The position numbers were made by a program, and so were the translations under genes. The notes under the pieces were generated by a model. It was not told where the DNA came from. It saw nothing but the letters and a program-made list of their open reading frames with translations, and searched no databases. Source: a virus. Taken from it: a DNA stretch of 47,071 nucleotides. The stretch spans positions 1-47,071 of IMG/VR virus record IMGVR_UViG_3300023091_000004, one strand, 5' to 3'. Numbering within the stretch: position 1 is the first letter of the stretch; every line of letters starts with the position of its first letter. Positions 1 through 47,071 of the stretch are shown in pieces.

Positions 1-241
1 TCACAGTAAGCCTCCGGCTTGACGGTTCAGGCGCGTTCTTCCGTCCCAGGGCACTGAGAGAAGCTTGAAATTGCTTCCAAGCCTCGTATCCTTTGGCCAA
101 CATGACGTGCATGGCGTGGGACTTCGTGATTGACACCCCACCCATCTTCTTCGAGAGCGCCACACGCACCCGTTCGATACGTTCTTCCTCTTCAGCCTTG
201 AGGCGTAACATGGCGGGAGGAACCTGCTTCACGTATGACAT
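1..241 (-). CDS. Small ribbon-helix-helix-like protein, C-terminal end off the window
   Basis: Reads from ATG at 241 off the left edge. An alternative ATG at 211 gives MLRLKAEEEERIERVRVALS. The segment ERVRVALSKKMGGVSITKSH followed by a helix ending KGYEAWKQ resembles the strand-helix-helix plan of Arc/CopG DNA-binding proteins; that assignment is inferred from pattern only. The last 87 nt inside the window are identical to 46976-47062, where the same reading frame continues to a TGA overlapping the next gene. A good sigma70-type promoter covers the first ATG: its -10 box overlaps it. A transcript from that promoter could therefore only use ATG 211, and I favour that start for that transcript. 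It could be a phage repressor or a host-directed regulator. Confidence 0.5.
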   Translation of the reverse strand, partial: MSYVKQVPPAMLRLKAEEEERIERVRVALSKKMGGVSITKSHAMHVMLAKGYEAWKQFQASLSALGRKNAPEPSSRRLTV

Positions 242-267
242 AGTACGGCTTATTGAGTTGCTGTCAA
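240..267 (-). promoter_or_regulatory. Sigma70-type promoter candidate
   Basis: On the minus strand, TTGACA (262-267) is followed by a 16-nt spacer and TACTAT (240-245). The -35 box is a perfect consensus match and the -10 matches 5 of 6. The expected transcript start lies a few bases below 236, inside the annotated start of the small RHH-like gene. It sits in the 107-bp gap after the tail spike gene, so it would start a new unit downstream of the tail module. Confidence 0.5.
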
Positions 268-348
268 GGCCCCCACGTGTGATTTCATGCTGGCAGCTTC
301 CTACCGATTCCTACAGGTTCCTGCTATTAGAGGCTACAGTTGCGTACC

Positions 349-2565
349 CTACCACGACCTCGACACCGCGCACCCCATCAACGGCAAACCCGTGATGTAG
401 TCAAGTGTGGGTACTCCTGGCCCAAGGATTGGGAGGCCCCGAGCGATGCCGTAGACCGCTGCCGGGCCTCCAAGGAGGATCTGCGGGGCGATCAGGCTGA
501 CCGCGATGCCTGCGGTGAGCGTCATGGCCAGACCCGCAGTCACTGAAACAGCAGCACCGGCCGTCAGGGAGATGGCCCCACCTGCCGCCTGGGTGATGGC
601 GCCCCCCGCGCTGGTCGAGCAGGCACCCCCAGCCACAGTTGAGTAGGCCCCGCCTGCGAAGTTCGAGATGGCACCGCCAAGGACGCTCGTGGACATCGCG
701 CCCGCAAGGACAGTCTGAACCAAGCCGCCTGCAAGGATGGTCGCGACCTTGCCACCGGCCACTATCGTCTCGATGACCGCGAGGCCGTAGTTCAACTGAG
801 ACTGTCCGGCTATGGTCTCGCTCTTGTTGCTGCTGTTGAGCGTGTAGCCGCTCGTCGAGTTGAGGAGGATCTTAGTTGCGTGCGCCCCGAACGTCCCGTC
901 GGTGACGGTGTAGGACGATCCATTGATCGTCAGGGTGTAGTCGCCCGTGATGCTTCGCCGCTCGTTACCTCGGACGACGTTCGACAGGGCGAAGCCCTCA
1001 TTGTCGTTCCCCATGTAGGTGTTGTCCACCGAGCCATGGTAGATGGGGCCGATGCTCTTGCCGACGGCGTTCTTGCCAACCTCGAATTCGATGCCCCCCT
1101 CCAGGAAGGCACGGATGCTCTCCCCGGTGCTGACCTCTCTGCCGACATAGACCTTGATGCCCCCGCCGAAGCTGGCCTCGACACTGACGTTCTTGGTGCC
1201 GTCGTAGGTGTCCTCGGCGACGGAGCCAGGGACGTTGACGTAGACCTTACCCTGCTTGGCGACGCAGATGCCGAAGGGGTTCTCTTCGACGTTAGCCTCG
1301 GGGTGGTTGATGCGGAAGAGATAGGCTCCCGCCTGGTTGTTGACCTCGTAGTCCGCGACGCCCGCTGTCCTGATGGCTTCGACGAGCTTAAAATGACCCG
1401 CGCCAGGTTGGCCCCAGTTCGAGAAGAGTGTTGGCTTGAGAACCTTCCCGTAGAGGTTCATCGAATCCGAGTCATCCGTCCGGTTACCGACCACCGTGCC
1501 CATGACGTGCTCGATGTAGACACGCGGATTGACTGTATCGACATTGAAGCCGTCAATCTCGTCGAGCATGTCCTGGACGCCATCCGTGACGTGCTTCAGC
1601 TCGATGCGGTGCTCCGTGTACATATCTCCCGGCGTCTTGATGCTCTCGGGATTCGCGTACGGGGTGTTCGAGGCGAAGAAGGTCTTCTTCCCGTTCGAGT
1701 AGGTGACGGACGGGAACTCTGAGTTGTTGAAGAACGAGTTGACGACTCCGCTCGTGCTCGCGAACTTCTGGGGGTCTCCGGGATTGCCAGGTCCGAGCAG
1801 TTCGAGGATGCTCTGGCCGAAGTAGTGAGACGGAACGCTCGAAGTGATGGCGTTGGGAGACGCGGTGGCATCTCCACCAGGAGCTTCGAGCAGGGGCTTG
1901 GTTGGGTCCTGGTTTTGGAAGATGTCGTAAGGGAGGTAGAATGCCCCGCGCCGGACGGGACCGTACTGCTCCTTGACGCCTGACGCCGAGTGAAAGGAGT
2001 TGACGGCCTGAGTGATGAACAGGCGCTCCGCGTCTCGAAGCTCGATGAGGTCGCCTGCGCGGTTGACCATCTGGATGCTCTTGTTGAGCACCAGCTCAGA
2101 ACCGTCTGCGGACATGCCCCCCACGTCACCTGGACGGAGCTTGAGCCTCTTGGTTCGCACCGTGGGGCTGTAGAGGGTGTTGTAGAGTTCCTGCTCGTCT
2201 GCCGTGACGTTCGACGAGTCGTCCGTGGCGATGGGGTCGAACTTCATCCCCGCGAGAATGCTCGACGGCAAGTAGCCCAGGATCATCGCGTCCTTGAGCT
2301 TCTTGTGCTTCGCACGGTAACCCAGGACGACAACGCTGTTGACCTCGGGGCAGCCACCCCAGAAGGAACGCGGCCCCGACATCGCCTGCGTGAGGTCAAT
2401 CTCCGTCCTGTCGGAGCCGTTCACGATGTGAACGTCGGCCTTCATGTGGATCTCGTCGACCCGCGTGATGACGCCTATCGTGACGCCGGAGATCCCGTTG
2501 GAATCTAGGAAGTCCTTGCCGTGGTACGAGCCCGCCGGGTGCTTCGGTTGTTGCGCGAGGCCCAT
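349..2565 (-). CDS. Baseplate central spike (gp5/VgrG-like needle)
   Basis: 738-residue membrane-puncturing tip of a contractile tail. Residues about 28-105 look like an OB-fold (GVITRVDEIHMKADVHIV, later VVVLGYRAKHKKLKDAMILGYL), the domain that joins the spike to the hub in T4 gp5 and VgrG. Residues 602-695 are a run of short AGGA-type repeats with small residues every 7-8 positions, typical of the trimeric beta-helix needle. A glycine/proline-rich tip follows. No lysozyme domain is visible here; a lysozyme-like domain is in the protein encoded at 5985-7793. Starts 3 nt after the stop of the hub gene, so the two are probably translated together. Last gene of the tail module. Confidence 0.85.
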   Translation of the reverse strand: MGLAQQPKHPAGSYHGKDFLDSNGISGVTIGVITRVDEIHMKADVHIVNGSDRTEIDLTQAMSGPRSFWGGCPEVNSVVVLGYRAKHKKLKDAMILGYLPSSILAGMKFDPIATDDSSNVTADEQELYNTLYSPTVRTKRLKLRPGDVGGMSADGSELVLNKSIQMVNRAGDLIELRDAERLFITQAVNSFHSASGVKEQYGPVRRGAFYLPYDIFQNQDPTKPLLEAPGGDATASPNAITSSVPSHYFGQSILELLGPGNPGDPQKFASTSGVVNSFFNNSEFPSVTYSNGKKTFFASNTPYANPESIKTPGDMYTEHRIELKHVTDGVQDMLDEIDGFNVDTVNPRVYIEHVMGTVVGNRTDDSDSMNLYGKVLKPTLFSNWGQPGAGHFKLVEAIRTAGVADYEVNNQAGAYLFRINHPEANVEENPFGICVAKQGKVYVNVPGSVAEDTYDGTKNVSVEASFGGGIKVYVGREVSTGESIRAFLEGGIEFEVGKNAVGKSIGPIYHGSVDNTYMGNDNEGFALSNVVRGNERRSITGDYTLTINGSSYTVTDGTFGAHATKILLNSTSGYTLNSSNKSETIAGQSQLNYGLAVIETIVAGGKVATILAGGLVQTVLAGAMSTSVLGGAISNFAGGAYSTVAGGACSTSAGGAITQAAGGAISLTAGAAVSVTAGLAMTLTAGIAVSLIAPQILLGGPAAVYGIARGLPILGPGVPTLDYITGLPLMGCAVSRSW

Positions 2566-2568
2566 GGA

Positions 2569-5500
2569 CTATCTCACCAACTGGCCCGGAACAGGGCCTA
2601 CCTGAGCTTGCTGGTTTTGAGCCTGTCCAAGTTGCAGCTCCTCGTTCGCAATCTTCTGCGTGAGCTGTGTGATGCTGGTTTGTAGCTCGGCAGCCGTCGT
2701 GGGTGTATTGCCCGCCCCAGCGAGATTGTAGAATGCCGACCCAGCGAGGGCTCCAGACTGAACTTGAGCAAGCTGCTTCTGAAGGATCGCAAGGTTGGCC
2801 TGGTCGGCCGAAATCTGCGCTGAAAGCTGTCCGATGTTCATGGTAGCCTGGAGGGTCTGCCCGAAGGTGTTCCACGCCTTGCTGAGCCCCGCTACGGAAG
2901 ACTGGGCTTGCTGGATGGCCGCGAGGGGGTCCCCCACGGCATAGCGAGTCGCCGCATTAAAGGGAGGAGCCGTGCCCCCGGTGTTCAAAGACGTGGGGTT
3001 GACCGCCTGCCCCTGGCTGTTCTGCGGAGCCTGGTAGATGCCCCCACGGAGCTGCTGCTCGTACTGCTGATGTGGCGCGTCGAGCGACGAGTACAAGTTC
3101 CAGAGGAACGTGTCGACCGACGTGGTCACCTGATCGAGTTGGGCGTCTGGTATGATGCCAAGAGAGAGATCGATGTTGCTCCCCGTGCTAGTAATACCGG
3201 GCGTCACGGCACCTCTCCAGGTACCCATATTCCAATCGTCTCCCATGACAGGCATGAGGTTCTGCACGTTGTAGCCCTGGTTCATGAAGGCCAGGTCGGA
3301 GCGTCCCAGGAGGCACATGCACTGTGGCTTGGTCGAGTCAATTCCGTCTTGGGATGACCCCACGGGGTCGATGACGGTCATCTCAGCCAACGTCAGTCCG
3401 TTCGAGAGCTGCGCGGCCTCGACGCTGGAGTAGATGCCCTGGGGAGGTGCCGATTGAGGGCCGGTGGGAAGGAAGTTCGTGCCCGTGCTCCCGTACTGAG
3501 GGCTCGGGGAGCCAGGGTTGACGAAACCGGACGTTTGCAAGTCGCTCGGCTGGAGGTTCGCGATGACGTTGGACGGGTTGTATTGAGCACCCGACTGCGG
3601 GGTGAGCCCCTGAGATTGCGCCGTGAGGGTCGCATAGAGATCCCCCGAGAGGGCCATCTGGACTCCGACGCTGGCTTGCTGCGTTTTGCTGCCCGTCGTG
3701 ATGAACTGACCATCGCTGAGCGCGAGCCCGCGACCGTAGCGGTAGTGCCCGATGACCTCGAAGCCTCGCTCGTCTGAGACGGGCCGGATCATGATGGTCG
3801 CGTTGCTCACCGGCTTGGTCTGCCCCGGGAGCATCGGGGTCGTCGTCAGCTTCCCGGCAGGGATGAGCACTAGGTCCCCGATGACCCCGATGTTTTTCAG
3901 CGTGGGGGATGAGCCCAACTTGCCGATGTCATGGGCGTAGACAAACGAGCCTGCCGACGTGAACCCAAACTGGGTTCGGTCCACGAGGTGCTTGAGGTTC
4001 AACTCCTGCACGGTGTTGTAGATGACCTGTCCTGACGTGTTCGTAGCGTCCTGTGCGGCAGTCTTGCTCAAGTTCTTACCCTTCTCATACTGCCCCGTCA
4101 CATTGGGGTTGGCCCCGGCTGCGGCCTCCCAGGACTTCACGTCCGGTGCGTAGGGCTGCAAGTAGGACATCACGACGTTGGGGTAGCCGAGGATCCTCCC
4201 AGTCTGCGGATTGCGCAGGATGAGCGGAGTGTAGGGGTTCTGCGACGGGGCGGTGCCCGTCATGTTCTGGGTGATGGGGGAGATGGCAGGGTCGTTGGGC
4301 ACATTGAGCTGGAAGGTGCCCCCATCCGAAAGCTGTTTACCCGTGTACTGAAACGCTTGTCCTCCAGGGTTCGCAGCTCCCGTCGTCACCACAGTGCCGG
4401 AGCCGGGTACCGTGACCGCTGCGTTCGGATTGTAGCTGGTCAACTGGAGCGTGCAGATGCCCTGGGGAGCCTTGAACTTCTCCCGTCGAGACGTGAGGGT
4501 GAGCGTCGTGGTCGCACGGCTCCCGAACGCAATGTTGTGGGAGATGCCCTGAACGTACCACATCTGGTCTTTCGACGCGAGATAGACAGGGAACCCAAGA
4601 CGCAGCTCGGGACGGAACGGGATGGTGACCGTGCCCCTGTGTCTCTTGGCGTTGATCTTGTCGAGCACGTCGAGCCCGAAGTAGAACATCGAGAGGGTGT
4701 CGGTGCCCGACCCCAAGAATTCGGAGTTCAACTGCTGCGTGCGCCACCCGTACTTGCGCAGGAGGTGGTAGTCCACGACGTTCGCGAACGGGGTCATCTC
4801 TGCGGGGAAGCCCCAGTCCGTGTTACCTGTGAAGTTGCCCCCTATCGTGAGCATGGTGATGACCTCGGCTTCGCTGTCCGAGAGGTCCCACTCGATCACG
4901 TCGATGTCCTGAATCCAGCTCACCGGCTTGTTCGAGAGGATGTCCAGGTTGTAGAAGGGCGGCTTGAAGACGATGTCCCCCGTGACATCCATGAAGAACT
5001 CGTAACCGATGGCCTCCTTCGCGGCGTTGGCGATCTCGAGCTTGGTCTGGTACTCGCTCTGCCAGAAGTTGACCGCGAGGTTCGAGTTGTTCGTGCGAAA
5101 CGCAGTGACGTTCGGGTCTTGTGGGTCGTAGCCGGCCTGCGCCGCACCGGGGCCACCACCTCCCGTTGCGATGTTCACGGAGGCCATGTTGCTCGGCACA
5201 CCCTTCGCGGACTTCTGCTTCAGCATCTGCCGTTGAAGCTGGTCGCCTCGAACGAGGGTGCCAGTCGAGCCGTACAGGAGCAGGTTCGTGCTCATGAGCT
5301 GGAAGCGTTGCGTCCAGTAGGCCATGATGTCCGAGAGCGCGGCCATGAAGGACTTCTGCTGCGGGTTCTTCTGCTGCATCAGGGTGACGAGCGACCCGCC
5401 CCCTTGCACGATGTCCCCGAAGGCGTTCTGGGCGAGCGTCCAGATGATGTCGAACGGATTCATCCCCGAGAAGGTGTTGCCGTTGAGCGTGAGCCCCATC

Positions 5501-5982
5501 TGGGACGGGACCGGCGAGGTGTACGCCGGGTTGATGTTCATACGGCAGAGTTCCCACCACTTAAGGATATCCGCGCAGTGGAGAGAGACCGTGTGCTCGC
5601 CGCTGGAGTAGGAGTCGTTGACCTCCGTGATGAGCCCCCAAAACATGGGGTAGTATTGGGTCATCCCGTTGATGAGGTAGTAGCCCTTGCCGTAGATGTT
5701 CACTTCCATCATCGGGGAGATGACAGGGTTGTTGTCGAAATAGAAGTCGTCGATGCAGTGCCTCGGGACTGAAAGGTTGATAGACGCGGAGCCTGGGGCG
5801 CTGTCTACGGACAGGTCTACCGTGATGCTCGTGATGTATTTGTTGATGTCAAACGTCCGGTTGCACGTCGGGCATCCGGTGACTTGGCTGTTCTGGTTGA
5901 TGAGAACGAACGCATCTGGCGCCGTGACGACAACCGGACGAAGGTTCGGACTGAACGTGCCTTGGAACGGGCCCCTTGACAT
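2569..5982 (-). CDS. Baseplate hub protein (gp27/gpD-like) with long C-terminal extension
   Basis: 1137 residues. The N-terminal about 500 residues have the hub layout: a beta-rich opening (ITSITVDLSVDSAPGSASIN), then VNIYGKGYYL and MFWGLITEVNDSYSSGEHTV, then a second beta domain around EFFMDVTGDIVFKPPFYNLD and DIDVIEWDLSDSEAEV. Hubs such as T4 gp27 have about 390 residues, so over half of this protein is extra. The extension is Pro/Gly/Gln-rich. It ends in a coiled coil of heptad-like Q/L segments (near residues 1040-1120) separated by a short glycine-rich stretch. Lies between a baseplate/lysozyme gene (2 nt upstream) and the spike. Function from fold pattern and gene order; the role of the extension is unknown. 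Confidence 0.8.
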   Translation of the reverse strand: MSRGPFQGTFSPNLRPVVVTAPDAFVLINQNSQVTGCPTCNRTFDINKYITSITVDLSVDSAPGSASINLSVPRHCIDDFYFDNNPVISPMMEVNIYGKGYYLINGMTQYYPMFWGLITEVNDSYSSGEHTVSLHCADILKWWELCRMNINPAYTSPVPSQMGLTLNGNTFSGMNPFDIIWTLAQNAFGDIVQGGGSLVTLMQQKNPQQKSFMAALSDIMAYWTQRFQLMSTNLLLYGSTGTLVRGDQLQRQMLKQKSAKGVPSNMASVNIATGGGGPGAAQAGYDPQDPNVTAFRTNNSNLAVNFWQSEYQTKLEIANAAKEAIGYEFFMDVTGDIVFKPPFYNLDILSNKPVSWIQDIDVIEWDLSDSEAEVITMLTIGGNFTGNTDWGFPAEMTPFANVVDYHLLRKYGWRTQQLNSEFLGSGTDTLSMFYFGLDVLDKINAKRHRGTVTIPFRPELRLGFPVYLASKDQMWYVQGISHNIAFGSRATTTLTLTSRREKFKAPQGICTLQLTSYNPNAAVTVPGSGTVVTTGAANPGGQAFQYTGKQLSDGGTFQLNVPNDPAISPITQNMTGTAPSQNPYTPLILRNPQTGRILGYPNVVMSYLQPYAPDVKSWEAAAGANPNVTGQYEKGKNLSKTAAQDATNTSGQVIYNTVQELNLKHLVDRTQFGFTSAGSFVYAHDIGKLGSSPTLKNIGVIGDLVLIPAGKLTTTPMLPGQTKPVSNATIMIRPVSDERGFEVIGHYRYGRGLALSDGQFITTGSKTQQASVGVQMALSGDLYATLTAQSQGLTPQSGAQYNPSNVIANLQPSDLQTSGFVNPGSPSPQYGSTGTNFLPTGPQSAPPQGIYSSVEAAQLSNGLTLAEMTVIDPVGSSQDGIDSTKPQCMCLLGRSDLAFMNQGYNVQNLMPVMGDDWNMGTWRGAVTPGITSTGSNIDLSLGIIPDAQLDQVTTSVDTFLWNLYSSLDAPHQQYEQQLRGGIYQAPQNSQGQAVNPTSLNTGGTAPPFNAATRYAVGDPLAAIQQAQSSVAGLSKAWNTFGQTLQATMNIGQLSAQISADQANLAILQKQLAQVQSGALAGSAFYNLAGAGNTPTTAAELQTSITQLTQKIANEELQLGQAQNQQAQVGPVPGQLVR

Positions 5983-5984
5983 GA

Positions 5985-7793
5985 TTACGTCCCCAAGGCG
6001 CCAGAGATGGCGCCCGTGACAGCTCCGGGAGTGGTTGTTACGGCACGGACCCCCGTGGTGTAGGCGCTCGCGACCCCCTGGCCCAAGCTCGACATCCAGG
6101 TGTTGTTGGGGTTCTGGACGGGGATGGTGCCTGCGGGAACCTGCCAGCCGAGGCGTGGGTCTTGCTGCTGGTCCATCTCGAACCAGGCGCGCACGGTGAA
6201 CGTGAAGCTGTACTCCAGGGAGTAGGGCGTCTCGTCGGCCTCTGTGATGGTGAAGTTGTCAAAGCCCCCGACGTACAGAATGTTGTCGTAGAAGATATAG
6301 ATCGAGCCCATCATCGCGAGGTTGTCCCTGGTGCTCGTCGGGTTGATGTAGTCCTGCGTCCAGATACCCCCGTTGTTGCGGTAGATGAGGTACAGTGACA
6401 GGAGGTTCTGGTAGCTCGTCGAGAAGTTCCGAGCCATCCGCGTGATGCCAGGACCCCCCTCGGTCATACCACCAGGAGGGTTCGAGTCGAGAGCGTAGAA
6501 GGCAGCGATCTTGCCTGACGCCTCGATCTTGTCGAGCTGCTCGCCCCAGTGCTCGATGATGGGGCCGTTGCGTCCCCAGTTACCGTCTGAGGTGATCTTC
6601 TCCAGGGAGTTCTTGAACGACCTCGGGTTGACCAAGAGCCGCAGGGGCGGCGTCGTGGCCATCTGGTTGATCCGCTGCGTGATGTCGTTGGCGTAGGTGG
6701 CCTGTTTCTGCTGGAAGGATTGAGTCGCGATGGCTGCTGGGCTCAGGGTCGTCGTGGAGAAGGCGTCATTCTGCTGAGCGGCGGTCTGCGCGTTGGCTCC
6801 ACCTGCCCCGCTCTGCCACCCATTGGGGTTGGGAACGTCCCCCATAACAGGACGAGCCGCACCTGGGCCTCCTATGAGGCTGCTGACATCAATGGCTGAT
6901 GGGTCTGGAGCGTTGCTCTTGGCGCCCGCATAGAGACCCTCAAAGCCAGCTTGGTACTGAGCACCTGCGGCGGCCTTGTCGTAGTAGGTACCTGTGGTTT
7001 TATCCGTGTACGCCCCGTAGTACCCTTCGTTTCCAAGGGCGGTCACGAACCCCGTCACGTCCCCTGAAGCGGCAGATTTCTTGGCTGCACCTGAGATTAG
7101 TGTTGTGTTAGCAAATGCCTGCACCCCTGCTTGAGGACTGCTAAAGGAGGCGAATGTCAACGCCTGTCCGTAACCATGGACGACAAACGAGTCGGGGGTG
7201 GGGTTACCCACACGAGCCGCTGAGGTGTTGTTTACGAACCCGGGGTTGTTGTCGGGCCAGTTCCCACTCGTCTCCTTGAAAGACTGAGCAGTCAGCATCC
7301 ACACAGTTTCTTTACTTGGAGGAGTACCGTTCTGCGCGAGAAGCGTCTGGTAGATGATTCCAGAGATCTGAGCCTCCGAGTATTTCTGGTACGTCGGCGG
7401 ACCCCCATTCTCCCCAGGCGGGGTCGTGCTTGGGAGGGCGCCCCCACTGGAGTCTGCCAACTGCGCCCTGTTGTTGACGTTGCCGAGAGCGCTGTTGGCC
7501 AACGAGCTGGCCACGGCGTTGTTGCCCGCCCTGGAGATAGCGCTAGGGAGGGGGCCAGATGGGGGAAGGAAACCGATGACGAACGGGATGTTCGGGGTCG
7601 TGCCGGGAGAGAAGGGGGACGAACTTGTCGTCGTAGACCCTGGCTGAACGTCGGTGAACGGAACGTACCCGTCCGAGTCAGGGTCGTTCGTGGTGAACAG
7701 GACGCTGAACCGCGTGAGCAGGTCATAGACGGACGGCGGGTAGAAGCCTGCCGTCTGCTGGAGCTGCTGGGCGATGTCGGAAGAGTTGCTCAT
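5985..7793 (-). CDS. Baseplate protein with lysozyme-like (glucosaminidase-type) domain
   Basis: 602 residues in three parts. Residues 1-130 are low-complexity. Residues 135-290 look like a peptidoglycan-hydrolase fold: AQSFKETSGNW with candidate catalytic Glu174, then DNNPGFV, YGQALTFASFSSPQAGVQAF and GYYGAY. This is the order seen in glucosaminidase-type lysozymes. Residues about 385-560 form a baseplate domain shared with the next upstream protein (7853-8827): WGEQLDKI, a YRNNGG segment and YSFTFTVRAWFEMDQ. The protein would carry wall-degrading activity on the tail near the hub. That activity is inferred from the motif pattern. Confidence 0.7.
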   Translation of the reverse strand: MSNSSDIAQQLQQTAGFYPPSVYDLLTRFSVLFTTNDPDSDGYVPFTDVQPGSTTTSSSPFSPGTTPNIPFVIGFLPPSGPLPSAISRAGNNAVASSLANSALGNVNNRAQLADSSGGALPSTTPPGENGGPPTYQKYSEAQISGIIYQTLLAQNGTPPSKETVWMLTAQSFKETSGNWPDNNPGFVNNTSAARVGNPTPDSFVVHGYGQALTFASFSSPQAGVQAFANTTLISGAAKKSAASGDVTGFVTALGNEGYYGAYTDKTTGTYYDKAAAGAQYQAGFEGLYAGAKSNAPDPSAIDVSSLIGGPGAARPVMGDVPNPNGWQSGAGGANAQTAAQQNDAFSTTTLSPAAIATQSFQQKQATYANDITQRINQMATTPPLRLLVNPRSFKNSLEKITSDGNWGRNGPIIEHWGEQLDKIEASGKIAAFYALDSNPPGGMTEGGPGITRMARNFSTSYQNLLSLYLIYRNNGGIWTQDYINPTSTRDNLAMMGSIYIFYDNILYVGGFDNFTITEADETPYSLEYSFTFTVRAWFEMDQQQDPRLGWQVPAGTIPVQNPNNTWMSSLGQGVASAYTTGVRAVTTTPGAVTGAISGALGT

Positions 7794-7812
7794 CTGTCCT
7801 CACGAGCGGAAA

Positions 7813-7844
7813 CCCCGCCCTGCACGTAAGTGCGTAGGCCGGGG
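7813..7844 (-). other. Intergenic hairpin
   Basis: In the 59-bp gap between two baseplate genes. Outer stem CCCCG/CGGGG and inner stem GCAC/GTGC closing a 4-nt loop. On the transcribed strand it is followed by GTTTCC, too short a U-run for a convincing intrinsic terminator. It may be a partial terminator, an RNA-processing site or a translation-spacing element. Confidence 0.4.
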
Positions 7845-7852
7845 AGGAAGCT

Positions 7853-8827
7853 TTACTGAGATGGCGGAAAGACCCACGTCCCATCCTGGTTTTGACCAAT
7901 GGCACCGGGAGGGCCTTCGACGGGGACAGGAGGCCCACTGTACGGGGGCGCGTTGGCCACAGGACCCACGACGGGGGCGGGCACGTTCGAGGGTTGCACA
8001 GGGGTCGTACCGCTCGAAGCCGGGCTTGGAGCCGGAGAAGGAGAGGGAGTAGCGATCGCGCCTGTCGAGGTGGTTGGCGGGGGGACGTTACCGGACAAGC
8101 CGATGGACGCCAGTTGTGCCTGGGTAGGACCCACAAACGACGACGAGACAGCCGCAACGGGCGTGGTCGTGTTCTGCGTCTGGAACACGGGGTAGGGGCC
8201 GACCATCGAACCCGCGTTGCCCGTACCGAAGTTAGGCCGCGTGTCGTTCGGGATCTGCGTGATGATCTGCTCGACCTTGAACGCCCAAGTGAGATTGAAC
8301 GTGAAGGGGGACGAATCCGTCTCCTCACTCTCAAAGGTCGTGAAGTAGCCGATGTAGACCCCCTTGTCGTACATGAGCATGACGTTGCCCCTGAGCACGA
8401 TGTTGCCGTAGGGGTCGTACACGTCACCGTTGTTCCGGTAGAGGTCGTGCAGGTCGCGGTAGCGGTCCCAGGCAATCGTCTGCTGCCGCAGGACAGAGCT
8501 GAGCCCCGAGTAGAGGTTCATGAACGCACTCGTTGAGCCGTCACAGGAGATCTCGGACAGTTCATCTCCCCAGTGCTGCTCGACGAAGCCCCCACGCGTC
8601 TGGATGACCTCCTTCTTCTTCGTGTGCGTCTCGCTGAAGTTAGCCGGGTTGACGTGCATCACGAGCGCGTGGGGCAAGAGGGCGATCGTGTTGTTGAGCG
8701 GCGAAGTAATTTGAAAAGCCAAGGGAATTGACCCGAACCGTCCCGTGGCCGGATGTCGGTAGTACGGCGAAGTCGTCGGCGACGGATTCGGATTGAAGTC
8801 ATAGTTGGCACTCGGGATCGAGGGCAT
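7853..8827 (-). CDS. Baseplate protein, paralog of the 5985-7793 C-terminal domain
   Basis: 324 residues. The core aligns by eye with the C-terminal domain of the neighbouring 602-residue protein: WGDELSEISCDGSTSAFMN against WGEQLDKIEASGKIAAFYA, DLYRNNGDVYDPYGNI against IYRNNGGIWTQDYINP, and FTFNLTWAFKVEQI against YSFTFTVRAWFEMD. The position between tape measure and hub matches the LysM-type baseplate/hub-connector proteins of other myoviruses. No LysM repeat is visible. The last about 90 residues are Pro/Ser/Thr-rich and probably disordered. Stop-to-start gap from the tape measure gene is 4 nt. Confidence 0.65.
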   Translation of the reverse strand: MPSIPSANYDFNPNPSPTTSPYYRHPATGRFGSIPLAFQITSPLNNTIALLPHALVMHVNPANFSETHTKKKEVIQTRGGFVEQHWGDELSEISCDGSTSAFMNLYSGLSSVLRQQTIAWDRYRDLHDLYRNNGDVYDPYGNIVLRGNVMLMYDKGVYIGYFTTFESEETDSSPFTFNLTWAFKVEQIITQIPNDTRPNFGTGNAGSMVGPYPVFQTQNTTTPVAAVSSSFVGPTQAQLASIGLSGNVPPPTTSTGAIATPSPSPAPSPASSGTTPVQPSNVPAPVVGPVANAPPYSGPPVPVEGPPGAIGQNQDGTWVFPPSQ

Positions 8828-8831
8828 GAGG

Positions 8832-11800
8832 TTACCGCTTCGTCTTCATCGTCTCGTGATTGGACACGACGTTCTGAGCCCGTGCGTCAATGATGCGTGC
8901 GAGATCGCCCTTCAGGCGAAGCTCGATGACCTGACCACCCCCGCCCCCCCTGCCCCCAGCGGGGACGATGGCTTCGCCCTTTCCGATGGACGTGAGCCCC
9001 TCTCCAGGTGCGGGACTGACCTGCGCAAGGCCCCCGTGGATGCCCGTGACAAAGCCACCACTGGCCTTGCGGTCGAGGACCTCCTGGTCGGTCTTCCCGC
9101 TCGCGTTGCGCAGCATCCCCCCAGCGTTTTTCCCACCCCCCTGGAGGAACTTCTTGACAGCGGCCTCGTTCCCATGCGTGAGCATGTAGTAATCCTCCAG
9201 GGCGTCTCCGGCGGCGTCGTACACGGCATCCTTGATGACGCCCTTGACGGTGTTTTCGAGGAAGGGCTTGTCGATCTTGATGCCCCTGACCCTGAGCGCC
9301 TTCCAGATGTCATCCAGGGTTCCGCCCTGGTCTTCAGTCTCTTCCTGGAATTCTTCACTAGCACTAGCGGCCTTGTTGTCTTGATTCAAGGACTGGTTGA
9401 AGAGTTTCTCCAGGTGGACGTCGTGTGTGTAGATGGACGTCCCGTGCGTCATCTCGTTCGTTTGATCTATCGTGGCCTGACTCGCTTTGTCGGCGTCGGG
9501 GTCCACCGACTGCATGGCGTCCGTCACAGCCTGCCCAGTATCGTCATCTCCACCTGAGTACTCTACTTGCTTCGGCGCTTTTCCAGAAGCGGGCGCCGTG
9601 TAGCCTATATCACCCGTGACACCACCCCCGCTCTCCGTGAGCCCCGAGTTGTGCGCCATATCTTGAAGCACCGGCCCAAGCGTCTTACCCACTTCGTAGC
9701 CGATGGGGCCAGCTAGGACACCGCCAACCAGTGCGGCTGTGTTCGCAGCACTGGCCTTCTCAACTCTGTTCTGTGCATCAACGATAGCCTTGAGCTGCGG
9801 CCCGGTCTTCTGCTCCCACTGCTTCTGCAGGTTCTCCAGGATTTTGTCTTGCTCGTCTTTGTCTTTCACTCCTTCTAGTGCTGTTCGTTGCTGTTCCTGC
9901 CACTGTTTCGCTATGGCATCGCGCACGCCGTCCAGGGAGCCTCCCGATTCTCGCAGCACCTTCAACATCTGCTGGTCTTTATTGGTGACGGCCTCCTTCT
10001 CCAGCTTGGCCATCTCCGCGTCCTCTTCGTCCTGGCCCCCCGTGAACTTCACGATGAGGCTCTTGATCTTCATGACGGTGTTGTAGAACACGCCCATCAG
10101 GAAGTCGGCGATGATCTGGAGTTGGGTGTTGATGCTGGTCGTAAGCCCTGCAGTCTGCTTCGCGTAGTTGACTTGCTCAGTGCCCTCAGCCAAGAGCGTC
10201 TTCTGGGATTCAGACATGGCAGCCCAAACGTCGTCGGCTGACTTAGCCTCGACCAAAGAGGCCCCCTGTAGTGCCTTCAACTTCGCCAGCTTGTCCTCCA
10301 TAGCCTTCCGTTGCTTGGGGTCCTTCGTCGCAGTAATTTGCTCCTGCAAGAGCGCCTGTTCCTGAGCGTTCTGCGCCGCCAGGTTCTCCATGGCGGTCTT
10401 CTCGTCCTTCGTCAGCTTGAGTGCCTTAATCTGATTCTGGATATCACGCACCCGTGTAGGATCCTTCGTCTTGGTAAGCTCCTTGTTCAGTTCATCCGTC
10501 TTCTTGAGCTTCGCGATGAGTCCGGCTCGCATATCCTCGACGCCCGCGCTCATCTTTGCGAACCCCTTCTGCTGTTCATCGGAAATCCCAAGCGCGCTCT
10601 CAGCCGCCAGGCGCTCGATGTTGGTGAGGTCCTCAATCTTCTTGCCCGTGAAGTTCTGAACCTTCGTCGCCATCACCTTCATGGCCGTCATGGGGTCGGC
10701 CTCGGAAAGTGCGCTAGCCACGTCCACCAAGCCACCCTTGGTCAATCTGCTTTGCTGGTTCGCCGCGTCGGTAACAGCCTTCCTAGAGTCCTCCGAAGCC
10801 CCCATCATGTCTTCGTTGAGCCACTTGGCAAGCTCCTTACGGTCCCCCTTCATGTACTTCTTGAGCGTCTTGGGATCGACCGTTTTCCCCGTCTCCTTGG
10901 CAATCTTCGCGGCCAGACCTATCAGCTTCTTATCGAACGACTCTTGAAGCACCCCACCGACCTTCTTGGTGCCCCCCGCCATAAGCACTTCCTTCGACAA
11001 ATCGGCAAGACCCTTACCCTTGAAGGCCCCCGTGACCGACTGGAGGAACTTCTGCGCTTCTCTTGGACTCATTGCCCTGCCGAGCGCGGTCATCACATGG
11101 GTAATGTCCTCCATGCGAAGGGTGAACATGGTCAGGTCGGCTGAGAAGCCGCGGATGACCTCAAAGAACTTGTTGGTGGCAATGCCTGCCTCCTCAGCAC
11201 CCCGAAGCATGGACTGGAAGGACGACTCCACGTCGTCGAAGTCCGACCCCATCTGGGTCATCATTTCGCCTTCGAACTGGGAGATTTCCTGAAGGCTCAC
11301 ACCGAACGCGCTAGAGTACGCAACGGAAGTCCGCACGAGACTTCCAAAGTTGCGGATCTCTCCCTGGGTAGTCTTGTACTTGTCAGTAAGCATCAGGAGG
11401 CTTTGGCCCTCTGCCGTCAAAGCCGAAATGGTCGCGGAATACTGCTCCTTCGTGATGCCCCACTTCAGGTTGTCAAGACTCGTCGCTTGATGGTATATCT
11501 CCTTGAGAGTGCTCTGCAACTCTCCGGCAGCCTCAGTTCCGCCACTGACGCTACGGTTGAGAAACTCGGCGCTCCCCGAGGTCGCCATGATGTCTTTGCT
11601 GAAGTCCTTGACCGCCGCGTCAGCCTCCAGGAACATCTGAACAAGTCCGACCACCAAACCCCCCACCATCGAGAGCATGGGGCCGATGGACTTCAGAACG
11701 CCTGCCACGTCCCCAAGCGCCCCGCCCAACGACTTCAGCATGTAGGCTTGACCCCCTGCCCCTTCATCCTTCTTCTTGGCTGCCTTCGCCGACAGCTTCT

Positions 11801-12473
11801 CCGCCCACTCGCCGAGCTTACCACTGCCCCGCATCATCCCCTTGCCTAGTTGGGATGACAGTCCCTTGATGGCTCCAGGGAGGTCTTTTCGGAAGACCAA
11901 CTCCATCGGCTTGACGACCACATCGGAAATCACCTCGCCTAGACGAGAAGCTGTCTCGTCTATATCCTTAGGGTCAAGCTCGAACTTTTCCTTGATGGAT
12001 TTCGACCCTTCGTGGACTTCCCCCTTGGCGATCTCGATATCGACCTTCTTGTCTTCCAGCCCTTCAAGTTCTCGCTTCAGTTTCTCAATCGCCTCGGGGT
12101 CAAGCTTCTTGCCCATAACTGCCTGAAGCTCTTTGAGCTCTTTAGTTGTCTCCTCGATGGTTTCCTTGTTGATCTTTAATTGTTCGTTGAGTTTGGCCTC
12201 TTGCTCATTCTCCTTCTTGAGAGTCTTCTCGTAGAGTTTCTCGTAAGCCTTCTTAGCCCCTGCCACCTTCCAGTAGAACTTCTTGAAGTCCCCGAACATC
12301 CCATCCGTTGCGCGTTCGGTTTGCTTCTCAATGACGCGCATGTTTCGGTTCCACTCGGAGCCCATGTGGCGTACGGAATCGAGGATATGCGAGAGGTCAG
12401 CCTCACCTTTGACGTTCAGGTTGACATCGTCTCCGCCCTTAGCGGCTTGAGGAAGACGGGGTGCGGCGGCCAT
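8832..12473 (-). CDS. Tail tape measure protein
   Basis: 1213 residues, largely helical; it sets tail length and is threaded through the tube during DNA ejection. Residues about 75-150 are a charged coiled coil (KAYEKLYEKTLKKENEQEAK onward). A hydrophobic, glycine-rich stretch at about 247-284 (VLKSIGPMLSMVGGLVVGLV) could insert into the host membrane. A second such segment (ALVGGVLAGPIGYEVG) lies in the last third, with long Lys/Glu/Ala helices between. Gene order tube - chaperone-type genes - this gene - baseplate genes is the classical tape-measure position. At about 3.6 kb it would predict a tail of roughly 180 nm using the usual 0.15 nm per residue rule. Confidence 0.9.
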   Translation of the reverse strand: MAAAPRLPQAAKGGDDVNLNVKGEADLSHILDSVRHMGSEWNRNMRVIEKQTERATDGMFGDFKKFYWKVAGAKKAYEKLYEKTLKKENEQEAKLNEQLKINKETIEETTKELKELQAVMGKKLDPEAIEKLKRELEGLEDKKVDIEIAKGEVHEGSKSIKEKFELDPKDIDETASRLGEVISDVVVKPMELVFRKDLPGAIKGLSSQLGKGMMRGSGKLGEWAEKLSAKAAKKKDEGAGGQAYMLKSLGGALGDVAGVLKSIGPMLSMVGGLVVGLVQMFLEADAAVKDFSKDIMATSGSAEFLNRSVSGGTEAAGELQSTLKEIYHQATSLDNLKWGITKEQYSATISALTAEGQSLLMLTDKYKTTQGEIRNFGSLVRTSVAYSSAFGVSLQEISQFEGEMMTQMGSDFDDVESSFQSMLRGAEEAGIATNKFFEVIRGFSADLTMFTLRMEDITHVMTALGRAMSPREAQKFLQSVTGAFKGKGLADLSKEVLMAGGTKKVGGVLQESFDKKLIGLAAKIAKETGKTVDPKTLKKYMKGDRKELAKWLNEDMMGASEDSRKAVTDAANQQSRLTKGGLVDVASALSEADPMTAMKVMATKVQNFTGKKIEDLTNIERLAAESALGISDEQQKGFAKMSAGVEDMRAGLIAKLKKTDELNKELTKTKDPTRVRDIQNQIKALKLTKDEKTAMENLAAQNAQEQALLQEQITATKDPKQRKAMEDKLAKLKALQGASLVEAKSADDVWAAMSESQKTLLAEGTEQVNYAKQTAGLTTSINTQLQIIADFLMGVFYNTVMKIKSLIVKFTGGQDEEDAEMAKLEKEAVTNKDQQMLKVLRESGGSLDGVRDAIAKQWQEQQRTALEGVKDKDEQDKILENLQKQWEQKTGPQLKAIVDAQNRVEKASAANTAALVGGVLAGPIGYEVGKTLGPVLQDMAHNSGLTESGGGVTGDIGYTAPASGKAPKQVEYSGGDDDTGQAVTDAMQSVDPDADKASQATIDQTNEMTHGTSIYTHDVHLEKLFNQSLNQDNKAASASEEFQEETEDQGGTLDDIWKALRVRGIKIDKPFLENTVKGVIKDAVYDAAGDALEDYYMLTHGNEAAVKKFLQGGGKNAGGMLRNASGKTDQEVLDRKASGGFVTGIHGGLAQVSPAPGEGLTSIGKGEAIVPAGGRGGGGGQVIELRLKGDLARIIDARAQNVVSNHETMKTKR

Positions 12474-12476
12474 GGG

Positions 12477-13775
12477 CTATTTCCTGAAGGGCTTGCCGGT
12501 GGTCCGGCTGGGGAGGGGCCGCGCGTCCGATGGGTCCCGGTCGGTCGTTCCTACAGTGGACTCGACGGACGGATCGAGTCCCCACTTCTGATGGAATCGA
12601 GATAGTTTCTCGTCGAGCTGCGGGTAGACCATCTGCCGCTGGTTCTGCTGCGCCCTGACCTGCTTGCTGCGAACGATGCGTTCCTGAACCTCCGCGGGCG
12701 TAAGCGACCTTCCCAGGTCCGTGCCCCCGACGACGGAGAGCCCCTGGAATTCCATCTCACGCTGCGTCACGAGCTGCTTCAGGTGCTCCTGCTGCTGCTG
12801 GTAGGTCTCGCGAACGTGGCGCTCATGCGCCTCGATGATTTCGTCGTGCCAGTCCTTCTCGCCTCGGAGAGACGCTTCGAGCTGTGCGGCCAGCTCCTCA
12901 GTCGTCTTAGCCGTGACCATGACCGCGTGACCCTGTTGATACTTGCTGTCAACAGGTTCCTCCCCGAAGACGGCGTACCGGATGATGGTGTCCTTGCGGG
13001 CTACGATGTCCTCCCTGCGCTTACGCCGACGATCCACGTCCTGAGTATAGACCTTCTGGATGCCCTTACCGGCCATGCACGAGCCGATGAACTTCGCGTT
13101 CTCCCACTCACGCTCGATCTGCTCATGCAGGTCCTCATAGTGGTTGAGACTCCTCCAGGTGAACTGCGCGTAGTTCATCCCGAGCTTGTCGGTGCCCGCG
13201 ACGCCCGTCAGGGTCGGGGACATGAGGTCGAGCCCGATGACCTGCGACCAACGATAGCGGGATGCGGGCTCCATCGCGTACGCTTCCGTGAGGACCGTAG
13301 CCACGCTCGCGCGGCGGTTCAGCTCGGAGAGATGCCGGACGACCCGTTGCTTGGCGTCCATGGGGAAGACGGAGAAGGTCTTGGCGATCTCGGGAATGGC
13401 GCGCTCCCGGTCGATGATGGTGTTCTGTCCCTCGACCATGAAGACGCCGTAGGCGAGGAAGATGTCCCAGAAGCGCTGCGTGGGCCTCTGGTCGTCTCGG
13501 AACCCCCCAACAAGCCGCACCATCTCGAACTCGTGATGGTTGAGGGACTTGAAGACAAAAAGAACGTCGTTGATCTCCGCCGCCTGCGTCAGAAACCCGC
13601 GCATCAGGAGAGGGGTTACATCCCGATAGACTTCGGGGTTGACCTCAGGCTCCTTCGGCGCGGGGATCTTGATGTTCTTGCGTCCGTTCTCGTACTCGTC
13701 ACGCAGCTTCTCCTGCTCGGGCAGGTCTGCTCGGGCGGCGTTCCACTTCTCCTTGGATTCGGACGAGAACGGCAT
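12477..13775 (-). CDS. Conserved tail-module protein of unknown function
   Basis: 432 residues between the putative chaperone and the tape measure. No recognised domain. It is mixed helical and charged: residues about 50-110 contain LLMRGFLTQAAEINDVLFVF and LNHHEFEMVRLVGG, and residues 320-400 form a Gln/Glu-rich helix (QQQQEHLKQLVTQREM). It ends in a basic tail. The position next to the tape measure is where many phages encode the extended tail-assembly chaperone. Here it is an independent ORF with its own ATG, 24 nt after the previous stop, and I see no slippery heptamer joining the two. It may be a second chaperone or a tape-measure-binding protein. Starts in the context TAGCCCATG. Confidence 0.6.
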   Translation of the reverse strand: MPFSSESKEKWNAARADLPEQEKLRDEYENGRKNIKIPAPKEPEVNPEVYRDVTPLLMRGFLTQAAEINDVLFVFKSLNHHEFEMVRLVGGFRDDQRPTQRFWDIFLAYGVFMVEGQNTIIDRERAIPEIAKTFSVFPMDAKQRVVRHLSELNRRASVATVLTEAYAMEPASRYRWSQVIGLDLMSPTLTGVAGTDKLGMNYAQFTWRSLNHYEDLHEQIEREWENAKFIGSCMAGKGIQKVYTQDVDRRRKRREDIVARKDTIIRYAVFGEEPVDSKYQQGHAVMVTAKTTEELAAQLEASLRGEKDWHDEIIEAHERHVRETYQQQQEHLKQLVTQREMEFQGLSVVGGTDLGRSLTPAEVQERIVRSKQVRAQQNQRQMVYPQLDEKLSRFHQKWGLDPSVESTVGTTDRDPSDARPLPSRTTGKPFRK

Positions 13776-13799
13776 GGGCTAACGGGTTTGTTCGCTTGG

Positions 13800-14954
13800 T
13801 TACAGCTTGGGACGTTGAAACGCTCGGTAGTGAGGGTTCAAGCCGCCCTGCGGCTTGCGGTCGATCATCGCGGCTGCGACCTTCGGATCGATGGGGTCCT
13901 GCCGCCTCTCCAGGATCGGAATCTCCGCCGGCTTGGGAGGGAGCTGCCCTGTACTGGCCTCGAGCGCCCCTACCTGGTCGGCATCCGCCTCCAGAGCGGC
14001 TTGCCTGGCCCCTCGGATGGCGGCTGACCCGTGGAGCGCAGGGCCAGCAATCGCCCCCTGAAGGGACGGGTGGACGTTCTCCGGTGGCGGGGACTGCTTG
14101 CCTGCGGGAACGGGAGCGTACCGGGGCATCGGGGAAATGATGACCGGCTGTGGCACGTCCTCGACCATCTGGTTCATCGGCTGACGCCCCCGCATGAGAG
14201 CTTCGAGATCCGGTCCGGTCGTAGGTGCGGGAGCCTGCTGAACGGGATGCGGAGCGGGAGCTTGCTGCGCCTGGACGGGAACCGGAGCCTGAACAGGCTG
14301 AGGTTGCGGAGGAGCAGCCTTGGCTGCATTCTCCCGCGCAATGGCATCCATACGCTCCATCGCTCGCTTGGCCTCCTCGGCGGTGGTCTTGAGCATGTAG
14401 CCCTTCTCGTCGAGGATGTTCTCGACGAGCTTGTCCGGGAGGCTGGCCTCAGCTTCCTTCAGCTCCCCAAGGAGGCGACGGTACTTGTCCTCGTCAGACT
14501 CCTCGGGCGTGATGAATTCGATGCCATCCTTGGCCCGCTTCTCGGCCCTGGCCACCGCGTCCTCGACCTTGCGGTAAGTGATGTAGACGGCTTCCTTACC
14601 CCACGACGATAGAATGTTCTTGGCGAGCCAGGCGGAGAGTTCGAGCTTGACCATCTTGGTCTGGCCCGGCTTCTTGGGGTCATCTTCCTCGTCATCCACG
14701 AACTGCACGTCGCGGAAGTCTTGGCCGTTCAGCTCGACGATGGCTCGCTTGACGTGCCCAAGCTGGAAGCCGAACAGGTACGCCATCCCATCCAACTCCT
14801 TGATCTCAGCGTGGATGGCCTCGTACTCGTCGGGACGTAGGTTGCGGACGACCACCTCGCAGTCGTCGAAGAGCTGAACTCGCTCCTCGACGACTCCGAC
14901 GTTCTGTGCCTTCTTGAGTGCCTCGCGAAGGTTGCGAGCTAACATGACTCCCAT
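13800..14954 (-). CDS. Putative tail assembly chaperone
   Basis: 384 residues from ATG 14954, preceded by GAGAGGAAG; a TTG at 14987 would add 11 residues and is less likely. The N-terminal about 130 residues read like chaperone-type proteins encoded upstream of tape measures: EVVVRNLRPDEYEAIHAEI, GFQLGHVKRAIVELNGQDF, and a helical part with KNILSSWGKEAVYITYRKVE. Residues about 235-300 are a Pro/Gln/Ala linker (APVPVQAQQAPAPHPVQQAP). The C-terminus ends with basic Pro-rich sequence. Lies between tube and tape measure, which supports the role. It would bind the tape measure before tube polymerisation. Not a virion protein in other phages. Confidence 0.5.
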   Translation of the reverse strand: MGVMLARNLREALKKAQNVGVVEERVQLFDDCEVVVRNLRPDEYEAIHAEIKELDGMAYLFGFQLGHVKRAIVELNGQDFRDVQFVDDEEDDPKKPGQTKMVKLELSAWLAKNILSSWGKEAVYITYRKVEDAVARAEKRAKDGIEFITPEESDEDKYRRLLGELKEAEASLPDKLVENILDEKGYMLKTTAEEAKRAMERMDAIARENAAKAAPPQPQPVQAPVPVQAQQAPAPHPVQQAPAPTTGPDLEALMRGRQPMNQMVEDVPQPVIISPMPRYAPVPAGKQSPPPENVHPSLQGAIAGPALHGSAAIRGARQAALEADADQVGALEASTGQLPPKPAEIPILERRQDPIDPKVAAAMIDRKPQGGLNPHYRAFQRPKL

Positions 14955-15158
14955 CTCGGTCTTCCTCTCTTGTTGTGGTGAGGTCAACCCTGAGACGGCA
15001 ACGAAGGCTTGAGCGCAGAAGGATTACATCTGGGTCTGATCTGAGTTGCAGATATCGGACTGCACTCCGTTGAAACAAATTTGGGTTGTGGTTTGATCTG
15101 ATCCCATCTGCATCTGCTGCTTCTTCGTCACCGACACGAGGTCGACGTTCTATCTCGA

Positions 15159-15905
15159 TTACAGGCCAGCGATGGCCGCACCGGCAGGAGCGTTGGAGCC
15201 ACCCGCGAAGCGGATGGAGAAGCCTGCGCCCGGAGCCCCGTTGGCGCTCGTCGGGGAGAGGCCCGAGTTGATGAACTCGCCATAGGACGACAGGCCGTCG
15301 ATGATGTCCGTCACGGTCACGGAACTAGTCTCCGCGACGAGGGCAGTATCCGACGTGTAGCTCGCGGAGTAACTGTTGAACCAGCAGCCCTCGAAGTACG
15401 TGTAGAGGGCCTGGATGTTCGAAATGCCGTCCCCCGGACCCGCAAGGCCCGAGCCCGGCTGGACGATGGCCGGCTGGTTCTCGGTTCCCCCAGAAGAGGC
15501 GGAGAGCGCCCCCGAAGTGCCAACCAGCTCGGACATGACCAGCTCTTGCCGGATGTCGAACGGCCAACGGTGGTGACGGAGGGAGCGAACGAGTCCGTCG
15601 ATGCCACCCAGGTAGCCAACCTCCTGGAACATGTTGGCCGTGTAGAGCATGGTCTTGTTGAGGGTGAGTGTCATCGGTTCGGTTACACCCGGCACCAGCT
15701 CGGCGATCTGGTCACCGAACCCGACACCACGCACCGGGTCAATGGTCCTCGACTCCTCGTGGCTGAACTCGGAGATGGCCCCGATCTGCTGGAAGCCGTT
15801 GGCACCTACGGCGTACCCATACACTTTGCATTTCTGCGACACCACCGTACGTGTATTCGGGGCTGTGCCCATTCGGTAGATGTAGTTAGATGTATCCACA
15901 GGCAT
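15159..15905 (-). CDS. Tail tube protein
   Basis: 248 residues, beta-rich, forming the inner tube under the sheath. Key segments: an early strand with KCKVYGYAV, IGAISEFSHEESRTIDPVRG, and GFGDQIAELVPGVTEPMTLT. This is the recurrent tube pattern of a strand followed by an (S/T)ET/ESR loop and a GDxIxExVPG segment. Then WPFDIRQELVMSE, an Ala/Gly/Ser-rich loop (about 130-155) and FEGCWFNSYSASYTSDTALV. Length fits tube proteins (150-250). Order sheath - tube - chaperone - tape measure holds once small inserted genes are ignored. Assigned by motif and position. Confidence 0.75.
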   Translation of the reverse strand: MPVDTSNYIYRMGTAPNTRTVVSQKCKVYGYAVGANGFQQIGAISEFSHEESRTIDPVRGVGFGDQIAELVPGVTEPMTLTLNKTMLYTANMFQEVGYLGGIDGLVRSLRHHRWPFDIRQELVMSELVGTSGALSASSGGTENQPAIVQPGSGLAGPGDGISNIQALYTYFEGCWFNSYSASYTSDTALVAETSSVTVTDIIDGLSSYGEFINSGLSPTSANGAPGAGFSIRFAGGSNAPAGAAIAGL

Positions 15906-15975
15906 GACGTTTACCTACCTATCCTACACTGGCGATGGGTTGACTGAGCCTCACTGAGAAGCAACTACAAGAGGA

Positions 15976-16258
15976 TTAGGCCTGTACCTGACCTCGGAGA
16001 AGTCCTACAGCCAACGCGCAGCTACCTGCTCCACGAACTCCGTCGTTGTCTTGCGAGTATTTCTGCCGACAAGTATCGGAGTAGGCATAGGCCTTGCCAG
16101 ACAATTCGGACTTCGCTTCAAGCTGCTTCACAGCAACTCTCTAGCGCGCTCAAGCCGAGCGCTGCATTGTAGAGTTGGCGACACCTCCACAAGTACATGT
16201 CGAGCCGGGCTTCTTGAGCCTTGTTCGGCAAGAGGGGGTAGCGGAAGGTGCGGATCAC
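15976..16258 (-). pseudogene. tnpB: tnpB (IS200/IS605 family) N-terminal remnant
   Basis: Lies in the 406-bp stretch 15906-16311, the only gene-free region over 300 bp. From GTG 16258 the minus strand encodes TFRYPLLPNKAQEARLDMYL followed by CRQLYNAALG. This closely follows the conserved N-terminal helix-turn-helix of TnpB/OrfB (F-x-Y-x-L-x-P-x-K-x-Q-E ... C-R-x-L-Y-N-A-A-L). That frame stops at 16118-16120. A neighbouring frame continues with ELSGKAYAYSDTCRQ, which fits the next TnpB segment (a GKSVSYSD-type motif), and stops at 15976. So a frameshift has occurred, and the RuvC-like catalytic part is absent. No tnpA is seen. This is a fossil of an insertion between two phage genes. Confidence 0.65.
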
Positions 16259-16298
16259 GGTGAGAAGTCTAGCAGGTTACGAATTGTCGGGCAAGGCC
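16090..16298. repeat. Long imperfect inverted repeat within the tnpB-remnant region
   Basis: Arms 16090-16108 and 16280-16298 are complementary at 18 of 19 positions (CGAATTGTCNGGCAAGGCC). Just inside, GACTTC (16109-16114) can pair with GAAGTC (16264-16269). The interior contains further hairpins, for example GCGCTC-AAGCC-GAGCGC flanked by CAACTCT/AGAGTTG. One arm lies in the coding part of the tnpB remnant and the other upstream of its start, so a local inverted duplication is likely. A structured RNA is the alternative. Confidence 0.55.
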
Positions 16299-16311
16299 GC
16301 CTACCTACACC

Positions 16312-17217
16312 TCAGACCTTCGCCGGAGCGAACAGACCGTGAAGCTCCTGCGCCTGGTTGGCGAACTTCGTGAGTTCGTCCTTGACCCACGGCTGAGCGA
16401 GGTCGGCATCGTGGAGGATGTCATGGACGCCCGAGGCGACCTTGAAGAGGTCTTCCTTGGCGCGGACGTAGTCGAACCTCTTGCCCGCGGTCACGAGGAG
16501 GTCGATCTTCGTGTTCGCGGCATCGACCTTCGCGAGGGTCACATCGGCGATGAGGGAGTTCTCCGTGAGAGCCGAGAACGACCCCTGCTTGTCCTGCTCC
16601 TGCTCCTGCTCCTGCTGGGCAGGCTCCTGCTGGGCCGCCGACTTGGCGTTGCCCGGAGTACCGCCCGGCAGACCGTAGTAGGTCTTGTTCTTGGACTGGT
16701 CCCCGTACGGACTTCCTCTGCGGAGCCACGCGACGAGGTCCTTCAGGCGGGCCACTTCGTCCTTCTGCATGTTCTGGCCGATGGAGCCCGCACTGGCCTC
16801 ACTGGCGTGGCTCGAGATGAGCTGAATCTGCTCCTCGATCCGAGCGATCTGGTTCGAGATCGCATCCTTGGTCGCCTTGTCGGCCTGCGGCGTATCCTGC
16901 GAGAACTTGTCCATTTCTGCTCTCCCTAAGGGCGTGGTCACTTGACCTTCCCGATTTACAAGTGAATCCGCGAAGGCGTTGCGAACCTTCGGTGGTTGGG
17001 TCAACTCGGCCAGTCGGTCGAGGTCGAGCGGGATCATCGACTCCCCGTACTTCAGGAACTCGTTGAGCGCTCGACGAGCATCTCGTGAGTCCCGTGAGCA
17101 CTCGGCTACGAGTCGCGCCATCCCGACCTGCGAGACGATGACCTTCACGCCGTCCGGCATGGTCACGTAGTCCCGAAGCCCATCCGTGCTGATGCCGACC
17201 GTCTTGATCCTACTCAC
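16312..17217 (-). CDS. Hypothetical phage protein with Gln/Glu repeat linker
   Basis: 301 residues from a GTG start (17217). No recognised domain. The N-terminal part is compact (KTVGISTDGLRDYVTMPDGV, then helices with RDARRALNEFLKYGESMIPL). Residues about 95-160 are helical and polar. A low-complexity linker near 190-215 reads AQQEPAQQEQEQEQDKQG, encoded by a (CTGCTC)-type tandem run near 16590-16615 that could vary in copy number. The last about 90 residues are helical (AKEDLFKVASGVHDILHDAD). Lies upstream of the tube gene. Probably a tail or assembly protein, by context only. Confidence 0.55.
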   Translation of the reverse strand: MSRIKTVGISTDGLRDYVTMPDGVKVIVSQVGMARLVAECSRDSRDARRALNEFLKYGESMIPLDLDRLAELTQPPKVRNAFADSLVNREGQVTTPLGRAEMDKFSQDTPQADKATKDAISNQIARIEEQIQLISSHASEASAGSIGQNMQKDEVARLKDLVAWLRRGSPYGDQSKNKTYYGLPGGTPGNAKSAAQQEPAQQEQEQEQDKQGSFSALTENSLIADVTLAKVDAANTKIDLLVTAGKRFDYVRAKEDLFKVASGVHDILHDADLAQPWVKDELTKFANQAQELHGLFAPAKV

Positions 17218-17256
17218 GCTAGAGGCGGGGCACTAGAGGATTAGCTGTCAGATAGC

Positions 17257-18102
17257 TCAGACCCGCAAGAAAACCTCAAGCATGGGGGGCAGGGTGAGAG
17301 TCGTGCCCCTAGAAGGGCTCCGCAAGTAGTCCTCCTGGCACGTCCACTCAGGGGGCTCACCCATCGCAGCTTCGACATCGTTCAAGAGCTTGCAGGCCAG
17401 CGCGAGGTTCAGGGGGATGTAGACGCTCTTGCGCGCGGCCATGACCTGTCGTCGTCCTTCCTTCTCGGGACTGACCAGGACACCTCGAACGAGTCCCTGC
17501 GAGAAGAGGACGACCCAGCCCTCCACGAGGTCGCCCATCGTCTCCGCAACGACGAAGCCATGCGTGCCCGTGTCGAGGATGGTGACCTCGGGAAGACCCC
17601 TTCCAAGGGCAGGAAAAATGCCCTCCTTGATGTAGTCACGAACCCACCCCGCCGATGTTTCAATGCGGGACTTCATCTCCGAACGGTTGAGGTTCTGAGG
17701 GAAGAAAGCTCGCAGCATGCGAACGAAGGCGACCAGGAAGGGGTCAAGGTGTGCGAGCATGACCGACCTACGGTGGATGAGGTCGATCTGCGCCACAAGC
17801 CCCACGGTTCCAGGGACGAGCACGAGGTCACGATTCAGGAATATCGCCAGGGCGACCACGGTGTCCACGTCTCGAATTCGGTGCGTCGCGAACGTCACCG
17901 GGAGCGTCCGCCCGAGGGCCACGTCCTCGTAGAACCGCGTGAGCGCCCCCGAAGACTCCGCCGTAAAGCCATCCCCATGGTGCTCGTAGACGAACCTGTC
18001 GGGATCAGGCGTGACTTCTGCGGGGGTAGCCCCCGTCTCGAACGCGATGGCGTAGGGAACCACGGACGGGAGGCTGGGCTCGATGAGGATCTGGAGGTCC
18101 AC
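17257..18102 (-). CDS. Hypothetical protein
   Basis: 281 residues from GTG 18102 (no ATG upstream in frame). Not recognised. The sequence is globular and well composed: DLQILIEPSLPSVVPYAIAF, TFATHRIRDVDTVVALAIFL, LVPGTVGLVAQIDLIHRRSV and GLPEVTILDTGTHGFVVAET. Alternating hydrophobic segments suggest an alpha/beta cytoplasmic enzyme-like fold rather than a virion beta-sandwich. The RDVD and HRRS segments could be binding residues, but no family motif fits. Sits among small tail-module accessory genes. Confidence 0.55.
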   Translation of the reverse strand: MDLQILIEPSLPSVVPYAIAFETGATPAEVTPDPDRFVYEHHGDGFTAESSGALTRFYEDVALGRTLPVTFATHRIRDVDTVVALAIFLNRDLVLVPGTVGLVAQIDLIHRRSVMLAHLDPFLVAFVRMLRAFFPQNLNRSEMKSRIETSAGWVRDYIKEGIFPALGRGLPEVTILDTGTHGFVVAETMGDLVEGWVVLFSQGLVRGVLVSPEKEGRRQVMAARKSVYIPLNLALACKLLNDVEAAMGEPPEWTCQEDYLRSPSRGTTLTLPPMLEVFLRV

Positions 18103-18122
18103 GCAGGCCCCCTACACCAGGC

Positions 18123-18529
18123 TCAGCTATACCAGTGGTCGTACCAGCCTTCGGACTGATAGCCGCCCATGAACCCGACGAAGTCGCTCGTGTGCATTCC
18201 GGGCTCCCCTGCCGTCTCCAGCTCATGCTCGGCTGCCTGAGCCTTCGTTTTGAGCAGCGTGACGAACTTTTTGAACTCGGCAACGCTCTTGTTCATGTCC
18301 CCCGTGCCTGCGGTACGCCGATCGTAGTCGTCCTGCATCTTCGCCTCCATCACGTTGAAATCGTCCATGATGGAACGCCATCTCTTGTAGTCGTTCTCGA
18401 CCGTCGTGACCCCTTGAGGTGCTCAACAGTGCGCATGACGTCCTTGTACTCGCGCATCCCGTCCAGGATCAGGTTGACGGCTTTGTCGAATTGAGTACGG
18501 AGGGCTTTCCAATCAGCGGGAAGAGGCAT
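18123..18529 (-). CDS. Small helical protein split by a frameshift
   Basis: Two overlapping minus frames look like one gene. Frame 1 starts at ATG 18529 (MPLPADWKALRTQFDKAVNL, then GMREYKDVMRTVEHLKG) and stops at 18350. Frame 2 is open from just downstream of a TGA and continues VTTVENDYKRWRSIMDDFNV, then EFKKFVTLLKTKAQAAEHEL, to the stop at 18123. A -1 shift at the G4 run (CTC AAG GGG TC; C4 at 18410-18413 on the plus strand) joins them into one continuous helical protein of about 135 residues. If there is no shift, ATG 18368 would give an 81-residue product. A homopolymer sequencing error, a mutation or programmed slippage would all explain it. Confidence 0.55.
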
Positions 18530-18531
18530 GT

Positions 18532-19110
18532 TCAGCTCCTAGCAGGGTGAGGGGGGACAGGGGGTTGCGGCTGGCCTGGAACGTCGGGGTAGACACGGAT
18601 ATTGCGAGGTCGCATGTCGATGTACGGCAGGGGCGTGACGGTGATGCCCGCGCGCATGTCCGCCTTGCAGGCGGAGTCCGCCATCGACTGCCAGCAGGAC
18701 ACCGGAACAGGGAGCGTGCCGTCCTCCCAGTCGGAGACCTCGCTCGGGGACACCCCGCAGAGGGCGGCTGCCTGCACTGTGCTCATGTTCTGTGCGAGCC
18801 GCAGGAACATGAACGTCTGCCCGTGGACGAGGGCCATGAACGCCAAGGTCGAGGCCGCACGCCGGTAAGCTGCCTCGATGGCCCCAGGGACAAAGAGGGC
18901 CGTCCCGTTGGACTCACGCCAGCCGGTGAGCCCCGCGACGAACACGAGGCCCGTCTGGCCAACCGGCATCGAAAAGTCGATGAGGTCGTACAGCTCGATG
19001 TCCGGCCAGCCGCGCTGAAGGACTCCGTCGAGCGCCTGGGGGCGTTGGGAGGGGGGCTCGTCGTCAGGGCAGGGCCTAGAGGACGAGGGCTCGCGATCTT
19101 CTACGGCCAA
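18532..19110 (-). CDS. XRE-type helix-turn-helix protein
   Basis: 192 residues from a TTG at 19110, overlapping the previous gene by 10 nt; the start is uncertain. Residues about 102-150 fit a lambda-repressor-like HTH: FLRLAQNMSTVQAAALCGVS followed by SEVSDWEDGTLPVP, with the turn at CGVSPSEVSDWE. Before it lies a hydrophobic segment, DLIDFSMPVGQTGLVFVAG. The C-terminal tail is Pro-rich. A transcription factor inside a tail gene run is unusual. The HTH might instead serve in binding DNA or another protein in virion assembly. I cannot point to an operator. Confidence 0.6.
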   Translation of the reverse strand: MAVEDREPSSSRPCPDDEPPSQRPQALDGVLQRGWPDIELYDLIDFSMPVGQTGLVFVAGLTGWRESNGTALFVPGAIEAAYRRAASTLAFMALVHGQTFMFLRLAQNMSTVQAAALCGVSPSEVSDWEDGTLPVPVSCWQSMADSACKADMRAGITVTPLPYIDMRPRNIRVYPDVPGQPQPPVPPHPARS

Positions 19111-19487
19111 GTGACGAAACCCCCATTTTCAACGGCGGGATCCGCATCGAATTTCTCCATCATGTCCTCAATGCGTTCTCGAAGTGAATTTCTCCAACCT
19201 TGAGTACGCTTCACAATGGGGAGTTTGCCTTGTTGCAAGGGGCGATTTTTGCGATAGAGCCCAACCCGAATGGCGTCCTCTCCTACCCCGGCGGCCTGCT
19301 CCCTCCCGAGGTTGACCGACGTGAAGACCTTGACGACCACCTTGTCGCTCAGGGGCAGATCGATGGTCAGCTCCCCTCGCACGGTGTCCTCACGCTGCGG
19401 CTCCAGCGCGTGAAACGCCGACTTGAGGAACTTGCGAAGCTCTTCGACGGAAATCTCAGTGTAGGTTGCTGCGCCCGTGTGTTTCAA
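19101..19487 (-). CDS. Hypothetical protein, TTG start
   Basis: 128 residues. The start is TTG at 19487, supported by GGAGG 7 nt upstream. It overlaps the helicase stop as TTGA, giving translational coupling to the helicase gene. Visible: a helix (ISVEELRKFLKSAFHALEPQ), a beta hairpin (VRGELTIDLPLSDKVVVKVF), GEDAIRVGLYRKNRPLQQGK and a charged C-terminal helix (LRERIEDMMEKFDADPAVEN). Family not recognised. Tight coupling suggests it works with, or is dosed to, the helicase. Confidence 0.6.
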   Translation of the reverse strand: MKHTGAATYTEISVEELRKFLKSAFHALEPQREDTVRGELTIDLPLSDKVVVKVFTSVNLGREQAAGVGEDAIRVGLYRKNRPLQQGKLPIVKRTQGWRNSLRERIEDMMEKFDADPAVENGGFVTWP

Positions 19488-22400
19488 GAGGGCCTCCGGT
19501 CGTACTCATGGGACACCCCTGAGACGGGCCACTGAGCGATCTCGAACAAACCCTCCTCTTGACGGGCCGTCACGACCGAAGGTGTCGAGGGAGAGACGGG
19601 GGTACCCTCGGGCTTGGGGACGTTCTCCCCCTCCTTGAGGCCTGTGTCAGCGATGTAGGGAGATATCTCCCCGGTCTTGGGGTCTGGGATGGAGACCACG
19701 TTGAGCGTTCGAGCCGCCCTGGTCAGAGACACATAAGCGAGGTTCCGCTCGGAAACCTCGTGTTCTTGCACCTCTTCATCAGAAGGGGGCTCTTCTCCTG
19801 GCTTGACCTTGATTTCAATCGGGAAGATGCCCTTCGGCATGAGCACCGTGACGTGCGGCCACTCAAGCCCTTTCGTGGAATGCCCCGTGGAAAGCGTGAC
19901 CGCGGGTGGCTTCTCTTGTCTGAGCGCGGGATCTGTGATCTTCGCTTGCTCGTCTTCCCATTTCCGCAGGTCTACCCGGAGGCCGTCCGCGAGTTTGCTG
20001 TAACGCTCGATTTTCTTGGTGAACCCCGAAGCCTTGTCAGGAAGAATCCCCAACTCGTGGTCGTTCTTGTTGGGCTCCGAGAGAGCATAGAGGAACTGGA
20101 CGGCCCCCAGGCCCTTCGCAGGGTGCTCTACGTTCTTGACCACCGGGCGACCCTCCGCATCCAACTCCGGCTTGTCCTCGTCCTCCGTGACCTCATCGTC
20201 ATCATCATCGTCGGAGAGCTTGAGATACGCCGAGATGTTCTCGCGAAGACTCTGTGTGGAAGTTACTTCACGTCGAAGAGTGGGGTCCCAACTGGTCACT
20301 GTCCCCTTCACGTTGTCGAGAACAAACCCAAGCAAGTCGGATGTCTTGGCCTCGGGGTCTTGGGTCATCTTGCGAACGTCCTGAACATCCTGACCCATGT
20401 CAAGGATCTGGTCCTGGAGCTGACCGACAACCTTGTTCCAGAGCCATGGTCCCTTTGCGGTCAACTGATTCCGGTACGTTCCCTTCAGGTACTCCGCGAG
20501 CTTCCGAGCGTACATACGATCCGTGAGAAGGACCCCGGGGTCCACGTCCTTCACGTCCTTGCGTTCACTACGAGCGACGTCGTCCACGGCGTCCCTAACC
20601 GCCGCCTCAACCTTGTCGGGGCCGAGAAAAAGCCCGCGGTCAGGCTTCATGAGGGCATCGACAAGGGACTTCTGCTTCTTCTCGTTGCTCGTTCCCGACG
20701 CGAGGTCAATATACCCGATGACCGCCTTGGACTCAGGGGCGTCCAAGAACCCATGTCCGCCGCGTCGAGTGTAGGGGATCTCGTTGATGATGCAGGCCGT
20801 CTCGAAGTTGTTCAACTCGGCGTTCGTGCGTGAGAGGACAGCGTAGTCCTCTGGACGGTTCTTTGAATCTTCGTCAAAGTCCCTGCGGATGTCGTGCATC
20901 GTTGAGATGGCTGCTACTGCATTGTCGGGTTCTGTCGTGAGCTTGACGCTTGCCACACCTCGTGCCTTGTAGGGACTCGGAACGGCATCCATTGGGATAG
21001 GTCTCTCCCCAAGAAGCCGGTTGGCCGTCTCGACGATCTCAGGAGCGCAACGATAGTTGGTACGAATCGTCTTGGTCTTCCACCCAGGCTTACCGTGTCT
21101 CTCGGTGAACAATTCAGGACGTGCCCCCCGAAAGCCATAAATTGCCTGCGACGGGTCACCCACCATCCAGATAGACTTCTTTTTGTCGTCCGGCTCAACC
21201 TGCTCAGAAAGAAGGTCGAAGATTGTGGACTGCACACTGTTGCAGTCCTGTGCTTCGTCTACGATGAAGTGATCGTACATCCCCTGTATAGTGGCCTTTG
21301 CCTTGGGGTCTCGCTCAAGAATGTCCTTGAACAACTTCAACATGTCATCCATGTCCCCGAGACGTTCCCCACCCCTGCGAAACTTCCCCATGAAGGTCTC
21401 ATAAGCCTTCTGTCCGCACTGGGGACGCCAGCCCGGGATGTCCCCCTTCAGTCCGAGGTAGAACTCGTAGTAAAGCGCAGCGAGGCGCTCCTTGTTCGAG
21501 CGTGCCCCCGCCTTTGCTTGCTCAAGGGAGACACCGTTACCCGCCCACTTGTTGATGTACAGGGCTGCTTTCTTCGACTTCGGTGCTCCCTCCTTGAAAG
21601 TGCTCAGAGGCCAGCCGGTGTAGGCAGCAAGTTGCTCGGGCTTGCATTGGTTCCAGAGAGTGTTGATAGTACGAGAGACGTCTCCCGGCTTCACCCGAGT
21701 CGATGCCCTGCCTTTAGCGGCAGGCGCAATGAGGTCCGTCGTCATCATCCGCTGCTCCTCGGGCGTGCCAAAGGCCGGGATTCCCCTCTTGGGGTCCCCG
21801 ATGATGAACTTTCGGAAGACCGTGTGCATCGTGTCGCACATGACGGCCTGACCTCGTTCGTTCCCGAGCTTCTTCTGGAGCTTCTCTTGAAGCTCATTGG
21901 CCGCCTTGCGATTGAACGACACCATCATGACGCGGCTAGGATTCACGTTCTGGTTGTCCACCAGATAAGCCACACGACTGACGGACGTTGTGCTCTTACC
22001 ACTTCCTGCCCCTGCAGCGACGAGAACCCTACCGTTCGTGAGCGCAGCATCCATCTGCTCGGGGTCGAGCGAGATGCCCTTGTCGACGAAGGCAGGAGGG
22101 ATGTTCTTCAAGTCCTTCGGATCGTTGGCCACAGCAGTAGCAACCGCCGTGGCGATGCCGATGACCTCGGACTTCTTGGGGGGCTCGTCGGGGAGCTTGG
22201 CAGCCTCGATAGCCTTGGAGGCTGCGGCGGTTGCGTTGGCCTCAACCTTGGTGAGGATGGCTGCCTGGTTGGCGTTGCTCGCCCCATGCTCCGGCGTCGA
22301 GGGGGACGTGGCATCCTGGGCAATCTTCTCGTTCGTCAGGACGTCGGAGTCCTCACCGACCTGCTTGGACGCCTCGTGGACGGGGTTCTGTGGGCTCAGG

Positions 22401-22954
22401 AGCTGCTCACCCATAGCCTCCATCGTCCGGTCAGCGGCGGCACTGATCCAGCCTTCTAACCGCTTGTTCTTGAGCGAGATGCTCGCGAACTGCGACAAGG
22501 CTAGCATGGCATCGTCACTCGTTGCAGCCGAGATAGCGTCCGTGACCGCCTTGCGAGCGCGAAGGCTAGTGCCGAAGATGTGCTTAGCTGTCCCGACTCC
22601 GCCCCGAGTGAGCACCGTGCGGAGTCGAAGGGCTCGAAGCGAGATGCCCTTGGCCGTGACCGGGAGAGCTAAGGCTGCCGCAAGCATGTGAAGGCTGCCA
22701 GGGTTCTTGATGCCCGCCTGAAGGACGCCGTTCATCCGGTCGAGATGGTCCTGGTCCATCCGCCGCAAGAGAGAGAGGCCCTTCGAGAAGATGTTGTCCG
22801 GCCCCTGGCCCGTCTCCTTGAGGTGTCGGGCGTAGACATCGAGCGCGAACATGAAGACGAGGTAGTCCGCGACCTCCAGCTCGTTGAACGCTTCCTCCTG
22901 GATGTCGTCTGTTGCGCGGCGGTAGTCGTAGTTCATCATCCTAGTCTTCCCCAT
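19484..22954 (-). CDS. UvrD/Rep-like SF1 DNA helicase with N-terminal extension
   Basis: 1156 residues from ATG 22954; ATG 22939 or 22936 is also possible and has GGGGAAG close upstream. The superfamily 1A motifs are in order: Walker A AAGAGSGKS (K320), motif II DEAQDCNS, motif III VGDPSQAIYGFRGA, motif IV NYRCAPEIVE, motif V STGHSTKGLEWPHV, and motif VI YVSLTRAARTL. It should unwind DNA 3' to 5' using ATP. Residues 1-290 precede the helicase core and match nothing I know; they are helical and Ala-rich. An acidic loop (LSDDDDDDEVTEDEDKPELD) lies inside the core. A helicase between sheath and tube genes is out of place for a replication gene. The extension could tether it to the virion or another partner. 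Confidence 0.9.
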   Translation of the reverse strand: MGKTRMMNYDYRRATDDIQEEAFNELEVADYLVFMFALDVYARHLKETGQGPDNIFSKGLSLLRRMDQDHLDRMNGVLQAGIKNPGSLHMLAAALALPVTAKGISLRALRLRTVLTRGGVGTAKHIFGTSLRARKAVTDAISAATSDDAMLALSQFASISLKNKRLEGWISAAADRTMEAMGEQLLSPQNPVHEASKQVGEDSDVLTNEKIAQDATSPSTPEHGASNANQAAILTKVEANATAAASKAIEAAKLPDEPPKKSEVIGIATAVATAVANDPKDLKNIPPAFVDKGISLDPEQMDAALTNGRVLVAAGAGSGKSTTSVSRVAYLVDNQNVNPSRVMMVSFNRKAANELQEKLQKKLGNERGQAVMCDTMHTVFRKFIIGDPKRGIPAFGTPEEQRMMTTDLIAPAAKGRASTRVKPGDVSRTINTLWNQCKPEQLAAYTGWPLSTFKEGAPKSKKAALYINKWAGNGVSLEQAKAGARSNKERLAALYYEFYLGLKGDIPGWRPQCGQKAYETFMGKFRRGGERLGDMDDMLKLFKDILERDPKAKATIQGMYDHFIVDEAQDCNSVQSTIFDLLSEQVEPDDKKKSIWMVGDPSQAIYGFRGARPELFTERHGKPGWKTKTIRTNYRCAPEIVETANRLLGERPIPMDAVPSPYKARGVASVKLTTEPDNAVAAISTMHDIRRDFDEDSKNRPEDYAVLSRTNAELNNFETACIINEIPYTRRGGHGFLDAPESKAVIGYIDLASGTSNEKKQKSLVDALMKPDRGLFLGPDKVEAAVRDAVDDVARSERKDVKDVDPGVLLTDRMYARKLAEYLKGTYRNQLTAKGPWLWNKVVGQLQDQILDMGQDVQDVRKMTQDPEAKTSDLLGFVLDNVKGTVTSWDPTLRREVTSTQSLRENISAYLKLSDDDDDDEVTEDEDKPELDAEGRPVVKNVEHPAKGLGAVQFLYALSEPNKNDHELGILPDKASGFTKKIERYSKLADGLRVDLRKWEDEQAKITDPALRQEKPPAVTLSTGHSTKGLEWPHVTVLMPKGIFPIEIKVKPGEEPPSDEEVQEHEVSERNLAYVSLTRAARTLNVVSIPDPKTGEISPYIADTGLKEGENVPKPEGTPVSPSTPSVVTARQEEGLFEIAQWPVSGVSHEYDRRPS

Positions 22955-23097
22955 AAGAGGACAAGCGGCTCAGAGTTGCCAGTCGATCTCCGGGAGCCCC
23001 AATGACCCGACTATGTTGGGATTCAACCTCTCTTACGTTTGAGGTAGCCTACCATCCAAACACTCCGCTCATGTGAGCTAAGTGCTTGAAATCATTG

Positions 23098-26000
23098 CTA
23101 AATCTGTGCCCGAAGGTTGAATGTGAGAACCAAATATTCGAGAGGAAATATGGGCTGATAGTAAGCCTCGAACTGGAGTGTCGTCGGGTCGTTCGGATCG
23201 ACGTTCGACGAGATACCCGTGAACCCACCGACGACCTCCGCATGGACGAGCTGCTTGAAGAGGCTCGTCATCGAGACGTTGACCTCGTTCGTCCTCTGGG
23301 ACAAGAACTTGGTCCCGACGTACTGGTCGAGGGTATTCCGGCTCTGCTGCTGCACGAAGTCGGCGATCTGGGTGACCGTGGGCAGGCGGGTCAGGATTGA
23401 CGACATGTTCGTCGTGAGGCCCTGCCGGATGCGGATGAGGTTCGTGAGGTTCTCGATGAGGGTGACACCTGCCACCGCCGTCTGGTTGGCGGTGATTGGG
23501 TCGAGGATGCGCGGGATGCTCGTGATGCCCTGGAGACGACGCCGGGTCCACGGAGTGGCCACGTCCACGCTGGGGCTGACGACCGCACCGGAGACGGCTG
23601 CCGAGAAGAAAGTGCCGTCCACGAGAGACTCGCTCGTGTTACCGAGTTCGTCCGTGAGCGTGATGACTGAGCTATCGGGGTAGAACGCCGCGATGCGGTT
23701 CGACACAAGGCTCTGGACAATGGTCTGAACCGCCGATGGGATTGTGCCCGAGGCGAACCCAATGAAGCCCATGCGCTCCGACTGGTTCTGGATGAGGCTC
23801 ATCGTCTCGCAGTGCTGCGTGAGGTACGAGTAGATGGCCGTGCTCGTCCCGAGGGGCACGAGGATGTCCGGCTTGATGCCCCCGGGGAGCGGCGTTGAAA
23901 GGCCCTGGATGGCCGAGATGAAGGTCGAGTCGCTCGCCTGGTTGGTGCCCGGGACCTTGAGGACTTGCTGGACACCGACCAGAAGGGCCCCATTGAGGAT
24001 CGTCAGGTAAGACCCGAGGCTCACGCGGTTGGTGGCGGACACGTCACCGAAGGCGGCCTCGATGCTAGAGAGCTGGCGGTAGATGGCCGGCGAGAAGTCC
24101 TGCTTCTGGTACTGGTAGGACAGGAAGTAGAAGTCGCCGATGGCCGGAGAAACACCCGACGGATTGACCGTCTGGATGGTTCCTGTGTCGGTCGGGAAGA
24201 CGCTCGCCGTGTTCGAGACGGTCGTTTCGAGGCCGGGAATCGAGTACCAGGGGCGGCTCGGGTCGACCTGGAAGGTCTGCGAGACCGTCAGGGTGAAGTG
24301 GCCAGTGTCGTAGGCCCCCGTCTGCGACGGAAGGATGGTGAACCGGAGCCCCGTGGTGGTGTCCGTGTACGTCTGGCCGGGGATGCCCGTGCCGTGCGAA
24401 CCGGATGAGCCAGCCGACGAGCTGACCGTGAAGATCTCCTGCGGATCCTCGCCGTTGTCCCCGTCCACGCCCGCGGTCAACCCGATGTTTGTTGTCTGGT
24501 TGAAGGCCGAGTTGGATGTCGAGAGGAAGCTGATGTTCGATGCGGTCACGCCCGTCGTGAGGGACTCGATGGTGATGTAGTTCTGGCTGTTGATGCTGTC
24601 GACGTAGGCCACGAAGTCCGTGGGCGGCCAGGACACGTCCTGCGAGAACAGCTCGTCCACGACTTCTTGTGCGGTGACCTGCGTCTGGCTGCCCATCTGG
24701 TTCTGGACGAACCCGAGAACCGCGTTGGCCGAGCCACCCCCGATGGTGATATTCGACTTGGCGGCGTTGGTCGTGCTCGTGAGCCGGAGGAAGCCCGCGT
24801 TCGCCAGGGTACCGTTCGACGCGATACCCGTGACAACGCCGTTGATGGCCGTCACGACCTGATCGATTGTGAGGCTTGCGGTTCCGAAGGGCACCTGGTA
24901 CTGGATGCCGTCGACCGAGAGGACGAACACGTCGTTGAGGCCTGCCATGAAGCTGAACGAACCTGCGACGCTACCGAGCAGGGTGGCCGGCTTGTTGATG
25001 GCTCCAGAGGTGCCCAGCGCCTTCTGGTAGGTCTTGAACCCGAGGTGGGACTCGACCGTGCCCTGCGCGATAGAGACGCTAGACACCGCGTCGAAGCCAC
25101 CGGGAAGGGCCGCAGGAGCCGTGAGGCTCTTGATGAGGAAGAAGACGTTCCCCGAGCCGATCTGCGCGTACTTGCAGAGGCTGTGCGGAGCCCCAACCGG
25201 GATGGCCGTATCGATGGCCAGGTTGATGGCGGCCACGATGTTCGTGGGGGTGTCCGTCGTGAGAGTAGCTGATACCGCCGTCCCGTCGATGACGAGGTTG
25301 AGGACGTTGTTGGGCGACGCCGGGATGGTAATATTCCCACCGCTCAGCTCGACCTGCCCGCTAACGAGGTAGCCTCTGGCCTGGCCCAGGAGGTTCGTGA
25401 CGGCTGGAGTCCCCCCGTTGACCCCCATGTCCCAGTTGGCCGAGGATGCGAATAGGTTGTACGGCTCGGAGTTGCGGTTCGTGACAACTGCGTTCTGAGC
25501 GGGCGCCGATGAGAACGTGACCGTGACCGTCTCCGAGACCGGCGTCCCGATTCCCGAGAAGCACGCATCGGGGATCGTCTCCGACCCGCGCGGCCACTGG
25601 AGGACCTGCGAGATGCCCGACTTGCCGGAATAGCGGACCTGGTAGAGCAGGTTACCACTCGCCGTGTCCTGGACCGTGTACTGCCCGGTGCCTACGGCTC
25701 CAGGGGTCGCGCAGGTCAGGATGTACGTGTCGTCGGAGATGTCGTTGTAGTAGAACGTCGCGAAGACCGTCCAGTCGGGCGGGCACGGGTTCTGAAGGGT
25801 GATGGTACGGCTGGCACCATCGACGGCGGTGACGACCTGCGTGCCTCGGTTGAGAGCGTCGCGGAGGTTCTCTCCCGCATAGGCGATCACGAGGTCAGGA
25901 CGGTTCGTGACGAGGTCTTGCCGCGAGTTGGTGACCGTCGAGTAGAGGGCCGAACCGAGGGTCGTGTCCCGGCCGTTGCCCGTGGTCGGAACTTCCGGCA

Positions 26001-27354
26001 GGATGAACTGCGTCGTTGAGACGACCGCCGGGATGACCGTCGTGTTGGTGACAGGCGAGCACTCGGCGAGCCACATCTTGTTGTCGACGAGCAGGCCGGT
26101 GATCTGGGACGTGCTGAACGGCGTGGTGCTCGACGAGGATGTCGTGCCCGCAGCAACCGTGAAGCTCGTGCCCCACGAAATGATGCTGGAGTCCGCCGTG
26201 GGGTTGGAGACCACGAAATCAGTATTCTGGATGTAGTCCGAGCGGGACGGCGCGATACCACACCGCAAAACCGTCGCCACCAGGCTGTTCGGCAGGTAGT
26301 CGAACGTGTTCTGCCAGGTGTTCGCGAAGTAGTTGATCGTGACCGTGCTGCCAGGCGACGGAGCGAAAGCTAGGGTGACGAGCCCGTTGGTGCCGTCCAC
26401 GGCGGTCGGGATGACCTGTGTGGCCGTGCCCCCAGGAGAAGCAACCTTGACGACGACCTTGCTCGGGTCGGTCGTCGTGACACCGCCCCCGCTTCCGTCC
26501 ACGATGGGACGCTGGAAGACGCGGAAGGTCTGGTTGCGGTTCGTCTTGGTACCGCTGCTCCACCCGAGGACACCGTTCGCCGTGCCCGCTCCGATCTGAA
26601 GGGACTGGGGGGTCGTGAGCTGGAGGTAGGTCAGGCCCTGGCTGTCGGTGAAGACCGACGCGCTGAGGTTCGCGACCGCAGACGGGATCGTGGACGCCAG
26701 GAACGCCGCCGAGATGGTGCCTCCAGGAAGCGTGACCTGGCTGGAGACCCCGTTCACGATGATGATGAACTGGTCGTTCGAGCCCGTCGTGATGGCGTAG
26801 GGTCCGTAGCCTGGGCTGGTGAGGGTCGCGGAGGTCGAAGTGACCTGACTGGACACATCATCCGTGAAGGCTGTGTCCCCACGATGGAAGTAGTAGCTGA
26901 CGAGGACGTGATCGGTCGGCTGCGTCGGGAGCTGGAGGGTGACGAGACCCTTGGCACCTTTGACCTGTGCCACAACAACCGGCGTCCCATTGACCGTAAC
27001 GGTCAAGGTCGCAGGGTTGTTGGTCACTCGACCGATGCCCGACCCGTCCACGATGGGACCGTTGCGGACGACGAACTGGTAGAGACCCCCAGTCTGCGCC
27101 CCGAGGACGGGGTTGTTCGGGTTCGTCGAGTTGACGACCCACTGGAGGCTCACGTCCTCGTTGACGATCTGCTCGTCGAGCGTCGCAGAACTTCCGCGCA
27201 CGAGTTCGAGGTCGTCCTGCTCCAAGGTCTCCTGCCCGACCCCGATGACGAACGGGATGCGAAGCCCGGCTACGATGTTGGCAACGTTGGCTTCGGTGAG
27301 CGTCCGAGTGTAGGCGCCCGGCGGGACGTAAGTCAAAAACGGACCCAAACTCAT
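23098..27354 (-). CDS. Tail sheath protein, very large, with repeated inserted domains
   Basis: 1418 residues, about twice T4 gp18 (659). The N-terminus LTYVPPGAYTRTLTEANVAN is the typical sheath opening. The C-terminal about 350 residues are the conserved sheath core: NRIAAFYPDSSVITLTDELG, QQSRNTLDQYVGTKFLSQRT, VNVSMTSLFKQLV, ending QPIFPLEYLVLTFNLRAQI. Between them sit repeated modules. Two begin PIVDGSG (about 100-155 and 283-345). Three contain a (D/N)xF..VxG..V..G segment and end in LGW/LGF (about 182-265, 667-772 and 790-882). These probably decorate the sheath surface. Good ribosome site GAGGAAAATC before ATG 27354. Confidence 0.85.
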   Translation of the reverse strand: MSLGPFLTYVPPGAYTRTLTEANVANIVAGLRIPFVIGVGQETLEQDDLELVRGSSATLDEQIVNEDVSLQWVVNSTNPNNPVLGAQTGGLYQFVVRNGPIVDGSGIGRVTNNPATLTVTVNGTPVVVAQVKGAKGLVTLQLPTQPTDHVLVSYYFHRGDTAFTDDVSSQVTSTSATLTSPGYGPYAITTGSNDQFIIIVNGVSSQVTLPGGTISAAFLASTIPSAVANLSASVFTDSQGLTYLQLTTPQSLQIGAGTANGVLGWSSGTKTNRNQTFRVFQRPIVDGSGGGVTTTDPSKVVVKVASPGGTATQVIPTAVDGTNGLVTLAFAPSPGSTVTINYFANTWQNTFDYLPNSLVATVLRCGIAPSRSDYIQNTDFVVSNPTADSSIISWGTSFTVAAGTTSSSSTTPFSTSQITGLLVDNKMWLAECSPVTNTTVIPAVVSTTQFILPEVPTTGNGRDTTLGSALYSTVTNSRQDLVTNRPDLVIAYAGENLRDALNRGTQVVTAVDGASRTITLQNPCPPDWTVFATFYYNDISDDTYILTCATPGAVGTGQYTVQDTASGNLLYQVRYSGKSGISQVLQWPRGSETIPDACFSGIGTPVSETVTVTFSSAPAQNAVVTNRNSEPYNLFASSANWDMGVNGGTPAVTNLLGQARGYLVSGQVELSGGNITIPASPNNVLNLVIDGTAVSATLTTDTPTNIVAAINLAIDTAIPVGAPHSLCKYAQIGSGNVFFLIKSLTAPAALPGGFDAVSSVSIAQGTVESHLGFKTYQKALGTSGAINKPATLLGSVAGSFSFMAGLNDVFVLSVDGIQYQVPFGTASLTIDQVVTAINGVVTGIASNGTLANAGFLRLTSTTNAAKSNITIGGGSANAVLGFVQNQMGSQTQVTAQEVVDELFSQDVSWPPTDFVAYVDSINSQNYITIESLTTGVTASNISFLSTSNSAFNQTTNIGLTAGVDGDNGEDPQEIFTVSSSAGSSGSHGTGIPGQTYTDTTTGLRFTILPSQTGAYDTGHFTLTVSQTFQVDPSRPWYSIPGLETTVSNTASVFPTDTGTIQTVNPSGVSPAIGDFYFLSYQYQKQDFSPAIYRQLSSIEAAFGDVSATNRVSLGSYLTILNGALLVGVQQVLKVPGTNQASDSTFISAIQGLSTPLPGGIKPDILVPLGTSTAIYSYLTQHCETMSLIQNQSERMGFIGFASGTIPSAVQTIVQSLVSNRIAAFYPDSSVITLTDELGNTSESLVDGTFFSAAVSGAVVSPSVDVATPWTRRRLQGITSIPRILDPITANQTAVAGVTLIENLTNLIRIRQGLTTNMSSILTRLPTVTQIADFVQQQSRNTLDQYVGTKFLSQRTNEVNVSMTSLFKQLVHAEVVGGFTGISSNVDPNDPTTLQFEAYYQPIFPLEYLVLTFNLRAQI

Positions 27355-27464
27355 GATTTTCCTCGGGTTTCCAGCGGGGGTGTTTTGGATCTGAGTCGGG
27401 GTCTAGGGCCTGCTTTGCATCGGGGTCTGCGTCTGCCTCTTCTCCCCTGTCGCTTTACAAGAGG

Positions 27465-27483
27465 AAAACGCATCCGCCGGATG
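27465..27483 (-). terminator. Possible intrinsic terminator
   Basis: Just after the stop of the zinc-ribbon gene. On the minus strand CATCC-GGC-GGATG forms a 5-bp hairpin (27471-27483) followed by CGTTTTCC (T run 27465-27468). The short stem makes it a weak terminator. It would separate the upstream gene block from the sheath gene. Confidence 0.45.
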
Positions 27484-27484
27484 A

Positions 27485-27925
27485 CTAGCGTTCACTTCGT
27501 GCCGAGCGAGCCTCCTGAAGTCGGGCCAGGGCGGTCTTCGTGAGGTTCTTACGCGCTTCTCGCGCAGGGCCTGGCATCGGGGAGTATTCGACGTAGTCTT
27601 TGCCTGTCTTGCGAGCGAGCGCGTGTGTCTCTCCGACCTTTCGGGCCGTACCCTTGGCCTTCTCCTTCTCGTTGTAGTAGCCCCACCTCTTCTCGGCATC
27701 GCGACCCACGGCATGGTCAGCGGTCGGGTAGTCCTCCTTGTGGACGCCCGTGTTGCCGATCTTCGTGGGGTCTTCCTTGAAGCCGAAGGCGAAGCCTTCG
27801 AGAACGCGCGGAGCCTGCTCATGACAGCTCGGGCACTCGAGAGAGCCGTGCTCCCCCATCTTGAGCATTCGCTCGAACTTGAGGTTGCAACCTTCCTGCT
27901 GACACTCAAAAACATACTTTGGCAC
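27485..27925 (-). CDS. FmdB-type zinc-ribbon protein
   Basis: 146 residues from a GTG start with AAGGAG upstream. The N-terminal zinc ribbon has C8, C13, C31 and C34 (FECQQEGC ... LECPSCHE), matching the FmdB/CxxC-CxxC regulatory-protein plan MPxYxFxCxxC. The C-terminal two thirds are charged and basic (RDAEKRWGYYNEKEKAKG, RKNLTKTALARLQEARSA), suggesting nucleic-acid or protein binding. Such small ribbons are common in large phages without a known role. Lies between the 375-residue virion protein and the sheath. Confidence 0.7.
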   Translation of the reverse strand: MPKYVFECQQEGCNLKFERMLKMGEHGSLECPSCHEQAPRVLEGFAFGFKEDPTKIGNTGVHKEDYPTADHAVGRDAEKRWGYYNEKEKAKGTARKVGETHALARKTGKDYVEYSPMPGPAREARKNLTKTALARLQEARSARSER

Positions 27926-27946
27926 GACGCTACTCCTTATTTGGAT

Positions 27947-29074
27947 CTAGAGGATCTTCTCAAAGTTCGAGTTGCGCCCAGCGATATGTGGCGCGGTCGC
28001 AAAGAACATGTTGGCCGCCTGCATCTGCTCTGGACGAGGAATCGTCTGCTGGATGCGGCTGATGGTTAGTGGCAACGGGATATGGATTTCCCAGTCAACA
28101 CGGAGGGCCACGGTGATTGACGAGTTGTAGAACATGAGGTCGGCCGTCTCGTCGTACTGCTCCTCGGACTCACCCCCCATTGAGATGTCAGTCAGCTCGA
28201 TCCCTTCGAACTCCAGGAGAGGCTTCTTGACACCCCAGAGGGACATGATGGCGAAGTCGGTGATCTCTTCCATCTGGATGGGGTCTTGCGAGATGACCTC
28301 TAGCTCGAAGGACAGCTCGAACTTCCCCCCGTAAGCGTTTGCAGCGTCCACTCGGTCGGGGTAGATCACGATGGCGACCTTGTCCCCCTTGCGGGCACGC
28401 TTGCCAAAAGCCAGGACGACGCCGGGAAGCGCCTTGAAATCGGCCTGGTTCCACTGGAACGCGACAGGCCCTACGGAAGGCGCCGTGTAACGGTAGTCCG
28501 CATTAAGGACGACGTTCGGGAAGAACGACCGAAGGAGCGTGATGGCCCCGTCGTTGTAGTTGACCTGGTAGTCCACCCCCTCGGTCAGAAGGGTGTGGTG
28601 GTCGACCCAGAGACGCACGGTGCCCTTCACGGGAAGCCGCTGAAGTTGTGCCTCACGCTCGACTCCAGAGACGAACTGCAGGACGGCCTCATCTGTCACC
28701 GTCAGAAGCGGGTCAAGGGCGTACCACCCGTGCTCGCTGTTGTTCGTGGGCGCATGAAGAATCTCCATGTAGTAGACGCCCGGCGCCGTAGGGAACCGCC
28801 CCGGCGACATCCGAACCCGGTCGAGATCCTCTCGAACCCACTCTAGGGGATACGAGGGGGCCCCGATGTATGCCAGCATGACGTGGCTCTCGATGGTCCC
28901 CATGAAGTTGTCGGCCGCGAGCGCGACCTTGTTGGCCGAGCTACCCTTGACAACGATGCCGTACTGAGGTCTTTCCGTGAAAGAATTTTTGTTCTCGATC
29001 CAAGGCACGATCTTGTTGTAGACCGGGTGCCCGGTGAAGCTGTCCTTCAGCTCCAGGATGAGTCGTCTCTTCAT
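27947..29074 (-). CDS. Putative virion structural protein
   Basis: 375 residues, beta-rich. Segments include LILELKDSFTGHPVYNKIVP, VRLWVDHHTLLTEGVDYQVN and YNDGAITLLRSFFPNVVLNA, where a value-then-position pattern (GVDYQVNYNDGAITLL) resembles Ig-like or baseplate-type beta domains. It continues with FELSFELEVISQDPIQMEEI. The late motif ITVALRVDWEIHIPLPLTIS looks like an oligomerisation strand. Position directly before the zinc-ribbon and sheath genes suggests a neck, collar or sheath-initiator role, as inference from order only. Confidence 0.55.
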   Translation of the reverse strand: MKRRLILELKDSFTGHPVYNKIVPWIENKNSFTERPQYGIVVKGSSANKVALAADNFMGTIESHVMLAYIGAPSYPLEWVREDLDRVRMSPGRFPTAPGVYYMEILHAPTNNSEHGWYALDPLLTVTDEAVLQFVSGVEREAQLQRLPVKGTVRLWVDHHTLLTEGVDYQVNYNDGAITLLRSFFPNVVLNADYRYTAPSVGPVAFQWNQADFKALPGVVLAFGKRARKGDKVAIVIYPDRVDAANAYGGKFELSFELEVISQDPIQMEEITDFAIMSLWGVKKPLLEFEGIELTDISMGGESEEQYDETADLMFYNSSITVALRVDWEIHIPLPLTISRIQQTIPRPEQMQAANMFFATAPHIAGRNSNFEKIL

Positions 29075-29136
29075 AGAATTACACAGGTAGAAGTACGTCA
29101 GACACCTCCCTTCTCACAGAAGCACACTAAGGGGGG

Positions 29137-31239
29137 CTACCCGGCATACTCTTCCCCAGCCAGAACGAGCAGGCCCTCCGCGACCGCCGTCATGGGGTCC
29201 TTGGCCATGCGAACTTCCGAGATGAGGATGGGAAAGCCCTTCTTCTTGACCTGCTCGAACTCCTCCTTGAACACGGCCTCGAAGTTGATGGCCTTGGTCG
29301 TACCGCCCGACAGGACGAACGGGATGGGGTCAGGGAGGCTGAGCGTGCTCTGGATGCGTCGGAACTGGACGGCGATGTTCTCCAGACAGTAGCGGATGAG
29401 GGCTCGGATGTAGAGGCTGATGGCCTCGGCCTCTCTGTTGCCCGAGGCCGTGAGGTCGATGCCCCTCTCCTTGGCCGAGCACACACGGGCTGCGGTTGAC
29501 CCGAGAGCCTTGGCGGCATGCGAGTCGATCCAGTCACCACAGTTGTGGACAACCATGCCGGGAGAAGAAAACGAATGATGGTCCGATCCTACACGGATAT
29601 CCCACACGGATCGTCCGTAAGGCACAATCTTGATCGACTGCACCTTGTAGGTTGCAAAACAGGGACGGTTATCATGGACAGAGTGACCCTCTACTTTGAG
29701 CATCATATCAAGCACGGCGACCGCAACGTGTCCCGTTACACGAATCTCATAGGTGTCTTTCTTCCCTTCGATGCGAACACCTCGCTTGTTCACACCACCC
29801 TGACGCGGAAGACGCTTTTGAATGGAATGCTCTACCCCAAACCTGTTAAGCAGATGATGGGTCAGCATCACCACTGGGAGTGAGGTGTTGGTGATGCACC
29901 GTCGCTTAGGCTCCTCGTGTCCATCGGAATCCAAGAGGCCCTCAATGATACCCAGAGCCATCTGGTCTGAAATTCGGTCGATAGGGAGAGGGACAGTCTT
30001 CTCACCGTCTTTCGTATAGAACCGCTCTTTCATGTGACGGGAAATCACCGTGGAATGCAGTTTGATACGACACACCCCCTCAGCGGGATCTTCCACAAGT
30101 TGCACACCGAACCCCCCGAAGATGGTAGCAAGCACCGTACAAGTCTTGTCAATGGTTTTACGATCCTTAATATCGATTGCGATCTGAACGAATTCAGGAT
30201 CAACTGCGTAGGGGCCACAAGACCCGTCACCCAGGAACAGTCCGAAGAATCGCCCTAAATTGCGAGCAGTAGCAACCGTGATATTGTCTCCGTTTTTGCG
30301 ACCAAAGTAATACGTGCCTCCGCTCGTTTGTGAGGACTGGATCGTGGGAACACCACACATGTCCCCCTCTTTCAGATCCCCAGCTTGAACCCACTCCCAC
30401 CCGAAACGTCGAGAGACAAAAACACGGTGGTCTGAAGTGAGGCGGTGAGGCAAGCTGTTCAGGTGCTCCAGCTCTACTTCGAGAAGACTGTCTCGATAAC
30501 CGTTGTCCAACTTCTCTTCAACGGACACGAAAGTACCAGTGGCGTCGAGAACCATGTCCCCTGGCACGATATCCTCCATCATTTTCAGTCCGGTGTCCGT
30601 GACTACCGGGAAGTCGTCCGACAAACAGCGAGCAAGACTAAACTCCACCCCCTTGACCGTCTGGTAGGCTAGGGCACAATTCATCATACCGGAGCCGAAG
30701 CTCACGGCGAGGCCCGAGAAGTTCTCCGGGGCGCACTGCGAGTAGATGATGGCCATCGACTCGTTCATCGGGTGCGGGGTGTACCCGTGCTCCTGGAGGA
30801 TCTTCTTGAAGACCTCCTGGTGGTACACAATGTCCTGCTCGGGGTCATCGATGGGGCTCGCGGGCACGCTGTAGAAGCAGTGCTCGTTCGCAACCGTGGG
30901 CTCCTTCAGGACGTTGTAGACGAGGAGAGAGAGGATCTGCTGTGCCTCAAGCTCCCCTGCGGAGACGACACCCCGCTGGAGGGGGCGCCTGACCTCACGC
31001 TTGAAAAGGTTGGCCATGTTGAGAGCGCTGTCCCCGAGGACGATGAGCTGCCCGTCCTTCTCAACGTAGTCAACCTTGCCGAGCCGGAGTGTCTTCTTGG
31101 CTTCGATATCGAGGTCGATGAAAGCGTCTCGGACGCGAAGAGTCTCGGTCTTACCTTCGATCGTTGTGCGGGCTGCCAAAATATTCATTGTCCCACAATC
31201 TATGCCACAACCAGGCCGGTAACCTTTGGGGTCACTCAT
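29137..31239 (-). CDS. Actin-like ATPase precursor containing an intein
   Basis: 700-residue precursor. Without the intein (residues 205-566) the host protein has 338 residues, normal for ParM/Alp/MreB-type filament proteins. Phosphate-1 loop GCGIDCGTMN is at the N-terminus, phosphate-2 region LAVSFGSGMMNCALAYQ at about 177-193, and adenosine motif VLSGGTTKAINFEAVF near 642-657. The intein interrupts just after SLAR and before CGDWIDSHAAKALG, in the conserved segment after phosphate 2, so the ATPase should be inactive until splicing. Possible roles are DNA or phage positioning. Its start ATG overlaps the stop of the endonuclease gene upstream (ATGA). Confidence 0.85.
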   Translation of the reverse strand: MSDPKGYRPGCGIDCGTMNILAARTTIEGKTETLRVRDAFIDLDIEAKKTLRLGKVDYVEKDGQLIVLGDSALNMANLFKREVRRPLQRGVVSAGELEAQQILSLLVYNVLKEPTVANEHCFYSVPASPIDDPEQDIVYHQEVFKKILQEHGYTPHPMNESMAIIYSQCAPENFSGLAVSFGSGMMNCALAYQTVKGVEFSLARCLSDDFPVVTDTGLKMMEDIVPGDMVLDATGTFVSVEEKLDNGYRDSLLEVELEHLNSLPHRLTSDHRVFVSRRFGWEWVQAGDLKEGDMCGVPTIQSSQTSGGTYYFGRKNGDNITVATARNLGRFFGLFLGDGSCGPYAVDPEFVQIAIDIKDRKTIDKTCTVLATIFGGFGVQLVEDPAEGVCRIKLHSTVISRHMKERFYTKDGEKTVPLPIDRISDQMALGIIEGLLDSDGHEEPKRRCITNTSLPVVMLTHHLLNRFGVEHSIQKRLPRQGGVNKRGVRIEGKKDTYEIRVTGHVAVAVLDMMLKVEGHSVHDNRPCFATYKVQSIKIVPYGRSVWDIRVGSDHHSFSSPGMVVHNCGDWIDSHAAKALGSTAARVCSAKERGIDLTASGNREAEAISLYIRALIRYCLENIAVQFRRIQSTLSLPDPIPFVLSGGTTKAINFEAVFKEEFEQVKKKGFPILISEVRMAKDPMTAVAEGLLVLAGEEYAG
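29542..30627 (-). mobile_element. Intein with LAGLIDADG homing endonuclease, in the actin-like gene
   Basis: 362 residues, Cys205 to Asn566 of the precursor, with Cys567 as the +1 nucleophile. Block A CLSDDFPVVTDTGLKMMEDI; block B LTSDHRVFVS (T and H present); two LAGLIDADG helices, LGRFFGLFLGDGS and GIIEGLLDSDGHEE, each with its acidic residue; blocks F/G VWDIRVGSDHHSFSSP to VVHN-C. All splicing residues (C1, block B His, HN, C+1) and both endonuclease aspartates are present, so it looks active for splicing and homing. Boundaries are set by the extein motif. Confidence 0.93.
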
Positions 31240-31877
31240 TTGATCCTCATTTCGAGAGCTTCACGCAGTACCTCTGCGCAAAACTCAGGTTTTTTGTGTA
31301 GGTCATTTTCCCAGAGACGAACCACCCTATAGCCGTGGTTCAACAAGTAACTATTGCACGAGCAGTCGACCCCCCTCTGTTTCCGATGAGCGCTCGATAG
31401 CCGTCCCTCATCGGGATAGAGCAACGGGTTTGCGTGCCAGTAGTCCCCATCCGCCTGCACGACGAGAAGTTTGGACGGTACGAAGAAGTCCACTGTGTGA
31501 TAGCCGACAGGATACTGCTCAACAAACTCGACACCCAACTGTTGAAGGAGTCCCCTGACGATCAACTCAGGCTCCGTGACCTTCCGCTTGAACTTTGCCA
31601 TTCTCGCCGGAAACGCCGCCCTGAGCTTCTCTCTATACTCAGCCGCTTTCTCTGCCCCATAGACCTCTTCGTAACTCTTGCCTGTCTTGCTCTTGATGTG
31701 TGCTCTAACACCACGAGTGATATTCGCGACGTAGACAGGGTCTTGGTAGAGATATTCTACCTTGTGGATAGGATTTGCAGCCCTACTTCGTCTTCCAACG
31801 GGAATCGTTGAAAGCAACCGTCTGTGTGCTTGCTGCCTTCTCGACCCAGCCCCTGCGTTCAATGTCCGAGCGGTCAT
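31236..31877 (-). CDS. Vsr-like stand-alone homing-type endonuclease
   Basis: 213 residues from ATG 31877, but the first 30 or so residues overlap the 3' end of the Dps-like gene and look unnatural. A later non-ATG start near 31790 is likely. An N-terminal DNA-binding segment has SKTGKSYEEVYGAEKAAEYR, a motif common in phage homing nucleases. The C-terminal nuclease has TVDFFVPSKLLVVQADGDYW and H, then CNSYLLNHGYRVVRLWENDL. This is the Vsr/EDxHD-like fold with metal-binding Asp, Asp and His. It is coupled (ATGA) to the intein-bearing actin-like gene, a usual place for homing nucleases next to the gene they invade. Confidence 0.75.
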   Translation of the reverse strand: MTARTLNAGAGSRRQQAHRRLLSTIPVGRRSRAANPIHKVEYLYQDPVYVANITRGVRAHIKSKTGKSYEEVYGAEKAAEYREKLRAAFPARMAKFKRKVTEPELIVRGLLQQLGVEFVEQYPVGYHTVDFFVPSKLLVVQADGDYWHANPLLYPDEGRLSSAHRKQRGVDCSCNSYLLNHGYRVVRLWENDLHKKPEFCAEVLREALEMRIK

Positions 31878-32583
31878 AGTTGGCCGTCTTCGTCGTCCGT
31901 TGCTTGAGGAGGTAGACGAAGCCCTCGTGCTTGTCCGAAATGCCTTGAAGGAGGTTGTCCGTCCCGTTCGAGAGACGGCCGGACGTTTCGAGGGCGTCGT
32001 AGATGATCCTGAGCACGGCGAGCGTATTCATGACCGCACGGAGCGAGAGGACGGTCAACTCATCGGGGCTGGTGTCAACCGATGCCCCCTCGTAGAAGGT
32101 CTGAACGATGACCGAGACGTGCTGAGCATGCAGGACAGGGTGCGCGAGGATGACGTGCCCCGAGCCCACCATGCGTTCGGCCAGGGGGTCGATGTCCCCG
32201 GAGACCTCGTTGTAGAGGCGCTCGAAGAGGAGGTGATCCCCGTAGTAGGTCTGCCCTCGCGTCTGCCAGTGATGCGCCTGGAAGATGAGCCCCTCCGCTC
32301 GGAGAAACGCCAGGAGGACAGCCAGCTCGCTCATCGGGGCGGGGCCGTAGTCATCCTTGATGGTCTGGATGATGACCGGCAGGGTCGTCAGGAAGTCCGC
32401 CCCATCCTTGCCCGAGGCGACCTTGATGGTGTCCTCGGGTAGGTAAGGAGGTCCGTGCTTCATGAGGTTGTAGGTCGTCGGGTCATGCCAGATGGTCTGG
32501 ACAGCTTCGGCGTACAGACCCGAGTAAGGGTCCTTCACGGGCTGCGGGGCGCCCATGACTGTGTTGTCGGCAGCATCCGGCAT
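31783..32583 (-). CDS. Dps-like ferritin-family protein
   Basis: 266 residues. The core HHWQTRGQTYYGDHLLFERL followed by YNEVSGDIDPLAERMVGSG has the Dps ferroxidase residues with exact spacing: H105, H117 (+12), E121 (+4, Asp in most Dps), D132 (+11) and E136 (+4). Dps proteins form 12-mer shells that oxidise and store iron and can protect DNA. N- and C-terminal extensions (about 80 residues each) make it longer than the usual 160-180. It sits among virion genes, so packaging into the particle or a structural reuse of the four-helix bundle are both possible. Confidence 0.8.
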   Translation of the reverse strand: MPDAADNTVMGAPQPVKDPYSGLYAEAVQTIWHDPTTYNLMKHGPPYLPEDTIKVASGKDGADFLTTLPVIIQTIKDDYGPAPMSELAVLLAFLRAEGLIFQAHHWQTRGQTYYGDHLLFERLYNEVSGDIDPLAERMVGSGHVILAHPVLHAQHVSVIVQTFYEGASVDTSPDELTVLSLRAVMNTLAVLRIIYDALETSGRLSNGTDNLLQGISDKHEGFVYLLKQRTTKTANYDRSDIERRGWVEKAASTQTVAFNDSRWKTK

Positions 32584-32595
32584 GGGGGCCTCGAA

Positions 32596-33129
32596 TCAGA
32601 AGGCTACGTCACTCGGGTCCGGGGCGTGCATCTCCTCACGGAGTTCCTGACCGACACCGGACGGCGTGAGCCGCTCAGGGCGTGCCGGGAAGGTCTTGCC
32701 CGAGAACGGGCTGCGGACCGTGTGGACACGCTCCTCCAGGAAGAACTTCTTGCCGTCCGGGTCGGTGTACTCCCAGAGCATGGGCATTCCCGCCTCGTGG
32801 TTCTCCAAGGCGAGGATCTCGTCGTCCGCATGCTTGCGGCGGTTCTTGGGGATGCTCGTCTTGGGGCCGGGAGCACCCGGTGCGGGGGCGTTCATCTGCT
32901 CCTTCAGCTCCTTGCCCACTGCCGGAATCTGGTACTTCTCGGGGCGCTGCGGGCAACTCTTGCCCGAGTACGGCGAGTGGACGTTCTGGCGACGAGTCGG
33001 GAGGAAGAACTCCCCACCGCCATCTGAGTCAACGTACTTCCAGAGGACAGGCGAAGCAGCTTGCTTGCCGGCGAGCTTGTGGGTGATATCTTCGGCCTGC
33101 GCGAGCAAGGCGGCTTGACGAGGGTGCAT
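32596..33129 (-). CDS. Hypothetical protein with duplicated domain
   Basis: 177 residues from ATG 33129 (GAAGGAGAT upstream; an ATG at 33159 is also in frame). It holds two copies of a roughly 55-residue unit. Copy 1: VLWKYVDSDGGGEFFLPTRR, HSPYSGKSCPQRPEKYQIPA, VGKELKEQM. Copy 2: MLWEYTDPDGKKFFLEERVH, RSPFSGKTFPARPERLTPSG, VGQELREEM. The W-x-Y-x-D-x-DG-x-x-FF and SP(Y/F)SGK motifs suggest a small beta domain with a helix. No known family. First intact phage gene downstream of the R-M remnant. Confidence 0.6.
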   Translation of the reverse strand: MHPRQAALLAQAEDITHKLAGKQAASPVLWKYVDSDGGGEFFLPTRRQNVHSPYSGKSCPQRPEKYQIPAVGKELKEQMNAPAPGAPGPKTSIPKNRRKHADDEILALENHEAGMPMLWEYTDPDGKKFFLEERVHTVRSPFSGKTFPARPERLTPSGVGQELREEMHAPDPSDVAF

Positions 33130-33171
33130 GACTAGACGATCTCCTTCATGCACCCTCATCTAATAGAAGGA

Positions 33172-34335
33172 CTATCCGCGCCCCTCCTTCAGCATGTTGA
33201 CGTGGATGACGATCTCGGTCGGCTCGTCGGCCCGCTCGACAGCGAGCAGCCGCTCGACGTTCTCGTCCTTCTCGGCCCCCTTCTGGCCCGAGTGCACCTG
33301 AATGACGCGGCCCTTGTAGCGCCCCTCGAAGAACTGATCGTCCTCGATCAGTTTGACGAGAGTGTTGGCGTGCTCGGTGTCGGAGGCGATCACCAGCATG
33401 AACGGCTTCACCTTGCGAACGCCGTTCTGCTGTGCATAGACGTCGAGATCCACCTTCGCCGATTCGTGAACGCGAATGCCGTCTTCGAGCTTGAGGCGTT
33501 CGAGCGCGCTGGCGCTCATCGAGGCAGGATTGAAGTTGGCGCGGGTGGCGACCGCGGGCTCCTTCACGTAGCCGTCGTGCATCGCCTGGGCGAGCGGATA
33601 GTCGAAGATCACGTTCTTGAAACGAGTGGGCTTGTTGCCCGACTCGACTTGCGGTGTCGCAGTTAGCTCGAGCCCGAGCACGGGCTTCAGCTCCTCGATC
33701 GACTTCATGCTGGAGTCGGCACGGTAGCGGTGCGCCTCGTCCATGATCAGCACGAGGTCATCAAGTCCTGCGAGATACTGCATGAAGGACTCGCCGAGGT
33801 ACTCTCTGAATTGGCGCGCCTTTCTTGCGGTATCGTTCTTCGCGTTAAACTTGGCGATGTTGAACACGAAAACGGAGACGTCGTACGGATCCGTCCTGAG
33901 CAGCAGTTCGCTGTGCTCGTAGTTATCCGCGGTGACGACCTGCGGCACTCTGACAGCGAACTCAGCGATCCCCTGGAACACGTACTTCGGCGTATTCGGG
34001 GTGAAGTCGGCGACGAGCTTGTTGTAGATGGTGAGGTTCGGGGCGAGCACGAAGAAGTGGCGGATGCCGTGCTCGAGATGGAGGTAGGCGATGAACGCGC
34101 CCATCAAACGCGTCTTGCCTACGCCGGTGGCAAGAGCGAAGCACAAGCTGGGGAATGCACGCTCGAAGTCCTCGACCGACGCGAACTCGGACCTGATGAC
34201 AGACAGCGCTGCCTGGAGGTCGCGGTTCTTGTGGGGCTGCGCGATTTCCATCACGCGATGGAGGATCTCGAGCGACCGGCGCTGCGGCGTGCGCAGGCTC
34301 AGACGCCCGCTGATGCTACTCACATGGCGGCTCAT
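33172..34335 (-). pseudogene. res: Type III restriction Res subunit, truncated
   Basis: 387 residues from ATG 34335, overlapping the Mod stop as ATGA. Type III Res subunits have about 900-1000 residues. Here only the N-terminal part of the helicase remains: Walker A ATGVGKTRLMGAF, motif II DEAHRYRAD, motif III LELTATPQ, up to IVIHVNMLKEGRG. Family members continue GWDVTNLY at this point. Instead the sequence breaks after KEG, hits a stop, and meets phage DNA. Motif VI and the C-terminal nuclease domain are missing, so no restriction activity is expected. Confidence 0.85.
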
Positions 34336-36053
34336 TTTCGATTTCCTTCGTTGTCGAGCCCTGCGAACAGCGGGAGCTCCTGCACGGCGGACGCCTTCCT
34401 GTGTCGTCCAGCGGACTTCCCCTTTGCGCCGTTCGCGCCCGCAGCGGCCTTTGCCTCTTCGACGATATGGACGGCGGGTTGCTCCTCGACGTTGAGGCTG
34501 TAGTCGTCCCGCCCCCATTCGCAGCGGGTGAGCACGGCTTGCGGGATCTTCTTGACGGTCAGGTTCGGAAAATCATCCTTCCGTGCGCGGAAGGCGGCGC
34601 AGCAGATGAGCAGCGTGCGCTCGCTCCCGACCTGGTCGCTGATGAACCGGAGTTGCTCCCGGCTGAGATTTTGCGTCGTGACGTAGATGAAGTCGTGCTC
34701 AGTCGACTTCCCGTGGAGCCAGAAGACCTCAGGGTCCGGCGCGTAGCGGAACCCCTCGAGCTTGCACATCGCCTCTGCGAGCATCTCCGGGTGATAGTTC
34801 CTGCTGACAATCCAGTTGCCTCACTTGTCCTTCTCGAGGAGCGACGAGGCTAGGTTGAAGAAGTGGAAACCGCCGCCGCCCTGCCACCCGCTGGCCTCGG
34901 TGACACCGCCCGGATCACTGCCTTCGATAACCTTCTTCAGTCGCGGTACGCAGTGCGTGATGGCGTGGTCGCCGAGTTCGATACCGATCCACCGACGCCC
35001 CAACTTGTGAGCTACCGCCGCGGTGGTTCCTTAGCCAAGGAACGAGTCGACAACCAGATCTCCCTCCACCGTCGCGATCTGAAGAATTCTCGCAATCACG
35101 CTTTCAGGCTTGGGCGTCGGGAATGCTGCATTCGGGAATAGGGCCTTCGATTCCACCATTGCCGACTGAGTGTGGCCTACGTCCTCGTGGAGCCACACGC
35201 TACGAGGGACGACGGGGCTCGCTTTCTCAAGGAACCTCTTGAGTCGAGGCGCTCCTCTGCCGTCCTTTCCCCAGTAGACCAGTTTCTCGGCCACGTTCTT
35301 CGCGTGCGTATCCGGTCCGCATCGCCAGACGGCAGTCCGCTTTGGCCACACCTCTTCGCCCGTATTTGGATTGACCAGCGCGTAGTACAGGTTCGGCCGT
35401 TCCTCCGCCGACTTGTTGCAGGTGTAGGTCACCGAGTTCCAAGGGCCGCGCGGATCCTGATCAGGATTGGTGTAGTAGCTGTTCTGCGCGGCGTTGCGTT
35501 CGAGGCGATAAGGGCGCCATACGTCCTTGTTCTTCGCGTACACGAGAATGTAGTCGTGGTCGTTGCTGAGCCACTTGGCGTCATTGGCCGGCGACGCCTT
35601 GCGCTGCCAGATGACGGTTTGGACGAAGTTGTGCCGACCAAACACTTCATCGCAAACCACTTTCATGTAGTGAGCCTCGTTGTCATCGAGGAACATCCAC
35701 ATGCTGCCGTCTTCGCCAAGAAGCTGATGGAAACGCTCAACCCGGTCCCGCATCAGACTCAGCCAGAGTGAGTGCTCGAGCCCGTCGTCGTATACTGAAA
35801 ATGCCGACCCCGTATTGTAGGGCGGATCGACGCACACGCACTTGACCTTGCCAGTGAATTCCTGCTCGAGCGCTTTCATCGCCAGTAGGTTGTCGCCATG
35901 AATTAGCCGATTGTCGAACACGTCGTGTTCGGTGACGCCCTTCGCGGCGTGATAGGAAAGGGCAGCGTCCTCCAGCAGGATGCGCGGCTCTAGCCGCGGC
36001 CGCTCCTCCTTGCCGATCCACGTGAGCTCCAGTCGCTTCTTTCTCTCTGCCAT
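34332..36053 (-). pseudogene. mod: Type III N6-adenine methyltransferase Mod, two in-frame stops
   Basis: 574 codons in one frame from ATG 36053 (MAERKKRLELTWIGKEERPR, a typical Mod start). Motif IV DPPYNTGSAF is intact. Motif I reads VVDSFLG-stop-GTTAAVAHKLG: TAA at 35031-35033 sits where Ser or another small residue is expected. A second stop, TGA at 34821-34823, replaces an expected Trp in EKDK-stop-GNWIVSRNYHP. The frame is otherwise undisturbed to the natural stop at 34332. The first stop cuts motif I (AdoMet binding), so the product should be inactive unless both stops are read through. The frame also extends 12 codons upstream to ATG 36089, where it is fused to the phage repeat encoding MTDSYLFGER. 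Confidence 0.87.
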
Positions 36054-36059
36054 AGCTTC

Positions 36060-36156
36060 CCGTTCTCCAAAGAGGTAAGAATCAGTCATGATCCTTGCCT
36101 CATCGAATTCGAGGCTATGCGAACGCTCTCTTTCGAGAGTCCCTTCACAGTAAGCC
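36060..36156. repeat. 97-bp direct repeat, copy 1 (right edge of the R-M remnant)
   Basis: Matches 46891-46987 without gaps, with about 5 mismatches (95% identity). On the minus strand it encodes the end of the small RHH-like protein (TVKGLSKESVRIASNSMRQG, stop) and, overlapping by ATGA at 36089, MTDSYLFGER, the first ten residues of the 46195-46920 protein. Here those codons run into the Mod gene. The left boundary at 36060 is just upstream of the Mod ATG. It includes a hairpin, CTCTC-GAAA-GAGAG on the minus strand. Confidence 0.92.
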
Positions 36157-36684
36157 CCCTCGACGGAGCTTGCGCAGGGCCGCCCCCGCCCCCTCGACTC
36201 CCGAGCCTTCGGTCATCTCGGCCTTGACCTCGACACGGCCCGTCACATCCTTCAGCTTGATCTCCGTCGGAATGTACGTCGGAGTCTCGATTTCCACGAG
36301 ATCTGAAGTCGCCTTGACGGGCACTCCAGCCTGCTGGGGTGCTACGACGACCGACTGGGACTCCAAGCGGGCCAGGATGGCGTCAAGCTTGCCCCCCTGA
36401 TTGTCGATGGCCTGCCGTAGAAGGCGGTTCTGATCAAGGAGCAGGCGGTTCTCCTCCCGTAGCCGGTCAGCATCCGACATCGGCGGTGGCGGAGGGGGCT
36501 CAGGAGCCCCCGGGCCGGGGTTGAGCCGAAAGAGCTGCTTCTGTGCGATGAGCCGCCAGAGGTCTTTGCTCCGAGCGGCCTTGTCAGCAGGTACAGTTAC
36601 AGTCTGCCCTTGAGGAACATCGAAGCTGATGTCCAAGAGGTGAACCGTGCTCCCGATCAGGCTGACGACTCGAACGTCGTTCAC
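36145..36684 (-). CDS. Hypothetical coiled-coil protein
   Basis: 179 residues. Residues 1-60 are a compact beta-type domain (VRVVSLIGSTVHLLDISFDV, GQTVTVPADKAARSKDLWRL). A Pro run (PEPPPPPPM) leads to a coiled coil at about 70-110 (DRLREENRLLLDQNRLLRQA, GGKLDAILARLESQ). The C-terminal part is polar. It overlaps the upstream gene's stop as ATGA. Its own last codons (GLL, stop) fall in the 97-bp repeat. Probably a trimeric or dimeric virion attachment factor, by architecture only. Confidence 0.55.
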   Translation of the reverse strand: MNDVRVVSLIGSTVHLLDISFDVPQGQTVTVPADKAARSKDLWRLIAQKQLFRLNPGPGAPEPPPPPPMSDADRLREENRLLLDQNRLLRQAIDNQGGKLDAILARLESQSVVVAPQQAGVPVKATSDLVEIETPTYIPTEIKLKDVTGRVEVKAEMTEGSGVEGAGAALRKLRRGGLL

Positions 36685-38108
36685 CGATTTGACCTGTCGT
36701 AGTTGTAAGCGGTTTTTGCAACCTTAAGCTTGGTCTTTCCCGTCGCCACATCCAGAAGCACTCGGGCCTCTTCCGTCATCGGAAGCCGGTATCCTATCGC
36801 TCCGGCGCCCCCCGTCGTGACATTGTTGTGGGACCAATCGTCCCCATCAGCGCCATTGTTTCTGACGTACCAGAAGTGCTGCCCTCCGGGTTCGATGACA
36901 ACCCACTCACCGCCACCATAGATGCGTAGATGGCCATCATCCAGGGCGATCTCTTCACCTTGAGGTTGGTGCCCCGTGCCTCCTACGTAGTGCTCTGGCT
37001 TGGCCGCAAGGTTCCGTAGATTTTGTCTGGCCTGATTTCTCGTATGGGCCTCGTTGGCTCGAATTCGAGCCTCCTCTATAACAGCATCGCAGACTTTCTT
37101 GTCTTGATGGGTGACATACCAACGAGGTTCGTCAGAGCCTTCTTCCCACGAGAAGTTCTCCCACAGGTATCCCTCTTCGGGGGCCACATAAGCCCCACAC
37201 GTTCGGCATTCACCCCCCTTCTGATTCTTCTTTTTTCGGGGACCCACTGACACACTCGGGGACTCGGCAGCCTTCTCTGACTCCTTCTTGTCCATGATCG
37301 AGATGAACCGTCCCACCTCTTGTTCGCTGACGGACACATAGGGAACGTACCAACCACTGGACTGAAACTTGGCATCAGAAAAGTGGCCCCTGATGGTGTC
37401 CTTGTACGGATAGGTGTTTCCCCCGATGACAAAACCACCCACGTAGTTGGAGTCTGCCTTGACGCCAAGAGAAGGCCACCCTTCTTTGTTTCTGTCAAGA
37501 ACGGACTTGATTTTGAGTTCGTGCTCTTTGTGAGCAGCCTCACGCCTGTCCAGATACGAGAACATCTCCTCGACGGCCCGCTCCGTCGCGTGCTCACTGT
37601 AAATGACCCATGAGTTGTTCCCATACTTCGCAAAGGGGAACAGCTTTTTGATTTGCTCCTTGATGGGGAAGGTGTCCCCCGCAAACTGAAACGCCCCTTC
37701 AAACTGTTGAACATACACCCCCTGAAGAGGCCACTTACCCCCGTGCTTCCTCAAGGCCTCTTGGATCTTGGCCGCATGCTCTTTACGCTTGTTCTCTTGC
37801 TCTTCCTTCTGTCTGCGCTCCTCTTCAGGATCCACGGGCTGTGTATTTGAAGCAGGGTCTTCCCCGTTAGCTTCAGCAATCAGCTTGTCCAGATTTTTCC
37901 GCTTCAAAGCTGTGAGCTTGGACGTGGACCCATACCAGACCTTCTTGGAAGGGTCCCACCGAAAGCCTAAGCTCTTGAGCCGCGGCATCACGGCTTGCAT
38001 CTCGTTGTACTTCCCCGAGACCTCCAGGGTGCCGTTCTGTTCCTCTACTAGAACAATTCTGGCAATGCGGCTGAGAAACGACGACACGACCCTCTTCGAG
38101 AGACTCAT
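36681..38108 (-). CDS. Hypothetical protein with three related modules and a zinc knuckle
   Basis: 475 residues. The N-terminus MSLSKRVVSSFLSRIARIV resembles the N-termini of two other genes here (40873-41814 and 45946-46158). Module 1 (about 24-70) has PRLKSLGFRWDPSKKVWYGS. Modules 2 and 3 (about 128-200 and 215-280) share a T(F/Y)P-K-x-x-I ... F-x-x-AK ... W-x-(I/P)Y pattern: GDTFPIKEQIKKLFPFAKYG and GNTYPYKDTIRGHFSDAKFQ. Module 1 is like small DNA/topoisomerase-associated W-rich repeats. A CRTCGAY zinc knuckle follows, then a beta-rich C-terminus. Function unknown. Confidence 0.55.
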   Translation of the reverse strand: MSLSKRVVSSFLSRIARIVLVEEQNGTLEVSGKYNEMQAVMPRLKSLGFRWDPSKKVWYGSTSKLTALKRKNLDKLIAEANGEDPASNTQPVDPEEERRQKEEQENKRKEHAAKIQEALRKHGGKWPLQGVYVQQFEGAFQFAGDTFPIKEQIKKLFPFAKYGNNSWVIYSEHATERAVEEMFSYLDRREAAHKEHELKIKSVLDRNKEGWPSLGVKADSNYVGGFVIGGNTYPYKDTIRGHFSDAKFQSSGWYVPYVSVSEQEVGRFISIMDKKESEKAAESPSVSVGPRKKKNQKGGECRTCGAYVAPEEGYLWENFSWEEGSDEPRWYVTHQDKKVCDAVIEEARIRANEAHTRNQARQNLRNLAAKPEHYVGGTGHQPQGEEIALDDGHLRIYGGGEWVVIEPGGQHFWYVRNNGADGDDWSHNNVTTGGAGAIGYRLPMTEEARVLLDVATGKTKLKVAKTAYNYDRSNR

Positions 38109-38132
38109 ACTTTCCGTGGGCGCACCGATGGA

Positions 38133-38618
38133 TTAACGAAATGCCTTGCGGAGCTGCTCCTGGAACATCTTGGCAAGGTGCCCGTTCATGAACTTGCGGG
38201 CCTCATGCGCGGCCCTATCCATGAGTGTGAAGGGCGCGCGACCAGGGTGCATCCACTTACCGTCCGCCATGGATTTCGGCGTGGCCGACCGGAAGATGAC
38301 CTTCCCGCTCTCGGTGACGATGGGGATGGGCGCCTTGGCCTTGGTGAGCCAGGTCATCTGCCCCGCCTTCTGACCCCCGACGTAGGGGACCCACGCGGAA
38401 GCCTTGGGCGTGATGACAAGGCCGTCCCCCTTGACCTTAATCTCGATCGACTTCGCGAGGGTCTTGTGAGCCTCGACCGAGAATGTCTCCTGAGTGAGCT
38501 TGCCCTTGATGTACTTCAGCATGTCCGACTTGATCTGCTGAAGAGCCCCCTTGATGTCGAGCTTCGCGACCAACGCCTTGGGTGGGGAATTCGTGGTCTT
38601 GAAGGTGAAGAACTTCAT
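38133..38618 (-). CDS. HK97 gp10-like / neck completion candidate
   Basis: 161 residues from ATG 38618, which overlaps the previous stop as TGATG; longer upstream frames are unlikely. Features: an N-terminal helix (LDIKGALQQIKSDMLKYIKG), basic strands, then PYVGGQKAGQMTWLT and the KWMHPGRAPFTLMDRAAHEA segment with a long helix to the end (NGHLAKMFQEQLRKAF). A HPG motif followed by a long amphipathic helix is typical of gp10-like head-tail/tail-completion proteins. Neighbouring neck-type genes fit. Confidence 0.45.
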   Translation of the reverse strand: MKFFTFKTTNSPPKALVAKLDIKGALQQIKSDMLKYIKGKLTQETFSVEAHKTLAKSIEIKVKGDGLVITPKASAWVPYVGGQKAGQMTWLTKAKAPIPIVTESGKVIFRSATPKSMADGKWMHPGRAPFTLMDRAAHEARKFMNGHLAKMFQEQLRKAFR

Positions 38619-40012
38619 CAAAACTCGATGTTTGACCATACGGGGGTACGGCCCTTGAGCTGCTCCTCCTCGGGGATTTCCGGCTTGAACGTCGGCTCCG
38701 CTTCGGCTTCGTGCTCGGGGCCAGTCGGCCTGAACTCGACCGCTGCGTACTTGGCCGGCTGGTCCATGGGAACGCAGTAGCGGATGTCCTTCTCGTCGAA
38801 GCACCCGATGGTGAAGTGTTGCTGAAGGACCATGCCTCGGTTGCTGGGAAGCCGGACGGCACCGATGCTGTAGCGGTCGTTGTTGATGCGGATGAGGAAG
38901 TCCCGGTGCCGCAGAAGCGGTGAGGGGCCAGTGAAGACATCGTTCGTGTGTTCGACCGTTCGGCCAATGTCTGACTGTCTGACCTTGTAGTCGCCTTCAT
39001 CGGGAGAGATGATGATGTCGTAGGGGCCGTCGTAACCCTGCACGAAGCCAACCCCGTAACAGATACGGCAGTCGTTGATTGGTTGGCCAAAATAATCTGC
39101 CTGGATACACGGACAGGGGATGCCGTTGTTCTTCTGAAGCATGACGCGGACGCGCTCGCCCCCTTGCTCCAAGATGAAACGGTTGCGCCGGACGGCCTCG
39201 CGCCAGATGTAGTCGAGCTTCTCCAGCTCGAAGTTCGAGGTCGCGGTCGCTTCTTCAAGGGGCGTCTCGATGACGTTCTGAGGCTGCACGGTCGAGAGCG
39301 GTAGGTTGACCGGGATGCCAACGGTCGTGAAACGGTAGAAGATACGACTGATGAGGTCGGTTCGCAGGAGCTTGCGCAGGCGGACGTAGGAGCATGTGAC
39401 CTTGCTCCCTGGCTTCGGGATGACGTGCTTCTGCCGGGTCTGCGTCCCGGGCTCGAAGGTCGCGGCGTTGACCCCATGAACCGTGGGGTCGTACGGATAG
39501 CCAGCGTCGATCTCGACCTCCCCGACGCGACCGTAGACCCGAAGGACCCTGGCCTCCTGGCCGTCAACGAAGACCCGAACATCGGTGGGCTCGTGCGCGA
39601 AGTAGCCCTGCGAGCCCGACTTGACGATGGGGTCATAGACGGTTTTGAAGACGTACCTGGGCGCGTCCGAACCCGATGCAGACTCTCCCCGACCAAAGAG
39701 GACGAACCTCTCGGATACGTCCTCGTCGACGATGCGCTCGGAGTCCGTCCGGTCCCGCCAGAAGGACGCCCCCACGGGCATCTCCGTGATACGCTCAAAA
39801 GGGCCGTACTCGGAGTCGAAGCTCCGGTAGATGTTGACTCCCACGAGGATGAAACGGCTGTTGAGGGAGAGTTGTGAGGGGTCGTCCCACCGCAGGTCGT
39901 AGACTCCCGGATGTGAGCCCGTCAGGAAGACGTTGAGCGGAGGAAGAGGCCACGGAGCCTGAGTCAGCTCAAGCTCGGTCGGCGAACGGTCTCGGTTGGA
40001 GGCGTAACTCAT
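38618..40012 (-). CDS. Virion structural protein with CxC/CxxC zinc site
   Basis: 464 residues. The opening PPLNVFLTGSHPGVYDLRWD and FILVGVNIYRSFDSEYGPFE look like a fibronectin/Ig-type domain. The middle part is beta-rich with AREAV-type charged segments. GIPCPCIQADYFG and NDCRICYGVGFV form a four-Cys zinc site near 300-330, followed by a domain with HRDFLIRINNDRYSIGAVRL. The C-terminal tail is acidic and Pro-rich. No catalytic motif. Likely neck, connector or baseplate component, by composition and neighbours. Confidence 0.55.
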   Translation of the reverse strand: MSYASNRDRSPTELELTQAPWPLPPLNVFLTGSHPGVYDLRWDDPSQLSLNSRFILVGVNIYRSFDSEYGPFERITEMPVGASFWRDRTDSERIVDEDVSERFVLFGRGESASGSDAPRYVFKTVYDPIVKSGSQGYFAHEPTDVRVFVDGQEARVLRVYGRVGEVEIDAGYPYDPTVHGVNAATFEPGTQTRQKHVIPKPGSKVTCSYVRLRKLLRTDLISRIFYRFTTVGIPVNLPLSTVQPQNVIETPLEEATATSNFELEKLDYIWREAVRRNRFILEQGGERVRVMLQKNNGIPCPCIQADYFGQPINDCRICYGVGFVQGYDGPYDIIISPDEGDYKVRQSDIGRTVEHTNDVFTGPSPLLRHRDFLIRINNDRYSIGAVRLPSNRGMVLQQHFTIGCFDEKDIRYCVPMDQPAKYAAVEFRPTGPEHEAEAEPTFKPEIPEEEQLKGRTPVWSNIEF

Positions 40013-40041
40013 CCGTCACCTCTTAAACGTAACTCAAAACC

Positions 40042-40416
40042 TTACGTCTGTCCGCTCGCACCTCCGGCAAGGCCCCCGCTTTCCAAAGAGTTCGAGCCTG
40101 CCTCTTCGGCCGGAGGTGAAGCCGCCGGCCGGGCCTGGGGGAGCAGCAGGTTCAGCCTGCCCGTCTCTGAGTCGATCTCGCACGCCGTGTCGGGGTCGAG
40201 TCCACGCGAAGCGAGAATGTGCGCGAACAGCTTGCGTCGCTCATCCTCAACCCTTCGAGACTCCACGAGAATCTTGACCTTCTCGTGCTCGATGTCGAGC
40301 ATCATGTCTCCAAGCTGGTGACGTCGGGTGAACAGTTCCCCAACGCGCTTCAGAGTCGCAGCGTCCACGGGGTCGTTCATCGTAAGTATCGGCTTCTTTT
40401 CGGATTCCTGTCCCAT
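40042..40416 (-). CDS. Small coiled-coil protein
   Basis: 124 residues from ATG 40416, with GGGAG 6 nt upstream. A helical core at about 20-75 (AATLKRVGELFTRRHQLGDM, LDIEHEKVKILVESRRVEDE, RRKLFAHILASRGLDPDTAC) is followed by a short beta turn and a Pro/Gly/Ala-rich tail. No family recognised. It starts back-to-back with the only plus-strand gene. The 76-bp gap between them must hold both promoters or leaders; I see no clear -35/-10 pair in it. Confidence 0.55.
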   Translation of the reverse strand: MGQESEKKPILTMNDPVDAATLKRVGELFTRRHQLGDMMLDIEHEKVKILVESRRVEDERRKLFAHILASRGLDPDTACEIDSETGRLNLLLPQARPAASPPAEEAGSNSLESGGLAGGASGQT

Positions 40417-40492
40417 TTTTATCTCCCGGCTGTTGATCGACAGCGGTGTGGTGCCTAGCCCTACAAGGATAGCCTATGAAAGGAAGATTCTC

Positions 40493-40876
40493 ATGCCCCG
40501 CAAGACCAGCCACGACCTTGGCGACCTCTGGGTTGCCATCGACGAGGCTACACAAGGAGCCCTGTACGCTCTTCGATACAGGTGCCGGGAGAACGACTGG
40601 ACGCCCTTCATGTGGGCGCAAACCCCCAAAGAGAGGACTCCCGAAGGCTTCACCCGCTTCCTGTTCGTCGGAACCGACAGCAAAGGGCTCGTGCGGTACT
40701 TCGACTACGCGCTCGTGCCGGATCCCAAGGGGACGGGCGTTCGACTCAATATCTCGGAGTACCTGAGAGAAACCGCGCTCGCAACCCGGCGCATCCGAAC
40801 GGGACTCGACCGCATGGCCAAGGGGCTTGACCCCGTTCCCGAAGCGAATGTGCTTGCTGTGCTCGCCTTGAACTAG
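40493..40876 (+). CDS. Hypothetical protein, the only plus-strand gene
   Basis: 127 residues from ATG 40493, with GAAAGGAAG 6 nt upstream. The composition is natural: KTSHDLGDLWVAIDEATQGA, YRCRENDWTPFMWAQTPKER, GFTRFLFVGTDSKGLVRYFD, then a C-terminal helix with RETALATRRIRTGLDRMAKG. Not recognised. It is divergent from 40042-40416 and converges on 40873-41814, overlapping its stop by 4 nt. Opposite orientation in a solid minus-strand block marks it as a later insertion (a moron) or a gene expressed at a different time. Confidence 0.6.
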   Translation: MPRKTSHDLGDLWVAIDEATQGALYALRYRCRENDWTPFMWAQTPKERTPEGFTRFLFVGTDSKGLVRYFDYALVPDPKGTGVRLNISEYLRETALATRRIRTGLDRMAKGLDPVPEANVLAVLALN

Positions 40877-41814
40877 GCGCTCTTGAGCAGGCCTTCGATC
40901 TTCTTGGTGTCCTTCTCCAGGCCCAGTGCCCAGTCGATGAGCAGCTCGAACGCGCCCTTGAGGTGATTCCATGCCTTGACGAGGACGGATGAGATTGCGT
41001 CGAGGAGACCCGCCGTCTTCACCTCGGTGTCGGGGATGTCCAGGCCCTGCTCGAACCGCTCCGTAGCCTTCTTCACGGCGTCGATGACCTGCTTCTTGTC
41101 CATCTCCTTGAGCGCCTGGTTCATCATGAACTGGAACTCCTTCTCGAACTCGATCGAGTAGTTCTCGACCTCGGGCTTCTTGTTCGCCGCGTCGAGCAAC
41201 TCCTGCATCTTCGTCTGGGCCTTGGCCAACTGCGCGCTGAAGTCCTCCAGCTCCTTCTTGGCACCCGCGAGCCACTTCTGCTTCTGCGCGACACCCGCCT
41301 GGGACTTGGCCTTCGCCATGCCCTCGGTGTGCTTCGCGACGCGCTCCTGCGCATCCGCGATGTAGTCGTTCAGGGACTTGATGTCGATCTGCCACTCGGC
41401 GACGGACTTTCCAAGGGTCGAGATGAGGCCCTCGGAGAGGAGGCGCTGCTTGACCCACTCTTCGACCTGGTCACCCGGTCGGCAAGCCCACTTGCCCTCG
41501 CCACCTTCGCCGCCCATCGAGCCCTTCTGGAACTCCTTGGGGAGCGCGATACCGTTCTTAGCGCACTTGCTGCGCCAGTATTCCGTGGCTGCCCCGTACA
41601 GCTTGCCACGATTGCTCGGCGGGTGACTGCCGGTGAGAAGGTTGTCGATGACCGCCTTCCAGATGAGGAGTACCTTCGTGTCGAGATTGCCCTCATCGAC
41701 CGCGTTCACGACCCCGAGCGGAGGCTGGAACCTGTCATCCGACAAGACGTTGCGGGAGAGAAAACGGCGGACGACGTTCTGTGCAAGGGGAGTGGCGTGG
41801 TGCATGGTTCTCAA
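40873..41814 (-). CDS. Hypothetical virion-type protein with coiled coil
   Basis: 313 residues. The N-terminus MRTMHHATPLAQNVVRRFLS resembles those of 36681-38108 and 45946-46158. Residues about 30-130 are mixed (NAVDEGNLDTKVLLIWKAVI, GKLYGAATEYWRSKC). Residues about 140-235 form a long coiled coil (DYIADAQERVAKHTEGMAKA, KKELEDFSAQLAKAQTKMQE). The C-terminus has an amphipathic segment, LVKAWNHLKGAFELLIDWAL. The shared N-terminus suggests a common localisation or processing signal. Function unknown. Confidence 0.55.
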   Translation of the reverse strand: MRTMHHATPLAQNVVRRFLSRNVLSDDRFQPPLGVVNAVDEGNLDTKVLLIWKAVIDNLLTGSHPPSNRGKLYGAATEYWRSKCAKNGIALPKEFQKGSMGGEGGEGKWACRPGDQVEEWVKQRLLSEGLISTLGKSVAEWQIDIKSLNDYIADAQERVAKHTEGMAKAKSQAGVAQKQKWLAGAKKELEDFSAQLAKAQTKMQELLDAANKKPEVENYSIEFEKEFQFMMNQALKEMDKKQVIDAVKKATERFEQGLDIPDTEVKTAGLLDAISSVLVKAWNHLKGAFELLIDWALGLEKDTKKIEGLLKSA

Positions 41815-41857
41815 TCCTCGTCGAAACAGGGGGTATAGAAGGAAACTTCACGCCGGG

Positions 41858-42259
41858 TCAGCCGAGAGTCTCCGTTTCGTAGCAGCGAGCTAGGTACCGG
41901 AGGAAGACCTTGAAGAACCTGGGGTCGAGGCCGTTCCGTAGGAGCGCTTCAAGTCGGGCTGCCTCCCCCAAGTCATGGGGGCACGCATCTTCGTGCCGCC
42001 CCCGGTGGCCCCCGCAGACGGGACAAGGGATGTCCTCGGGCCGCGCCTGCTTGCTTGCCTTCCGACGCAGGATGGACTGGCCCCTCGGGTCAGGACGGTC
42101 CTGCCACTCCTTGCAAGAGTTCCTGTGCCGACGCATCTCGCCGTAAGTCTTGCTGATGGCGCCGCAGATGCAGGGGTGGATACGACGGGGCAGGGTGAAG
42201 TTCCACCGCCGCACTTGCGGCACGGAGATTCTCGTGCCGAGAGATGTACACCGCCTCAT
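41858..42259 (-). CDS. Double zinc-finger protein
   Basis: 133 residues, basic. Two metal sites are visible: C30, C32, H45, C49 (HPCICGAISKTYGEMRRHRN, SC) and C79, C82, H89, C93 (CPVCGGHRGRHEDAC). Both follow a Cys pair followed by H-x3-C. The rest is a helical C-terminal part with EAARLEALLRNGLDPRFFKV. Likely a nucleic-acid-binding or adaptor protein. No closer family. It starts 8 nt after a strong hairpin. Confidence 0.55.
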   Translation of the reverse strand: MRRCTSLGTRISVPQVRRWNFTLPRRIHPCICGAISKTYGEMRRHRNSCKEWQDRPDPRGQSILRRKASKQARPEDIPCPVCGGHRGRHEDACPHDLGEAARLEALLRNGLDPRFFKVFLRYLARCYETETLG

Positions 42260-42266
42260 GAACTCT

Positions 42267-42281
42267 GCCTCACTGTGAGGC
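42267..42281 (-). other. Intergenic hairpin before the zinc-finger gene
   Basis: Perfect 6-bp stem GCCTCA/TGAGGC with a 3-nt loop in the 53-bp gap upstream of the gene at 42259. No U-run follows, so it is not a standard terminator. It is close enough to the start codon to influence its translation. Confidence 0.4.
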
Positions 42282-42312
42282 GAGAGTACAAGAAGACTAT
42301 GGGCGGGAGAGC

Positions 42313-43110
42313 CTAGACCCGAGGAGGCTTCGACTGAGCCAAGAAGTCCTCGACACGAGAACGGATGTCCTGTGGATCGGCCTTCAAGTCATCCTCCCAG
42401 ACGACAAGACAGGTCACGCCTACGGAGGCGTACCCGTCGATGAACTCCGCCTCACGCTCTTCTCGGGTCAGGTTCTTGTGCTTGGTGTGCCAGAACACAC
42501 CGTTGACCTCCACCACGAGGTGGGTGCGCAAGTCCCCCAAAGGGACTCCAGCCTGGTAAGCTGCGTACTGCTCCTTGGTTAGCACCACGAAGTCCGGGTT
42601 CTTGTGACGCCCATTAGCCCACGTCACCCAGTAGGAGAAGTCCCCCGAGTAGACCACCCGCTCTGGGACGATGTCCCTGAAAGCTCTCTCCGGGGTCGTG
42701 ATGCTCGGGATGGCCCCGTCACGAAAACGCTCCTTGAGCCGAGCGATGATGCGCTCCTTGACCGCAGGCACCTTCGAGATGTTGTCGACCCCGTAGACTT
42801 CGAGCAGGTGCTTCTTGCGAGCTTCGATGACATCAGGGTCAGAGAGATGGTGAACCCCACCATGGTTCGCTACGGAGGAGGCGTATGCGCGTTCTTGTAC
42901 TTCTTTCACCCCGAAACAACTACGCACGGGTTGACGATATTTTTCGGACAGAGTAGCCGAAAGACGATCGCGAACCTCTTGTGACCCCATGGGGTGGTCG
43001 GTCCCGTAGTGCTCCTGCGAGGTGGCCTTGGACTTCTCGGCAAACGCCTCTGTCTCCAGAAAGTGATTCGCGCCGTAACGTTCCTGGTTCGTGGCTATCC
43101 GCTTGGCCAT
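42313..43110 (-). CDS. Vsr-like homing-type endonuclease with DNA-binding repeats, 5' end probably lost
   Basis: 265 residues from ATG 43110. The N-terminal half consists of repeats of the type E(R/H)YG-x-(N/D)H followed by helical spacers (NQERYGANHFLETEAFAEKS, QEHYGTDHPMGSQEVRDRL, VYGVDNISKVPAVKERI), the DNA-binding repeats found in phage homing nucleases. The C-terminal nuclease has KNPDFVVL, VVEVNGVFWHTKHKN and VTCLVVWEDDL (Vsr/PD-(D/E)XK-type). The same repeats continue upstream of the ATG in frame (IERYGTANPFAAPEVQEKI, LEKFGVENPNQSPEVM) to 43275, just after a TAG at 43276-43278, with no normal start codon. The gene therefore seems truncated at its 5' end. Confidence 0.75.
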   Translation of the reverse strand: MAKRIATNQERYGANHFLETEAFAEKSKATSQEHYGTDHPMGSQEVRDRLSATLSEKYRQPVRSCFGVKEVQERAYASSVANHGGVHHLSDPDVIEARKKHLLEVYGVDNISKVPAVKERIIARLKERFRDGAIPSITTPERAFRDIVPERVVYSGDFSYWVTWANGRHKNPDFVVLTKEQYAAYQAGVPLGDLRTHLVVEVNGVFWHTKHKNLTREEREAEFIDGYASVGVTCLVVWEDDLKADPQDIRSRVEDFLAQSKPPRV

Positions 43111-43332
43111 GACCTCGGGAGACTGGTTCGGGTTCTCAACTCCGAACTTCTCCAGGTTCGTCGCTCGAATCTTCTCCTGTACCTCGGGTGCAGCAAAGGG
43201 ATTCGCGGTGCCATAACGCTCAATGTTCGTGACGATGCCCCGCTGACGAATCTCCTCGGAGTGATGGGTACATAGCTAGGCGGTGTCAACTGTAATTTGA
43301 GACCGAGATACGTAACCAGTATATGATCGCTA

Positions 43333-44709
43333 TCACAAACCTACGAATTTTCGAGGAGACAAAACGCCCCGACCGCTGTTGTGCGAGAGTATCCCACATG
43401 TGAGTACGAAACTCTCTGGGCCAGGCACAGAAAGATCATACGTGTATTCAACCGGAGGAAGTAGCAGCACTGAGGCTACGGTAACCTCAGCAACGCTACC
43501 GCCGTCGACCGTGACAATCTTGTCCCCCCCGCGCAGCGAACCAGCTTCCAGTGGAAGGACTGCCTCATCAACTCGATGAAACAACGAGTGATCCAAAGTG
43601 GTGGTGACTGCCCGACCGTCATCAAGAACCGTACGTACCAACGACTTGTGGAATGTCGCGTGTTGAACAACTTTGTCAACGATATGAAGACCAACATCAC
43701 CTGTAGAGGCCACGGCACAAACACGAAGCTGCCGAGCATCAAGGGGAACACGAATCTCAGGGCGATCCGTTACGAACAAGTCTTCGATGGCGATGTCCAC
43801 TGCACTGTCATCTGGCAGAAACACCCGTACTTGGGTCGACCCAAGTACGGAAAACGGCCCGAAGGAGCTGCGGATCCCCGTACCGTAGCGAGGTTGCTGT
43901 AGGCCCTTTATTACATTCACACACGCCTTGGCCTTCTCCAACTGCTTGTCGAACGTCTCCGCCGTGCTCGCCGCTGCGGACTCGTACTTGCTCGACTTCT
44001 CCAGATCGAGCGAGACACCTCCCACACTGTAGGAGAACTCATCCGCCACCCAGTTCAACTGAAGTGCGTGCAGCGCGAACCACATACCTCCCGTGAGGAG
44101 CAGGGTCGTCCACTCGCGTCGATAGGACACCATCGAGTCGACGTTGGCAAAAGGCGTCCTTGGGGGAGACGCGATGATCTCGTTGAGCGAGTCCTGGATG
44201 TACTCGTTCAGCTCCTCGTCCTGCCAGATGTAGCCGAAGACCCGGTTGAACTGACTCACGGTCTCTTCGTGAGCCGGCGGCCTGAAGTGGTAGTTGCGGT
44301 CGGGCGAATTATGTGAACAAATCCGAGAGTTTACGAGAACGAGGTTGTGGTTGTCTTCTACCGTGAGGTCGTACATCCACTGTCGGGGAGCGGCCTGCTT
44401 AACAGACAGCAAACGGACCTGACTGAGCTGTTCTTTGACGACAGCAAGTACGTTGTCCCCCGCTATGAAACACTCAGCATCCAAAGCGTCACGAGGGTTC
44501 GGGGTTGTGTAGACTCGATGCCCTCCGGTGACTACCGACCTCCCATGTTCTGTCTGAAGTTCCCAGATAGTTTCTGGACGCACGTCGGCGCGATGCACTT
44601 TGAGCACCTGTCGCCATTCTAGGGAGCCCGTAGGGGAGACGGAATGCGTCCGCAGAAGGCCCGACTGAAAGGCGGTTCGCAGACGCTCTCGTTGAACATC
44701 TGAAATCAT
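43333..44709 (-). CDS. C-terminal half of a fractured virion gene: C-intein, C-extein and a second intein
   Basis: 458 residues. Residues 1-134 are the C-terminal fragment of a split intein, including block B (TEHGRSVVTGGHRVYTTP) and block F (YDLTVEDNHNLVLVNSRICS, then HN). S135 is the +1 residue. Residues 135-286 (SPDRNYHFRPPAHEE, then a helical domain with LNWVADEFSYSVGGVSLDLE) are the C-extein. Residues 287-444 are a second intein, and SGRGVLSPRKFVGL ends the extein. After both splices the product joins residues 1-132 of the 45439-45942 protein to 166 residues of this one, giving a 298-residue virion protein. ATG 44709 overlaps the nuclease stop (ATGA) and has AAAGGAG upstream. Confidence 0.9.
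   Translation of the reverse strand: MISDVQRERLRTAFQSGLLRTHSVSPTGSLEWRQVLKVHRADVRPETIWELQTEHGRSVVTGGHRVYTTPNPRDALDAECFIAGDNVLAVVKEQLSQVRLLSVKQAAPRQWMYDLTVEDNHNLVLVNSRICSHNSPDRNYHFRPPAHEETVSQFNRVFGYIWQDEELNEYIQDSLNEIIASPPRTPFANVDSMVSYRREWTTLLLTGGMWFALHALQLNWVADEFSYSVGGVSLDLEKSSKYESAAASTAETFDKQLEKAKACVNVIKGLQQPRYGTGIRSSFGPFSVLGSTQVRVFLPDDSAVDIAIEDLFVTDRPEIRVPLDARQLRVCAVASTGDVGLHIVDKVVQHATFHKSLVRTVLDDGRAVTTTLDHSLFHRVDEAVLPLEAGSLRGGDKIVTVDGGSVAEVTVASVLLLPPVEYTYDLSVPGPESFVLTCGILSHNSGRGVLSPRKFVGL
43378..43851 (-). mobile_element. Contiguous mini-intein with Ser1
   Basis: 158 residues (S287-N444) inside the C-extein, with S445 as +1. Block A SVLGSTQVRVFLPDDSAVDI fits C-L-x-G-x-T-x-V with Ser in place of Cys1. 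Block B is GRAVTTTLDHSLFHR, and F/G is YDLSVPGPESFVLTCGILSH ending N. No endonuclease domain. The splice would join RSSFGPF to SGRGVLSPRKF. The start is placed at Ser287 because the VLGSTQV pattern requires it. Confidence 0.85.
44308..44709 (-). mobile_element. C-terminal fragment of the split intein (134 residues)
   Basis: Runs from the start of the 43333-44709 gene to Asn134, with the penultimate His intact and Ser as +1. It contains block B (TGGH) and blocks F/G but no block A, which is supplied by the 35-residue N-fragment at 45442-45546. It has no endonuclease motif. Confidence 0.88.
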
Positions 44710-45461
44710 AACCCAAGCTCCTTTTCAGTCCAGACTGCAAACCCCCAAGACACGCGTCTAGCTTGCTCGGCAGCCACCATAAGACGAGCAATCTGTTTGT
44801 AGTTGTTACCAACCTTGGGGTGAGTCAAAACCCACACAGGTTTGACCTCTACAAGTTGAACAGACTGGTCTTCATAGGTCACTAGGAAGTCGGGATATAT
44901 CCGTCGTCCTTCCGGCAATACTAGAGGAGGCTCGTACTCATAGGAGTGTACATCGGAGTTGCTCTCCAGCTTGATGACAGCCTGACGCTCGTATGTGCTA
45001 CGAACCCGAAATCGGGAGCCCCTGTTGGAGCACTTGGTAGCTTCAACCTCACACCAAGTGCCGTACCCGCCGCACTTCCCGAACTTGGAATGGGGGTTCT
45101 CCAAGAGTGCGTAGAACTTGCCAGCCCCCCACTCATTCTTGAGGCGCTCCGACAACCATGGCTTCTTCTCGCCCTTCCTGGATGCTCCTACTCTGGCTGC
45201 ATTCTCTTGGCGGTTCTTCTTCGAGGCTGGATTCCACGTAGCTTTAGTGCCCCGTTCAATAGCCCCCAACGAAAGACCCGTTACCTCGATCATGCGTGTC
45301 CACGACATACCAGAAAGGTGTAACTCCGTGATGATGTCCCGGCGTTTCTCACCCACCCATCGCTGATCCTTGGGCAGTCTCCCCTTGCGAGAAAACAGCC
45401 CCCACGTTACTCCGTGCTTCTCAAGCAGGGGTACCAAGTCACTGTGGAGGGTTGAGGTCAT
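44706..45461 (-). CDS. TnsA-like PD-(D/E)XK nuclease between the split-intein halves
   Basis: 251 residues from ATG 45461 (GGGAGG upstream), overlapping the N-half gene by 23 nt. An upstream ATG at 45545 lies inside the N-intein coding region and is less likely. An HTH-like part near 40-75 (DIITELHLSGMSWTRMIEVT, GLSLGAIERG) is followed by basic linkers. The nuclease core is RIYPDFLVTYEDQSVQLVEV then KP: the PD...ExK signature of TnsA/PD-(D/E)XK enzymes, with EYEPPLVLP before it. A homing nuclease gene in the break of a fractured gene is the arrangement expected when the nuclease mobilises the split locus. Confidence 0.78.
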   Translation of the reverse strand: MTSTLHSDLVPLLEKHGVTWGLFSRKGRLPKDQRWVGEKRRDIITELHLSGMSWTRMIEVTGLSLGAIERGTKATWNPASKKNRQENAARVGASRKGEKKPWLSERLKNEWGAGKFYALLENPHSKFGKCGGYGTWCEVEATKCSNRGSRFRVRSTYERQAVIKLESNSDVHSYEYEPPLVLPEGRRIYPDFLVTYEDQSVQLVEVKPVWVLTHPKVGNNYKQIARLMVAAEQARRVSWGFAVWTEKELGL

Positions 45462-45942
45462 GGAGAGCCTCCCAAAGATATCCCATGGAGAGAACCATTT
45501 TCTCTCCGTCCACGTCAAGTTCGATGGTCTCCTCTTCTCCAACACAGTTGTCTCGGAGGAGAATCCTCAACCTTCGGATGCAATCCCTCTCGATCTCCGA
45601 GAACTCCGGCCCTGTGGGGAACACCACGGACTTGTTCGCGACGACGAACTCCTGGAGCACCTGCTGGACGGGCCCCCCGACCAGCTCACGGAACGTCCAG
45701 CGGACTCGGTAGTTCCCGAGGTTGGCGTCGAGCGGGATGATGACGCTTGCGTAGTATTCCCCGACGCTCGGGTTGGCAGGCTGGCGCCTCGGGGGACCGA
45801 GGAGAGCTTCCCTCCCGGTCGTGAAGTCGAAAAGGGCGTAGCTGATCTCGGCCGCGTTCACGGGAGTACCGTTCGACCCATCGAGGAAGATGTTGAGGTC
45901 TCCCTTGCCGAGCTGCTGCCCTCTGAAGAACGAGACGGCCAC
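45439..45942 (-). CDS. N-terminal half of the fractured virion gene with N-intein
   Basis: 167 residues from a GTG start (45942) with AAGGAG upstream. Residues 1-105 are an Ig-like domain (GKGDLNIFLDGSNGTPVNAA, LGPPRRQPANPSVGEYYAS) paralogous to one in 46195-46920. Residues 110-132 (CIRRLRILLRDN) end the N-extein. Residues 133-167, starting CVGEEETIELDVDGEKMVLS, are the N-intein, containing block A only. It cannot make the full virion protein alone; it needs the 43333-44709 product in trans. Confidence 0.9.
   Translation of the reverse strand: MAVSFFRGQQLGKGDLNIFLDGSNGTPVNAAEISYALFDFTTGREALLGPPRRQPANPSVGEYYASVIIPLDANLGNYRVRWTFRELVGGPVQQVLQEFVVANKSVVFPTGPEFSEIERDCIRRLRILLRDNCVGEEETIELDVDGEKMVLSMGYLWEALHDLNPPQ
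45442..45546 (-). mobile_element. N-terminal fragment of the split intein (35 residues)
   Basis: Cys133 to Gln167 of the preceding gene, ending at its own stop. It contains block A (CVGEEETIEL) and one helix-turn (GYLWEALHDLNPPQ). The cut lies between blocks A and B rather than near the usual endonuclease site. This is an atypical split, with a short N-part and a long C-part. Confidence 0.87.
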
Positions 45943-45945
45943 GGG

Positions 45946-46158
45946 CTACTCCTTGTGCGACTCGTAGCCCTGATTTTTCATCCACCAAGCAAGTGCGTAC
46001 GGGTTCTCGATTTCGGGGGGCATCGCTTTGACGGTACCCTCCCAGCCAGGGGGTGACACGGCGACCTGAAGCTCACCCTCGTCCTTCTGCGAGTTCTCTT
46101 GGAGCGCGCAGTTGCAGGCAGCCTTGTATCGAGCGACAATCCGTTGAGCGAGAATCAT
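45946..46158 (-). CDS. Small conserved phage protein
   Basis: 70 residues. The N-terminus MILAQRIVARYKAACNCALQ matches the amphipathic N-terminal motif of two other genes in the window. Then VAVSPPGWEGTVKAM and the conserved-looking end ENPYALAWWMKNQGYESHKE. No enzyme motif. Stop is 3 nt before the GTG of the fractured gene's N-half. Probably a virion or assembly factor, but unproven. Confidence 0.6.
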   Translation of the reverse strand: MILAQRIVARYKAACNCALQENSQKDEGELQVAVSPPGWEGTVKAMPPEIENPYALAWWMKNQGYESHKE

Positions 46159-46194
46159 GTTGCCCTCGATGTAGGCGCTTGTATCAAAAGACCC

Positions 46195-46920
46195 TCACAG
46201 CCAACCCTTGCGGCGGTTGCGACAGCAGACCTGCGGCGTACTGGACGTCACGGTGAAAGGCTCCTCAACCGTCTCCTCGGGCGTCCAGGACGACCTACGG
46301 AAGCGCCAGACGCAGATCCAGTCCCCTGGCTGCCCTAGCTCGCCTGCCGTCCCGGTCACGTAGTACCGGCCGACCTTCCCTTCGCGGAGGTCTGGCACGG
46401 GACGCCGGTCAGGAGGCCCCACGAGCATCCTCTGCCCCCCGCGCACGACCTGGTAGAACGAGTAGAGGACGGAGATGGGGGCGAAGGGGTTACCCGCTAC
46501 GTCACTGACGCGGAGTTCGAGGCCACCTCGACCGAGGGTCTGGTTGTACGCGAACGTCTTGACGACGGGGCGGGGGCAGACAGGCCGGGGGACTCGGATG
46601 ATCTCGTAGAAGGCCGAGAGGAACCCCTCCCCGTACGACGGAAGCGGGCCGCTCCAGAAGAGATCCCCGACCCCAAACACGACAGGGTCGAGCGAGATGA
46701 CGCGCACAACCCTCTCCAAAGTGATGGTGACCAGGCCAGTAAACGTGCCGGAGAGGATGATATCCCCTACATAGATGAGGTTACCAGAGAGGAGGCTGCT
46801 CCCGTAGAAGACACCAGAAGTAGGAAGGGTCGTCGGGTTCGACGGGCCTGTGGGAACCCCAAATGCCTCTCCGCTAGGGATCCCAAGGAACCGTTCTCCA
46901 AAGAGGTAAGAATCAGTCAT
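46195..46920 (-). CDS. Ig-like-domain virion protein
   Basis: 241 residues from ATG 46920, which overlaps the stop of the RHH-like gene by ATGA. The N-terminus MTDSYLFGERFLG is shared with the leader fused to Mod at 36089. A Gly/Ser/Thr/hydrophobic beta part (GVFYGSSLLSGNLIYVGDII, GTFTGLVTITLERVVRVISL) precedes a C-terminal domain resembling the N-half of the fractured gene: GRGGLELRVSDVAGNPFAPI, MLVGPPDRRPVPDLREGKVG, RYYVTGT. Probably a neck, tail-fibre-adaptor or head decoration protein. Confidence 0.6.
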   Translation of the reverse strand: MTDSYLFGERFLGIPSGEAFGVPTGPSNPTTLPTSGVFYGSSLLSGNLIYVGDIILSGTFTGLVTITLERVVRVISLDPVVFGVGDLFWSGPLPSYGEGFLSAFYEIIRVPRPVCPRPVVKTFAYNQTLGRGGLELRVSDVAGNPFAPISVLYSFYQVVRGGQRMLVGPPDRRPVPDLREGKVGRYYVTGTAGELGQPGDWICVWRFRRSSWTPEETVEEPFTVTSSTPQVCCRNRRKGWL

Positions 46921-46987
46921 GATCCCTGCCCCATCGAATTCGAAGCTATGCGAACGCTCTCTTTCGAGAGTCCACTCACAGTAAGCC
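46891..46987. repeat. 97-bp direct repeat, copy 2
   Basis: Second copy of the element at 36060-36156, here in its natural context: the end of the RHH-like gene and the start of the 46195-46920 gene, overlapping by ATGA. On the minus strand it contains a GAAA-capped hairpin, CTCTC-GAAA-GAGAG, a possible RNA structure around the coupled start. Confidence 0.92.
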
Positions 46988-47071
46988 TCCGGCTTGACGG
47001 TTCAGGCGCGTTCTTCCGTCCCAGGGCACTGAGAGAAGCTTGAAATTGCTTCCAAGCCTCGTGTCGTGCTT
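46917..47071 (-). CDS. C-terminal 50 residues of a small RHH-like protein, start off the window
   Basis: Codes ARHEAWKQFQASLSALGRKN, APEPSSRRLTVSGLSKESVR and IASNSMGQGS, then a TGA overlapping the next ATG. It matches the left-edge gene (1-241) over the part they share; only the first three residues (ARH against KGY) differ. It may be the 3' half of the left-edge gene if the contig is circular, or a second copy. Confidence 0.65.
   Translation of the reverse strand, partial: ARHEAWKQFQASLSALGRKNAPEPSSRRLTVSGLSKESVRIASNSMGQGS
46976..47062. repeat. 87-bp repeat, right copy (left copy at 1-87)
   Basis: Identical to bases 1-87. The match starts at the window's first base and breaks at 47063, where the last 9 bases (GTCGTGCTT) differ from 88-96 (ATCCTTTGG). 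The repeat is coding on the minus strand. Confidence 0.95.

What the first reader, a model, noticed from the sequence alone, without database searches (positions are those of the whole stretch)
43333..45942. Fractured virion gene rejoined by an atypically split intein, with a nuclease gene in the break
One virion protein is encoded as two minus-strand genes. The upstream gene ends in a 35-residue N-intein (block A only, C133). The downstream gene begins with a 134-residue C-intein (block B TGGH, block F, terminal HN, Ser+1). The extein join RILLRDN-SPDRNYHF reads as continuous sequence. A TnsA-like nuclease gene lies between, overlapping both. Fractured genes with split inteins flanking a homing nuclease are known from metagenomes. 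A split between blocks A and B, a TnsA-type nuclease, and an unrelated second intein in the same gene form an unusual combination. The virion protein would depend on trans-splicing.
Basis: partly seen in the sequence, partly recalled or inferred. Interest (0 to 1): 0.95.

Follow-up and report, generated by a model that had tools for sequence, protein, structure and literature searches.

The report
Broken phage gene mended by inteins
In a group of giant phages, the gene for a probable neck protein of the virus particle is repeatedly broken into two or three genes by mobile nuclease genes; split inteins should then stitch the pieces together as protein, and related phages show the breaks being gained, decaying and healing.

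Summary
On the minus strand, 45439-45942 ends in a 35-residue N-intein, 44706-45461 encodes a TnsA-like nuclease, and 43333-44709 begins with a 134-residue C-intein and holds a second, contiguous intein (43378-43851). About 70 phage contigs carry the gene uninterrupted and align across both junctions. The arrangement is not unique: I found 24 distinct alleles of this intein at the same site, 23 split at the same A/B point and one contiguous. Most split alleles have the TnsA-like nuclease between the halves; others have an HNH nuclease, nuclease remnants, or (one contig) halves 67 kb apart on opposite strands. A second site in the gene is fractured by another intein family with a Vsr-like nuclease. 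Five contigs carry both breaks, so one protein would be made from three polypeptides. The element moves: intein and extein trees conflict, and two contigs 97-99% identical differ by the cassette, flanked by a co-conversion tract. One correction: the 'unrelated second intein' belongs to that second-site family, at a new place. Trans-splicing and homing are very likely but untested. Fractured genes and atypically split inteins are known; a TnsA-like nuclease in this role, three-piece virion genes and visible split-to-contiguous healing appear new.

The parts
45547..45942 (-). N-extein, 132 aa (GTG start): first part of a probable head-tail connector (neck) protein, Ig-like N-terminal domain
   Evidence: AAGGAG ahead of the GTG
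45442..45546 (-). IntN of intein a, 35 aa, Cys1, block A only; stop codon at 45439-45441
   Evidence: 29-37 aa in the split alleles
45468..45473 (-). GGGAGG ribosome-binding-like site for the nuclease gene, inside the IntN coding sequence
   Evidence: read directly from the sequence
44706..45461 (-). TnsA-like (PD-(D/E)XK) nuclease, 251 aa, presumed homing endonuclease; helical N-terminal part, C-terminal nuclease domain; overlaps the N-gene by 23 nt and the C-gene by 4 nt
   Evidence: (E158, D191, E205, K207 invariant in 12)
44718..44723 (-). AAGGAG ribosome-binding-like site for the C-gene, inside the nuclease gene
   Evidence: read directly from the sequence
44308..44709 (-). IntC of intein a, 134 aa, block B TGGH, block F, terminal His-Asn
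43852..44307 (-). C-extein, 152 aa, begins with Ser+1 (SPDRNYHF...GIRSSFGPF)
43378..43851 (-). intein c: contiguous mini-intein of 158 aa, Ser1, terminal HN, Ser+1, no nuclease; member of the site-b Ser1 intein family
43336..43377 (-). last 14 residues of the extein, SGRGVLSPRKFVGL; stop codon at 43333-43335
42313..43275 (-). N-truncated DUF7487 homing-endonuclease-like frame beside the gene (aligns from residue 148 of the 477-aa homolog in L006); a neighbour, not needed for splicing

Best explanation
The gene encodes a probable head-tail connector of huge phages. At its most conserved motif (RDN|PDRNYHF) it carries a class 1 intein that is split after block A by a free-standing TnsA-like nuclease gene. 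Translation of the three overlapping genes is probably coupled, since the ribosome-binding site of each downstream gene lies inside the gene before it (inferred). IntN (35 aa) and IntC (134 aa) associate and splice in trans, joining residue 132 to Ser+1; the second, contiguous intein removes itself 152 residues later. The mature 298-residue protein is thus made by one trans-splicing and one cis-splicing step (inferred from conserved catalytic residues; not assayed). The nuclease acts as a homing endonuclease: it cuts intein-free alleles at or near the RDN-PDR site, and repair from the intein-bearing phage in a co-infected cell copies in IntN, nuclease and IntC with flanking DNA, including the +1 Ser/Cys codon. 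Later the nuclease can decay while the split intein stays, the halves can drift apart in the genome, or (seen at site b) the nuclease is deleted so that the halves fuse into a contiguous intein. Shown by sequence: conservation, patchiness, horizontal spread, co-conversion, decay, re-fusion. Inferred: splicing activity and which enzyme makes the cut.
For: Gapless empty-site homologs. The same fracture with homologous IntN and IntC in 23 distinct contigs and a contiguous form in one 450-aa ORF (L103). In contig L138/L166 the two halves lie 67 kb apart on opposite strands, each in one copy, so only trans-splicing could join them. +1 is Ser or Cys in 18/18 intein alleles against 1/62 intein-free ones. 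Nuclease: Glu, Asp and Glu-x-Lys invariant in 12; model pLDDT 87; only TnsA below 1e-3 in the PDB (4e-5, prob 1.00). All 20 viral loci found with the nuclease profile sit at site a of this gene. Mobility: 14 gains or losses on the extein tree; the intein tree rejects the extein split (p=5e-4) and the extein tree rejects the intein grouping of window, L008 and L006 (p=5e-111); cassette 62% identical but extein 48% between window and L008. L060 and L105 are 97-99% identical but only L105 has the cassette, flanked by divergent DNA (12 mismatches in the first 50 nt on the left, then about 1 per 50; 71 in 345 nt on the right). Purifying selection on all three parts.
Against: No splicing or cleavage was measured and the nuclease's target is unknown. 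Homing rests on comparative patterns; the L105 tract reaches into site b, so recombination not started by this nuclease could explain part of it. PHROG 218 ('head closure') matches the nuclease too (3.6e-10). The connector role rests on phrog_17327 (9 of 32 homologs, best 3.2e-5) and the record annotation of Tunturi_5; the fold search gave no significant match. L138 is a binned metagenome contig, so a misassembly there is possible.
Confidence: 0.85

Rival explanations
1. The nuclease is not a homing enzyme but a phage head-completion nuclease that happens to sit in a neck gene block.
For: Best PHROG is 218, 'head closure' (3.6e-10); the host gene is itself a probable connector.
Against: All 20 viral loci found with the nuclease profile lie inside the site-a intein. 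It is absent from the gene in about 70 relatives and decays in L010, L087, L094 and L095 while the virion gene stays intact. An HNH nuclease takes its place in L092.
Confidence: 0.06
2. The two halves work as separate subunits; the intein pieces are inactive and no splicing occurs.
For: No biochemical data; a free-standing nuclease gene is known to have split a phage gene into two peptides that function without an intein (cited in PMC10448857).
Against: IntN, IntC and the +1 nucleophile are conserved under selection while exteins diverge. L103 carries the same intein inside one chain. Cys1, the block B His and the terminal Asn are kept.
Confidence: 0.04
3. Assembly artefact, or a frameshifted pseudogene of an ordinary intein with an in-frame nuclease.
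For: The window is a single metagenomic contig.
Against: The same gene order with open frames occurs in many distinct contigs from different samples, including the separately deposited 485-kb phage LR745208.1.
Confidence: 0.01
4. Splicing is real, but the cassette spreads by ordinary homologous recombination between phages, without nuclease-driven homing.
For: Mosaic phage genomes; alleles without a working nuclease persist (L010, L094); the L105 tract extends into site b.
Against: Insertion exactly at the conserved site with divergence ending within about 70 nt on the left; patchiness among very close relatives; conserved nuclease active site.
Confidence: 0.15

Closest known systems
Fractured genes with split inteins and free-standing homing endonucleases (Dassa et al. 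2009, PMC2677866; seen here only as cited in PMC10448857)
   Same: A phage gene broken in two by a nuclease gene, with the halves of one intein at the break
   Different: There the nuclease family was Vsr-like and the splits lay at the usual B/F point (from memory). Here: TnsA-like nuclease, split between A and B, a virion structural gene, and several contigs with the gene broken at two sites at once
AceL NrdHF split intein (PMC7891396)
   Same: Fractured-gene organisation in a probable phage contig with a nuclease between the halves
   Different: Class 3 intein, GIY-YIG nuclease, typical split (98 + 48 aa); here class 1, TnsA-like nuclease, 35 + 134 aa
Atypically split inteins such as PolB16 OarG (PMC10189870) and AceL-TerL
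   Same: Short IntN carrying block A, long IntC
   Different: Published IntN are about 15-25 aa (PMC11923092, PMC12707363); here 29-37 aa, in another host gene and sequence family. The window's second intein shares Ser1/Ser+1 with PolB16 OarG but is contiguous
TnsA of Tn7 (PDB 1t0f, 1f1z)
   Same: Nuclease-domain fold with Glu / Asp / Glu-x-Lys
   Different: No transposon partner genes; different N-terminal helical part; sits inside a split intein
Neighbouring inteins in one gene (haloarchaeal MCM, PMC10643990)
   Same: Several intein sites in one conserved gene, with co-conversion
   Different: Split rather than contiguous inteins here, giving two- and three-piece genes

Membership tests
Class 1 intein (intein a) | Nucleophile at position 1, block B TxxH, block F, terminal HN, nucleophile at +1 | tested here: met
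   Cys1, TGGH, YDLTVEDNHN, HN, Ser+1; PF14890 1.3e-13 for the C-gene. Many relatives end in SN rather than HN
Class 1 intein (intein a) | Catalyses protein splicing | not testable with these tools
   Needs co-expression
Atypically split intein | Split between blocks A and B, short IntN | tested here: met
   IntN 35 aa with block A only, IntC starts before block B; 29-37 aa in the other split alleles
Fractured gene (Dassa type) | Host gene broken in two with complementary intein halves at the break and intact homologs elsewhere | tested here: met
Fractured gene (Dassa type) | Vsr-like nuclease in the break | tested here: not met
   TnsA_N at site a; Vsr/DUF559 types only at site b of other phages
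TnsA-like nuclease | PF08722 above cut-off, TnsA fold, catalytic Glu/Asp/Glu-x-Lys | tested here: met
   30.0 bits against 26.5; 1t0f E=4.1e-5, prob 1.00; residues invariant in 12
Tn7-like transposition system | TnsB/TnsC partner genes next to the nuclease | tested here: not met
   The nuclease gene is flanked only by the two intein halves
Homing endonuclease | Cleaves the uninterrupted allele at the insertion site | not testable with these tools
   Comparative support only: patchiness, tree conflict, co-conversion
Head-tail connector (virion protein) | Match to characterised connectors | tested here: inconclusive
   phrog_17327 in 9 of 32 homologs, best 3.2e-5; no significant PDB fold match
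Site-b Ser1 intein family (second intein) | Groups with site-b inteins by sequence | tested here: met
   Support 100/100; 51% to the L077 intein, E=2.5e-50

The most novel reading that the evidence does not exclude
TnsA-like nucleases are a class of homing endonuclease specialised for atypically split inteins: they live at the A/B point instead of the usual B/F point, so the place where the nuclease gene sits decides how an intein is split. Fracturing is reversible: loss of the nuclease gene can fuse the halves back into a contiguous intein (L128 keeps the former ribosome-binding sequence and start codon of the downstream gene inside its fused intein). Several phages make one virion protein from three polypeptides by two trans-splicing reactions, and in one contig the halves have dispersed to distant loci.
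Probability: 0.55. Interest if true: 0.82.

Novelty: new variant of a known kind. Interest (0 to 1): 0.75.

Why it matters
How split inteins arise is an open question. In one gene this family shows contiguous inteins, halves parted by an intact nuclease gene, halves with a decaying nuclease, halves dispersed in the genome, and re-fused inteins, so the path between split and contiguous can be reconstructed and tested. It adds a nuclease type not tied to inteins in the papers that could be searched. It supplies some twenty natural short-IntN split inteins, and pairs that coexist in one gene and so should not cross-react, which is useful for protein ligation. It also shows a conserved virion part that appears to depend on one or two trans-splicing events.

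Tried and rejected
PDB sequence search: nothing for the extein profile, and only a short match to a chain named 'CAP REPEAT' for the nuclease profile. Fold search with the extein model gave only weak Ig-fold and baseplate/adaptor matches, E above 0.004. PADLOC: no defence family for the window nuclease. Dassa et al. 2009 was not found by its DOI, so its content is from memory and citations. Papers joining TnsA with inteins or homing: none relevant. Papers on a natural gene in three pieces with two split inteins: none found, but the library lacks most subscription journals. The idea that intein c came from this gene's own site b is not settled: the window has Ser at site b +1 without an intein, but five other b-free loci do too, and the test for c nested inside site-b inteins gave p=0.098.

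Full report
Observation. The window is one 47,071-base IMG/VR virus record. On the minus strand three genes overlap: 45439-45942 (167 aa), 44706-45461 (251 aa from the ATG that follows GGGAGG) and 43333-44709 (458 aa, ATGA overlap, AAGGAG ahead of the start). The first ends in 35 residues that begin with Cys and carry only intein block A. The last begins with 134 residues that carry block B, block F and a terminal His-Asn before Ser+1, and further on contains a contiguous 158-residue intein with Ser1 and Ser+1. Pfam calls intein splicing domains in the C-gene (1.3e-13) and a TnsA N-terminal domain in the middle gene (7.9e-7).

Empty sites. The joined extein was searched in 2.9 million viral contigs. 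L004 encodes it as one 296-aa ORF, 67% identical, reading straight through both intein sites. With an alignment as query, 218 contigs encode relatives; of the 80 kept, most are uninterrupted. The closest, L013, is 84% identical and intein-free.

Not a one-off. The same fracture occurs in the 485-kb phage LR745208.1 (L006), in L008 and in many more. Searches with C-intein and nuclease profiles and ORF inspection give 24 distinct alleles of the intein at this site. Split at the same point: window, L006, L008, L010, L087, L092, L093, L094, L095, L096, L098, L099, L100, L101, L104, L105, L106, L117, L121, L122, L128, L130, L138. Contiguous: L103. IntN is 29-37 aa (later loci read). Between the halves lies a TnsA-like nuclease in most, an HNH nuclease in L092, a truncated TnsA in L087, a partly deleted one in L095, and internal-deletion relics of about 30-45 codons in L010 and L094 that keep the start and end of the nuclease gene.

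A dispersed pair. In JAKQDD010000211.1 (a 155-kb contig binned as a Verrucomicrobiota MAG) the nuclease and C-gene lie at about 25 kb on one strand (L138), while the N-gene with its IntN (RDH|CVAGEEVVEVDADGVRVLVRLDDLYDVVTSP) lies at 93 kb on the other (L166); each extein half has a single match in that genome. If the assembly is right, only trans-splicing could join them.

A second fracture in the same gene. At extein residue 224 (DEF|S) another intein family with Ser1 and Ser+1 is also split after block A, with a Vsr/DUF559-type nuclease between the halves (L058, L060, L077, L010 and others), or is contiguous (L066, L105, L128, L151). In L010, L095, L099, L100 and L122 both sites are fractured and all pieces are present, so one protein of about 298 residues would be assembled from three polypeptides.

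The window's second intein. It lies at a third place (GPF|S), where no other screened locus has an intein. It groups inside the site-b family (100/100 support) and is 51% identical to the site-b intein of L077. So it is a member, at a new place, of the family that fractures the same gene elsewhere. Whether it came from this gene's own site b is open (AU p=0.098).

Function of the parts. Cys1 is present in all site-a alleles. The +1 residue is Ser or Cys in all 18 intein-bearing sequences counted and in only 1 of 62 intein-free ones, which mostly have Asn or Lys (the sequences are related, so the Fisher p of 5e-17 is only indicative). IntN, nuclease and IntC all diverge mainly at third codon positions between window and L008. 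The nuclease's Glu, Asp and Glu-x-Lys are invariant in 12 full-length relatives; the AlphaFold model (pLDDT 87) matches only TnsA with E below 1e-3 in the PDB. The extein is a probable head-tail connector: phrog_17327 in 9 of 32 homologs and the annotation of the Tunturi_5 homolog. Its predicted fold is an Ig-like domain followed by a helical domain; the fold search was not significant.

Mobility. On a tree of 93 exteins, intein a in 18 rows needs 14 gains or losses. The intein tree rejects the deep extein split (p=5e-4), and the extein tree rejects the grouping of window, L008 and L006 that the inteins support (p=5e-111). The cassette is more alike than the extein between window and L008 (62% against 48%). 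The clearest case is L060 and L105: these contigs are 97-99% identical over about 10 kb, but only L105 has the site-a cassette. Mismatches to L060 are 12 in the 50 nt left of the insertion, then about 1 per 50; on the right 71 in 345 nt. That is the pattern of co-conversion around a repaired break. The tract continues into site b, so the two sites may have been replaced together.

Healing. L128 and L130 are 88-89% identical and differ by a 507-nt contiguous intein at site b. Compared with L010, L128 lacks the site-b nuclease gene; the join falls at a GGAG repeat, and the former ribosome-binding sequence and start codon of the downstream gene now sit inside the fused intein. This points to split becoming contiguous, although sequence alone does not exclude the opposite direction.

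Mechanism. Most likely three coupled genes are translated, IntN and IntC of site a assemble and join the exteins in trans, the second intein removes itself in cis, and the nuclease drives copying of the cassette into intein-free phages in mixed infection. Conservation, spread, co-conversion, decay and re-fusion are shown by sequence; splicing, coupling and target cutting are inferred.

Compared with what is known. Fractured genes with nucleases (Dassa 2009, cited in PMC10448857; AceL NrdHF in PMC7891396) and atypically split inteins with IntN of about 15-25 aa (PMC10189870, PMC11923092, PMC12707363) are established. I found no report of a TnsA-like nuclease in this role or of a natural gene in three intein-joined pieces in the papers that could be searched; subscription journals are mostly absent, so this is a limited negative. 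L163-L165 show fractured terminase-like genes with a short IntN and a nuclease-like ORF between, resembling AceL-TerL, so a nuclease at the A/B point may be more general.

Noticed in passing
window 42313-43275 (-): DUF7487 homing-endonuclease-like frame directly downstream, lacking the first 147 residues of its full-length homolog in L006; a similar gene sits at this place in many relatives with and without inteins.
   Followed up: partly
window 31236-31877 (-): 213-aa ORF related to Vsr/DUF559-type endonucleases, like those in the site-b breaks of other phages.
   Followed up: no
L138 4803-6552 and L166 1402-1893: Nuclease plus C-gene and the matching N-gene lie 67 kb apart on opposite strands of one 155-kb contig binned as a Verrucomicrobiota MAG.
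   Followed up: partly
L011 4370-8241: Clamp-loader-like gene fractured at the usual B/F point with another TnsA-like nuclease (PF08722, 7e-9) between the halves, plus a further intein in the downstream gene.
   Followed up: partly
L163, L164, L165: Terminase-like genes fractured with a short IntN and a nuclease-like ORF between, resembling AceL-TerL.
   Followed up: no
L006 5012-6136: 374-aa ORF of no Pfam family just upstream of the fractured gene, with a nuclease-looking C-terminus (PDFW motif).
   Followed up: no
window 44032-44034 (-): Ser at the site-b +1 position (DEFS-YSVGG) although no intein lies there; most relatives have Asp. Possibly a scar of a lost intein, but five other loci share it.
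   Followed up: partly
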